Source: Bdellovibrionales bacterium
GTDB taxonomy: Bacteria; Bdellovibrionota; Bdellovibrionia; Bdellovibrionales; UBA1609
Direction: 5' to 3'
Assembly (NCBI GenBank): GCA_013216195.1
Contig: JABSOQ010000016.1
Location: forward strand, 1 to 42,984
DNA: 42,984 bases
This document shows positions 1 through 42,984 of this stretch, one piece after another (position 1 is the first letter of the stretch; each line of letters opens with the position of its first letter). Position numbers and translations under genes: made by a program. The notes beneath the pieces are model-generated. The model was not told where the DNA came from, did no database searches, and worked only from the letters and a program-made list of their open reading frames with translations.

Positions 1-2
1 AG

Positions 3-584
3 TATGTCGAAGTCGTAGGGTTCTAAAGAGATTATAAGAACCTGCTCGGCACTTGCACCTTTTCTGCCGGTTGCACCAACACAGACCTTGATCAGCAGTT
101 CAATAGTGGAAAGGTTGAAATCTCAGGGGTAGAGACTCAAATAGGTTTTGAGTACAAAGCAAAAGGCATGAGTTTCCCGATGCAGCTTACAAACACCTAC
201 ACAGAAGCTCGCTTCGCTGATGGTATTACCTCTGCCAACAAAATTTGGGGCACTGGCGAAATTGAAAGAGGCGACCCTCTCCCCTACATTCCGAAGTGGA
301 AGACCTCAGCAATGCTAGGGGTAAAGACTGCAAAGTGGTCGAGTTTTCTAACCTGGAACTATCAATCGCGTATGTTCGACCAGGCCGTCGCCGAAGACCG
401 GCAAATTGTCGACTCCTACTCAACACTTAACTTTAACGGCACTTACAATTGGTCAGAAAAGCTGAGTAGCAACCTTAAGATTCAAAACCTTACCGATGAA
501 GAATACGTCGTATCACTTAGACCCTTTGGCGCCAGACCTGGAGCTCCATTCTGGGTCACCGCCGGCATCACTTACCAGTACTAA
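3..584 (+). pseudogene. TonB-dependent receptor, C-terminal fragment interrupted by a stop codon
   Basis: The reading frame ending at 584 encodes the last strands of an outer-membrane TonB-dependent receptor, probably of the FecA (ferric dicitrate) type. Visible marks are RDYKNLLG, a GCTNTDLDQQFNSG stretch followed by SGVETQIGFEY, the late LTWNYQSRMFDQ strand, a NLTDEEYV turn and a terminal aromatic (TYQY). The same frame holds TAA at 24-26. Upstream of it the frame reads YVEVVGF, so receptor homology appears to run through the stop: family members usually have an aromatic there (GFYxDYxNL), and TAA is one base from TAC/TAT. The first ATG after the stop is at 168, which cannot give a full barrel, since such receptors are over 600 residues. 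Most of the gene lies outside the window. It may be a pseudogene or carry a sequence error. It converges with the next gene, overlapping by 3 bp at 581-583. Confidence 0.7.
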
Positions 585-1303
585 GACAAGGCGGAGCCTT
601 CGGGCCCCGCTGTTTGCCTCCACAGATCTGAGAGTTTATCGAAATTGTTAATCAAAGCCTTGGCTTTGCCTAGGTCACCATTGAGCTCGAGAGCGTAGGC
701 CCTGCCCATCTGCCCGCCCTTTAACACCCAAGCCGCATTCACAACATTGGCATCAGCGTACTCACACCATGTCTCGAGTCTTTGCTTTGAATGCAGATCA
801 TTAGAATTCTCAAGAACCTGACACTGAAGCTTCACGCACTCGCGAAAAGCCCCACGCCAGGCCTCTTCTGGTGAGGCGTGAAAATGGGTCTCAGAGGCCA
901 ACTCATGCACAATGTGGTAGTGCCTTGCCACAGTTGTGGCAAGATCTCGAAACCCCTTTCGCTCTTCAACCAACAAGGTTTTGTTGTAAAGCTTTACCGC
1001 CCCGTAGCCATACTTTAGGTTGTTAATTGGGTTCAGGCAGCGCCAGACATAGATAGTATCAGCCCTCGGCTCAAGCTCGCCTAGGTCGAAGTCAAAGCTG
1101 GGCAAAATCTTATTATCACCATCGACCAAGAAGAAAAATTCAGTTTCACTCAATTCTGCGGCTCTCTTGTGCGCCTCGTAGATGCCCGCAACACCATGCA
1201 CTCTTTTGGCAGAGACAAACCGCTTCTTCAGCTCGACCCAGTTCTCTTCTGCATTGCTTTCACGGTAAGACAAAAAAACGATATCGCAGTCGACTCGGCT
1301 CAT
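581..1303 (-). CDS. GT-A fold glycosyltransferase-like protein
   Basis: The 240-residue protein starts with a beta strand typical of nucleotide-sugar binding (CDIVFLSYRESNAEENW), then KRVHGVAGIYEAHKRAAE, and has a VDGDN motif (residues 60-64) in the place of the metal-binding DxD of GT-A glycosyltransferases. Similar proteins, as I recall, occur in phage and bacterial surface-modification loci, where they are annotated as glycosyltransferases. No signal peptide or membrane helix is visible, so it should be cytoplasmic. It follows the DoxX gene with a 6-base gap on the same strand and is probably cotranscribed with it. The substrate cannot be told. The C-terminal third (SKQRLETWCEYADANVVNAAW onward) looks helical and is not recognised. 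Confidence 0.6.
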   Translation of the reverse strand: MSRVDCDIVFLSYRESNAEENWVELKKRFVSAKRVHGVAGIYEAHKRAAELSETEFFFLVDGDNKILPSFDFDLGELEPRADTIYVWRCLNPINNLKYGYGAVKLYNKTLLVEERKGFRDLATTVARHYHIVHELASETHFHASPEEAWRGAFRECVKLQCQVLENSNDLHSKQRLETWCEYADANVVNAAWVLKGGQMGRAYALELNGDLGKAKALINNFDKLSDLWRQTAGPEGSALS

Positions 1304-1309
1304 AAGGCT

Positions 1310-1711
1310 TTACTTCATTAAAAAGCGAGCCAATGGCTTGATTGATGACAAACCTAAAACTTCTTGCAGAGAGTATTTGCCACCTCCACTCAAGAATACC
1401 ACCACAAAACCCGCTCCATACATCAAGGCAAACTCTTGTTTCGAAAAAGGATCATTACCATGAATTACGAAGGCCGCAGTTGCCATAGTGATGATGAGTG
1501 GGATCGCATTTAATCTTGTAAACAAGCCCACTACAACCATCGCCGAGCAAGCAACCTCTGCAAAGACGGCAAGCCAGTAGGAAGGCACCGCACCAAGCCC
1601 AAAGGGATCAGGAAATGTCGAAGGGTCCATACCAAGCTTTAGCCAACCATGGGCAAACAGCATCATTAAGCCGAAATAAACTCTTGCGAACAGTATCGAT
1701 AGATCTTGCAT
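1310..1711 (-). CDS. DoxX family membrane protein
   Basis: The 133-residue protein has four hydrophobic segments and the usual DoxX layout: an N-terminal helix with R(V)YFGLMMLFAHGWLKL, a second helix with WLAVFAEVACSAMVVVGLFTRL, a third after NAIPLIITMATAAFVIHG and a last one, MYGAGFVVVFLSGGGKYSL. DoxX proteins are small inner-membrane proteins linked in some bacteria to thiol/redox stress or quinone-associated roles; their reaction is poorly defined. The ATG at 1711 is preceded by a strong GGGAGG ribosome site. It leads a two-gene unit with the downstream glycosyltransferase-like gene. Confidence 0.8.
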   Translation of the reverse strand: MQDLSILFARVYFGLMMLFAHGWLKLGMDPSTFPDPFGLGAVPSYWLAVFAEVACSAMVVVGLFTRLNAIPLIITMATAAFVIHGNDPFSKQEFALMYGAGFVVVFLSGGGKYSLQEVLGLSSIKPLARFLMK

Positions 1712-1731
1712 AAAGCCTCCCTATTGCCACC

Positions 1732-1760
1732 ATAGTTAGTCAGAACCCACAAAGCGTCAA
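1732..1760 (-). promoter_or_regulatory. possible sigma-70 promoter for the DoxX unit
   Basis: On the minus strand TTGACG (1760-1755) and AACTAT (1737-1732) are 17 bases apart and end about 20 bases before the DoxX ATG. The -35 is good and the -10 is weak (3 of 6), so this is tentative. Confidence 0.25.
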
Positions 1761-1773
1761 CTGACATTTACCC

Positions 1774-1801
1774 TTGAAAACAGCTCTCAACTCATTCTAA
1801 A
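1774..1801 (+). promoter_or_regulatory. possible sigma-70 promoter for the GH31 gene
   Basis: TTGAAA (1774-1779), a 16-base spacer and TCTAAA (1796-1801). The -10 ends only 14 bases before the ATG at 1816 and no clear Shine-Dalgarno is seen, so a transcript from here would be nearly leaderless. Tentative. Confidence 0.3.
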
Positions 1802-1815
1802 GTGATTGAGCTGTT

Positions 1816-3987
1816 ATGATCCGCTACGTCTTGCTCGTTTCCCTAGTCTGCATTTTGGCAATCTGCACCCTGACTCTGACAAAGGGCTCAACCCCTGCAG
1901 ACCTAGAGCGGAACTTTCCTGAGTACAAATCTAGCTCCTCCTCAAACCTCGACTTTGAGACAAACAAGCTTCACTTTTCTGCCGACAATAAGCAGTTAAG
2001 GGTTAAGGGTGAATATGGCGAGATCCTGTCGGTTGATCTCACTGAGGCATTTTTAACTGGCAGCCTTGAAGGCTACACCGCCACGGAGTCGCGTGGCTCC
2101 TTTAGGTTCAATTTCAAGCAGAGTCGGCTTTGTGAAACTCAAACCTATGAAAGCCTCAAAAGGCTACCTGCGGGCTTAACACTATCTGGGTCATTAACTT
2201 GCCAAGGTCAAAATTCAAAATGGACTCTGAAGGCTGTAGAGTCTGATGCCGGCGAGTTGAGGCTTTCACTTACTAGCCAACCTAAACTGAGTCGATTACT
2301 TATCAGGCTTGGTTCAAGAGAGTCTGAATTGTTCTTCGGTGCTGGTGCTCAGTACACTCATCTGAAGCTTAACGGTCATAAAATACCCATCTGGATATCA
2401 GAACAAGGTATCGGGCGCGGCCTGCAACCTCTCACATTTTTGCTAAACCTCATTGCCTCTTCAGGAGGAGATGCCTTCACCACATACTTGAGCTCAGCAA
2501 GCCTAATTAGCAGTGAATCGAGGGGTTTTTTGTGGAATGCGACTGACCTCTCAATTCTCGACCTATCAAACTCGAGTGAAATCGTCATCGACGTGTTCGG
2601 AGAACAACTAGAAGTCATTGCAATGAGAGCGAGCTCTCCAAAAAATTTGCTTACTCAAGTTACAGAACATACCGGGCGCATGAAGGCACTGCCAGACTGG
2701 ATTCATCGATCAGCTATGGTGGGCTTACAAGGCGGCACTGATAAGGTCAGGTCAAAACTTAAAAAGCTCACTCAGCATGGCGCAGCGATCTCGAGCCTTT
2801 GGCTGCAAGACTGGGTTGGCCAACGAAAAACATCTATTGGCAAACAACTTTGGTGGAACTGGAGCCACCACCGCAAACACTACAAAGATTGGGAGAGATT
2901 CAGGTCAGAGTTGAGCGCCTCTGGTATTCGAACTCTTGGTTACATCAACCCAATGCTGACAGAGCCTTCACCAAATCAGGCATTCAATTATCATGAGCAG
3001 GCCAAACAGCTCGGATACTTTGTTAAAAGTGCTGACAGTACAGATCTTCGCATTCAAATCACGTCATTTGACGCTGGCCTTGTTGATCTCACCAACCCTG
3101 AAGCCGTTGCCTGGCTGAAGGCCATTATCAGACAAGAGCTCGTTAAAAATGGCTTCTCTGGCTGGATGGCAGATTTCGCAGAGGCCCTACCTACTGATTC
3201 AGTCCTTTACGATGGAGCCCCCAAAAGCTTTCACAATTCGTACTCGGTCGCTTGGACGAAATTAAACCGGGAGGTGATAGATGAGTTTGCTGACAAAGAA
3301 CTTGTTTCATTTCATAGAAGTGGATTCACAAAGTCGCCCGAATTCGCAACACTTTTCTGGGCTGGCGATCAGCTAACCAACTGGGACAAGCTTGATGGCT
3401 TACACTCCTCGCTGATCGCTATTTTGAGTTCAGGCCTGTCAGGCATTAGCTTTAATCATAGCGATACAGGTGGATACACTTCTATAAATCTGCCTTTGAT
3501 ACGCCAGATGAGAACTGAAGAGCTGTTTCTCAGGTGGATAGAGATGAACACATTCACAACTCTTCTGCGAACTCACGAGGGCAATTTACCAGATGAAAGC
3601 CTTCAGGTTTACACCAATGAGAAAATCGCAAAAGCCTTTGCCTACTGGAGCAAGGAGTTCGCAAAACTGCACGAGTATAGAAAATCCGTTTTCACTGAAG
3701 CTGCAGAAAAAGGTTGGCCAGCTGTCAGACCTGTTTGGTTCGAAAACCCCGACTGCAAACTCTGCTATGATATTGATGACCAGTTTTTTTTGGGTAGCGA
3801 TTACCTGATTGCCCCCATCATGGAGGCCGGCTCTAGACAGAGGAAGGTTTACCTTCCCACCGGCAAGTGGAAGCGGCTGTACCACAATCGGGAGAGTGCC
3901 CCCCTACCTGGAGACCGATGGATGATCGCAGAGGCCCCCGTGGGTCACCCTGCTGTTTTTAAGCGCATTCGATCCGAGACAAACTAA
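1816..3987 (+). CDS. Secreted GH31 glycosidase, sulfoquinovosidase-like (YihQ group) with altered substrate residue
   Basis: This 723-residue glycoside hydrolase family 31 protein closely follows the YihQ/sulfoquinovosidase pattern: GLQGGT (303-308), LWLQDW (328-333), LWWNW (345-349), LGYINP, GWMADF (449-454), WAGDQ (515-519) and NHSDTGGY (547-554). By comparison with E. coli YihQ (numbering from memory), D453 is the nucleophile and D518 the acid/base. Of the sulfonate-recognition residues Q262, Q288, R301, W304 and Y508, the first two and last two are kept (Q305, Q331, W347, Y554), but R301 is replaced by Q344. The enzyme may therefore act on a different glycoside. A hydrophobic N-terminus (2-22) without a proper lipobox suggests export or an inner-membrane anchor; E. 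coli YihQ is cytoplasmic. It stands alone, with no sulfoglycolysis genes nearby. Confidence 0.88.
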   Translation: MIRYVLLVSLVCILAICTLTLTKGSTPADLERNFPEYKSSSSSNLDFETNKLHFSADNKQLRVKGEYGEILSVDLTEAFLTGSLEGYTATESRGSFRFNFKQSRLCETQTYESLKRLPAGLTLSGSLTCQGQNSKWTLKAVESDAGELRLSLTSQPKLSRLLIRLGSRESELFFGAGAQYTHLKLNGHKIPIWISEQGIGRGLQPLTFLLNLIASSGGDAFTTYLSSASLISSESRGFLWNATDLSILDLSNSSEIVIDVFGEQLEVIAMRASSPKNLLTQVTEHTGRMKALPDWIHRSAMVGLQGGTDKVRSKLKKLTQHGAAISSLWLQDWVGQRKTSIGKQLWWNWSHHRKHYKDWERFRSELSASGIRTLGYINPMLTEPSPNQAFNYHEQAKQLGYFVKSADSTDLRIQITSFDAGLVDLTNPEAVAWLKAIIRQELVKNGFSGWMADFAEALPTDSVLYDGAPKSFHNSYSVAWTKLNREVIDEFADKELVSFHRSGFTKSPEFATLFWAGDQLTNWDKLDGLHSSLIAILSSGLSGISFNHSDTGGYTSINLPLIRQMRTEELFLRWIEMNTFTTLLRTHEGNLPDESLQVYTNEKIAKAFAYWSKEFAKLHEYRKSVFTEAAEKGWPAVRPVWFENPDCKLCYDIDDQFFLGSDYLIAPIMEAGSRQRKVYLPTGKWKRLYHNRESAPLPGDRWMIAEAPVGHPAVFKRIRSETN

Positions 3988-4144
3988 CTACGAAACCACG
4001 ACTTGCCGAGTCAACCCCTGTTTTTAGTCGCCTGCTGCAAATAACGACCTGCACAGCAGGCTGAACATACAAAGGCTTTGTCTGCTCGAGTGACTCAGAT
4101 AAACTTAGGGTCTTCAATTGGTGTCTGAACGAAAGGCCTGCTTA

Positions 4145-4867
4145 ATGATCACGCGAGCTCTAATGACCTTACTCTTTTTAGTTGTTACTGCTTTACCACA
4201 ATCTAGTTTTGCTAAAAAGATTATGACCAATGCCATAGTGATGGACCCTGCGCCTGAATGGCTAACCATGAACAGAGTTGATAAGATCACTCAACGCATT
4301 CAGCGTGATCTAGAGTGGACCATTCGCAGAGTGAACGTGAAGTGGTACTCAGACCAAGACAGCTTTGAAGCCTCGCACAATCTTGGGCCTGCAGTCAGAG
4401 CAGTTACCTTTAAGAAAAACCAAAGAATCTATCTGGGCCCTAAAGTTACGAAAGAGAACTTTGACCAGATTTTTACTCACGAGCTGGTGCATGTTATTTC
4501 ATTTCAAAAGTACAAACGCTCTATTCCGAAGTGGCTTGAAGAGGGCTTGGCTAATCATCTTGCAAAGAAAAAGCCTGTGAACTACACGTGGCTGGCCTCG
4601 CAGCCATTCCCCGAAGACGTAAGATCTATGACTCACCCGCTACGCGGCACCCGCCAACAAGCTATCTACAAATACATCTCATCGCAGGCCTTAGCAGAAA
4701 TGCTCGATAAGAAGTGCAAGCTCGAGCGCCTGCTTCAACTCAGTGTCGAGCGCAACATGGATGACTACATTAAAACCTATTGCGAGATCTCTGACCTCAC
4801 AGATACCTATACAAAATGGGTCAAGGCACAAGCCAAGAAAGAAGAATCTAGCAAAAGACAAAGCTAG
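4145..4867 (+). CDS. Secreted HExxH metallopeptidase (gluzincin / peptidase MA-like)
   Basis: The start is set at ATG 4145, eight bases after a GAAAGG ribosome site, because it opens a clean signal peptide (MITRALMTLLFLVVTALPQS, cleavage near SFA-KK). An in-frame TTG at 4118 would put charged residues before it. The 240-residue product contains THELVH (H112, E113, H116) and, 15 residues later, WLEEGLANHLA, whose glutamate is the likely third zinc ligand, as in gluzincin peptidases of the MA/DUF1570 type. It should be a zinc-dependent peptidase in the periplasm or outside the cell. Its substrate is unknown. Transcription is probably separate from the GH31 gene (157-base gap). Confidence 0.78.
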   Translation: MITRALMTLLFLVVTALPQSSFAKKIMTNAIVMDPAPEWLTMNRVDKITQRIQRDLEWTIRRVNVKWYSDQDSFEASHNLGPAVRAVTFKKNQRIYLGPKVTKENFDQIFTHELVHVISFQKYKRSIPKWLEEGLANHLAKKKPVNYTWLASQPFPEDVRSMTHPLRGTRQQAIYKYISSQALAEMLDKKCKLERLLQLSVERNMDDYIKTYCEISDLTDTYTKWVKAQAKKEESSKRQS

Positions 4868-4892
4868 TCAGATAACTGGTTTTAAGTATCGG

Positions 4893-7235
4893 CTAGCCGG
4901 TTGTTAGCATTCCGCATGCAATGCCAGTGGTAGCTTCTCTAAGAAGCTCCATATCTTGCGTCTTGACGGCGACAATTTGAGCAAAGTTTAGAATGTCGAT
5001 ATTTGGTGATCTCACCCGAATACTTGCACTTAACCAAGCTGGAGGTGAAAGCTCGGGAAACTTGGAAATCACCATATCATACAAGGCGACGGCTCCTGAG
5101 TGCTCTTTCTCAATCTTTGCATAAGCCTCTCCGGCTTCAGCTTTATCTAGGTTCTGAAACAGGTAAAGACTAAGAATCGAAAGATCTACTTTCTCAAGAC
5201 TGAAGCCCAAAACCTTAAAGTAAGACCTCAGCAACTTCGACTCACCCACCTGCTCGACAAGCCTTCTCATCTGCTGCTCGCTCGCAGAACTCCAGAAAGC
5301 TCCGAGCCCCCACCATACCGGGATCAAAGATCTAGTCTGAGTCCAGCAGAGAACCCAAGGTATAGCTCTCATCTTGAATTCATTTTGATTTTTATTTCTT
5401 TTATTGGGGCGAGAGCCGATTTTTAGCCTATCTAGAAACGAATAAGGGGTGGCCTGCAGCACGACCTTACGAAACCAATCACTGGCGACGAGGTCGCGAT
5501 ACTTCTCAGAAACCTCTTCTGCCAGATTGCCAAGGGAAGAGAAATCAGATTTCTTCCAAGAGCTCTGGTGTTTTGCCGACTCTCGTTGCCACTTTTCAAT
5601 CAGTCGGTTCATGATTATGGGGTTGCCGAAATTTCGAGAGATCATCTCGCCTTGAATTGTTGATTTAAATGTATGAAGCGAGTTTGGTGGCCAACCTGAA
5701 ATTTGCTCTGAAATGGAACCACCACCCCTCTCTACTGAACCACCTGATCCGTGAAAAAAAACTGGCTGAAGCTTGAGCTTCTCGATGACCTCTGAGAGTT
5801 TGACTAGAGTTTCAGAGATCAAAATCCGGCTAAGCAAAACTCCATTTTCCTTGCTTGAATCGGAGTAACCCAACATCACTTCAAACTTGCCCGACCAAGC
5901 CGAAAGAACTTTTTCGATATACTCGGGCTCATCACTAGCAACTTCATTTACAATATCGACTGCACCTTTTAAGGCCGCTCGTGTTTCAAACAAAGGTACG
6001 ACTGGTATGGCGTTGTTTTTGAGATGTTTTCTCATCAATCGTATGCCGCTTGAAATGTCTTGGGCAGACTGAACCATACTTAGAACAAAACCTTGCACAT
6101 AGGTTTTTGCAACCCCTCCCTTAGCCACGTCTGACAAAGTGCTAAACATCTTATTAATTGCAGCAGATTTATCATTGAGCGCCCCAGCAACAACCTCAGA
6201 ATCTTCACGAAATTCAAGAGGCACCACAAGGCTTGGAAACAACTCAAACAACAAAGCCATTTTATTCAATTGAGGGCTCTTTTCTCCGGTCACCTTTATA
6301 TGCAGCAGTGTGAGCTTCTCCAGCTTCTTCTGAAAAGCTTTTACTCTTTTTGCATCTCCCTCTGAGACCGGCCCAAGAGCCACTGCTTCTTGCCGAAGCA
6401 ACTCGACCCCAATCTGTAGGCGTTCAAGTTCTGGTTGATCTGTTAATGACAACAACTGGAGCAATTCAGAGATTTCGGCAATAAGATAGTCGAGTATGCG
6501 TTTTCGAGATTGCTTCCAACTCATAAGAGTTGAGCGATAGTCGACGTAAGGGTGTCCGTCTTTGTCACCTCCTACCCAAGACCTAAATCTGACGTGAGTG
6601 CCTTTGAGGTTAAGAGTGATCAATTCATCGATCACCTGCCGATGCAAAATAATATCGTAAAGCCAACTTGCTTCATCTTTCACAGTTGGCGACTTGGTTT
6701 TTGAGAGACTCACTCTTAGAAGCAAAGCGATCGTTTGCCTCAATTCTGACTCTTTCAGCTGAGAGAAGTTGTCTTTTTCGCTCAGCCAAAGCAAACAAAG
6801 GTCTTCCACTCGGTTTAGCAGCTGAATCACATTGGCTGACCGGGCTTCAGTGGGATGAGCTGTAAAGACATAGACGATCTCACCAGCTGAGGCGAACTTC
6901 TCATGCGAGCGTTGGCCTAAACGATGAGAGCGATAGGCCTTTTCACAGCGGTTGATCAACTCCATCATAAGAGCGAAGGAGTGGGTAATCTGCATCATCG
7001 GCTTCGCTTTAAGACCTTCAAAATCCTCAAAGGCCTCAATGAGAGGTTGTCTCTTTTGCTCTGGGCTCATCCCTCGCATTTTTTTAAATGTCGAGCGAAA
7101 GCTCTCTGTTTGTTCAAATACCTTCGCCCCGTACACCGTTTCTATCTCTTGCCCAAGAATGTCGACGCACCGTCTAACCAAAAACCTTAAACCCTCTGGC
7201 AAATTTGAAATGTCAGTGTCTACAACTTCAGCCAT
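4893..7235 (-). CDS. ppc: Phosphoenolpyruvate carboxylase, short and divergent
   Basis: PEP carboxylase makes oxaloacetate from PEP and bicarbonate to refill the TCA cycle. The 780-residue protein (E. coli: 883) has both signature regions, FTAHPTEARSAN (H127) and VMLGYSDSSKENG (D459, K462), as well as PLEFRE (R343), LFET (E417), FHG (H495), R503 and MRAIPW. Against E. coli numbering from memory, H138, R396, E506, D543, K546, H579, R587 and R713 are kept, but R581, which holds the PEP phosphate, is Ser497 (FHGSGGSVERGGG). The usual end GMRNTG is GMLTTG, so Asn881 of the aspartate inhibition site is Thr. GGDRDGNP reads GGDKDGHP. Activity may be changed and feedback by aspartate is probably lost. 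It is a single gene on the minus strand. Confidence 0.93.
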   Translation of the reverse strand: MAEVVDTDISNLPEGLRFLVRRCVDILGQEIETVYGAKVFEQTESFRSTFKKMRGMSPEQKRQPLIEAFEDFEGLKAKPMMQITHSFALMMELINRCEKAYRSHRLGQRSHEKFASAGEIVYVFTAHPTEARSANVIQLLNRVEDLCLLWLSEKDNFSQLKESELRQTIALLLRVSLSKTKSPTVKDEASWLYDIILHRQVIDELITLNLKGTHVRFRSWVGGDKDGHPYVDYRSTLMSWKQSRKRILDYLIAEISELLQLLSLTDQPELERLQIGVELLRQEAVALGPVSEGDAKRVKAFQKKLEKLTLLHIKVTGEKSPQLNKMALLFELFPSLVVPLEFREDSEVVAGALNDKSAAINKMFSTLSDVAKGGVAKTYVQGFVLSMVQSAQDISSGIRLMRKHLKNNAIPVVPLFETRAALKGAVDIVNEVASDEPEYIEKVLSAWSGKFEVMLGYSDSSKENGVLLSRILISETLVKLSEVIEKLKLQPVFFHGSGGSVERGGGSISEQISGWPPNSLHTFKSTIQGEMISRNFGNPIIMNRLIEKWQRESAKHQSSWKKSDFSSLGNLAEEVSEKYRDLVASDWFRKVVLQATPYSFLDRLKIGSRPNKRNKNQNEFKMRAIPWVLCWTQTRSLIPVWWGLGAFWSSASEQQMRRLVEQVGESKLLRSYFKVLGFSLEKVDLSILSLYLFQNLDKAEAGEAYAKIEKEHSGAVALYDMVISKFPELSPPAWLSASIRVRSPNIDILNFAQIVAVKTQDMELLREATTGIACGMLTTG

Positions 7236-7543
7236 GGCTCACCCTCACGAAAGATGCTATATCAAAAAGAAGCCTTCATTTTGACAGGCCTTTTTGAATT
7301 GGCAAGGCCACTTAAAAGATGACAGAAACTGCTAATCAACTAGACATTGGCCTGGCTGTTTCCCGAAACGACACATTGGAGCCCATGTCGCCCCACAAAA
7401 GTCGCTTTTGACGCGATGCTCTCTGCGCCTTTTTCACTCCGCGCTATCACAAAACCCTGAAGAATACCCGATAGATAACTTGAAGGGAAAAGCAAAAAAA
7501 CTAGTTTTGCTTTTCTTTGTATTAAGAAACTGGGAGTTTCGTA
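7236..7543. other. 308-base divergent gap between ppc and motA
   Basis: No gene is supported here. It must carry both promoters. No strong sigma-70 pair is seen. CCCGATAG at 7467-7474 resembles the sigma-28 -10 (GCCGATAA) but lacks a TAAA at the right distance. The inverted repeat at 7487-7515 is listed separately. Confidence 0.5.
7487..7515 (+). promoter_or_regulatory. Perfect 11-bp inverted repeat in the motA leader
   Basis: GAAAAGCAAAA (7487-7497), a 7-base loop and TTTTGCTTTTC (7505-7515), followed by TTTGTATT, end 28 bases before the motA ATG. It could form an RNA hairpin with a U-rich tail (attenuator-like) or be a protein operator. The stem has few G-C pairs, so a strong terminator is unlikely. 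Confidence 0.45.
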
Positions 7544-8344
7544 ATGGATATAGCCACGGTCGTCGGCCTAATAGGAGGCCTTGCAGTTGTCGGCGCTGCC
7601 ATTGTTTTCGGTGGTAGCCCTGTCATCTTCGTGAACATACCTTCATTTCTGATTGTGATTGTCGGATCCATCTTTGTGGTGGCCATGAAGTTCAGTGTTC
7701 AAAAGCTAACCAACGCAGTTGCGGTTGCAATGAAGGCCTTCTTCTTCACTCTTGAAACTCCCGAAGAAATCATCATTGAGGCTGTAAAACTGGCGAAAAT
7801 TGCAAGGAAAGACGGTCCACTCGGACTAGAAAAAACACAGGTCGCAAACAAGTTCTTGGCACGCGGTGTACGCTTAGTGGTCGACAACACTGATGCTGAT
7901 GTCGCCAGACAGATCATGGACAGAGACCGTATTTCGACCACTGATAGACACGGAGAAGGTCAAGAGATCTTCAACGCGCTAAATGATGTTGCTCCGGCTA
8001 TGGGTATGATTGGTACCCTGATCGGTCTGGTGCAGATGCTTTCAAACATGAGTGATCCAAAGTCTATTGGTCCTGCGATGGCAGTAGCACTTCTCACCAC
8101 TCTATATGGTGCGATTGTATCGAACATGATTGCCAAGCCAATTGCCGACAAGCTCAGCCTTCGAGCCAACGAAGAGGAGTTTTTAAACACTCTTTGTATT
8201 GATGCCATTCATGCTATCGGTAAAGGGTATTCTCCCATGATTGTTGAAGAATCTCTCGTGAGTTACCTCTCTCTCAAGAATCGTGACAAGTTTGCTGAAG
8301 AAAAAGATGAACTTCTGAAGGCTAGTGAAGCCAAAGCTGCATAG
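7544..8344 (+). CDS. motA: Flagellar-type stator subunit MotA (PomA-like)
   Basis: MotA, with MotB, forms the inner-membrane ion channel that drives flagellar rotation. The 266-residue protein has four membrane helices: two near the N-terminus (MDIATVVGLIGGLAVVGAAI; VNIPSFLIVIVGSIFVVAM) and two after the cytoplasmic domain (APAMGMIGTLIGLVQML; MAVALLTTLYGAIVSNMIA), with family prolines in the last pair of helices. The start has a GGGAG site seven bases upstream. motB follows after 10 bases and a K+ channel gene overlaps motB, so the three form an operon. The pattern is nearer to PomA (Na+) than to E. coli MotA, but ion choice cannot be decided by eye. Confidence 0.92.
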   Translation: MDIATVVGLIGGLAVVGAAIVFGGSPVIFVNIPSFLIVIVGSIFVVAMKFSVQKLTNAVAVAMKAFFFTLETPEEIIIEAVKLAKIARKDGPLGLEKTQVANKFLARGVRLVVDNTDADVARQIMDRDRISTTDRHGEGQEIFNALNDVAPAMGMIGTLIGLVQMLSNMSDPKSIGPAMAVALLTTLYGAIVSNMIAKPIADKLSLRANEEEFLNTLCIDAIHAIGKGYSPMIVEESLVSYLSLKNRDKFAEEKDELLKASEAKAA

Positions 8345-8354
8345 GACTAAGTAG

Positions 8355-9134
8355 ATGGGTAAGAAGAAAGAAGGAGGAGGAGCACCGGGGTGGATTGTGA
8401 CATTTGCCGATCTGATGTCACTACTTCTTACCTTTTTCGTTCTACTCCTCTCTTTTGCCGAAATGGACGTTGTGAAGTTCAAAAAAGCCGTAGGCTCAAT
8501 CCGTAACGCCTTTGGTGTGCAATCAAATGGTCAATACATTGACTTTGTAACTTCGAACAACCCCTTTCAACAAGACTTTGCGCAAGGTGCGGTTCAAGTA
8601 GAAGACTATGACTTTCCTCAGCCACAATTGGCTCCTGACTTTGAGAATTTTTGCGAGCTCGAGCAGCAAAGAATAAAGCGTGACGAGGTCGAGCTTAAAA
8701 CCATGGGTGTTAAAATCACTGAAGCTCTCACCAAAAGTGGGCTAGACGAGTTTGTTGACTTAGAAATCAATCGTGGCCGTTTGAAAATGAAGATGAAGTT
8801 CTCAAACTTCTTCAACAAAGGTAAAGTCAAACTCGACTCTGATGCTAAAAAGGTTATGGAGCGAGTGGTTGATATCTTAGATCAACAAGACTTACCCTCT
8901 CGCATGACGTTCACCCATTACTCACCAGGTAAGCTCTCAAAAGCTGAGCTAAAAGAGTGGCGGCTTTCTAGCCAAAGAATAATCGCCATGGCTACCGAGG
9001 CCAAACAGGCCGACTTCGAGATGATCAAAGAAGTGGGCGTTCAAAGTCGAAAACCTGCGTCGAGATCACAATCTTCAGACATGTGGAATCGATTTGATAT
9101 TATTCTCGCCATATCTCAGGAGAAAACAAAGTGA
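8355..9134 (+). CDS. motB: Flagellar-type stator subunit MotB with degenerate peptidoglycan-binding domain
   Basis: The 259-residue protein has the MotB N-terminus: a short charged tail, APGWIVTFADLMSLLLTFFV with the ion-carrying aspartate of the single membrane helix, then a periplasmic part ending in an OmpA-like domain. That domain is unusual. Where MotB/OmpA proteins have GHTD, whose Asp helps bind diaminopimelate, this one has THYS; the later LSxxR (RLSSQRI) and NRFDIIL parts remain. Anchoring to peptidoglycan may differ from E. coli MotB. It follows motA by 10 bases, and its TGA stop is shared with the GTG start of the channel gene (GTGA at 9131-9134). Confidence 0.9.
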   Translation: MGKKKEGGGAPGWIVTFADLMSLLLTFFVLLLSFAEMDVVKFKKAVGSIRNAFGVQSNGQYIDFVTSNNPFQQDFAQGAVQVEDYDFPQPQLAPDFENFCELEQQRIKRDEVELKTMGVKITEALTKSGLDEFVDLEINRGRLKMKMKFSNFFNKGKVKLDSDAKKVMERVVDILDQQDLPSRMTFTHYSPGKLSKAELKEWRLSSQRIIAMATEAKQADFEMIKEVGVQSRKPASRSQSSDMWNRFDIILAISQEKTK

Positions 9135-10123
9135 GCAGAGAAGACTACTCCACCACGGGGTCGTTTAAGTTTCTCTATCTCATGGCGGGCGTAATTCTAT
9201 CGGGCACACTCGGCTACACACTGATCGAGGGTTGGAGCTGGTTTGATGCTCTGTACATGACAGTCATCACCATCTCAACCATCGGCTACGGAGAGATACA
9301 GGAACTCTCTGACCCGGGCCGAATCTTCACGATTGCATTGATTTTTACAGGTGTTGGGGTTTTCTCATACGGCCTAAAAGAGCAGATTGAAAATTCAACT
9401 TTGTTAGACAGAAATGAGCTCAGGAGACGACGCATGCTAAAAACCATCAGGCAGCTCAAAGGTCACACCATAGTTTGTGGTTTTGGCCGAATGGGACAAA
9501 CCGTTTGTGAAGATTTATTTCGATCCGAACAAGATTTCGTTGTCATAGAAAATGACCCTACAAAGTGTGAGATTATCAAACAGCAAGGCTATCTTTATAT
9601 TGAAGGAGACGCCTCTGACGACAATGAACTTATCGAGGCCAACATCGAGTCAGCCCGAGCCATGGTTATTTGCATAGATAGCGATGCTGACACTCTCTAC
9701 ACATTGGTAGCGGCTAAAAATATCAACCCTGATATTTTTAGCATTTGCCGCACTAACGATGAAATCGCAAAAGTCAGACTTACTAGGATTGGAGCCGATA
9801 AGATTGTTCAGCCGATCACAGTCACAGGCAAAGAAGTGGCGCGAGACATCGTGCTAGTAACAAATCAAGTGCCCTACTACACGGCTGACCTCTCGTTTTG
9901 CTCAGAGTACAACACTTACATTCTCGAGCATCCTGTTGAAGAAGGTTCAGATCTAATTGGCTCGACAGGCGAGTCCCTTATCGAGACTATGAATCAAAGA
10001 AGTTTTGTAACTATTGGCATTCTCAACAAACACGACCAGTTCACCTTCATATCTAAGTTTGAAGGCCAAATTGAACCTGGCGACCGCATCGTAGGCGCTG
10101 GAGACATTAGCCAAGGCGCTTAA
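9131..10123 (+). CDS. Two-helix K+ channel with RCK (TrkA-N) domain
   Basis: The 330-residue protein has a helix (KFLYLMAGVILSGTLGYTLI), a pore loop with the selectivity filter TIGYGE, a second helix (IFTIALIFTGVGVFSYGL), and then a cytoplasmic RCK/TrkA-N domain starting GHTIVCGFGRMGQTVCEDL, a Rossmann nucleotide-binding loop, with VVIEND after the second strand and a TrkA-C-like end. This is the MthK/Kch architecture: a ligand-gated potassium channel of the inner membrane. The GTG start overlaps the motB stop, so it is translationally coupled to the stator operon. That pairing suggests a link between motor ion flow and membrane potential or K+ balance, which is inference. Confidence 0.9.
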   Translation: MSREDYSTTGSFKFLYLMAGVILSGTLGYTLIEGWSWFDALYMTVITISTIGYGEIQELSDPGRIFTIALIFTGVGVFSYGLKEQIENSTLLDRNELRRRRMLKTIRQLKGHTIVCGFGRMGQTVCEDLFRSEQDFVVIENDPTKCEIIKQQGYLYIEGDASDDNELIEANIESARAMVICIDSDADTLYTLVAAKNINPDIFSICRTNDEIAKVRLTRIGADKIVQPITVTGKEVARDIVLVTNQVPYYTADLSFCSEYNTYILEHPVEEGSDLIGSTGESLIETMNQRSFVTIGILNKHDQFTFISKFEGQIEPGDRIVGAGDISQGA

Positions 10124-10167
10124 GCCTTGAGTTGAGCCCGCTCATCTTGCAAAAGATTCTCTTGCCA

Positions 10168-10192
10168 CACAGCCTTTGATACAAGGGCTGTG
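10168..10192 (+). terminator. weak hairpin after the motA-motB-channel operon
   Basis: CACAGCC (10168-10174) and GGCTGTG (10186-10192) pair across an 11-base loop, followed by the partly T-rich GTTGTGTT. No clean U-run, so it is a weak candidate. Confidence 0.35.
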
Positions 10193-10214
10193 GTTGTGTT
10201 AGTTTGCCTTCTCT

Positions 10215-10958
10215 ATGTGGAAGGTGAACCGCTTGTTAAATCGAATCTGGTCGCAAATTTTTATATTTATAGCACTCACAACAATCGTTGGGAGTTCGCT
10301 GCCCCTCCCGGCTCAAGCCAATCCACATCGAAGTGCTTGGTTGCTCGAATCGAAACTCGAAGGCTTGAAGAAGAAGTTTGACTGCACACAGCTCAAATTG
10401 AAGCCAGTGATTCCATTCACTCAAGTTTCTAGCCCTCTTTCTGATTTTGAAAAGAGATTGAAGCTGCCCCAGACTGAAATTGAGCGCTCACAATGGTCGT
10501 CTTGTTGTGGCTCTTATGGCCCTTGCCCACTCCCCTACCCCGCCGTGATATTCCCAAACCCCGAGGTGAGAGTCGACTGGTCTCGACAAAGAGTGCTTGC
10601 AGCAGCCAAAAAGTGGATCGGTCTGAAGTATGAGCATCGTCATATTCCTAAAATGGGTGGCCTTGACTGCTCAAATTTCACATCTTGGGTCTACAATTTT
10701 GCACTGGGTGTTCGCTTCAGTTCTCGAGTTCAGCGCCAAGCTGCTGAGGCCGGTCGTAAACTTTCAGAAAACGAAGAGCTGCTTCCCGGAGATCTGTTGT
10801 TCTACTGGAAGTCAGACAAGCCAGATGAAATTGGCCATGTGGCCATTTACCTCGGAGATAACCGAGTGCTAGATGCAGCTCGCCCTACCATTCAGATCAG
10901 GCAGATCGATGGCCGTTATGAAAATAGCTTTGCCTGGGCAAGAAGAGTGATTGAGTAG
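10215..10958 (+). CDS. Secreted NlpC/P60 family cell-wall hydrolase
   Basis: The 247-residue protein has an N-terminal signal peptide (about 1-36, cleavage near PAQA-NP) and a C-terminal NlpC/P60 domain from residue 125: AAAKKWIGLKYEH, then GGLDCSNFTSWVY with catalytic Cys152, LLPGDLLFYW, and IGHVAIYLGD with catalytic His208; Asp220 (VLDAARP) may be the third residue. Such enzymes cut peptide stems of peptidoglycan, usually gamma-D-Glu-diaminopimelate bonds, in the periplasm or in prey. The middle has four cysteines (57, 97, 98, 104) that could form disulfides. No strong ribosome site precedes ATG 10215, but this start gives the signal peptide. It has its own transcription unit. Confidence 0.86.
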   Translation: MWKVNRLLNRIWSQIFIFIALTTIVGSSLPLPAQANPHRSAWLLESKLEGLKKKFDCTQLKLKPVIPFTQVSSPLSDFEKRLKLPQTEIERSQWSSCCGSYGPCPLPYPAVIFPNPEVRVDWSRQRVLAAAKKWIGLKYEHRHIPKMGGLDCSNFTSWVYNFALGVRFSSRVQRQAAEAGRKLSENEELLPGDLLFYWKSDKPDEIGHVAIYLGDNRVLDAARPTIQIRQIDGRYENSFAWARRVIE

Positions 10959-11088
10959 TTTGGTCGAAGGTACGAAGCGTTTTACTTTTCTTGTCTTTCT
11001 GATCTTAAAGTCTTTGCACATAAGATTATGTCTCAGCGGTTCTTTGCTTTCTTGTTGAAAACATCGATTGAACTGATAGCATTTCTTC

Positions 11089-11622
11089 ATGGACTTAGTG
11101 ACACTCGCCAAGTGCGAACTCTTTACCGAAGATGGCAAAACTCTGCTAACTCACCAGCTTTGGAAGAACAATACCGCCATTTTGGTCTTCATCAGACATT
11201 TTGCATGCATCTCCTGTCGTGCCCAAGCCAAAGAACTCTGGTTGAAGCGAGAAGTGTACGAGAGCAAAGGTGCCAAATTGCATTTTATTAGCAATGGCAA
11301 TAGCGAATTTATTCGAGGCTTTAAGCAAGACCTTGGCATCGAAGCTGCGCCAGTTTTCACCAACCCTTCTCTTTCTGCCTTCAAAGCGGCTGGCTTTAAA
11401 AGAGGCTTTCTTGCTAGCACCGGCCCAAGAGCCATTCTGAATGCAAGAAGGATGAAAAAGAAGCATGACTTACCCCAAAAGTACGAAGAGGGCATGGGTG
11501 ACCTTTGGCAACTTGGCGGAGTTTTAACGATCGCGAAAGATGGTCGAAAAGTTTTTCATCACATCAGCGAGGTGCTGGGTGACTACCCGCCTGAAAAAGA
11601 CACTCTAGGAGCCGACGAGTGA
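11089..11622 (+). CDS. PRXL2/AhpC-TSA-like thioredoxin-fold protein
   Basis: The 177-residue protein has a thioredoxin-fold with FIRHFACISC (Cys40 and Cys43), then RAQAKELW, FISNGN and a C-terminal GGVLTIAKDGRKVFHHIS strand. This matches the AhpC/TSA-2 (PRXL2) group, which keeps a CxxC-type redox centre and is thought to act as a thiol peroxidase or oxidoreductase. No signal peptide, so it should be cytoplasmic. No good Shine-Dalgarno is seen before ATG 11089. It converges on the next gene. Confidence 0.8.
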   Translation: MDLVTLAKCELFTEDGKTLLTHQLWKNNTAILVFIRHFACISCRAQAKELWLKREVYESKGAKLHFISNGNSEFIRGFKQDLGIEAAPVFTNPSLSAFKAAGFKRGFLASTGPRAILNARRMKKKHDLPQKYEEGMGDLWQLGGVLTIAKDGRKVFHHISEVLGDYPPEKDTLGADE

Positions 11623-11623
11623 A

Positions 11624-11641
11624 GGGCGAGAAGCCTCGCCC
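11624..11641. terminator. convergent-gene hairpin, weak
   Basis: GGGCGAG (11624-11630), loop AAGC and CTCGCCC (11635-11641) form a 7-bp G-C-rich stem between two convergent stops. There is no U-run on either strand, so intrinsic termination is uncertain. Confidence 0.4.
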
Positions 11642-11654
11642 ATAGTGCTAACAA

Positions 11655-12173
11655 TCAAATGGCCTCTAATTCGGGCTCTGGGATCGAATCGTAAATCACA
11701 ACCTCACCAGGCTTGTGAATTTGACGAGAAGTCCATCTCGATTCGTCGCCCTCAGATTGGGCTTGTTTTTTTAGCAAACTGATCCAACACTCAAAGTAGG
11801 TCATCACATCTTCTTTTAAGTTTCTTTCTAGTTGGCGTCTGCCATCTGACAGCTCTGCCAAGATATCTGGATGATCTAGGTACTCAATATGGTTAATGTC
11901 TTCGATTTGTAAGCCGGCTTTGATCATAATTGAAATCACGTTGTCTATTTTGTAGCCGCTATTTTCACAATACAACTCGGCCTTGTCTGTCCACTCTCCA
12001 TGCTTTTCAAGCGACCAACGATGAATGTCTTTGCCTTTAAAACCGGTTATTACCTGAGCCAGGTGGCCACAGTTACAAGCGCCAGAGTTACCCCACTCGT
12101 AGTGGCTCGTTGACCTCAAGAGATCGACCGTTTTTTCTAGATAGTGAATAAGACGTTCTTTTCCAATAGCCAT
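11655..12173 (-). CDS. Conserved-looking unknown protein with GACNCGHLAQ motif
   Basis: I do not recognise a named family. The 172-residue protein is soluble and begins with a helix (KERLIHYLEKTVDLLRS), then YEWGNSGACNCGHLAQVITG with Cys33 and Cys35, a central part with one more cysteine (CENSGY), and an acidic, helical end. The spacing of CNC and a following His suggests metal or redox binding, but nothing proves it. The ATG has an excellent GGAGGCGG ribosome site. Upstream is an exact TATAAT promoter overlapped by a perfect palindrome, so it is probably a repressed, inducible single gene. Confidence 0.7.
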   Translation of the reverse strand: MAIGKERLIHYLEKTVDLLRSTSHYEWGNSGACNCGHLAQVITGFKGKDIHRWSLEKHGEWTDKAELYCENSGYKIDNVISIMIKAGLQIEDINHIEYLDHPDILAELSDGRRQLERNLKEDVMTYFECWISLLKKQAQSEGDESRWTSRQIHKPGEVVIYDSIPEPELEAI

Positions 12174-12190
12174 AACCGCCTCCAGACGTC

Positions 12191-12218
12191 ATTATAACAC
12201 GCTCATTTTGACGATCAA
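12191..12218 (-). promoter_or_regulatory. sigma-70 promoter of the CNC-motif gene
   Basis: On the minus strand TTGATC (12218-12213), a 16-base spacer and an exact TATAAT (12196-12191). The transcript would start about 10 bases before the ribosome site and ATG at 12173. Confidence 0.6.
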
Positions 12219-12223
12219 AATGA
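12203..12223. promoter_or_regulatory. Palindromic operator overlapping the promoter
   Basis: TCATTTTGA (12203-12211), spacer CGA and TCAAAATGA (12215-12223) form a perfect 9-bp inverted repeat lying over the -35 and spacer of the promoter at 12191-12218. A related half-site, CAAAATGAGT, recurs at 12261-12270. This geometry fits a dimeric repressor. Confidence 0.55.
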
Positions 12224-12284
12224 CTCAAACAGGGGCCCTCGACCTGTGAATTCAACCACGCAAAATGAGTCGAAAAACTCAATA

Positions 12285-13970
12285 TTATTCGTCGACTAGG
12301 CCTTCTAAGTAGCTCATAAGCTCCTCCACGGCCGAGAGAGAAGGCACGTGGCCCTTTGGCATTCTCTCAGAGCTATGTGCATAATCACCCGTTCGGTATC
12401 GAATTTCGTCTAAGAGGGTGCCTCGAGGGTAACCTCCCTGCACCAACACAGAGGCAAGCCTAGCTGGGTTATCAAATGGAATGTAAGGCATGAGATCGTC
12501 AACTTCTGCAATGTCATCAGAGTGACAACTCACACAACGATTGATCAAAGGTCGATTAGACTTCAACTGCTGAAAAGAAGCCGGAAGCATCACACTGCCT
12601 GAGCTTACCAACTGGTCGTAAACCTTACGGGCCTCAACCTCTCTTTCAAAAGCGTCATCACACTGAGCTCTTGCCGCCTCCATCGTTTTCGAGCTGCCTA
12701 TGTAGGCGTAATCTTCTGCCTGTACATTGTAGTTTTCAGAGTCATACTTCTGCATCCCCAAGGCCAAGAAAGGCTCCACCGAATGCGGGTTGCGCAATCG
12801 ATCTACCTTTTTATTCGCCGACAATCTACCACCAGTTCTGAAATCCATAGACCAATCTTCAGTGCTAATACCTAAAGGAACAAAAATCGCATCAAGCTCT
12901 TCGCTCATACTTACCGCATAAGGGTAGGCCGAAGGGTATTTCTCAACCGGCCTAGGAAGAAAACTGTAATCGCAGCGTTTGTTGGTTACCAGTATTAGAC
13001 TCGGCAGAACCGTCTCATAAAGATTTTGATCTAGACTCGTAATAATTCGACCTAACCTGTACGAATTCAAAATTGCCAAGTTCTTAGTAAACTCCAGCAC
13101 GAATTTCGGCCCTGGGAACTCCCCTAGGTACTGATAGCGAGCATGCTCTGGTTGAACATCATGTATCCAGTTGTAAAGCCACACTTTCTCTTGCTTGTGC
13201 TTCTCTAAGAGATGGCGGTCTCGGTCAGTGTCAAAACGGTTATTGGCACCGATGTAGCGCGACAGTTCACCATCTAATGAGCCGATGGCCCCAGGCCAAG
13301 TGTTGTAAGGCTCCCAATTGGGCCTCGGATCATTTTGCTCTGGCTGAGCTCTCCAATCGGCTTGATGGCAATTCATGCATTTTGCAGGGTTAGCCTCAGA
13401 TAAAATGGGCTTGCCACCGCTAGCGCTAAAAGAAATCTCTCGAAATTCGAAAGTGTCGGTATCAGAGCGAAACTGCATAATCTCAAGCTGCGAGAAGCCT
13501 GATTGATCAGGGTGACCATTGAAACTGAATACCATCTCTTTTGAACCAGCTAGCGAGAGCACGCGCGGGTTCTCAGGGCTCGCCTTCTGCAGACTTCTAC
13601 TCTCATACATTAAGACGTACTTCTCTAAAGATTTCGGGTAATTCTCTTTGATGGCAGCGAGAGTTTGCTCAACTGTGTTCAGATTTTTATCTTCAATCAA
13701 CTTTACCAATTTCTCGTAACTAAAATCGTCAGTCTTATTGGTAAAGCTCAGGCCATGTGCATAATCATCGGGAAAGAACTTGTCTGGACGAGCCATGTAC
13801 TGAGCGAAACTGGCTGAACCAAATTGAAAGCCATCCACGTACTCACTACCCGAGACCTCTGACGAAGAACTGTACCCCGACCTGTAATTCCCAGGGTTCG
13901 CAACAGAAACTCTCGTAGCAAAAGCGCTGAATCCAACAATAAGAGATATGATCAAAACCCTTGAGCCCAT
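12285..13970 (-). CDS. Secreted di-haem cytochrome c-like protein
   Basis: The 561-residue protein has a signal peptide (about 1-24, FATRVSVA-NP) and two haem c attachment motifs far apart: CMNCH (198-202) and CVSCH (479-483). The second lies in a small C-terminal cytochrome c-like module (from about 460); the first is within a long N-terminal region that I cannot assign. It should be exported and loaded with haem in the periplasm. ATG 13970 has a GGGGGAG site just upstream. The gene before it on the strand (14054-14782) is 83 bases away and may be cotranscribed. The partner or electron acceptor is unknown. Confidence 0.78.
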   Translation of the reverse strand: MGSRVLIISLIVGFSAFATRVSVANPGNYRSGYSSSSEVSGSEYVDGFQFGSASFAQYMARPDKFFPDDYAHGLSFTNKTDDFSYEKLVKLIEDKNLNTVEQTLAAIKENYPKSLEKYVLMYESRSLQKASPENPRVLSLAGSKEMVFSFNGHPDQSGFSQLEIMQFRSDTDTFEFREISFSASGGKPILSEANPAKCMNCHQADWRAQPEQNDPRPNWEPYNTWPGAIGSLDGELSRYIGANNRFDTDRDRHLLEKHKQEKVWLYNWIHDVQPEHARYQYLGEFPGPKFVLEFTKNLAILNSYRLGRIITSLDQNLYETVLPSLILVTNKRCDYSFLPRPVEKYPSAYPYAVSMSEELDAIFVPLGISTEDWSMDFRTGGRLSANKKVDRLRNPHSVEPFLALGMQKYDSENYNVQAEDYAYIGSSKTMEAARAQCDDAFEREVEARKVYDQLVSSGSVMLPASFQQLKSNRPLINRCVSCHSDDIAEVDDLMPYIPFDNPARLASVLVQGGYPRGTLLDEIRYRTGDYAHSSERMPKGHVPSLSAVEELMSYLEGLVDE

Positions 13971-14018
13971 GGCTCCCCCGTTCTTTGCTTAAATGACTTA
14001 TTTTGGTATCAATCGCAA

Positions 14019-14041
14019 GAGGTCCGCTTAGCGCAGACCTC
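14019..14041. other. hairpin between two secreted-protein genes
   Basis: GAGGTC (14019-14024) and GACCTC (14036-14041) enclose a short CGC/GCG inner stem. There is no U-run on the transcribed minus strand, so it is an intercistronic hairpin of unclear role. Confidence 0.3.
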
Positions 14042-14053
14042 AAACCTTTTGGA

Positions 14054-14782
14054 CTATTCGTTTGAATTGAAGGTAAGCTGCCTAAGCTGAGCACTGCTCT
14101 CTGTGTAGTGCTCTCGGTATTCGACAGTCACAGTCTCCCGAGTGTCAACCTTGTGGTAGTAGGTGCCAACATCTGAACCAGGTTCGGTTAGCATCCAGTC
14201 TCTTGGCTGATGCGGCAACACCTCACGAGCACCTTGCACATGAACACGGTAATCTGTAGGTGGCAAAGTCAGCATTTCAAAACAAACCATCAAACCCTGC
14301 TCATGAGTAGGCAATTGCAAGTCTTGAGGCGTATGCCAAACGACTTCTGAGGTCTCTTCGTCGTATCCAAACTGCATAACCAACACCGGCGCAACTTCGA
14401 AATTGAGTTCAAGTACCTCGCCTCCGTTCCTGCTACCATCAAAAACCTGAACTTCTAATTTGCCGTGTAGTGAAGGGCTACCATGGCTGGCTGAAGCCGT
14501 AACCATCAAGACAGAAGAGCCCTGGCCTGCTGGAAACGCCGAAACCGAGACCTCAACTTGACCTGACTCGAGTGCTGATTGCAGTGCTGGGGAGCTAGCG
14601 GACGCTTCGACATTTGCACCAACGGCGATAGAGTCGACTTCAATCATTTTGCTGTGCTGTTCGCCAAGTGCCACCCGCAAATGATTGTCAGCCTCCCATG
14701 AGTGGTCGATACAAGCTGAATCCGCGAATGACGATACTGAATAGAATGCAGCCAGAACGGCCACAAGACTGCGTAGTTTCAT
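14054..14782 (-). CDS. Secreted protein of unknown function
   Basis: The start is set at ATG 14782: it follows AGGGGAAATT and opens a good signal peptide (MKLRSLVAVLAAFYSVSSFA-DS). A longer frame from 14824 would bury it. The 242-residue product has only a few cysteines, among them one in SACIDHSW near the mature N-terminus and one in VCFEML, and is rich in alternating beta-type sequence, with HSKMIEVDSIAVGAN and YRVHVQGAREVLP. No family is recognised. It is the first gene of a likely pair with the di-haem protein, so a role in the same periplasmic redox process is possible but unproven. Confidence 0.65.
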   Translation of the reverse strand: MKLRSLVAVLAAFYSVSSFADSACIDHSWEADNHLRVALGEQHSKMIEVDSIAVGANVEASASSPALQSALESGQVEVSVSAFPAGQGSSVLMVTASASHGSPSLHGKLEVQVFDGSRNGGEVLELNFEVAPVLVMQFGYDEETSEVVWHTPQDLQLPTHEQGLMVCFEMLTLPPTDYRVHVQGAREVLPHQPRDWMLTEPGSDVGTYYHKVDTRETVTVEYREHYTESSAQLRQLTFNSNE

Positions 14783-14909
14783 AATTTCCCCTAACCCTAA
14801 AAAGTTGGCTGAACGATCGCACAAGACCCACGCGTTTTGTAGAAAATCGAAACCTGAGCCCGATAATTCAGCATTGTCACAAAGCGTTTCCTGTAAGATT
14901 TTTCAATTT

Positions 14910-14937
14910 TAAAGAGCCTAAATTATGACGGCGATAA
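14910..14937 (+). promoter_or_regulatory. sigma-28 (FliA)-like promoter
   Basis: TAAAGAGC (14910-14917), a 12-base spacer and GGCGATAA (14930-14937) match the flagellar sigma-28 consensus (TAAA with GCCGATAA) in 4 of 4 and 7 of 8 positions; the spacing is one base longer than the usual. It points to the motor-like cluster gene at 15173 with a leader of roughly 230 bases. Confidence 0.4.
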
Positions 14938-14964
14938 GCAGCCCTTACCCGCCGGCCGACCCAA

Positions 14965-14985
14965 GCCAAATTCCGTCAATTTGGC
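14965..14985 (+). promoter_or_regulatory. leader hairpin
   Basis: GCCAAATT (14965-14972), loop CCGTC and AATTTGGC (14978-14985) form a perfect 8-bp stem downstream of the sigma-28-like promoter. It is not followed by a U-run. Confidence 0.3.
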
Positions 14986-15172
14986 GGGCTCCTTTGGAAA
15001 CAATTACACTGGTGAATTCAGCAACTTAGACTCGTTTTGAAAGCTACTGCTCTAACAGCTACAGGTTTGAGTAGAGGCCCGCTTCGAACCAATACTTGAT
15101 CATTTGAGAGCCCCCTTCCTCGCACCTATCTTGCATTAGCTAGGCTCAGGAAGAATTCAAAAAGGAAAACAG

Positions 15173-17266
15173 ATGAAACAGACCAAGACCGGCCTAATGG
15201 CTTTGACGTTCACTTTCATGGTTTGCCTTTCGCTAAGTGCGAGCTCTGATGTAGCTGAAAAAGTTCGAGACAGACTGAGATCTGCTGATCTTAGCGTTGA
15301 TACAGATTTAGTCGACATTAACCTTACCGACTTTGCTCGAGCGCGATTCAATATTGGAGTCGGAGTTCGCCAAAACCGAGATAAAAAAACCTACTCGAGA
15401 ACCGAAAGAGTTAAACTTGGTGCCTCGATCGGACGCTCTTTTGGTGAGAACATTTTTTTTAATTCATTTGTCGACGGAGGCTCCGAACTCGAGATTATCA
15501 GGCAGTTTGATTCACAAGTTGCTGCTCTCAATATAGCCTCTACACCTCCCTATAACCCTATGGAGAAGATCCCGGTGTCTGCTGAAAAAGCTCAGGGCTT
15601 GGCTGTTGGTGACTACGTGAAATTTAAATCTCGATTGGCCTTTTCTGTTGGCCCAAGAACAGCGCACTCCATTGGTATCACTCGAATTAGTGGTGCTGTT
15701 AGCTACCTGCTTTACGGTGACTTTCAAATGGAAGTCTACAAAATGGATGATGATGAATATCTACTCAGAGCCTCGACTCTCAAAAAGGGTACGAAGAGCT
15801 TGAGCTTAAGCTATCAACCCACATCTGAACTGAAACTTTTTGCGGTTGTGGCGGGAGGCTTTCAAGGCAAGGTGCTCGAGCAGATTGAAAAAACACTCAT
15901 CCCTACAACCTTTGCCAGCGTCTCAACTCACGAGAGCAGTGGCAACCTTTTGACGATTGAGTATCTTTACAACTTTGATAGCCCTTCTGATCCTGGCGCA
16001 AAAGCATTTGAAGACGTAGTGAATCCCGAGAATTGGGTACGAGACTCATTTGAAATGCTTAATCCTCTCAGAGAGCAAGACAGATTGGCAGAAGCTATTC
16101 AGGTTCGTTTTGAAGAATCAGAGCGACTCGCTGACTTGGCTACTGACTCGGAGTATGACGTACTTAGAAACTCAAGATCAGATGCAAAGTTTAAAGAAAA
16201 CGGTGGACGCATCAGCCTTGACCTTAAATTGATTGATGGCGGGTGGAACACCAACTTTGTGCAGCAAGACTTAACCGTGCAAGATTCAGCAGGCCTCTGG
16301 AAGAAGTACCGAATCGTGAACCTGGTTAAGCAATCGCAACTGGGCTTTCTTGGCTTGCTAGGAGTTAAGACCAGACGTGAGGGCAACTTGGTTTTTGAAA
16401 TGAACGAGCAAGGCTTAATCGACAACTTTATGAACCTCAGCTACCACTACTCAAGAGATGAAAAAACCTTACGCCGCTCGGAGCTCGATGACATTCAAGG
16501 TCAGATTCATAGAATGATGCCTGAGAAATATCACAGTCAATTGACACTCGACCAATGGGAAAGCCGAATACTGAGAAGAGACACTCGAGTTGACGCCGAG
16601 CTCATCTTTCATGAGCCCGGCTGGGAGCTTGTTAGCCGCCTCGGCATGCAAGAGATGAAAGACTTTTTGGCTGACTACTTTCAAATGATTAGTGATGGCC
16701 AAGAGCAAAAACCAAAGCGTTACGGTAATCTTAGGGTTCGCAATGGGTCTCAATCGACAGACAAAAGTTATCTTGAAAACGCTAAGAGTGACATAGAATA
16801 CATCGAGAGATGCTTACCAGCCGCACTATCTCGTAACTCTGGCGTTCTCACTGGCTACGACCCAAAGAGACAGTTCAGATGCTCTTCTACTGAGATCGAC
16901 TTCACTATCCCCTCACTTGGCGAACTTCTCGGCCGTAAGCAAGATAAAAAAGGCGACCCGAGGCTCGTGACCCATGAAGAACGATGGCAGTATTTTGTGG
17001 CTTTGAGAAAAAACATTACCTTCTTTCAGCTGTCTTCTGGAATTCTAGCCAGACTTCTTGAGCTCGCAATAGAAAAGCATGCTCAAGGTACCAGCTTCTC
17101 AGACTATGCTGCATTTCGCCTGGTTGCCACCACAAAAGATGAAGGCGCTATCGAAGTCACTATCGGAGACTTTGACCAAGCGGATGGCATGAGAAACATA
17201 CTTCGCTCTCGAGATAGAATCTTGAATCGTGAGTTTGACCCCGAGATCTTCAAAGAGCTGAATTGA
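15173..17266 (+). CDS. Secreted 697-residue protein of unknown function, motor-cluster member
   Basis: The protein has a signal peptide (about 1-24: GLMALTFTFMVCLSLSASS) and no further membrane helix. The first 280 residues alternate polar and hydrophobic residues, with many strands (RARFNIGVGVRQN, VKLGASIGRSFGENIFF, LSLSYQPTSELKLFAVVAGG), as in outer-membrane or periplasmic beta domains. The C-terminal half is more helical, with two cysteines (CLP, CSS near 570-590) in a possible disulfide. No family is recognised. It lies next to a convergent motB-motA pair and close to a FliF/FliG-like gene, so it may be the outer or periplasmic part of that machine. AAGGA lies six bases before the ATG. 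Confidence 0.7.
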   Translation: MKQTKTGLMALTFTFMVCLSLSASSDVAEKVRDRLRSADLSVDTDLVDINLTDFARARFNIGVGVRQNRDKKTYSRTERVKLGASIGRSFGENIFFNSFVDGGSELEIIRQFDSQVAALNIASTPPYNPMEKIPVSAEKAQGLAVGDYVKFKSRLAFSVGPRTAHSIGITRISGAVSYLLYGDFQMEVYKMDDDEYLLRASTLKKGTKSLSLSYQPTSELKLFAVVAGGFQGKVLEQIEKTLIPTTFASVSTHESSGNLLTIEYLYNFDSPSDPGAKAFEDVVNPENWVRDSFEMLNPLREQDRLAEAIQVRFEESERLADLATDSEYDVLRNSRSDAKFKENGGRISLDLKLIDGGWNTNFVQQDLTVQDSAGLWKKYRIVNLVKQSQLGFLGLLGVKTRREGNLVFEMNEQGLIDNFMNLSYHYSRDEKTLRRSELDDIQGQIHRMMPEKYHSQLTLDQWESRILRRDTRVDAELIFHEPGWELVSRLGMQEMKDFLADYFQMISDGQEQKPKRYGNLRVRNGSQSTDKSYLENAKSDIEYIERCLPAALSRNSGVLTGYDPKRQFRCSSTEIDFTIPSLGELLGRKQDKKGDPRLVTHEERWQYFVALRKNITFFQLSSGILARLLELAIEKHAQGTSFSDYAAFRLVATTKDEGAIEVTIGDFDQADGMRNILRSRDRILNREFDPEIFKELN

Positions 17267-17356
17267 GAGCTGAGGGTTATAACTTTTCGACTGAAGATCT
17301 CTAGTCTACTTGGGGCACGGGCAATTAGCTCGAAGCCCACAAGTCAATTCGTATTG

Positions 17357-18127
17357 TTATTGTTTTGAGGCCGGCGCTCTCTCTTCTAGAATCAAAGAGA
17401 GACTTCGCGTGTTGCGAGTTTGAAAGGCCACACCTTTGGCGCTGACCTGGTAGGGGTCAAGACCCCACTCTAGGGCTTCGTTCAAGGCTCGTGTGGCTCG
17501 AAGTACACTTAAGTCAAAATTGTTTCTTAAATGCTTAGATCGCAACCTCACAATTTTGGACTGATCGGTATGACCGATAATGGTGATTTGAAGCTCACCT
17601 AGGTAGGGCTTCAACTTCGTTAGCACACTGAAGAACAACTTTCGACCACTGTCGGGTAGGTCTACTCCTCCAGGATTAAAAAGCTTATCTGGAAAATGTA
17701 AGACCAATTGCTTCTCTTTTTCTTCTATTTTAAAGCCACCCTGCGAGATGATTCTCTTCAGAGTTTCTGCTGGTTTTCTATCATATTTGCCTTCTTTGTC
17801 AGGACCGCCAAAACCTGCTCCTGAAAAAGCAAAACCTCCACCTGTGCCTTCACCAGCACCACTACCTGAACCTGAACCTGAACCTGAACCATCACCAGAT
17901 CCTTGGCTACCGGTACCTGAGGCGTCAATCACGATCTTGTCAATGATCGACTGGGTCTTTTCTTTACTGTACGAGAAGAAGATAATGAAGAAGCTCAAAA
18001 GTACCATAAGAAAGTCGGCATACGAGACGGCCCATGATTCACCTTCTGACTCAAAATACTGCTCTTCAGGAGGTTCAATTCGAATGCGTCTACGCTTGTG
18101 ACTATCCCGCACGTTGACTGACCTCAT
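17357..18127 (-). CDS. Second MotB-type stator subunit with Gly-Ser linker
   Basis: The protein has a basic N-terminal tail (SHKRRRIRIEPPEEQ), one membrane helix with SWAVSYADFLMVLLSFFII, whose Asp is the expected ion site, a low-complexity GSGSGSGSG linker, and a proper OmpA-like domain (ITIIGHTDQSK ... LSVLRA ... KGVAFQ). Unlike the MotB at 8355, the GHTD peptidoglycan residues are present, so it should be a wall-anchored stator. ATG 18127 is preferred over an in-frame TTG at 18133. It overlaps the preceding motA-like gene by 26 bases (coupled translation). The residues after GHTD are shortened at the C-terminus compared with flagellar MotB. Confidence 0.87.
   Translation of the reverse strand: MRSVNVRDSHKRRRIRIEPPEEQYFESEGESWAVSYADFLMVLLSFFIIFFSYSKEKTQSIIDKIVIDASGTGSQGSGDGSGSGSGSGSGAGEGTGGGFAFSGAGFGGPDKEGKYDRKPAETLKRIISQGGFKIEEKEKQLVLHFPDKLFNPGGVDLPDSGRKLFFSVLTKLKPYLGELQITIIGHTDQSKIVRLRSKHLRNNFDLSVLRATRALNEALEWGLDPYQVSAKGVAFQTRNTRSLSLILEERAPASKQ
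17865..17888. repeat. Tandem hexanucleotide repeat in the MotB linker
   Basis: Four exact tandem copies of CCTGAA (plus strand) encode the Gly-Ser repeat of the MotB linker. Copy changes would stay in frame and alter linker length. Confidence 0.8.
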
Positions 18128-18812
18128 CCTCAATCAAGTCGACTGGCTCATCTCCATTAACCAGCAGCAACAACTCGTAGAGATTGAGGCAGAGTCTTTT
18201 GTAGCGCACTTGTTTTACATGCAACCGGTCAGCCAATGGATTCAAAAGGGCGTTGGCAATGAATAGTCCAAAAAATGTAGCCGTCATCGCAAGGGCTAAA
18301 CTCTCCCCCACGCTGTTAGCCTGACTATCTAAATTTTTAAAGAGCGCCACCATACCCATAACGGTACCCATCATACCCAGTGCCGGTGGGTATTTGGCTA
18401 GGTTCTTCAAAGCGTGAACAGCGTCAGACTTTTCGGCGATGAGATCATTTCTCTTTTGCGACAGCAAGGCGACAAAAAGATCGTTGTCGATCCCCATCTC
18501 CCACAGCTGAGCAGCGTAATTGATAAGGGGATGACCGCTCTGCTTAAGCAAGGCTTTTGTTTTAGATAGTTCAACAATGTCATGTCTGTAAGAGTCTATG
18601 GAATGATGAGACGAGCTGTAGACCATCTCTTTGAGACCAATAAGAATGTTTCGAATCCCTCTCCCCGGCACAGAGAAAAAGATAATTGCCAAAGTTCCAC
18701 CAACCACAATTAAGATTGAGTGGTACTGCATATACACATCTAGGCTACCCTCAAGTGAGAGCCCCAAGACAGCAAGCATTCCAAAAAAGCCAATAAATAA
18801 GGTCCAAGACAT
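18102..18812 (-). CDS. Second MotA-type stator subunit
   Basis: This 236-residue MotA/TolQ/ExbB superfamily protein has an N-terminal helix pair (MSWTLFIGFFGMLAVLGLSL; YHSILIVVGGTLAIIFF), a cytoplasmic loop, and two more helices (YPPALGMMGTVMGMVALF; LALAMTATFFGLFIANAL) with the usual end NPLADRL. It is the partner of the MotB that overlaps its 3' end. It diverges from the lipoprotein and FliF/FliG-like genes across a 176-base gap, so both arms may share control. Sequence differs clearly from the MotA at 7544, so this is not a recent copy. A non-flagellar motor role is inferred from context; TolQ/ExbB or a plain second flagellar stator are alternatives. Confidence 0.88.
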   Translation of the reverse strand: MSWTLFIGFFGMLAVLGLSLEGSLDVYMQYHSILIVVGGTLAIIFFSVPGRGIRNILIGLKEMVYSSSHHSIDSYRHDIVELSKTKALLKQSGHPLINYAAQLWEMGIDNDLFVALLSQKRNDLIAEKSDAVHALKNLAKYPPALGMMGTVMGMVALFKNLDSQANSVGESLALAMTATFFGLFIANALLNPLADRLHVKQVRYKRLCLNLYELLLLVNGDEPVDLIEDEVSQRAG

Positions 18813-18988
18813 ATTGAAGTATCGGAAGCAATCACCTGAACCTTACTGGACCAGTGTCTGTGTTTAGCTGTTATTCGTTGAATTTTGTTAATCTAGCGTA
18901 AAAACTAGCCCTTTGTCCGTAAAGCCGCGTTGTAGAGCCTCCGAAAACAAGAGAGTAGAAAAATTTTAATATTTTCGCGGACTGGTGA

Positions 18989-19552
18989 ATGAATAAAATC
19001 TTGTTAGTTTTGTCAGTATTAGTTTTTGTAGGCTGCTCGACGAGCGGATCGCAAAACACTGTGAGTGTTACGCTCAAGCAAGACGTACAGGTGCGCTACC
19101 CTGACGGAAGCGAAAAGCAAAAAGCCAAAGACTCGCAAATCAGTGTGAAAGATCAAGCACTCTTGGTTGAAAAGGCCGGCCATGTGGATGTAATGATTGT
19201 TCCATTGAATACGAAATCAGGCAAAGCCGAGCTCAGACTTAAACCTATCAAAGAGTTTGGTGGACCAGAACTCGACAAGTTTATAGATGCTTACGTGACC
19301 AAACTTATGACAAAAATCACTTTGGTCCAAGAGAGCCTTTCACGTTCACAATACAATCTTGCTCTACAAAAAGTGAAAGCTCTGCAGGTTGAATATCCGA
19401 ATTTAGTATATCTACAGTTTCTTGAAGCGAGCTGCTTGACGCTTATGGGTCAAAACGCTGAAGCCAAGCGAGTTCTCACGCGCGCGTTAGAAGATCACCC
19501 TGACAACCCCGAGGGGCAGCGACTTAATCGATACTTGAGCGGGAGCAGGTAA
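18989..19552 (+). CDS. Lipoprotein with C-terminal TPR-like repeat
   Basis: A type II signal peptide (MNKILLVLSVLVFVGCSTSG) puts the lipid on Cys16. Residues 25-80 look like a small beta domain (VSVTLKQDVQVRYPDG ... ALLVEKAGHVDVMIV), as in PEGA-type domains. Residues 105-185 form paired helices (QYNLALQKVKALQVEYPNL; YLQFLEASCLTLMGQNAEA; VLTRALEDHPDNP) typical of tetratricopeptide repeats, which bind proteins. It is followed after one base by the FliF/FliG-like gene and is surely cotranscribed with it. A role as a periplasmic scaffold of that complex is inferred. Confidence 0.72.
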   Translation: MNKILLVLSVLVFVGCSTSGSQNTVSVTLKQDVQVRYPDGSEKQKAKDSQISVKDQALLVEKAGHVDVMIVPLNTKSGKAELRLKPIKEFGGPELDKFIDAYVTKLMTKITLVQESLSRSQYNLALQKVKALQVEYPNLVYLQFLEASCLTLMGQNAEAKRVLTRALEDHPDNPEGQRLNRYLSGSR

Positions 19553-19553
19553 C

Positions 19554-21035
19554 ATGAAAACTCTAGGCTCAATCTTTTCTCTTATCACTTTTGTCTTAGG
19601 CTCACAGCTTGTATCTGCAGAAAGCAATCAAGAGTCTGTGATTCGTGAACAGGTTTCTTCGATCATCAAGTCTTATGATGAGAAGGCAACGTTTCAACTC
19701 AAATTCTCGAATTACTCATCCTCAAGAGCTAGCCGAGATAGCATACCCTTTGCACCGAACTCAGGGCGTACTGGTAATACGTCAAGCTATCTTGGAAAAA
19801 TCGAACTCAAGATCTTTACTCAATCACAAGAGCTTGTGCAAGGAGCACTCAGCACTCTTGAACTCTATCTGGGCGCTTACACAAAAAACGTAAGTATCAA
19901 TGTCGTAGATGTCGAAAGCAATGTCGTCTCATCACCAGAGGTTAAAAAGAAGTGGTATGACTATATGTTCAAGTCAGAGCCTCAATGGGTTATCGCTTTC
20001 TCACTCCTCTTCTCATTTTTGTTTCTAGCTCTAGTACTACTTGCAGCATCACGAAGAAGCATTAAAGCGATTTCAAGCGTAGAAGACGCTGTAGCGCGAG
20101 TGGGCCAAAATATGGCTGGTCAGAGCAATAAGTCCAACAAACAGCGAAATCAAGCGGACGCAGCAGTTACAACCGAAGACATCTCTGATTTTAAAACTTA
20201 TTTGTCTGACCTCAAAACAGATAGTCTGTTGGAAATGCTTGCAGACTGCTACTGGACTCACAACGACTCTTATGCCGCTGGTCTATGGAATGCGATGACT
20301 GCTACACAAAGAACTGAAGTGGCCAAGCTGACCTCTTGGGCTCAGGAGTATGCTGAGCATCTACTGACGGTAAAGCCACAGTTCTTTTCGAAATTCTACA
20401 GCCCCTACTACTTAAAGCCACTTCCACTGAACTCACTGGACCAGGCTGGCCTGTCAGAGGTAGTCGAGAGCAACCCTGATCTGTACAGCTTGATCTCAGA
20501 GCTTAGAAATGAATATCTGAGCATCAGCAGTGAGTGTCGTATTGAATTCGAAATGAACCGAAAAGACTCCGTCGACGAGGTAACTCGAGAGGCTCTTTTG
20601 AAAAAGATTGGGGCGGCAAAGACTGGCCAATCACGCTCTTTCGCATCGACTCGAATGATCCCGATCAATTCAATTGAAGACGAAGCCAAGCTTCTTGGTC
20701 GAAAAGACTTAGGCCTTGATATTATGGTGAGAATTCCAACGCTTGCATGGCTTAAGTACGAAGATAAAGAGAAGCTCACGACAGAGCTGCGCAAGTACAG
20801 CGCACAAGACCTCGCCGGTGCTTGGGTTGGCCCTGAAGAGGTTCTCAATTACATTGAAGAACTGATCCCAGAAAAGAAAATGACACTGATTCGATCTTAC
20901 TTAGAGCGAGTTGCTGAACCTTCTCGCCATGATCCGACTTTTGAAGAGCTCTCACGCCTCGGTATTGAGGCACTGATCGCACGCACCATGAATGGACAAC
21001 TTGACTCGGAAGTCACCCAAGATGAAGCGGCCTAG
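19554..21035 (+). CDS. Membrane protein joining a FliF-like periplasmic segment to a FliG-like cytoplasmic part
   Basis: The 493-residue protein has a signal peptide (1-22), a periplasmic region (23-143) with strand-helix-strand sequence resembling a ring-building domain (IELKIFTQSQELVQGALSTL ... NVSINVVDV), then KKWYDYMFKSEP and one membrane helix (145-166) ending in RRS, as seen at the C-terminal helix of FliF. The cytoplasmic part has an Armadillo/FliG-middle-like helical stretch (about 210-275) and, at 395-480, a run that aligns well with the FliG C-terminal motor domain: LTTELRKYSAQDLAGAW, GPEEVLNYIEELIP, LIRSYLERV. FliG's C-domain is what MotA pushes on. With motAB next door, this is likely the rotor or coupling part of a motor. 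Similarity is by eye only. Confidence 0.65.
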   Translation: MKTLGSIFSLITFVLGSQLVSAESNQESVIREQVSSIIKSYDEKATFQLKFSNYSSSRASRDSIPFAPNSGRTGNTSSYLGKIELKIFTQSQELVQGALSTLELYLGAYTKNVSINVVDVESNVVSSPEVKKKWYDYMFKSEPQWVIAFSLLFSFLFLALVLLAASRRSIKAISSVEDAVARVGQNMAGQSNKSNKQRNQADAAVTTEDISDFKTYLSDLKTDSLLEMLADCYWTHNDSYAAGLWNAMTATQRTEVAKLTSWAQEYAEHLLTVKPQFFSKFYSPYYLKPLPLNSLDQAGLSEVVESNPDLYSLISELRNEYLSISSECRIEFEMNRKDSVDEVTREALLKKIGAAKTGQSRSFASTRMIPINSIEDEAKLLGRKDLGLDIMVRIPTLAWLKYEDKEKLTTELRKYSAQDLAGAWVGPEEVLNYIEELIPEKKMTLIRSYLERVAEPSRHDPTFEELSRLGIEALIARTMNGQLDSEVTQDEAA

Positions 21036-21645
21036 ACTTGCAATCACCGTTCTTGCTACTATAGCTCTGTCTGGCCACCTGCTCTTTAGTAAACAGGCTA
21101 CGGCAAGCTCTCTTAAATCACCAGTTGAGAACCAAGAGGAGAAAAAGGCCTCATTGGTTCTGAATGCAGGCTACGCTTCGGCTGACAATGCCAATATTGA
21201 AGGGGTGTCTTTCTATGAAGCTGGGGCTGGACTAAACTTTGCTCTTAACGAGAACTTTTCGGTTACAGCGCAAGTTTCTCAAGGTCTTCTCACTTCGAAT
21301 TTTGGAACAGGCTTTACTTCTCTTGGAATGGGTATCGAGTATTCTCTTCTGGGCAGCAATACCCTAAAGCAACAGCAGGTCTCGCTAGAGAATTATAGTG
21401 TCTTTGATTTACAAGGGCGGCCAAATTCTTCTCTCGCAGTTTCAATCAATGCAAGACAGGTGTTCTTTAACGGTAGCGATCAAGTTTACCCCTTCACTGG
21501 TGTCGGTGCATGTGCCAAATACCGCCCTTTTGTAACTGCCACCGGGTACTGGGGCGTAGATCTCTGCTATGACTACCTACTCAACCCACCAAACAGCACC
21601 TCTATGTTCAGAGCCATGCTTGGATGGTCTGTTTTTCTATTCTAG
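21022..21645 (+). CDS. Small outer-membrane beta-barrel-like protein
   Basis: The start is placed at ATG 21022, which gives a signal peptide (MKRPRLAITVLATIALSGHL, end near ATAS) and a 14-base overlap with the preceding gene; an ATG at 20992 would add ten polar residues. The 207-residue product has about eight amphipathic strands (ASLVLNAGYASA, FYEAGAGLNFALN, FSVTAQVSQG, FTSLGMGIEYSLLG, SSLAVSINARQVFF, AMLGWSVFLF) and ends in phenylalanine, the usual mark for outer-membrane insertion. It likely forms the outer-membrane end of the lipoprotein-FliF/FliG-like operon. Confidence 0.68.
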   Translation: MKRPRLAITVLATIALSGHLLFSKQATASSLKSPVENQEEKKASLVLNAGYASADNANIEGVSFYEAGAGLNFALNENFSVTAQVSQGLLTSNFGTGFTSLGMGIEYSLLGSNTLKQQQVSLENYSVFDLQGRPNSSLAVSINARQVFFNGSDQVYPFTGVGACAKYRPFVTATGYWGVDLCYDYLLNPPNSTSMFRAMLGWSVFLF

Positions 21646-21752
21646 CTTCAAAGCACGAATTTGTGTCTTAACCAAAAGCCGCGTTGGCCCCAAAACCCCA
21701 ATATGAATATTAGAGATTGACTCCTAACACCCAATTGAACGACTTTTGCTAT

Positions 21753-22574
21753 ATGAAAACTCTGTACTTGATCCTGATAATTTGTTTTTTTGCAACAGGC
21801 TGCAAAGACAAAGCTAAGCCGACATCTCAACTTTCTGGAGTTGGTCGTGAAACAGCCGGTAATGTCAGTTTTCAGTGGAAAGACAGTGAAATCATTGTCA
21901 ACGAAACCTTACTCGAAAAAAAGGGTCTAACAGTTAAAACAAGAACTTTGCCTGACCCAAACAGCCGGCAAGACACGCTCTACAAGGGCGTGGTCTTTGC
22001 AGATTTGCTCAAGCTGGTAAAGAATGAATTGGCTATTGATCAAGACATTGTTGAAGTGCAGTTCATAGCATTAGATGGCTATGTACTAAGAGTAAAACCC
22101 CATGAGCTAGAAAACCGGCAAGTCTTTTATGTCTTACGAACCCCAGAATTGAATGATTTTAAAATTCGCAACCTTTCGTTGAACGTGAACTTCGACTGGC
22201 GACCTGGTTATGTGCTTTTGCCAAGGTTCGAAAACAAAAAGGGCTCCACAAGCCCCTACCAAGTTAAGACCGTAAAGCTACTTGATACAGTCGGCGAAAA
22301 CCCGATATTGGCAGCAGCTGGCGAAGAGCAAATTGCTGGCGCTAAGATCTTTGTTAAATCGTGCAGCAAATGCCACAGCCACTTCGGCTTTGGTGGCTTC
22401 AAGGCTCCGAAAATTGAACTCATGACTATCAGATACCCCAATGACAGCGCGTTAATGAAATTTCTGAGAGCACCATCTCAGACTTTAGGCCGGCCTATAG
22501 GTATGTCTGCCTTCGAAGGGTCGGATGAACAGATGGCCTCTTTGGTGCAATACCTAAGAACTCTTGAACAGTAG
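21753..22574 (+). CDS. Cytochrome c lipoprotein
   Basis: ATG 21753 opens a lipoprotein signal (TLYLILIICFFATGCKDK, lipid on Cys17); a longer frame from 21717 is not needed. The middle (GVVFADLLKLV ... VQFIALDGYVLRVKP) resembles a piece of the sulfite-oxidase-type molybdopterin fold, but without an evident cofactor cysteine. The C-terminal part holds one haem site, CSKCH (residues 202-206), in a small cytochrome c domain with GKxxF-like EEQIAGAKIF before it. It should be a membrane-tethered periplasmic electron carrier. It stands alone after the motor-like operon. Confidence 0.78.
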   Translation: MKTLYLILIICFFATGCKDKAKPTSQLSGVGRETAGNVSFQWKDSEIIVNETLLEKKGLTVKTRTLPDPNSRQDTLYKGVVFADLLKLVKNELAIDQDIVEVQFIALDGYVLRVKPHELENRQVFYVLRTPELNDFKIRNLSLNVNFDWRPGYVLLPRFENKKGSTSPYQVKTVKLLDTVGENPILAAAGEEQIAGAKIFVKSCSKCHSHFGFGGFKAPKIELMTIRYPNDSALMKFLRAPSQTLGRPIGMSAFEGSDEQMASLVQYLRTLEQ

Positions 22575-22714
22575 ACTGCCCACTTTGCTTGCACAGCCTT
22601 TTGGAGAGTGGCCTGCCCTGCTTTCAGCTTTTTCTTGAGCCTCGATCGCCCTCATGCTGTCATAGGTTATCTATATTATTCGCAACATATGATCTTACAG
22701 CAAGGAAGCTCAAG

Positions 22715-23860
22715 ATGCCTAAAGCCCTCTTACAAATGAAGTTGGTAAAAAAAGTCGCCCCGATTACAGGAGCATTCGGAATCGTCTCTGACGTGGCCAG
22801 TCCAGTGGTTGAGTTCTCAAACAAACTCCCATTCAAGGGTTTGGTAGATGTATTGACAGCCCTTTTAGCGGTGGCTTCAGTCAGTCTCGCCTTTTACTGG
22901 TTCATGGTTGTGAAGAAGAGACTCAAAGAGAATGAAGACTCTATGATACCCGAGATTCTGACCACATGCCTGATCGCAACCCTTGTGTTTTCATTCTTTT
23001 CTTTTGGTCAAATTATTACTGGCTCGAAGAAAAAAGGTGTCGTAGCGGCTGTGGTGCCTGGGGTTGAGAGTCTTCAAAAGAGTCTTTTTAAGATCGAAGC
23101 CAATCAAAAAGAGATGAAAACAAAACTGACCAATATCGAAGAGCAAATTGAGAAGATTGAGAAAATCTACACAATTGAAGATCTCGAGAAGCTTGCTGAT
23201 CAAGAATACTGGGATGAAGTCATCGCCCACCTTGATGATGTCAAAGCTCTCGAGCGAGACGAGAGATGGCAAACAGTTCTTGAAAGCTCTGTTACCGGCT
23301 GGATGGAGTCTTTGGTCAATAAAGAAGACACAGAAAAAGCCTATCTTGACTCTTCAGACGTTTACAATCGCTTTAAGACACTGAAAAAATCAAACGAAGC
23401 CATGAAACTCAAAGAGACGATTGGCATGAACTACATCAAAACTTGCTTGCAAGCGAAGCCATTAAAAAATTGTGTCCCTGTGTCTACTGAGTTCATCAAC
23501 TATGACAAAAAGAGAAAAGCTGACCTTGCAATCAAGGTGGGTAACCTCACCTCTTACTGGCGCAACATTCGTTTTGCTTCAACTTACTACGTAATGGCTC
23601 TTGATGTGCCTGACAGCACCGAAAAACTCTGCGGCGACGACCGCCTCCCAGCAGTAGTTCAAAACGGAGTCTATGCCTACTACCCTGAAGAAAAAGAGCG
23701 AGCAAAGAAGCTGTATGACGCTTGCCCTGAGCAAGTGACTAAGTACGCTTTGGCAAGAATTGAAAAACTAAGTGTCAACAATGTCGGCCTGAAGGATGTC
23801 TGCAAATCGCTAGACGGAAGAGTCGACAAATTACCAGCTAAATGTGCCAAAGCCAAATAG
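22715..23860 (+). CDS. Membrane protein with two helices and a coiled coil, unknown function
   Basis: The 381-residue product starts at ATG 22715, seven bases after AAGGA; a TTG at 22589 in frame is rejected. Two membrane helices (about 43-66 and 80-103) are followed by a coiled coil (116-152: LQKSLFKIEANQKEMKTKL and onward) and a helical domain with TPR-like spacing (YWDEVIAHLDDVKALERDERW; WMESLVNKEDTEKAYL). It contains several late cysteines (CLQAKPLKNC, CGDD, CPEQ, CKS, CAK). The next gene, a rhomboid protease, starts 15 bases on, so the two are probably one operon and may work together. No family is recognised. Confidence 0.68.
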   Translation: MPKALLQMKLVKKVAPITGAFGIVSDVASPVVEFSNKLPFKGLVDVLTALLAVASVSLAFYWFMVVKKRLKENEDSMIPEILTTCLIATLVFSFFSFGQIITGSKKKGVVAAVVPGVESLQKSLFKIEANQKEMKTKLTNIEEQIEKIEKIYTIEDLEKLADQEYWDEVIAHLDDVKALERDERWQTVLESSVTGWMESLVNKEDTEKAYLDSSDVYNRFKTLKKSNEAMKLKETIGMNYIKTCLQAKPLKNCVPVSTEFINYDKKRKADLAIKVGNLTSYWRNIRFASTYYVMALDVPDSTEKLCGDDRLPAVVQNGVYAYYPEEKERAKKLYDACPEQVTKYALARIEKLSVNNVGLKDVCKSLDGRVDKLPAKCAKAK

Positions 23861-23875
23861 ACGAGGTTTTTGAAC

Positions 23876-25018
23876 TTGAAGAACTGCCCAAACTGCCTTT
23901 CTAAGCTCGAAGTCAACACGAAGACAAAGTCTATGTCATATGTCTGCACAAATTGCGGCACCAGATCACTCGACATCGAGTTTTTAAAGGAGCATGTCAA
24001 GGCACCCGATTGGAACAAATACCTCACCAACAAGCGAGCCACTCGCATTCGTGAAGATCGAGGTTGCTCAAAGCCAAAATGCAAAATCAAAGCTTTTAAC
24101 CTCGATTTCGATGGCGACGGCAAAGCCGAAGTTGAACTCGATATTTGCTACTCATGCAACCAAGTGATGTTTGATCTTCATGAATTTGATAAAATCAAAG
24201 AGTACGAAACTTTCTCCGTAGACACTAGCCTTCCTCAGCAGTTCAAAACAGAGATCGAAAAAATTCGAACCCAAGATGGTGAGGCGATCCCTCGCCACCT
24301 AAGCTTCGCGGTAAATACCTCTGACTTCGCGGTGAACTCGGTTTTTTCTTCTTATCAGCTTCATGGCTGGAAGTTTCTTTTGGGCCTGATAGCATTACCA
24401 ATCGAGAGCCAGAACCGGATCAGAAGGCTCCCCGCTGTGACCTACGGCTTGATGGCTCTGATCAGCGTGGTCTCACTTTACTGCATTTTCTTTGACCAGG
24501 CCTTGATGCTCAAAGGTGGATTCCTCCCTGCAGAGCCGTTTCGCTTTTCAGGGGTCACTTTGATCACGACTTTTTTCTTACATGCGAACCTCAGCCACCT
24601 GATTGGGAACATGTACTCGATGTACATTTTTGGCGATAACATCGAAGACAAAATCGGCCGAGCTCCCTACATATTGCTTATTGCTCTAGGAGCGCTAGCG
24701 GGCGTCGCCATGCACTTTAGCCTGACAGAGCAACCAGAAATACCCCTAGTAGGAGCCAGCACTGGCATTTCGTCTCTTATCACGTTTTACGCCTTGAGCT
24801 TTCCTGGCACAAAATTCTCTGTACTACTCGGCTGGCTGATATGGATCCGCATACCGGCAATGGTGTACGTGTTACTCTGGGTCTTACTTCAATTTGCAGG
24901 CGCTTTCGCTATTCTCCCAGGAGTCTCAGCCGTCAGTTTTGCAAGCCACGTTGGAGGCATTCTAGTTGGCTTAGCATTTTGGCTCTACTATCAGTTCAAA
25001 CACAACAAAAAAGCATGA
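23876..25018 (+). CDS. Rhomboid intramembrane serine protease with N-terminal zinc ribbons
   Basis: The C-terminal half (from about 185) is a rhomboid protease with six or more helices: HANLSHLIGN, then GASTGIS with the catalytic Ser295, and FASHVGGILVG with His358. It cuts membrane proteins within the lipid bilayer. The N-terminal half is cytoplasmic and has two zinc-binding pairs: CPNC...CTNC (Cys4, 7, 24, 27) and C...C ...CYSC (Cys64, 69, 91, 94), with a DFDGDGKAEVELD strand between them. TTG 23876 is chosen because GAGG lies 9 bases before it; TTG 23870 is only 3 bases away. The 380-residue length suits a zinc-ribbon rhomboid. It is downstream of a coiled-coil membrane protein that may be its partner or substrate. 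Confidence 0.88.
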   Translation: MKNCPNCLSKLEVNTKTKSMSYVCTNCGTRSLDIEFLKEHVKAPDWNKYLTNKRATRIREDRGCSKPKCKIKAFNLDFDGDGKAEVELDICYSCNQVMFDLHEFDKIKEYETFSVDTSLPQQFKTEIEKIRTQDGEAIPRHLSFAVNTSDFAVNSVFSSYQLHGWKFLLGLIALPIESQNRIRRLPAVTYGLMALISVVSLYCIFFDQALMLKGGFLPAEPFRFSGVTLITTFFLHANLSHLIGNMYSMYIFGDNIEDKIGRAPYILLIALGALAGVAMHFSLTEQPEIPLVGASTGISSLITFYALSFPGTKFSVLLGWLIWIRIPAMVYVLLWVLLQFAGAFAILPGVSAVSFASHVGGILVGLAFWLYYQFKHNKKA

Positions 25019-25280
25019 AGGTAAAGAAACTCACTTCCACTCTGGTTGTGCGCGCAATTGAGCTGCTGCGACGAAATATTGCCCTGATACCGGAGATCAA
25101 AGCTCCTCTGAGCTATAGCGTGCCCAATAGAAACTGCTACTCGGTTTTTTTGATCAATTGAATCTTAAGATCATCGTTCTGATTGGCTTTGGCTTGATCT
25201 TGGGGCTTGTCAGGTGCCTCGTTAGCACCTCTCATTTTAATCTCAATACTACTAGCCAGATCCCGCTGTTTTTCGAGCTC

Positions 25281-25508
25281 TCAGTCAAGCATGCTCATGA
25301 CTTGTGAATCTTCGTCTTCTTCATCAAATAACGAATCAGTTTTCGGCCGCAAAGAGAATTCTCCCCTTCCCAAATCATTGGCGTTCTTTGGTGACAGACG
25401 ATCTGAAAACTCACCCACAATATCAAAATGAGAATTTACGAAAACTCCGACCACCATAAGGGACAAAACTAAGACAACTGTTGCAATTTTCTTCAATGAT
25501 CTTTTCAT
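25281..25508 (-). CDS. Small single-helix membrane or secreted protein
   Basis: The start at ATG 25508 follows a GGGGGAT site and gives a 75-residue protein with a basic start, one hydrophobic segment (IATVVLVLSLMVVGVFV) and an acidic end (SLFDEEDEDSQ). It could be a single-helix inner-membrane protein or an exported peptide. No family is recognised. It faces the rhomboid gene across 262 bases with no supported gene. Confidence 0.5.
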   Translation of the reverse strand: MKRSLKKIATVVLVLSLMVVGVFVNSHFDIVGEFSDRLSPKNANDLGRGEFSLRPKTDSLFDEEDEDSQVMSMLD

Positions 25509-25642
25509 AGGATCCCCCGCGTCAGTAAAAAGGAGCAACATTCAGGCCACGCCAAATCAACGGGAACTCCTCATAGGCATCAAAACTGTTCAGTAAGGTC
25601 TCAAGCGCAAAAGAGTTCGCCGTGCCAAATCGACACCCGAAC

Positions 25643-26083
25643 TTATGTGTCTGGGTTTATATTGCAAAAGTGCAATAAATTGAGGCCTATATCAGAATTT
25701 GGTTGCCTCTCCATTTCGATATCAAGAGGGCGAAAATTCACCTCGCAAGTCACTGCGACCTTCGCTGAGAAAAGATGACCTCCAAAGCAACTAAAATCGG
25801 GGCCTCCTAAAACAGTATGGATGTGAAAAAACGGTTTTCCATCGAAGATTGATAAGTTGCCATCCAAGCTCAGCAACTCGGCTTCATCTTTAAACATTTT
25901 GCGATCATAAGTCTTTTCATGCAGATGGTAGAACCCGAGCTCACAGTCTTTGAGGGCTCCGATACCACTTAGATGGCCACACTTTAACTCTTCTGCCTCA
26001 GCAAAAGACTCTAATGATTTGAAAAGATCTTCGTCTTTGTCGATCCTAATAAAGTAGGATGATCCGTCTCTAAAATACTGCAT
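25643..26083 (-). CDS. PPC/DUF296 domain protein
   Basis: The 146-residue protein is a single PPC (plant and prokaryote conserved, DUF296) domain: LKCGHLSGIGALKDCELGFY, then FFHIHTVLGGPDFSCFGGHL, with the probable metal ligands His87, His89 and His103, and a later CEVNFRPLDIE. In plants the domain is tied to AT-hook DNA-binding proteins; bacterial single-domain forms trimerise and their role is not settled. No signal peptide. ATG 26083 follows a weak AGG site. It is a single gene. Confidence 0.86.
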   Translation of the reverse strand: MQYFRDGSSYFIRIDKDEDLFKSLESFAEAEELKCGHLSGIGALKDCELGFYHLHEKTYDRKMFKDEAELLSLDGNLSIFDGKPFFHIHTVLGGPDFSCFGGHLFSAKVAVTCEVNFRPLDIEMERQPNSDIGLNLLHFCNINPDT

Positions 26084-26316
26084 ACCTGATTAGTACTCGT
26101 GCCTGTGAGAAATTCAATCTGCATCTCAGCAATTTGCTAGGCTGCGGAGTTCTTGTTGTCGAGCTAATGATCTTAAAGGAGATTGCGACCTGACGCCAAC
26201 TAAATACACCGTGCCTGCAGCGGCATAACAAGAGTTCGCCCAGGCACGATCGCAGACTGCAGATCTTGAAGATCAGTCAATGCGCTATAAAGCCTCTTCC
26301 AACAAGATGCTGGTGG
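26084..26316. other. gap without a supported gene
   Basis: These 233 bases hold no coding frame of support, and no clear promoter or terminator was seen. Confidence 0.4.
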
Positions 26317-27408
26317 CTAATTCTCAGGGATGCTATCCAATTCAGGGTAAAATCCCACTAGCTGTCTGGTGAACAGATTTTGGTCCTCCTCACTCAAATG
26401 ACTTAGAAACTTTTTAAATCTAGTGGTCCTCAAAGCCTCGTCACTCCAGGGTGCTGGACCTGTGTCAGTGAACACCATTTGCTCGATCTGCCGAACTGAC
26501 AATGAGTCAATCAGGCGGCTCGCACTTGGCGCTAGCTTATTGATAATTCCAAGTTCATTGGCAAGTTTCAACTCTGCGCCCAAAGCCTCATCATCGAAAA
26601 AGTAAGTAAAGTGTCTAGTAGCACGCCCAAGCTGATCACCCAAATTTTCGCTGGCTATATGAGACTTCAACTCCTGCTGCAACTCGGAACCGAACTCAGC
26701 TCCAAGCCTGAAATGCATCCGGATAAGCCTCATTGCGGTGGTGGTTGGCACCTCTGCGAGCTCATCTTTCAAAACCAACTCAATTTTTTTATCGAGCCAG
26801 CCCTTCAGGCCTGCATTTGGATCTGTAACAAAAGGCAGACTGGCAAAGCTAGACTCGCCGACACTCCCTTTCGAGGCCAGAGCAATCTGGGCCAGCACCT
26901 CTGTTAAGGTCAAATTATAGGGAATCTCAATCTTGACTCGCTCAATATTAGTAAGGCCGTTCCTCTCCATGAGCAGTTTAAGACTGGGCGTTGAAACGAA
27001 ATCAACAAGCAACCCACTTGAGCAATGGTTAAAGAACAGCCCCCAACCCTTTACCCATGATTTTTCACTCACCTGCTTTTCTTTGCCAAAACCGGCTTTT
27101 TTTAAGCTCTGACTGTAGTTTCTTACTTTTCTCTCAGATGATTCGTGGTCGACTATTGCGATGTCAAAATCTTTCATCCGCAACGGCTGCTTGTAAACTG
27201 TTGACAGCAACAGACTGCGCGCTGATCCTCCAATCAGAAAGACTGAAGTCTTCTTTGCTCTAAAGCCCAAGGCATCACGAAACTCATCAAGAACTCGCGA
27301 TAACTCTTCGGAATCTTGCAAATGGCCGGCATGATTAGAAGAGGCCCAAGCTGAGCTGAAAGCAAAAATCAAAGCAGAAATGAAAAGAGCTTTGAAATAC
27401 AAATTCAA
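26317..27408 (-). CDS. Exported protein with CCA/poly(A)-polymerase-like nucleotidyltransferase head
   Basis: Residues 1-22 form a signal peptide (FKALFISALIFAFSSAWA-SS). The mature protein begins with a polymerase-beta-type nucleotidyltransferase head: VFLIGGSARSLLL (GGS at 60-62) followed by MKDFDIAIVDH (Asp80, Asp82), the arrangement of tRNA CCA-adding enzymes and poly(A) polymerases. Later AMRLIRMHFRLGAEFG resembles the neck region of that family. Such enzymes need ATP or CTP and are normally cytoplasmic, so a secreted copy is odd; in a predator it might work inside prey. The TTG start directly abuts the stop of the upstream gene, so they are an operon. The nucleotidyltransferase match is good by motif, but activity is unproven. 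Confidence 0.72.
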   Translation of the reverse strand: MNLYFKALFISALIFAFSSAWASSNHAGHLQDSEELSRVLDEFRDALGFRAKKTSVFLIGGSARSLLLSTVYKQPLRMKDFDIAIVDHESSERKVRNYSQSLKKAGFGKEKQVSEKSWVKGWGLFFNHCSSGLLVDFVSTPSLKLLMERNGLTNIERVKIEIPYNLTLTEVLAQIALASKGSVGESSFASLPFVTDPNAGLKGWLDKKIELVLKDELAEVPTTTAMRLIRMHFRLGAEFGSELQQELKSHIASENLGDQLGRATRHFTYFFDDEALGAELKLANELGIINKLAPSASRLIDSLSVRQIEQMVFTDTGPAPWSDEALRTTRFKKFLSHLSEEDQNLFTRQLVGFYPELDSIPEN

Positions 27409-27729
27409 TTAAAGACCTGTGTGCCTTCTAACAGCCCCAAAAGACTCAGTTTCAATAGCCATCGCTCTTAGGTTTCTCTGTTGCACATTGGCTGGTCGAT
27501 CTCCGATAATGTTTGGCTCAAGACCAGGTAGCGCGGGAACCTTAAACACGGCAATCTGATTGTCTGTCAAAGACAGCTTCGTGACACCCTTTACCTCTTG
27601 AGCTTGTGAGATCATTTCTGCAGGCAGATTTAGACTTACATAGGCGCTAAGCTGGTCAGAGTTGTTTGGCTCTGTAGCTCCAACAAGAGATGGAAGGATT
27701 AGTGCTAGTGCGAAGATCAATGCTTTCAT
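27409..27729 (-). CDS. Small secreted protein, partner of the nucleotidyltransferase-like gene
   Basis: ATG 27729, preceded by AAAGGAGAG, opens a signal peptide (MKALIFALALILPSLVGA-TE). The 106-residue product has a likely mature domain of one helix and strands (VSLNLPAEMISQAQEVKGV; SLTDNQIAVFKVP) and an Arg-rich tail (NVQQRNLRAMAIE). No family is recognised. Its stop is directly followed by the TTG of the nucleotidyltransferase-like gene, which suggests they act together, perhaps as inhibitor or cofactor; that is inference. Confidence 0.6.
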   Translation of the reverse strand: MKALIFALALILPSLVGATEPNNSDQLSAYVSLNLPAEMISQAQEVKGVTKLSLTDNQIAVFKVPALPGLEPNIIGDRPANVQQRNLRAMAIETESFGAVRRHTGL

Positions 27730-27895
27730 AGGCTCTCCTTTGATACCCAAAAAGAAGAGCAATTTTCATTCCGTTCAACCTGACTACGAGCGAATGTAAA
27801 TACCTGAATTACTTCACTTAATGCTAACCCGAATGCCTTTTATCATGACGAATTGAGGCTCTATGACCAAAATTGACTACACAATACAGGGGGGC

Positions 27896-28588
27896 CTAGT
27901 CCACGAAAGCTCGAAGCCCCTGTAGGTCATTGTTGATCTCCATTGAAAGCATCTGAGCAAAGCAGTCTAAGATCATAACTGCGTTCGACTCTGAATCACC
28001 TTTTCCAATGCTTCGAATCCGACTGATTATACCGTAATTCACCTTATTGAGATTCTCATAGGTCTTCTCAAGACCCTTCAATTCGATATCAGGCTCTCCA
28101 CCATCTTTGGCAACAAAGTACTGTTTAAGCAAGTACATTGAAGTCGATCTGATCATAGTTTCTTCCATGCTCGCAAAGGGCAGATGAAAGCGAGCCATCG
28201 GCCGCATAGTCTCCATATAGGGGCACTCACTCGTGGCCATAATCAAACCAAAAATGCCAAACAGGGCCGTCTGTAGATCAGTTTGCTTTGAGTAGGTTCG
28301 ATGCTCTGAATGAACAGTGACTTTGCCCGTCCACATCGACTTGGCATCTTTAAAGTGCTCAACCAACACCTCTAGGTTAACCGCTACCGGGCACTTAGAG
28401 GTTTCAGATGAGTTCAAGGGGCAATGCTCGCACTTATGATTTTCGAGATCAGTCCATGAAGAGTTAAAGGTCGAGGGTTCAACCTTTAGCAACATGGTCT
28501 CAGGGTCTATCTCGACGGCATAATTTTCTTTTTGACCGTTTTCAAAATCAAACTCGTAGGTAAATCGTATTTGTTCAGATGTGTCCAT
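27896..28588 (-). CDS. Unknown cytoplasmic protein with a C-x2-C-x9-C motif (possibly DUF6901-like)
   Basis: The 230-residue protein begins with strands (IRFTYEFDFENGQKENYAVE), then CEHCPLNSSETSKCPVA with Cys53, Cys56 and Cys66, and a further Cys122 (SECPYM). Four cysteines so placed could hold a metal or Fe-S centre. The second half is helical (MRPMARFHLPFASMEETMI; MYLLKQYFVAKDGG). I recall a DUF with the same CPL..CP pattern (DUF6901) but am not certain. No signal peptide. Single gene. Confidence 0.6.
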   Translation of the reverse strand: MDTSEQIRFTYEFDFENGQKENYAVEIDPETMLLKVEPSTFNSSWTDLENHKCEHCPLNSSETSKCPVAVNLEVLVEHFKDAKSMWTGKVTVHSEHRTYSKQTDLQTALFGIFGLIMATSECPYMETMRPMARFHLPFASMEETMIRSTSMYLLKQYFVAKDGGEPDIELKGLEKTYENLNKVNYGIISRIRSIGKGDSESNAVMILDCFAQMLSMEINNDLQGLRAFVD

Positions 28589-28806
28589 AACCCAAAGGTT
28601 AGATCAGTCGGCACAAATACGAAAGCCACAAACAAAGGCCCAGACCTAAGACAAGAAGGGGCTTCAAGATCTACTGTTTGAGATGTCAAAATCAAGGTTC
28701 ACTCTTACCTCAGGCTTGTCTAAGAGGATCAGTCACGCCCAAGCTGGCAATCGGGCACCTACGCTCGCCTCTAGGGATGCGGCTGTTGAATCTTGCTGAG
28801 GGTGTT

Positions 28807-29799
28807 TCACTCAAACTTGAGAACCACTTCAAACTCGCCATTTAACACGGAGATAACAAACTCATCAGCTCCAGCAACCCTCAGCTCGTAGGCTGGATTC
28901 ATTGCAGCTACTTCGCCGCTGCCTGAGAAACCTTTTGCAACCGCCAACGCAAGCTCTTCAATAGCCTTGTTAAAACCTGCCGGGTCAAGAGCACGCCAAT
29001 CAGTCAGCTTAACAATTCTTTCAAACCGCCCGTCTGGCAGCTGCCCTTGTGACTGCAAAAGAAAGTCTTGATGAAACCTAAATTCGACTTGCTGCAAATC
29101 AGATCGACTCGCCAATGCTGCCAATTGAGGAACTGTGCTATTTACGCACCTGTCAAACTCTTCACCAACCAAATGATAAACTTCTGCAGTGGGGAATTCT
29201 CTCGGCAACTCACCAGCCTGCGAGTAGATTACAAGACTAGCTCGCTCAATAAGGCTTCGATCTTGAATCGGGTAATCGCGTTGGGTTAGCAAAACTCGAG
29301 GCAAAGAGAGGTTCTCTGGTTTATCAAAAAAATCATCATTCAACCTCTCGACGAAACCCATTCGCGGACCCAATCGTCTCAAATTAGGGAAATCTCGAAA
29401 TTCAAGCCGCTTGGCATGAACTGCGACAATAAGTTCTGGCGTTACTTGTTGATAGAGGTCTTTCACGCGAGCAGTCTCACTGTAAGGCCCCCAAAAAAAG
29501 TGCCTTGAAATTTCATTGAAGTGGTCTTGCCCCAGCTCAAGAAAGAACGCTCGGCTTACAGGTCTATAGCGTAACAACCTCGGATCATTGGTGGTCAGTA
29601 GCGGATCTCGGTACCCTTTTGGAAGCACACTCTTCAGCAAGATAGACACCTGCTTTAAATCAGGATACCTCTCTTCATCTTGAGCCAACTTACTCAAGTG
29701 ATAAAAACCCATTTCTTCCCCACAGGTTGAGGCCTGAACCTGCGGCTGCAGAGCCAGCAAGAAAATTAGAGTGAGCCATAAAGAACGAGCAGAAATCAT
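28807..29799 (-). CDS. Secreted protein of unknown function
   Basis: The 330-residue protein has a signal peptide (ARSLWLTLIFLLALQPQVQA-ST) and two likely disulfide cysteines (Cys26 and one near 220, FDRCVNS). Sequence such as LRRLGPRMGFVERLNDDFFD and the C-terminal strands (YELRVAGADEFVISVLNGEF) give no recognised family. It diverges from the secreted gene at 29930; their ATG/TTG starts are 130 bases apart. Confidence 0.62.
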   Translation of the reverse strand: MISARSLWLTLIFLLALQPQVQASTCGEEMGFYHLSKLAQDEERYPDLKQVSILLKSVLPKGYRDPLLTTNDPRLLRYRPVSRAFFLELGQDHFNEISRHFFWGPYSETARVKDLYQQVTPELIVAVHAKRLEFRDFPNLRRLGPRMGFVERLNDDFFDKPENLSLPRVLLTQRDYPIQDRSLIERASLVIYSQAGELPREFPTAEVYHLVGEEFDRCVNSTVPQLAALASRSDLQQVEFRFHQDFLLQSQGQLPDGRFERIVKLTDWRALDPAGFNKAIEELALAVAKGFSGSGEVAAMNPAYELRVAGADEFVISVLNGEFEVVLKFE

Positions 29800-29929
29800 T
29801 CTGATGCCAAGTGCAAGCCTTAGACCACCAAACCCTTTGCTAGAGATAAATCACCAAAGGCTCCTGGTCTTGATTTTGCTCTTATTCACAAAGATATAGG
29901 ACCTAACTCCAACACATAGGGCTTCAAGA

Positions 29930-30826
29930 TTGAAATTCATACCATGGGTGACATTTTTTGTAACTTTGAGCCTCTCTCAGGCAGCAATTGCTGAGAATAT
30001 TGAGCTGTTTGACTCCACGCTGGTTAAACCCAGGTACACAGTTGAAATGGTCATAGGTGGCTTCGATAATTTGATTGTAAATGGCGACGTCGTGATCATG
30101 GGAGAAACCCTCGAACTAGATACTGGCGAGACCTTCATCTTCAAAAGAGTGCTCGGCGCTGGCCTACACACCATCGTGATTGAAGACTTCGAAGGGCGAG
30201 CGATCAGATTACCTCGAATTTTGGAGGAACCGATTGACCGTGTTGGCGGTAATTTTCAGACGACCGCAGAAGAGCAGATGACACAGCATAACTTATGGTT
30301 CCATCAAGCTTACACAAGGCTTAGCTCCCGAGTTGAAGCTAAGTACTTGGCAAGAATCGATTACGACAGTTTTCAGTCAGATTGGGTTACGACAGCCGAG
30401 CTCTTGTCTATTCGTTTTTTACTCTCCGACTTTCTTGGTCAAGACTTTGACCCCGAATCAGAAGTCTTTGAGGAGCTCATCGAGTTTATGGAAGCCTTTC
30501 GTCATGTAAGATCACTTGGGCCCGAGTTTCTACCGTTTCAAATTGGATACGTACAAGGCCGAGGCTGGGTTCTGTTTGACTATGATCTTAATCTTAAACT
30601 TGGAGACCCTGACTTTGCACACAGACGACTTTCAACACACTTTAATCATTGGTCAGAGCTGGTCGATCGTTATGAACTTGAGCTTGACCTCGATAACCTC
30701 ATGATTGTTGAAGATGCTCTTCAGGAGCGTGACCAAGCCTACGCACAGTCTCTACTGCAGCTTGAACAAACCTGCTCAGGTCAAATGGACGTTACAGGTT
30801 GGATCAAAAGGCTGCTCAGAAGATAG
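29930..30826 (+). CDS. Secreted protein of unknown function
   Basis: A TTG start at 29930 is used because it alone gives a full signal peptide (KFIPWVTFFVTLSLSQAAIA-EN); no ATG fits. The 298-residue product has a beta-rich N-terminal part (VEMVIGGFDNLIVNGDVVIMG region) and then helices (FEELIEFMEAFRHVRSLG; LLQLEQTCSGQMDVTGW). No family is recognised. Its stop abuts the stop of the convergent DUF4267-like gene with no gap. Confidence 0.62.
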   Translation: MKFIPWVTFFVTLSLSQAAIAENIELFDSTLVKPRYTVEMVIGGFDNLIVNGDVVIMGETLELDTGETFIFKRVLGAGLHTIVIEDFEGRAIRLPRILEEPIDRVGGNFQTTAEEQMTQHNLWFHQAYTRLSSRVEAKYLARIDYDSFQSDWVTTAELLSIRFLLSDFLGQDFDPESEVFEELIEFMEAFRHVRSLGPEFLPFQIGYVQGRGWVLFDYDLNLKLGDPDFAHRRLSTHFNHWSELVDRYELELDLDNLMIVEDALQERDQAYAQSLLQLEQTCSGQMDVTGWIKRLLRR

Positions 30827-31195
30827 TCACATAAAAAGAAACAAAAGCAGAGCATAACCCGCACAAGCGAAAACACCCATGAGATGTGTCAAAGACGCCT
30901 TCGTATTGCCAGCTTTGTAAACAATCGCAAAGTCACCAACAGCCACCACAGCAAGGCAGGCTGACCAAAGACTCAGAGCTGACCAGTCTTGATTGTACCA
31001 GGCATGCAAAATGACAGCTCCCATAAACAGATCTCTAATGCCGAGACCAACTATCAGACCAGAGTTAGGCCACTGTGTGGGTATACCAAAATTGACCGAC
31101 ATCCAGGTTGGTCGAAGGGTGGCAATAGTGCCAATGAAAAATGCCCCTGCTGCCATAAATGGTGCCGCCAATGGCAAGATTTGCTGCAAGTCCAT
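30827..31195 (-). CDS. DUF4267-like small membrane protein
   Basis: The 122-residue protein has four hydrophobic helices and the pattern FGIPTQWPNSGLIVGLGIRDLFMGAVIL, ending in helix three with AVVAVGDFAIVY and a last helix after THLMGVFACAG. This G-x-R-D-L-x-x-G arrangement is that of DUF4267 membrane proteins, of unknown role. It is 36 bases downstream of the LEA14-like lipoprotein gene and may be cotranscribed. Confidence 0.65.
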   Translation of the reverse strand: MDLQQILPLAAPFMAAGAFFIGTIATLRPTWMSVNFGIPTQWPNSGLIVGLGIRDLFMGAVILHAWYNQDWSALSLWSACLAVVAVGDFAIVYKAGNTKASLTHLMGVFACAGYALLLFLFM

Positions 31196-31231
31196 GATGC
31201 CCTCTCTTTAAATGTTCACGCCAAACGCTCG

Positions 31232-31699
31232 CTAAAGTTTTTTGTGAGTTAGCTCACCTTTATCTATGCGAATCTCTCCTGATTCAGAAAAAGGCAGACT
31301 TAGAACGCCAAATTGAGCCGAGCCCTTTATGGTGTAAGTTGATTCTTTGGCCTTCAAAAAGCCACCGATAGATCCAAATATCTGCGCATAGTCTAACTTA
31401 AGAGGCAACTTCACTATCGAACTCTGTTGTGCCCCTACTTCAACCGGGGTGTTTAGGTCTTGAGTTGCGACCTTGTCTCCATTCATCTCAACAACGTAGT
31501 TTAAACCCTTCATAGAAAGCTTAAAGTCATTCGGATTTTGAACTTCAACTTCAAAAACCAAGTCTACGTTCTGAAAATCAATTTTCTGCAACTCAATGCC
31601 GTGCAATTTCACCTTAGGCTTCTCAAAACTTGCCATTTGAAGCACGGCGCAAGCCGATATCGAAAATGCAACTAATAACAAAACAAAACTTCTTATCAT
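31232..31699 (-). CDS. LEA14-like (WHy domain) lipoprotein
   Basis: A lipoprotein signal (SFVLLLVAFSISACAVLQ) puts the lipid on Cys17. The rest is a single WHy/LEA type 2 domain: KLHGIELQKIDFQNVDLVFE, VEVQNPNDFKLSMKGLNYVV, VPVEVGA-type turn (TPVEVGAQQSS) and a final TYTIKGSAQFGVLSLPFS. These domains have a fibronectin-like fold and are found in stress-linked envelope proteins. The 155-residue size is typical. Confidence 0.85.
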   Translation of the reverse strand: MIRSFVLLLVAFSISACAVLQMASFEKPKVKLHGIELQKIDFQNVDLVFEVEVQNPNDFKLSMKGLNYVVEMNGDKVATQDLNTPVEVGAQQSSIVKLPLKLDYAQIFGSIGGFLKAKESTYTIKGSAQFGVLSLPFSESGEIRIDKGELTHKKL

Positions 31700-31986
31700 C
31701 TCTAAACCTCTAACCCTGTTCTAAACGCCCTCATAATATTCCCGCACTATCCCGTTGGCCAGCGAGAATCAGTATTTTTTGAACCTTCAGCCCCTCTTTT
31801 TGTGTCGGTCGGTGTCCAAAATAGACCCCTTCTGACATGTTGAAAACATAAACAGTCACAAGTTTGATTCTGGCCAAGTAAAGGCGAATCACAGGCCTCT
31901 CCGGTTACGCTGAAAATTCCCTACCGTAAAGCCAATTGCTCACCAGATTCGGTCTGTGTTAAACCCAGTAAAACCGAGGAGCAGCC

Positions 31987-32739
31987 GTGGAAGAGTTTTT
32001 TAATGCTAAAAATAGCTACCGAGAACCTGAGATCAATGGCGACGTTGAAGAGTTCAAGAAGGTTGTGAAATCACGCAGAAGTGTACGCCGCTTCTCTGAT
32101 GAAGCCATACCGCACTCAATTATTAAAGACTGCATTGAGCTTGCCCTGCTCGCGCCAAACTCTTCGAACCTTCAGCAATGGGAGTTCCACTGGATTCAGA
32201 CGCCTGAGACACGAAAACGACTTGATGAGGCTTTTTTCTCACAGCCAGCTTGCACTACAGCTGCTGAACTTGTGGTGGCGGTTGCTCGTACAGCGACTTG
32301 GAAAAAGCACAACCAAAAAATGATTGAGACCATGCAGTCTCAAGGGGCATCGTCTGCCATTTCTTACTACAAAAAAATTGTACCACTCGCCTACACTATT
32401 GGTTGGCTCGGTACGATTGGCTGGCTAAAGAAACTGCTATTTTTTGTAATGGGCTTTTTTCAGCCTATGCCCCGAGAAGTCACCTCTAAGTCTGAACTCA
32501 AAATATGGGCTGTAAAGAGCACCGCACTAGCTTGCCAAAACTTAATGTTGGCACTTAGAGCTTATGGTTATGATTCATGCCCAATGGAGGGTTTTGATTC
32601 GAGACGAGTTAAGAAAATCTTAAATTTACCTAGCGATGCAGTTGTGGTGATGGGGGTAAGCGCCGGCAAGCGTGCTGAAAACGGCATATATGGTCCTCGT
32701 CTGCGATTCGATAGCTCACAGTTCATCAAACTAGTCTAG
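31987..32739 (+). CDS. Nitroreductase family protein
   Basis: The 250-residue protein shows the nitroreductase pattern: VVKSRRSVRRFSDEAIP, CIELALLAPNSSNLQQWEFH, and near the end LACQNLMLALRAYGYDSCPMEG and VVVMGVSAGKR. The enzymes bind FMN and reduce nitro or quinone-like compounds with NAD(P)H. GTG 31987 follows GAGGAG. The middle has an extra hydrophobic stretch (TIGWLGTIGWLKKLLFFVMG) that is longer than usual and may attach it to the membrane. Single gene. Confidence 0.87.
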   Translation: MEEFFNAKNSYREPEINGDVEEFKKVVKSRRSVRRFSDEAIPHSIIKDCIELALLAPNSSNLQQWEFHWIQTPETRKRLDEAFFSQPACTTAAELVVAVARTATWKKHNQKMIETMQSQGASSAISYYKKIVPLAYTIGWLGTIGWLKKLLFFVMGFFQPMPREVTSKSELKIWAVKSTALACQNLMLALRAYGYDSCPMEGFDSRRVKKILNLPSDAVVVMGVSAGKRAENGIYGPRLRFDSSQFIKLV

Positions 32740-32821
32740 ACCTTGCCTAGAGCTAGACACAAACGACAATCTACTAGATCATCTTAACTGATGTGGTTTG
32801 AGTTTCGAGGAGGTTTTGTTT

Positions 32822-33325
32822 TTGAGCCAACTAAAAGTTTTGTTCGTCGAAGATGATCAAGAGTTACTGGCCTCATACGTCGACGGCCTCTCTTTAACTT
32901 ACGACGTAAAGGGCCACTCCGACAGCAATAACATTCCACAAGCAGACCTCGAGTGGGCCGATGTTCTTATTGCCGACTTCAACATGCCTGGCCGCAATGG
33001 TGTCGAAGTGATGCAAGACATGATGGCTGACGGCTGCGAGAACCCAGTCATTTTTGTAACTGGCTTCGTATCTGATCTCTTAAAAAACCTGAAGACTGTG
33101 CACACTGTCGAAGTTCTTGAAAAACCAGTCGGCATAGAGACTCTCTCAAAGTACATAAACCTGTACGGAGGCTTTAAGGTTCAACTTCTCAAACAGCAGG
33201 CCTCTTTAATGAGTGAAATCTCTGACTCAAGAGAGCTTGCGAAACGCGTGACTGAGTTCAATGAGATAAAACTCAAAATGCTAAAAGACCTCAGAGCCGA
33301 AGCCGACAACCTCGCAAATCAATGA
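32822..33325 (+). CDS. Single-domain response regulator with C-terminal helix
   Basis: A TTG at 32822 is chosen: it has GAGGAGG eight bases before it and begins right at the receiver (SQLKVLFVEDDQE). The 167-residue protein has all receiver residues: acidic pair Asp11/Asp12, phospho-acceptor Asp52 (IADFNMPG), Thr80 (FVTGF) and Lys101 (LEKPVG). No output domain follows, only a helix (residues 128-167) with heptad-like spacing that may mediate dimerisation or partner binding. The kinase is not in the window. A CheY-like role is possible. Confidence 0.87.
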   Translation: MSQLKVLFVEDDQELLASYVDGLSLTYDVKGHSDSNNIPQADLEWADVLIADFNMPGRNGVEVMQDMMADGCENPVIFVTGFVSDLLKNLKTVHTVEVLEKPVGIETLSKYINLYGGFKVQLLKQQASLMSEISDSRELAKRVTEFNEIKLKMLKDLRAEADNLANQ

Positions 33326-33473
33326 ATTTGCCTGATTTGAACAGCTGGAAACCAAAGCCTTATTCGCCAGACTCACTCATTTAAAGCAATCTCGGCAAAA
33401 CTAAACCTACATAAAATATTGATATTATTAAACTTAAATGAAATATAGCCCCACATTGCGCTTCTCTAACCCA

Positions 33474-33503
33474 TTGACACAGCGCACCCATCAGTGCTAT
33501 CAC
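33474..33503 (+). promoter_or_regulatory. sigma-70 promoter of the helicase gene
   Basis: An exact TTGACA (33474-33479), an 18-base spacer and TATCAC (33498-33503). It leaves a leader of about 75 bases before ATG 33583. Confidence 0.45.
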
Positions 33504-33582
33504 TACCCCTCTTGACGGGAACCGAAGCTATCGAAGTTGCTCTGTTTTTTCGTGAAGACCTCGAACGTTAGGAACGATCAAA

Positions 33583-34992
33583 ATGCAAACATTTGAAGAC
33601 TTCGGCCTTCCAGCCGGACTAAATAAATCGTTGAAGTCCATTGGGTTTGAACAGCCAACCGCTATCCAGAAAAAAGCCATCCCTCTGTTACTAGAGCGAA
33701 AAGATTTATTGGCTTGCGCTGAAACGGGCTCTGGCAAAACTGGTGCTTACCTTATCCCATTGGTGAAGCATCTCATGGAGAACCCGAAAGAGTCAGGGCT
33801 AATCTTGGCTCCTACTCGTGAGTTGGCACAGCAGATATCACAATTCTTGAAGTCGCTTACCCATAATAACAACAATTTCTACACTGCCACACTGATTGGT
33901 GGGCAAGACATTAGAAAACAGTTTAGAGCTCTTCAAAGAAAGCCAAGAATCATTGTTGCCACACCGGGCCGCTTGACTGATCACTTGAATCGAAACACCG
34001 CTCAAATTCATAAGATGAACCACCTGGTTTTAGATGAGGGCGACCGCATGCTCGACATGGGCTTTGAACCTCAGATCAAAGAGATTTTAAAGCTATTGCC
34101 AAAAGAGCGGCAAACCTCATTGTTTACCGCAACTCTAGATCAAAGAGTTAAAGCGCTTTCTAAAAAGTACCTTAGCAGCCCTGAAACCCTGTCACTCAAT
34201 ACCCCAAGACCTGTTTCTAAAATTCGACAATCAGTTGTTAAGGTTGAAAGTGACGACAAGAATGAATGCCTTCTTGATGAGTTGAACTCAAGAGAGGGCT
34301 CGGTCGTCGTGTTTCTAAAAACCCGCCGTGCCACTGACAAAGTTAAAAAGTACCTCACTGAATACGGTGTCTCAGTTGACTTAATTCACGGAGGCCGAAC
34401 TCAAGGGCAAAGAAACCGCGCGCTGAAAGACTTTAAAGACGGAAAGACTCGAGTGCTATGTGCCACCGATGTTGCTGCTAGAGGAATTGATGTGCCTCAA
34501 GTGGAGCATGTCATTAACTTCGATCTTCCTATGCAAGACGAAGACTATGTGCACAGAGTTGGAAGAACAGCCAGAAACGGTGCCGAGGGTGAAGCTATCA
34601 CTTTGGTCACACCTTCTGAACACAACACCTGGAACAAACTGGTAAAGAAATATGAAATTCCGAACGCGATGCTCGAGCCTAATCAGGTAAAAAGAAGCGC
34701 CAAAAAAGCGGCTGGTAACAGAAGCCGCGGGCCAAAGAAGAAAGCTGGCCCGAGAAGAAAGGCATCGGGTCAATCGAAGACTGGTCGCAAGTCAGCTTCG
34801 GGCAGTGCAGGTGGCAAAAAGAAAACAAGCCGCAAAAAATCAGCGTCTTCATCTGTGGGCTCAAAAAAGAGATCGACACAGAAGAAGGCGTCAAGTGGTG
34901 GTCGGCCTGGCAAAAAGAAAAAGGCTTTCCGAAGCGGTGGAGGCGTGGGTGGAAACCGACCACTCAAAAGAAAGAAATCGTCTCGCAGATAG
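33583..34992 (+). CDS. RhlE-type DEAD-box RNA helicase with DEGD motif and basic tail
   Basis: The 469-residue protein has the full DEAD-box set: Q motif (GFEQPTAIQKKAIP), motif I AETGSGKT (46-53), PTREL (78-82), TPGR (127-130), motif II DEGD (151-154) in place of DEAD, motif III TAT (182-184) in place of SAT, ATDVAARGID and HRVGRTAR. It unwinds RNA using ATP; RhlE-type enzymes act in ribosome assembly and cold growth. The DEGD change is one base (GGC for GCC at 34039-34041). From about residue 370 the protein becomes a Lys/Arg/Ser/Gly tail, like histone H1, which likely binds RNA. A terminator follows at 35094-35122. Confidence 0.93.
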   Translation: MQTFEDFGLPAGLNKSLKSIGFEQPTAIQKKAIPLLLERKDLLACAETGSGKTGAYLIPLVKHLMENPKESGLILAPTRELAQQISQFLKSLTHNNNNFYTATLIGGQDIRKQFRALQRKPRIIVATPGRLTDHLNRNTAQIHKMNHLVLDEGDRMLDMGFEPQIKEILKLLPKERQTSLFTATLDQRVKALSKKYLSSPETLSLNTPRPVSKIRQSVVKVESDDKNECLLDELNSREGSVVVFLKTRRATDKVKKYLTEYGVSVDLIHGGRTQGQRNRALKDFKDGKTRVLCATDVAARGIDVPQVEHVINFDLPMQDEDYVHRVGRTARNGAEGEAITLVTPSEHNTWNKLVKKYEIPNAMLEPNQVKRSAKKAAGNRSRGPKKKAGPRRKASGQSKTGRKSASGSAGGKKKTSRKKSASSSVGSKKRSTQKKASSGGRPGKKKKAFRSGGGVGGNRPLKRKKSSRR

Positions 34993-35093
34993 TTTTGCCC
35001 TCTGGGCTCAACTACATCTTACTCTGAGCCCTGCTCTAGGCTAGAGAGCTTTGTAGGCAAGAGACCGAAACACTGCCATTCAATTGAAGACAC

Positions 35094-35122
35094 AAAAAAA
35101 GGCTGCACTCGCAGCCTTTTTT
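35094..35122. terminator. bidirectional intrinsic terminator
   Basis: Seven A residues (35094-35100), GGCTGC (35101-35106), loop ACTC, GCAGCC (35111-35116) and six T residues, so it can end both the helicase transcript and the minus-strand gene at 35150. Confidence 0.85.
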
Positions 35123-35149
35123 GTTTTGAATTGCTACTCTCGTTACGAG

Positions 35150-35566
35150 CTACCAACCACAATTCGGAATGACGACCTCAATAGATTTAAACGCCCCTCG
35201 GTCAGAATGCGAGAACTCACCGATCTGTCTTTGCTTTTGCTCGTATGGCACCCACTCTTCGGTATTGCACCTGTCGTCAGCACAGACTTCTTTCATACTG
35301 ATTCGATCTTGATAGATCCATCTCTGCGGACCACTAAGCGGCACAGCCTGGAACTGATCTGCACGGTTCAAACAAAGAGTGTCATTGTTTACCGCATTAA
35401 TGAAAGTTGCATCTCTTTGAAAGTAGATACCCACGCCGTTTCTCAAGTCGCCGTACTTACGATAACGACTGACTCCCCCAGAAAAACCACCAGCTCCGCC
35501 TTCGGCGTAAATGCTGCCAGTGAACAAAAATAAACCTAGCATCAGAACATTAAAGACTTTGCTCAT
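35150..35566 (-). CDS. Secreted paralog A of a small disulfide-type surface protein
   Basis: The 138-residue protein has a signal peptide (FNVLMLGLFLFTGSIYA-EG), a glycine-rich start (GGAGGFSGG) and a domain with GIYFQRDATFINAVNNDTLC, VCADDRCNTEEW and a final VVIPNC, with four cysteines likely in two disulfides. The product at 36489 has the same domain (IHFQSDSTWVSAYYNKTIC; TITVPTC), so these two are paralogs. Function is unknown. ATGA at 35563-35566 overlaps the upstream regulator gene, so the two are translationally coupled. Confidence 0.68.
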   Translation of the reverse strand: MSKVFNVLMLGLFLFTGSIYAEGGAGGFSGGVSRYRKYGDLRNGVGIYFQRDATFINAVNNDTLCLNRADQFQAVPLSGPQRWIYQDRISMKEVCADDRCNTEEWVPYEQKQRQIGEFSHSDRGAFKSIEVVIPNCGW

Positions 35567-36369
35567 TGCTCTTCCCTTTCTGGGATCATGGTATCGGTCA
35601 CGCCAAAAGTAAACACTGGGATGGCCCCTTGATTACTTTCATCTTTCGCAACTTCTAACTTTTTGTAGTAGCACTCTTGCTCTATCGCCAGCCACTTCTT
35701 GTAGCCTTTTTCATTCAAACAATCTGCATAAAAACCAATGGTGTTTCGCCCGATAGGAGCATCATCCATCTTGAAAAACCGCTCAGAAAAATGTTTGCCA
35801 AGAGCATATATCACCCTGTGGTCAAACTGAGGGCCATTAGGTGAAACCGTAAATGTGTTCTTGTCTAGTGACCTCAACAAATCGTGTTCGATCAATGTGT
35901 GCACGATTTCCATACCGTACTGGCCATACCGGTGAACCACTTTATTGCGATCAATGCCTTCGGTAACTGCCACCAAGTATATCTCTCCAAGCAAAGGCTG
36001 CTTCTTAATTGCAGCGTAAAAATCAAAATCATTGCTGACACTGGTCTCATTGATCTTGGTTGGCTTCTTTTTGATCAAAGCCTTCCTGATAACCTCTGGG
36101 GCCCTTTCAATCAGCTCATTATGAGTTTTGCTCGAAGTGAAGTAGCAGTAAAACTGAAACAGAGTCGAATATGACGGGTTGTTCTCTGCTGACATCAACC
36201 GCTTCACGGTCTTTTCGGTGAGGCCAACTTTAGTTGCGAGCAAACGTACCCCGTAGCTCGCCTTATTGTAGCGACTCACAAAGCTCTGAATATCTGCTGC
36301 CAGCTGTGATTTGACATCTGGATGAGGTGATGAAATCGCCCCCGCATTCAGTTCATCGGCCTGTGTCAT
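35563..36369 (-). CDS. HTH transcriptional regulator with unknown C-terminal domain
   Basis: The 268-residue protein has a helix-turn-helix near residues 40-62 (YGVRLLATKVGLTEKTVKRL), followed by NNPSYSTLFQFYCYF, and a C-terminal region of about 170 residues (AIKKQPLLGEIYLVAVTEGI; EIVHTLIEHDLLRS, winged-helix-like). Large families of HTH regulators of this general shape are common in Bdellovibrio, but I cannot place it in one. No signal peptide. It overlaps the following paralog A gene and lies between two paralog genes, so it likely controls them. Confidence 0.68.
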   Translation of the reverse strand: MTQADELNAGAISSPHPDVKSQLAADIQSFVSRYNKASYGVRLLATKVGLTEKTVKRLMSAENNPSYSTLFQFYCYFTSSKTHNELIERAPEVIRKALIKKKPTKINETSVSNDFDFYAAIKKQPLLGEIYLVAVTEGIDRNKVVHRYGQYGMEIVHTLIEHDLLRSLDKNTFTVSPNGPQFDHRVIYALGKHFSERFFKMDDAPIGRNTIGFYADCLNEKGYKKWLAIEQECYYKKLEVAKDESNQGAIPVFTFGVTDTMIPEREEQ

Positions 36370-36404
36370 GTAAGAACGTTAACAAGGCTTTCGTCTGGGG
36401 TATA

Positions 36405-36439
36405 TAAAAAAGTGGAGGGCAACAAACAAACCCTCCACT
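36405..36439 (-). terminator. intrinsic terminator of paralog B
   Basis: Read on the minus strand, AGTGGAGGG (36439-36431), an 11-base T-rich loop, CCCTCCACT (36419-36411) and a run of T (TTTTTTATA). A perfect 9-bp stem with a good U-run ends the gene at 36489. Confidence 0.82.
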
Positions 36440-36488
36440 CATGTAGATTTGACTCTACTAACTTAGGGTAACTAACTGCGTCACTTGA

Positions 36489-36899
36489 CTAATTACAAGT
36501 GGGAACAGTGATAGTTTCTTTCTTAATCAGTCTTTCGCCTCTTTCGGCGTAAAACTCGACAACCATCGTTGGAGATTGGTGGTACTCAACAGTTTGCCAC
36601 TCTTGGCAGATACCGCTGTCGCCCCGCTCTTCAACACAGATAACGCGTGTGCTTGTGATTGGCTGGTAGATAAAACCTTTGCCCCACTCAACACACTCTT
36701 GGTCACCGCGTACGTTTCTGTACTTCAAGCACTTGTTCACTTCGGCAGCATAAGTTTCGCCATCGTGGCAAATGGTCTTGTTGTAGTACGCACTTACCCA
36801 AGTGCTATCGCTTTGAAAGTGAATCTTGTCTCCGACCACGTTGTAAGCTTGCGCGTAAGATGCAGACATAAGAATCACCAATGAAACTAGTAGTTTCAT
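36489..36899 (-). CDS. Secreted paralog B of a small disulfide-type surface protein
   Basis: ATG 36899 follows a GGGGGAAAG site and opens a signal peptide (MKLLVSLVILMSASYAQA-YN); a longer frame from 36956 is not needed. The 136-residue product has DKIHFQSDSTWVSAYYNKTIC, KCLKYRNVRGDQECVEWGKG, VICVEERGDSGICQEW and a final TITVPTC. It carries eight or so cysteines, an even number suited to disulfides. It matches paralog A across the IxFQxD(A/S)T and (I/V)xxPxC parts, with an insertion here. Function is unknown. A strong terminator follows. Confidence 0.7.
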   Translation of the reverse strand: MKLLVSLVILMSASYAQAYNVVGDKIHFQSDSTWVSAYYNKTICHDGETYAAEVNKCLKYRNVRGDQECVEWGKGFIYQPITSTRVICVEERGDSGICQEWQTVEYHQSPTMVVEFYAERGERLIKKETITVPTCN

Positions 36900-37144
36900 A
36901 CTTTCCCCCTTTTTTGTTTTTACCTTGTTGTTTTCCTTGAGGCAGAGGTTATGCAAGCCAAGCCAAATTGGGCAAATGCGAGTCGCAGACCAAGGTCATA
37001 TTGTCTGACAAGGGCGATGACCCTGCGTTATTTTTTGGACATTCTGATTTCATGTCCAAAAAGACGGGCTTATTACGTGCAGAATTCAAAATTTGTGGGA
37101 CATCAAAGTTCTCTAGACTGGCTAAAACTCAGAAAAGATAGGAC

Positions 37145-37705
37145 TCACTCAGACATTTCAGAGCGAACTCTTAGAGGGGTAGACAATTGTACACTGTAGC
37201 CACTTACCGACTGGGTCAGGCCAGACTTTGATTTCAAACTCAAATTGACCTGGTAACCTGAACTGTTTGCTCTCAACTGATTGGCTGGTGAAAATTCGAC
37301 CACACTATCCTTGTTACTTGGGGCCTTAAAACTGAGGGTGCGATCAAGAACTGAGCCTCGGTAGGCCAGCTGAATACTCTGCGGCCCCACTAAAGTAGAA
37401 CGAAAAATACAAAAGGTAACGCCCTCATTCGTCGACTCTGTACAGCCGTCAAAAACCAAACCCGCTCGATTCGTTTTCAATCTCAAAATCTTTCTCTTAA
37501 TGGGCTCGCCATTTTTGCCGAGCATCTGAATCTTTAGTAGGTAGCGATCCTGGCCGTCGGCAAAAGCAACATCCTCAGCTAACACCACTGAGTTCTGAGC
37601 ATCCCAGTCGGACTCAAAATCACCAGTTAAACGATTGTCGGCGATATTGTCACACGCAGTAACAAGACTCAAACTCACCACACTGAACAAAAATCTAAGC
37701 TTCAC
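37145..37705 (-). CDS. Lipoprotein with Big-1-like immunoglobulin domain
   Basis: GTG 37705 follows GAGGAG by a proper distance and opens a lipoprotein signal (FLFSVVSLSLVTACDN, lipid on Cys18). The mature part is mostly one bacterial Ig-like (Big-1) domain: ADGQDRYLLKIQMLGKNGEP, LRLKTNRAGLVFDG, GVTFCIFRSTLVGPQSIQLA and LSFKAP, as in invasin/intimin stalks. Two cysteines (DGCTE, VTFCIF) may pair. Such domains mediate surface adhesion. It diverges from the fibre gene across 255 bases. Confidence 0.72.
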   Translation of the reverse strand: MKLRFLFSVVSLSLVTACDNIADNRLTGDFESDWDAQNSVVLAEDVAFADGQDRYLLKIQMLGKNGEPIKRKILRLKTNRAGLVFDGCTESTNEGVTFCIFRSTLVGPQSIQLAYRGSVLDRTLSFKAPSNKDSVVEFSPANQLRANSSGYQVNLSLKSKSGLTQSVSGYSVQLSTPLRVRSEMSE

Positions 37706-37924
37706 ACAGGTCTCCTCAATCTATTATTCGGTTTTTCTCATTAAGGGTAAAGCCTGCTGTAGCGGTTTGAGACTTGCACGAATCAAAAAGAGACTGCCTG
37801 ATTGAGGCTAGCATTTTTTAGTTAAAATCAGCTAATTTTCGAGACAATTTGCCATCTTGCCCGCAGAGAGCGCGTCTTAGCTGAATATGTTGGGTTTTTT
37901 TAACTCGGTGATAGAGCCATAAAG

Positions 37925-37932
37925 GCCGATAA
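37925..37932 (+). promoter_or_regulatory. exact sigma-28 -10 hexamer-like element before the fibre gene
   Basis: GCCGATAA matches the sigma-28 -10 consensus exactly and lies 28 bases before the fibre ATG. No TAAA occurs at the usual distance upstream, so it may be chance. Confidence 0.25.
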
Positions 37933-37960
37933 GTAGTTTGTAGGATGTAGGTGAAAAACT

Positions 37961-40900
37961 ATGAAACGAACTTTGATCAACAACTTGGCAATTGGTCTTT
38001 GCGCCTTGTTTGCATTCTCAATGCACCTGCCCAGCTACGCCTCGCCAACCTCCTTTGTTCTTAATGGCCGTATCGTAAAGCCTGACAACACTGAACTTGA
38101 AGACCCAAACGTTGATTTCATTATTCAAGTGCTTTCTGACAATGATGAGTGTTTACTTTTTGAAGAGACCTTCAATCTCAACATGACGGGCTCAGGCGGT
38201 AACTTTAGCCTCAGTTTGGGCACAGGAACTGACACTGGCAATGGTGGCCTAGCAAATATCATTGCCGCTTTTGACAACTCTCTCCCCAACCAAACTGCTC
38301 TGGTATGCGGAACAGCTGCGACCACCTACGACCCTGCCCCCGGAGATGTTCGAAAGCTTCGCCTAACTTTCAATGATGGCTCTGGTGATGTCACCCTCAG
38401 CCAAGATCAAATAGTAGAGAGCGTGCCTTATTCGCAATTTGCGAGTTTCATCGGCGGTAAAGGCCTTGCCGAACTGATCCAAGTCAATGGCAGCACTGCA
38501 GGCCTGACACAAGCGAACCTAGAAGCTGTGTTTGACGGCTCTACAAACTCTGCCAACCTAACAGCACTTCTAAACGGCAGCAGCTCTGACTACATAAGCT
38601 CTGCCCCAACCTCACCACCTAGCTTTAACAGTCAAATCGTGAATGACGTCGGAACGCCTGCAGTTGCATCAGATGCAGCCAACAAGGGCTACGTGGATGA
38701 AACACTTGGCGGCTTCACCTTAGACGTCTCAGGGGTAAGCACCATCACGGGTGACGGAAACGTACTGACCTGGGATCAAACAGCCGGCACTTGGGTAGCG
38801 GTCACTCCAACAATTAGTGACAGTTCAAAGTTACCTCTTTCAGGAGGGACTCTCACTGGTCTACTTGAAATGAATGCCAATATCGACATGAACACCAACG
38901 ACATTGTCGACTCAGGCTTTGTGATTCTGTCACCGCAGCGCTACTTACAGGTCGGTGCCTACACCAATACCCAAGAAACTGCTCTCGTCGGCACACCCCT
39001 AAGTACCTCTCAAGAAGGTGCCATTTGGTTCAACTCAGAGACCAATCAAATCAAATACTGGGACGGCGCTGCTGTTCAAGTGATCGGTGAATCTCGCTTC
39101 TTAAGCGATGCCGATGGCGATACTGCAATTTCTATGGAAGAAGTGTCTGACGAAGACAGTATTCGTTTTGACACCAATGGCGTTGAGCGAATGATCATCA
39201 ATGAGTTTGGAAGAATTGGGATCGGAACAAGTGTCCCAACCGTCGGGCTAGATGCATCTGCACTCGCCGACGCGTTGGCACTACCCAATGGCCTCACTGG
39301 CGAGCGGCCCGCGACGCCGGCGAATGGGATGATTCGCTACAACGCCACAACTAACAAGTTCGAAGGTTATGAGAACGGAGCCTGGACTGACCTCATCACT
39401 CCAGCAGGAGGTTCTGGCGACTTCTTGGCAGATGGCTCTGTCGCTATGACTGGCCAATTTCGAGCGAATGCTGGAACTGACGCAAACCCTGGCATATCAT
39501 TTGATGGTGGTAACACTACCGGGTTTACAGGCAGCTCGAGCTTTATTGGCTTTAACATTGGTGGCACTCGAAAGATAACACTTAACAGTAACGTTTTGTA
39601 TGGTAACGGCGCAGGAACTCCGTTAATTCGCTACAACGCTGCAGGCTCCGCATCAACTCCGGCCTATTCTTTTACGAGTGACATCGATACAGGAATTTTC
39701 AGATCTGGCACAGACGAGTTAGCATTTAGCAATGGAGGTACCGAGTCTTTTCGTATTAATGCTTCTGGCTACCTCGGAATCGGTACCATAGCCCCCGGCT
39801 CAAGACTCAATATAGCCGGCACATTGAATGACTTTGCCTCCTCTGGGTTGTCTTTTGGCGATGGCGACACCGGGCTTTTTGAATCCGCAGACGATGTTCT
39901 TCGAGTTCGAATTGCAGGATCAAACCGGTGGTACTTTGAGACCAGTAGATTTGGAACAAACACTGGTACAGGCCCAGTCATAAGAGCCGTTATCGCAGGC
40001 AACCCAAACTTCGTACCAGAAGATAACGATCTCGATACAGGAGTTGGCTATGGCGGAGCTGATAACCTCGTACTCTTCGCCGGTGGAGAGCGTGTGCGCA
40101 TTGATGGTACAACTGGTAATGTGGGTATAGGAGTTCCCGCGCCTGGAGTTTCTCTCGACATTTCGAACAGTACAGATGCCGTAGCTCTGCCCTCTGGCAC
40201 TACGATGCAAAGACCAACACCTGCTAACGGCATGATTCGCTACAACGCGACCACAAATAAGTTCGAAGGTTACGAAAATGGCTCATGGGCGAACCTGATA
40301 ACCACCGGAGGTAGCGGAGACTTCTTGGCCGATGGCTCGGTACCAATGACAAACAACCTTCAAATAGGCGCCAACTGGGTCGGCAACGATGGCGGGGCAG
40401 AAGGCCTTCGCTTTGCGGCCAACGGCAATGCTGAGTTCTCTGGTCAAGTGAGTATCGGGTCAGGTCGAGTGAATATGCCTGGGGGCTCTTACATAGCCGC
40501 AGGTACGAACAATTTTCGAATTCACACAAACAGCACTGAAAGACTCCGCGTGCAAAATGACGACATTGGTATTGCAGACGCGACTCCCGATGCCCGCCTT
40601 GAAGTTTCAGCAGATGGCTCAACCTCTGGCAAAATCTTTTTGTTAAGTTCAAACGATGATCAAGATGGTGATTTGTTTGCTGTAGAAGAGTCTGGTGACG
40701 TGGGAATAGGTGTTGCTTCGCCAGATGAACTTCTACATATCAAACGAGAAGTCGCTGGAGTCGCCACTTTCAAAATTGAAAACTTAGAAACCGCCAACTG
40801 GGGAGTCGGCTCAAGAGTTCTTTTTGAGGGTGATGGAGACAACCTTATGGGAGCCATTCAGTCAGAATGGCGCGGCAACTCAACTCGGTCTGGCATGACT

Positions 40901-41662
40901 TTTCAGACTCGCGACAACAACGCCACTGTTAATGCCATCAAAATTGTAGGCACTAGCACCTACTTTGGTAACGAACCTTTTGGGCCTACAGCCTATGGCC
41001 GAGCTAATACTTTCATTGAAACCCCAGCCGGGAACGACGTGCAAACCGGCCTGGTTATTTCACACGTAGACCAAGATGGACCAGCCTCGAGTGGAATTGG
41101 CAATCAGATCATCTTTCAGACAGAAACCGATGTACAAGCCACTAACGCGCAATCTGCAGCCATTGTTTCGGTAATGGACGACGCGACGAACACCTCTAAA
41201 GACGGCTCATTAAGGTTCCACACTCTAGGCCCAAATGCTGCAGCAGGAGCCAACACGGCAACCGAGAAGCTGATTATTAATTCAAATGGAGATGTTGGAG
41301 TCGGCACCTCAACACCCCGGGCAAAGCTCGAAGTCGATGGAGCCATAGTTTCAGCAGCTGCTCCTAACAACACATCGGCCTCTACTATTAATTTTGCAAC
41401 CGGAAACCTGCAGTATACCAATGACAATTGCCAAGCTTTCAACTTGCACAACCTTAAGGATGGTGGAACCTACCGTTTCATTGTGAAGGGTACGACTGCC
41501 GCCACCTGCTCATTTACTGCAGACAGCGATGCTGGCTCGACTTCTCTAACTGTGAATCTACCCTCAGGGCACGGAGCAACAACTGCAGGAGAACACACGG
41601 TTTACACCATCTTGGTGGCTGGCAGTGACACCTATTTCAGCTGGATAACTGCATTTGACTAA
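37961..41662 (+). CDS. Secreted trimeric-fibre-type adhesin, MAT-like
   Basis: The 1233-residue protein has a signal peptide (FAFSMHLPSYA-SP) and a conserved N-terminal head (SFVLNGRIVKPDNTELEDPN). Beyond about residue 400 it is built from fibre modules with a repeated (G.(V/I)GIG...P...L.(V/I)) core: near 420, 605, 720, 870, 915 and 1115. The module with ANGMIRYNATTNKFEGYENG occurs twice (39305-39451 and 40211-40351). The C-terminal ~120 residues form a separate tip (FNLHNLKDGGTYRFIV). These are the marks of phage-tail-fibre-like trimeric proteins and of Bdellovibrio mosaic adhesive trimers, which recognise prey. No self-cleaving chaperone end is seen. AGGTGA precedes the ATG. Trimerisation and prey binding are inference. 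Confidence 0.85.
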   Translation: MKRTLINNLAIGLCALFAFSMHLPSYASPTSFVLNGRIVKPDNTELEDPNVDFIIQVLSDNDECLLFEETFNLNMTGSGGNFSLSLGTGTDTGNGGLANIIAAFDNSLPNQTALVCGTAATTYDPAPGDVRKLRLTFNDGSGDVTLSQDQIVESVPYSQFASFIGGKGLAELIQVNGSTAGLTQANLEAVFDGSTNSANLTALLNGSSSDYISSAPTSPPSFNSQIVNDVGTPAVASDAANKGYVDETLGGFTLDVSGVSTITGDGNVLTWDQTAGTWVAVTPTISDSSKLPLSGGTLTGLLEMNANIDMNTNDIVDSGFVILSPQRYLQVGAYTNTQETALVGTPLSTSQEGAIWFNSETNQIKYWDGAAVQVIGESRFLSDADGDTAISMEEVSDEDSIRFDTNGVERMIINEFGRIGIGTSVPTVGLDASALADALALPNGLTGERPATPANGMIRYNATTNKFEGYENGAWTDLITPAGGSGDFLADGSVAMTGQFRANAGTDANPGISFDGGNTTGFTGSSSFIGFNIGGTRKITLNSNVLYGNGAGTPLIRYNAAGSASTPAYSFTSDIDTGIFRSGTDELAFSNGGTESFRINASGYLGIGTIAPGSRLNIAGTLNDFASSGLSFGDGDTGLFESADDVLRVRIAGSNRWYFETSRFGTNTGTGPVIRAVIAGNPNFVPEDNDLDTGVGYGGADNLVLFAGGERVRIDGTTGNVGIGVPAPGVSLDISNSTDAVALPSGTTMQRPTPANGMIRYNATTNKFEGYENGSWANLITTGGSGDFLADGSVPMTNNLQIGANWVGNDGGAEGLRFAANGNAEFSGQVSIGSGRVNMPGGSYIAAGTNNFRIHTNSTERLRVQNDDIGIADATPDARLEVSADGSTSGKIFLLSSNDDQDGDLFAVEESGDVGIGVASPDELLHIKREVAGVATFKIENLETANWGVGSRVLFEGDGDNLMGAIQSEWRGNSTRSGMTFQTRDNNATVNAIKIVGTSTYFGNEPFGPTAYGRANTFIETPAGNDVQTGLVISHVDQDGPASSGIGNQIIFQTETDVQATNAQSAAIVSVMDDATNTSKDGSLRFHTLGPNAAAGANTATEKLIINSNGDVGVGTSTPRAKLEVDGAIVSAAAPNNTSASTINFATGNLQYTNDNCQAFNLHNLKDGGTYRFIVKGTTAATCSFTADSDAGSTSLTVNLPSGHGATTAGEHTVYTILVAGSDTYFSWITAFD
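39305..39451 (+). repeat. Fibre module repeat, copy 1
   Basis: Encodes RPATPANGMIRYNATT through GDFLADGSVAMT (residues 449-497). Copy 2 begins near 40211; the anchor ATG codons are 903 bases (301 codons) apart. Confidence 0.85.
40211..40351 (+). repeat. Fibre module repeat, copy 2
   Basis: Encodes RPTPANGMIRYNATT through GDFLADGSVPMT (residues 751-797), two residues shorter than copy 1 and nearly the same otherwise. Confidence 0.85.
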
Positions 41663-41930
41663 GTAGTCTTGCAACTTCAACAAATTTGAACATCTCTTCT
41701 TGCTGTTTGCCAAATCGGCACCTGCCCTATTCAACCATTTCGTGTTTAGATGCCTGCCCTCCCCAGGTCTCATCTGCCGAAAATGGGATTTGGCTACTTA
41801 CAACTTAAAACCCCTGATCATCATTTTGGTCCATCAAGCATTCAAGACGCACTCAAAAGCATCTTAACGTCTGCGCTTAATGATCACAAAATCTCAAACT
41901 CAAATGTGACCATAATTTATTTTTTAATTA

Positions 41931-42869
41931 ATGGCTCTTATCATTGTCTTACCACTGGCCTGCGCGCCTAAAGAGGTCACAACAACTGGCAACCCGATGA
42001 GACTCAGCATTCAAGGAACCGAGCCTAACTCTTTGTCAGACTCTTCGTTTTCAACTGATGGCGAGAGCTCAGCTAGCAGCAAACTCAGGAGCCTAAGAAA
42101 GAGTGACCTTAACGGGCTCTCAACTGCAACTATAGACCTGATCGACAGCTCTGGCTCAACTGTGGGCTCACTAACACTTACTGACGCCAGACTGGTTCTT
42201 CTCAATATCGAATTCGAAGAAGACAATGATGGTGTTGAAGACGATGAAGTTGAATACTCTGACATGTATGTCGTCGACCTACTAAACGACACTACCACCC
42301 CTGAAATTCCTGAGATCGATCTCGATGAGGGCGACTATTTTGAACTGGTTTTTGAGACGACAGCAATCGACTCAAGTGACGTCGATCGGAATGGTAACTC
42401 ACTGATTGAAGCCTCAGACCCGCTAAATGGACATAGCCTCTACCTAGAAGGCACTTACACTGGCCCCTCAGCCAGTAGCGCTCAAACCGACATCCCCTTC
42501 AAGGTGGCACTGGATATCGAGACTGAATTTGAGCTTACCGGCTCTTCAGACACGTCTTTAGGCTTCAAAATCGACGGTGAGGACTTAGGCAGTGTGACTG
42601 ATATCATCATCGCATTTCGCCTCAACAAATGGTTTAGATACAATGACGACGAGACCAACGACACACCGGTCGACCCGTCTCAGTTTGTCGTAAGCTCAGG
42701 CGAAATCGATATTGACCCCTCCACAGGAGGCGCAAACGGAGAGCTTGCCGAGGTTATCTTTTATAACATGCTCGAATCTGCAGACTACGGTGAAGACCTT
42801 GATGACGATGGAGAGCTCGACATCGACGAAGATGATGACCCTGACGACGAAGACGATGAGGACGAATAA
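41931..42869 (+). CDS. Acidic lipoprotein of unknown function
   Basis: An in-frame TAA at 41925 fixes ATG 41931 as the first start; the signal is short (MALIIVLPLACAPK) with lipid Cys11 and no basic residue before it, and no ribosome site is visible. The 312-residue product has a beta-rich, Ser/Thr/Asp-rich body (ATIDLIDSSGSTVGSLTLTD; YFELVFETTAIDSS) and a C-terminal run of Asp and Glu (EDLDDDGELDIDEDD and on) that could bind Ca2+. It follows the fibre gene by 268 bases and may be part of the same surface system. No family is recognised. Confidence 0.65.
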   Translation: MALIIVLPLACAPKEVTTTGNPMRLSIQGTEPNSLSDSSFSTDGESSASSKLRSLRKSDLNGLSTATIDLIDSSGSTVGSLTLTDARLVLLNIEFEEDNDGVEDDEVEYSDMYVVDLLNDTTTPEIPEIDLDEGDYFELVFETTAIDSSDVDRNGNSLIEASDPLNGHSLYLEGTYTGPSASSAQTDIPFKVALDIETEFELTGSSDTSLGFKIDGEDLGSVTDIIIAFRLNKWFRYNDDETNDTPVDPSQFVVSSGEIDIDPSTGGANGELAEVIFYNMLESADYGEDLDDDGELDIDEDDDPDDEDDEDE

Positions 42870-42984
42870 CCAAGTCGTCCCTAAATGCCACTTACCCTGT
42901 ACTCTCTTCAAGCCCAAAAACTGGCGAATTGCAACAGCAGGGCCTAGGCACTACGGTGCTTTCAGGCCTGTTTGGCCAACCTCT
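42870..42984. other. window end without a supported gene
   Basis: These 115 bases hold no supported gene or signal. Confidence 0.4.

Follow-up and report, generated by a model that had tools for sequence, protein, structure and literature searches.

Does a MotAB-type stator pair that lies beside envelope genes in a Bdellovibrionales bacterium serve the flagellum, or does it power a machine of its own? A first-pass annotation of the window (the whole stretch of DNA that was analysed, 42,984 nucleotides) had proposed that MotAB drives an envelope motor distinct from the flagellum, with a rotor resembling FliF/FliG. This proposal is supported by the FliG and FliF similarity of one encoded protein, by conserved synteny of five genes and by a separate flagellar gene set in the same genome. 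We conclude that these five genes, hereafter the cassette, probably specify a separate ion-driven surface machine, because MotAB is paired with a FliF-FliG-like fusion, with envelope proteins and usually with adhesin-like proteins.

Layout of the locus

Every open reading frame described in the first-pass annotation was found where it had been placed. The stator operon, on the minus strand, encodes a MotA-type subunit of 236 residues (18102–18812) and a MotB-type subunit of 256 residues (17357–18127), whose reading frames overlap by 26 bp. A divergent intergenic region of 176 bp (18813–18988), in which a promoter scan found no consensus sigma-70 site, separates it from the rotor operon on the plus strand. 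There, a TPR lipoprotein with the lipobox VFVGC (18989–19552) is followed after 1 bp by the FliF/FliG-like rotor candidate, FliFG, a 493-residue protein with one transmembrane helix (19554–21035), and the FliFG frame overlaps by 44 bp that of a small secreted protein of 217 residues, a putative outer-membrane β-barrel (20992–21645). No rod, hook, export or filament families were seen among the scanned window ORFs, as the annotation had stated. It had also counted a secreted 697-residue protein (15173–17266, plus strand) as a sixth component. Homologues of this protein occur in 12 of 59 genomes, on contigs other than the cassette's; because phylogenetic profile and location both disagree with those of the cassette, we treat this gene as a neighbor outside it.

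The TPR lipoprotein, which matched TPR_19 slightly under the cut-off (E = 5.8e-5), has relatives in nearly every cassette, and paralogous cassettes carry bigger homologues; it probably faces the periplasm or outer membrane. The putative barrel ends in a C-terminal Phe, has no transmembrane helix by hydropathy, and keeps its gene position in most cassettes; a PDB profile search with its alignment returned nothing useful. In most relatives, a gene for a giant Ig/lectin/invasin-type surface protein lies no more than two genes away, and secreted proteins adjoining the cassettes contain Laminin_G_3, fn3, Invasin_D3, Big_1 and NHL domains. The window's own cassette has no giant gene adjoining it.

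A candidate FliF-FliG-like fusion

Neither FliG nor FliF was matched in a Pfam scan of the window FliFG; the case therefore consists of profile-profile comparisons, a chain of paralogues, and fold evidence. Compared directly by hhalign, the FliFG family and FliG gave a score that is weak alone (29.0 versus a shuffle maximum of 24.8). However, the family aligned to paralogue groups with scores of 52–59, and one of these groups (gA) aligned to FliG with an E value of 5e-11; another group (gD), used by itself, did not match the window FliFG family. A paralogue profile containing no FliG retrieved solved FliG (E = 3.9e-25) as well as true FliGs across the class, while profile A8 reached FliG in the PDB at just E 0.17–0.44. 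One family member, in genome G036, clears the Pfam FliG_C cut-off (23.5 bits).

Fold comparisons gave the same answer. In a blind Foldseek search with the full FliFG model, the top 6 among 350,542 chains were FliG, and for the region covering residues 286–478 (20409–20987), the Foldseek top 10 were all FliG. Using VIA-align, the 14 best entries for the cytoplasmic half were all FliG, with Z scores of 6.2–9.0, and the next scored 3.5. A simple MgtE-type domain was rejected as an alternative to FliG, the soluble part of MgtE giving a Z of 3.5 compared with 9.0. Thus, the predicted FliG similarity was upheld by profile-profile, fold and PDB-profile searches, but its range had to be redrawn from residues 395–480 to approximately 286–478, with 383–478 equivalent to FliG_C. 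Residues ∼207–285 had no FliG_N match in the VIA-align alignments shown, and the membrane part is fused directly. In the hhalign register, K441 and R458 match the FliG torque residues R281 and R297, and the equivalents of K264 and D288/D289 are uncharged; two of the five E. coli torque charges are kept.

The periplasmic domain resembles RBM3 of FliF, on weaker evidence. AlphaFold2 (AF2) folded residues ∼25–119 (19626–19910, plus strand) as α-β-β-α-β, and hhalign of the FliFG family against FliF scored 38.4, compared with a maximum of 24.0 over 40 shuffles; VIA-align against FliF RBM3 gave a Z of 7.9, level with other common α/β folds. A hydropathy peak of 2.87 marks a transmembrane helix at ∼146–164 (19989–20045), where AF2 predicted a helix spanning 143–188. 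RBM1, RBM2 and the first transmembrane segment of FliF are absent; after the signal peptide come just a single RBM-like domain and a single transmembrane helix. The FliF similarity is therefore present, though weaker than that to FliG, and falls at these residues rather than at 80–166, where it had first been placed.

Because its cytoplasmic half points to FliG and its periplasmic domain resembles FliF RBM3, FliFG is, as judged from sequence and models, a natural FliF-FliG-like fusion that is accompanied by a dedicated MotAB pair but not by flagellar rod, hook, export or filament genes. We know of no flagellar rotor parts that work outside flagella. If such a fusion occurs in nature together with a MotAB pair dedicated to it, stator and rotor would form a module that is detachable and reusable, and torque studies would gain a minimal rotor. 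Engineered FliF-FliG fusions, such as Vibrio FliFG (PMC11481574), also place both parts in one polypeptide, but they join the flagellar proteins themselves, whereas the cassette FliFG is natural, shortened, and encoded outside a flagellar cluster. Within the literature we searched, we found no description of the cassette.

The stator pair and its conserved partners

MotA matched PF01618 with 61 bits (cut-off 22.9), and its best PDB profile matches were PomA/MotA (E = 1.6e-28). In a tree, it joined 15 cassette MotAs in a single clade with 100/100 support, a cassette-specific subfamily from which ExbB was distant; both approaches place the domain nearer to MotA/PomA than to TolQ/ExbB. Counterparts of the E. 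coli torque residues R90/E98 are missing: relative to the canonical MotA of the window, this segment has a 7-residue gap. MotB consists of a transmembrane/plug segment, a Gly-rich linker and an OmpA-like C-terminal domain. The plug matched PF13677 with 34.9 bits (cut-off 24), and the ion-channel residue Asp38 in the transmembrane helix is invariant (21/21). The OmpA domain, PF00691, was sub-threshold at 21.9 bits (cut-off 27.2), but its GH-x-D motif and Arg are conserved, with G185, H186, D188, R210 and R241 invariant. Of 17 MotA/ExbB matches in the genome, just four are paired with a protein that has the MotB plug; those of the others that were inspected were of ExbB/TolQ type or unrelated.

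These assignments bear on a reading in which no ring rotates: MotAB would act like TolQR/ExbBD, and FliFG would relay a conformational change to the outer membrane for envelope integrity, secretion or display of giant proteins at the surface. A lipoprotein and putative barrel do resemble an energised outer-membrane-coupling system, the ring is something we infer, and the flagellar torque charges are partly lost. However, MotA is closest to PomA/MotA, and its partner bears the FliG middle and C-terminal fold, which is known as the part that MotA turns; we consider this reading improbable. The Zorya defence system likewise has a MotAB-like pair, ZorAB, and the cassette MotB received weak PADLOC matches to ZorB. 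PADLOC found no match for the cassette MotA, lipoprotein, FliFG or barrel, and Zorya-type defence, in which ZorA goes with ZorC/ZorD or ZorE, was rejected, no ZorA, ZorC or ZorD match having appeared; the cassette's partners are envelope proteins.

To survey the distribution of the cassette, we searched an independent collection, 84,980 species genomes, with the MotA subfamily as bait. The search returned 23 loci in Bdellovibrionota, 22 of them with a gene of the 493-residue FliFG type; the other stops at a contig edge. Outside Bdellovibrionota, none of 11 subfamily matches had a FliFG gene. In the first relatives, the genes for MotB, MotA, TPR lipoprotein, FliFG and barrel co-occurred in six of six, with gene order rearranged and linkage maintained. 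This recurrent linkage exceeds chance. The expected synteny exists across Bdellovibrionia, Bacteriovoracia and Oligoflexia MAGs for five genes and not for six. Paralogues of the cassette occur widely, and genomes carry several copies. The laboratory strain B. bacteriovorus HD100 has one, with the rotor gene at genome positions 2,913,420–2,915,153 and its MotAB at 2,918,347–2,920,190, both on the minus strand, and a large gene nearby. We regard it as very improbable that the cassette is a decayed flagellar relic, a set of fused fliF/fliG remnants and leftover motAB without function as a machine. Apart from the outer-membrane parts, every recognisable component does come from a flagellar family, but the frames are intact in more than 20 divergent loci, the multiple copies persist, and MotB Asp38 and FliFG Y233, W234, D238, R361 and E377 are invariant.

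Relation to the flagellum and a possible machine

The genome encodes a true FliG, FlhA and flagellins, the latter two on other contigs, plus other MotAB pairs; thus, the cassette MotAB is not the flagellum's only stator, consistent with the first-pass proposal. HD100 has three motAB pairs, and deleting any one of them reportedly caused a mild loss of swimming (Morehouse et al., 2011), so a MotAB pair from a cassette may act in the flagellum as well. It is conceivable, though unlikely, that the cassette is an accessory set whose MotAB and FliFG plug into the polar flagellar motor, either adding to its stators or altering its torque ring, while lipoprotein and barrel act as a scaffold in a sheathed flagellum. 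MotAB pairs of B. bacteriovorus have been treated as flagellar stators (PMC11323537), and window-type cassettes were found only in genomes that also possess flagellar genes. However, they are missing from most flagellated relatives (present in 7 of 59 genomes), and two genomes (G017 and G024) without FlhA, flagellin or FliG retain a paralogous FliFG cassette and MotAB; the flagella-less carriers are all of this paralogous type, and four other flagella-less genomes (G003, G004, G016 and G022) lack both FliFG cassette and MotAB. Moreover, a C-ring add-on needs neither an RBM-like domain nor a transmembrane anchor, and FliFG has both, and the cassette's neighbors are adhesin-like, not flagellar.

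The cassette shares with the flagellar motor a PomA/MotA-type stator, a MotB plug, the FliG middle/C-terminal fold and, less certainly, a putative peptidoglycan-binding domain and a FliF RBM3-like periplasmic domain. In contrast to that motor, FliF-like and FliG-like parts reside in one 493-residue protein with partly altered torque charges, and RBM1/2, FliM/N and the export, rod, hook and filament parts are all missing from the locus; their place is taken by a putative outer-membrane barrel, a TPR lipoprotein and, in most relatives, an adhesin-like protein. Given the observed gene content, linkage, MotAB and FliG homology and separateness from flagellar genes, we consider it likely that the cassette encodes a stand-alone envelope machine, separate from the flagellum, that uses ion flow to move or energise adhesins at the cell surface. 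Stators of the MotA5-MotB2 type, anchored through the putative peptidoglycan-binding domain of MotB, would conduct ions and turn against the FliG-like cytoplasmic half of FliFG; that MotAB drives FliFG is very likely. Since one polypeptide holds the FliG-like and RBM3-like halves, FliFG would stand in for both the MS-ring subunit and the C-ring torque subunit; a ring is probable, and a rotating one reasonably likely. In the periplasm, the TPR lipoprotein and putative barrel would take up the motion and, in most relatives, hand it on to the giant Ig/lectin/invasin protein encoded beside the cassette, and the chances that force reaches the outer membrane or adhesin are about even. The likeliest job would be to move or energise surface adhesins in gliding, prey-surface movement or attachment, and we tentatively suggest gliding or predation-related movement as the outcome.

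Two known gliding systems invite comparison. In Bacteroidota, GldLM, a 5:2-type ion motor working with the T9SS, is proposed to move surface adhesins via envelope parts (PMC13104615), but it is not of MotAB type and has no FliG/FliF rotor, and no T9SS genes were seen at the cassette locus. Myxococcus AglRQS-Glt also couples an ion-driven stator across the envelope to surface adhesion; Agl, however, is classed with generic transporters of the TolQR/ExbBD type (PMC12505986) and lacks a FliG/FliF rotor, and no Glt proteins were seen at the locus. A 2026 review describes the Bdellovibrio gliding machinery as unidentified, and its motor, adhesins and force transmission as a major open challenge (PMC13104615). 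The cassette is a candidate gliding engine of Bdellovibrionota. Possibly, though we hold this with less than even confidence, it represents a new class of rotary machine, with paralogues across Bdellovibrionota including HD100, in which flagellar stator and rotor modules are reused, FliF and FliG merged and giant adhesins driven, and which is the missing motor, together with its adhesin, behind gliding or prey entry in this phylum. The cassette family provides gene candidates for the motor, adhesins and force transmission, and with a paralogue in HD100, the question of Bdellovibrio gliding is therefore directly testable.

Gene content and linkage of the cassette

An open reading frame check bore out the five genes described in the first-pass annotation: MotB (17357-18127, minus strand), MotA (18102-18812, minus), a lipoprotein (18989-19552, plus), a 493-amino acid (aa) protein (19554-21035, plus) and a 217-aa secreted protein, the putative barrel (20992-21645, plus). 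MotA and MotB passed curated Pfam cut-offs, and the lipoprotein carries a lipobox and a TPR signal; a Pfam scan gave no meaningful family for the 493-aa and 217-aa proteins. The window lies on contig C68 of a 4.1-Mb genome (296 contigs, 98% complete).

Used as query against 59 relative genomes, the 493-aa protein (hereafter FliFG) matched six others, and in all six, MotA, MotB, lipoprotein, FliFG homologue and small secreted protein lay together. Because three relatives keep the divergent order of the window and the other three have a single operon (lipoprotein-MotA-MotB-FliFG-barrel), the linkage withstands rearrangement. In the reverse test, the MotA subfamily as bait returned 34 loci from 84,980 species genomes, 23 of them in Bdellovibrionota. 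FliFG was present at 22 of these 23; at the last (L090), the sequence runs out shortly after MotB. The 11 loci outside Bdellovibrionota all lacked a FliFG gene. Thus, the synteny that the first-pass annotation suggested seeking is conserved, for five genes rather than six. In named collections, the window's relatives are Bdellovibrionota MAGs. At E ≤ 0.001 the FliFG profile matched 39 of 369 Bdellovibrionota genomes (~30 strongly), so the cassette is sporadic in the phylum.

FliFG resembles flagellar rotor proteins

The full-length AlphaFold2 model of FliFG (21 sequences, pLDDT 77) comprises a signal peptide, an alpha-beta-beta-alpha-beta domain (25-119), one transmembrane helix and a helical cytoplasmic part. 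In a Foldseek search of 350,542 PDB chains, FliG took ranks 1-6, with modest E-values (0.05 and up), followed by further FliG chains, by FliF and by inner-ring proteins of type III secretion systems. Folded separately (pLDDT 89), the cytoplasmic part had FliG at Foldseek ranks 1-10 and as the first 14 VIA-align entries (Z 6.2-9.0; next entry 3.5), with best coverage of residues 383-478 on FliG 225-322. The window family scored 29.0 against FliG by hhalign (shuffle maximum 24.8), and its G036 member exceeds the Pfam FliG_C cut-off. The anticipated FliG similarity was therefore found. Paralogues make the homology firm, because the window family aligns with three paralogue groups at scores of 52-59, FliG is in turn matched by group gA (E 5e-11), and a paralogue profile built without any FliG finds solved FliG structures (E 3.9e-25), spanning the M and C domains.

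The proposed FliF similarity held in part. The hhalign score was 38.4 (shuffle maximum 24.0, reversed 26.6), but FliF RBM3 (Z 7.9) was equalled by KH and ZnT domains for the periplasmic domain, so we are less sure of a FliF-like N-terminal part.

Stators and separation from the flagellum

In flagella, FliG is turned by MotA and anchored by FliF. The cassette MotAs form one clade (support 100/100) whose nearest PDB relatives are PomA/MotA, and MotB retains its plug and an invariant Asp (D38, 21/21). The segment equivalent to E. coli MotA R90/E98 is deleted, and among the five torque charges of E. coli FliG, R281 and R297 alone have FliFG equivalents (K441, R458). Charge loss on both sides would fit, without proving, a re-tuned private interface.

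The same genome has a true FliG beside FliF (contig C60), FlhA, nine flagellin matches and three further MotB-plug loci (window 8355-9134, C46, C254); the cassette MotAB is thus not the flagellum's sole stator. Two more FliFG-type cassettes lie on C46 and C244. The window's second MotAB pair (7544-9134) is more canonical, retaining the R...E torque motif, and immediately precedes a gene for a TrkA-type potassium channel (9131-10123).

All tested carriers of window-type cassettes have flagellar genes. Two flagella-less genomes, G017 (99% complete) and G024 (97%), lack FlhA, flagellin and FliG, and retain a paralogous lipoprotein-FliFG-barrel set and giant gene together with MotAB; four flagella-less genomes without FliFG (G003, G004, G016, G022) lack the MotB plug. 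This joint retention and loss, in small numbers and MAGs only, argues that MotAB serves the paralogous FliFG. An orphan MotA on C254 clusters with the G017 and G024 MotAs (support 100/97).

A possible surface motor and related cassettes

Homologues of flagellar parts thus occur here in fused form and as linked genes, apart from the flagellar genes. We infer that the fusion subunits would form a ring turned by the cassette's own stators, and that the lipoprotein, the barrel and the adhesin would receive the force. The most likely role is in gliding, movement over prey surfaces or attachment, because a review describes gliding in Bdellovibrio that needs neither flagella nor pili, by machinery it calls unidentified (PMC13104615). 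Nothing describing a non-flagellar motor of FliF/FliG-like type turned up in the open-licence literature searched, an absence that is no proof; a 2025 MotAB survey handled flagellar-type stators as a single flagellar group (PMC12505986).

A secreted 929-2432-aa protein directly adjoins 12 of 22 window-type cassettes, and in three more a DsbA-like lipoprotein separates the two. Their domains (Laminin_G_3, fn3, He_PIG, Invasin_D3, Big_1, NHL, Ig-like ASH/HYDIN, Fibrinogen_C) are typical of surface adhesion proteins. In one branch, a 458-502-aa lipoprotein lies between giant gene and cassette (loci L102 3031-4407, equal to L075; L103 just before 9426; L080 11912-13420); the L075 copy is thioredoxin/DsbA-like. 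No giant secreted gene adjoins the window's own cassette, whose neighbours are a 697-aa protein (15173-17266) and a cytochrome c lipoprotein (21717-22574); a CxxCH-containing secreted protein (12285-13970) flanks the other side of the region. The 697-aa gene, previously counted in the unit, proved unrelated to the cassette; its secreted family occurs in 12 of 59 relatives, with no Pfam match.

A paralogous cassette is also present in B. bacteriovorus HD100 (L173, G061:C1, 2,913,420-2,920,190), in the order FliFG, 325-aa protein, barrel-like protein, lipoprotein, second barrel-like protein (opposite strand), MotB, MotA. From gene order, its stator is probably MotAB2 (Bd3021/Bd3020). In a published two-hybrid assay, the FliL protein Bd1076 interacted with itself and MotB3, not with MotA2 or MotB2 (PMC11323537). 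Several paralogous cassettes are class-wide (L083, L121-L132, L148, L159, L165), with a TPR lipoprotein, a ~560-650-aa FliFG-like protein and a barrel-like protein, usually MotAB and often a giant lipoprotein; with their profile, true FliG is likewise matched in almost every genome. Many relatives encode a soluble ~220-255-aa FliG_C protein (E down to ~1e-13), not beside flagellar or MotAB genes (L082 2891-3658; L085 5876-6604; L086 5918-6586; L133 3112-3786). Some very short open frames, of 143-166 aa, match FliG_C strongly (E 1e-21 to 1e-30; for example G038:C16:3007-3321 and G044:C31:74795-75115) and are perhaps stand-alone torque domains.
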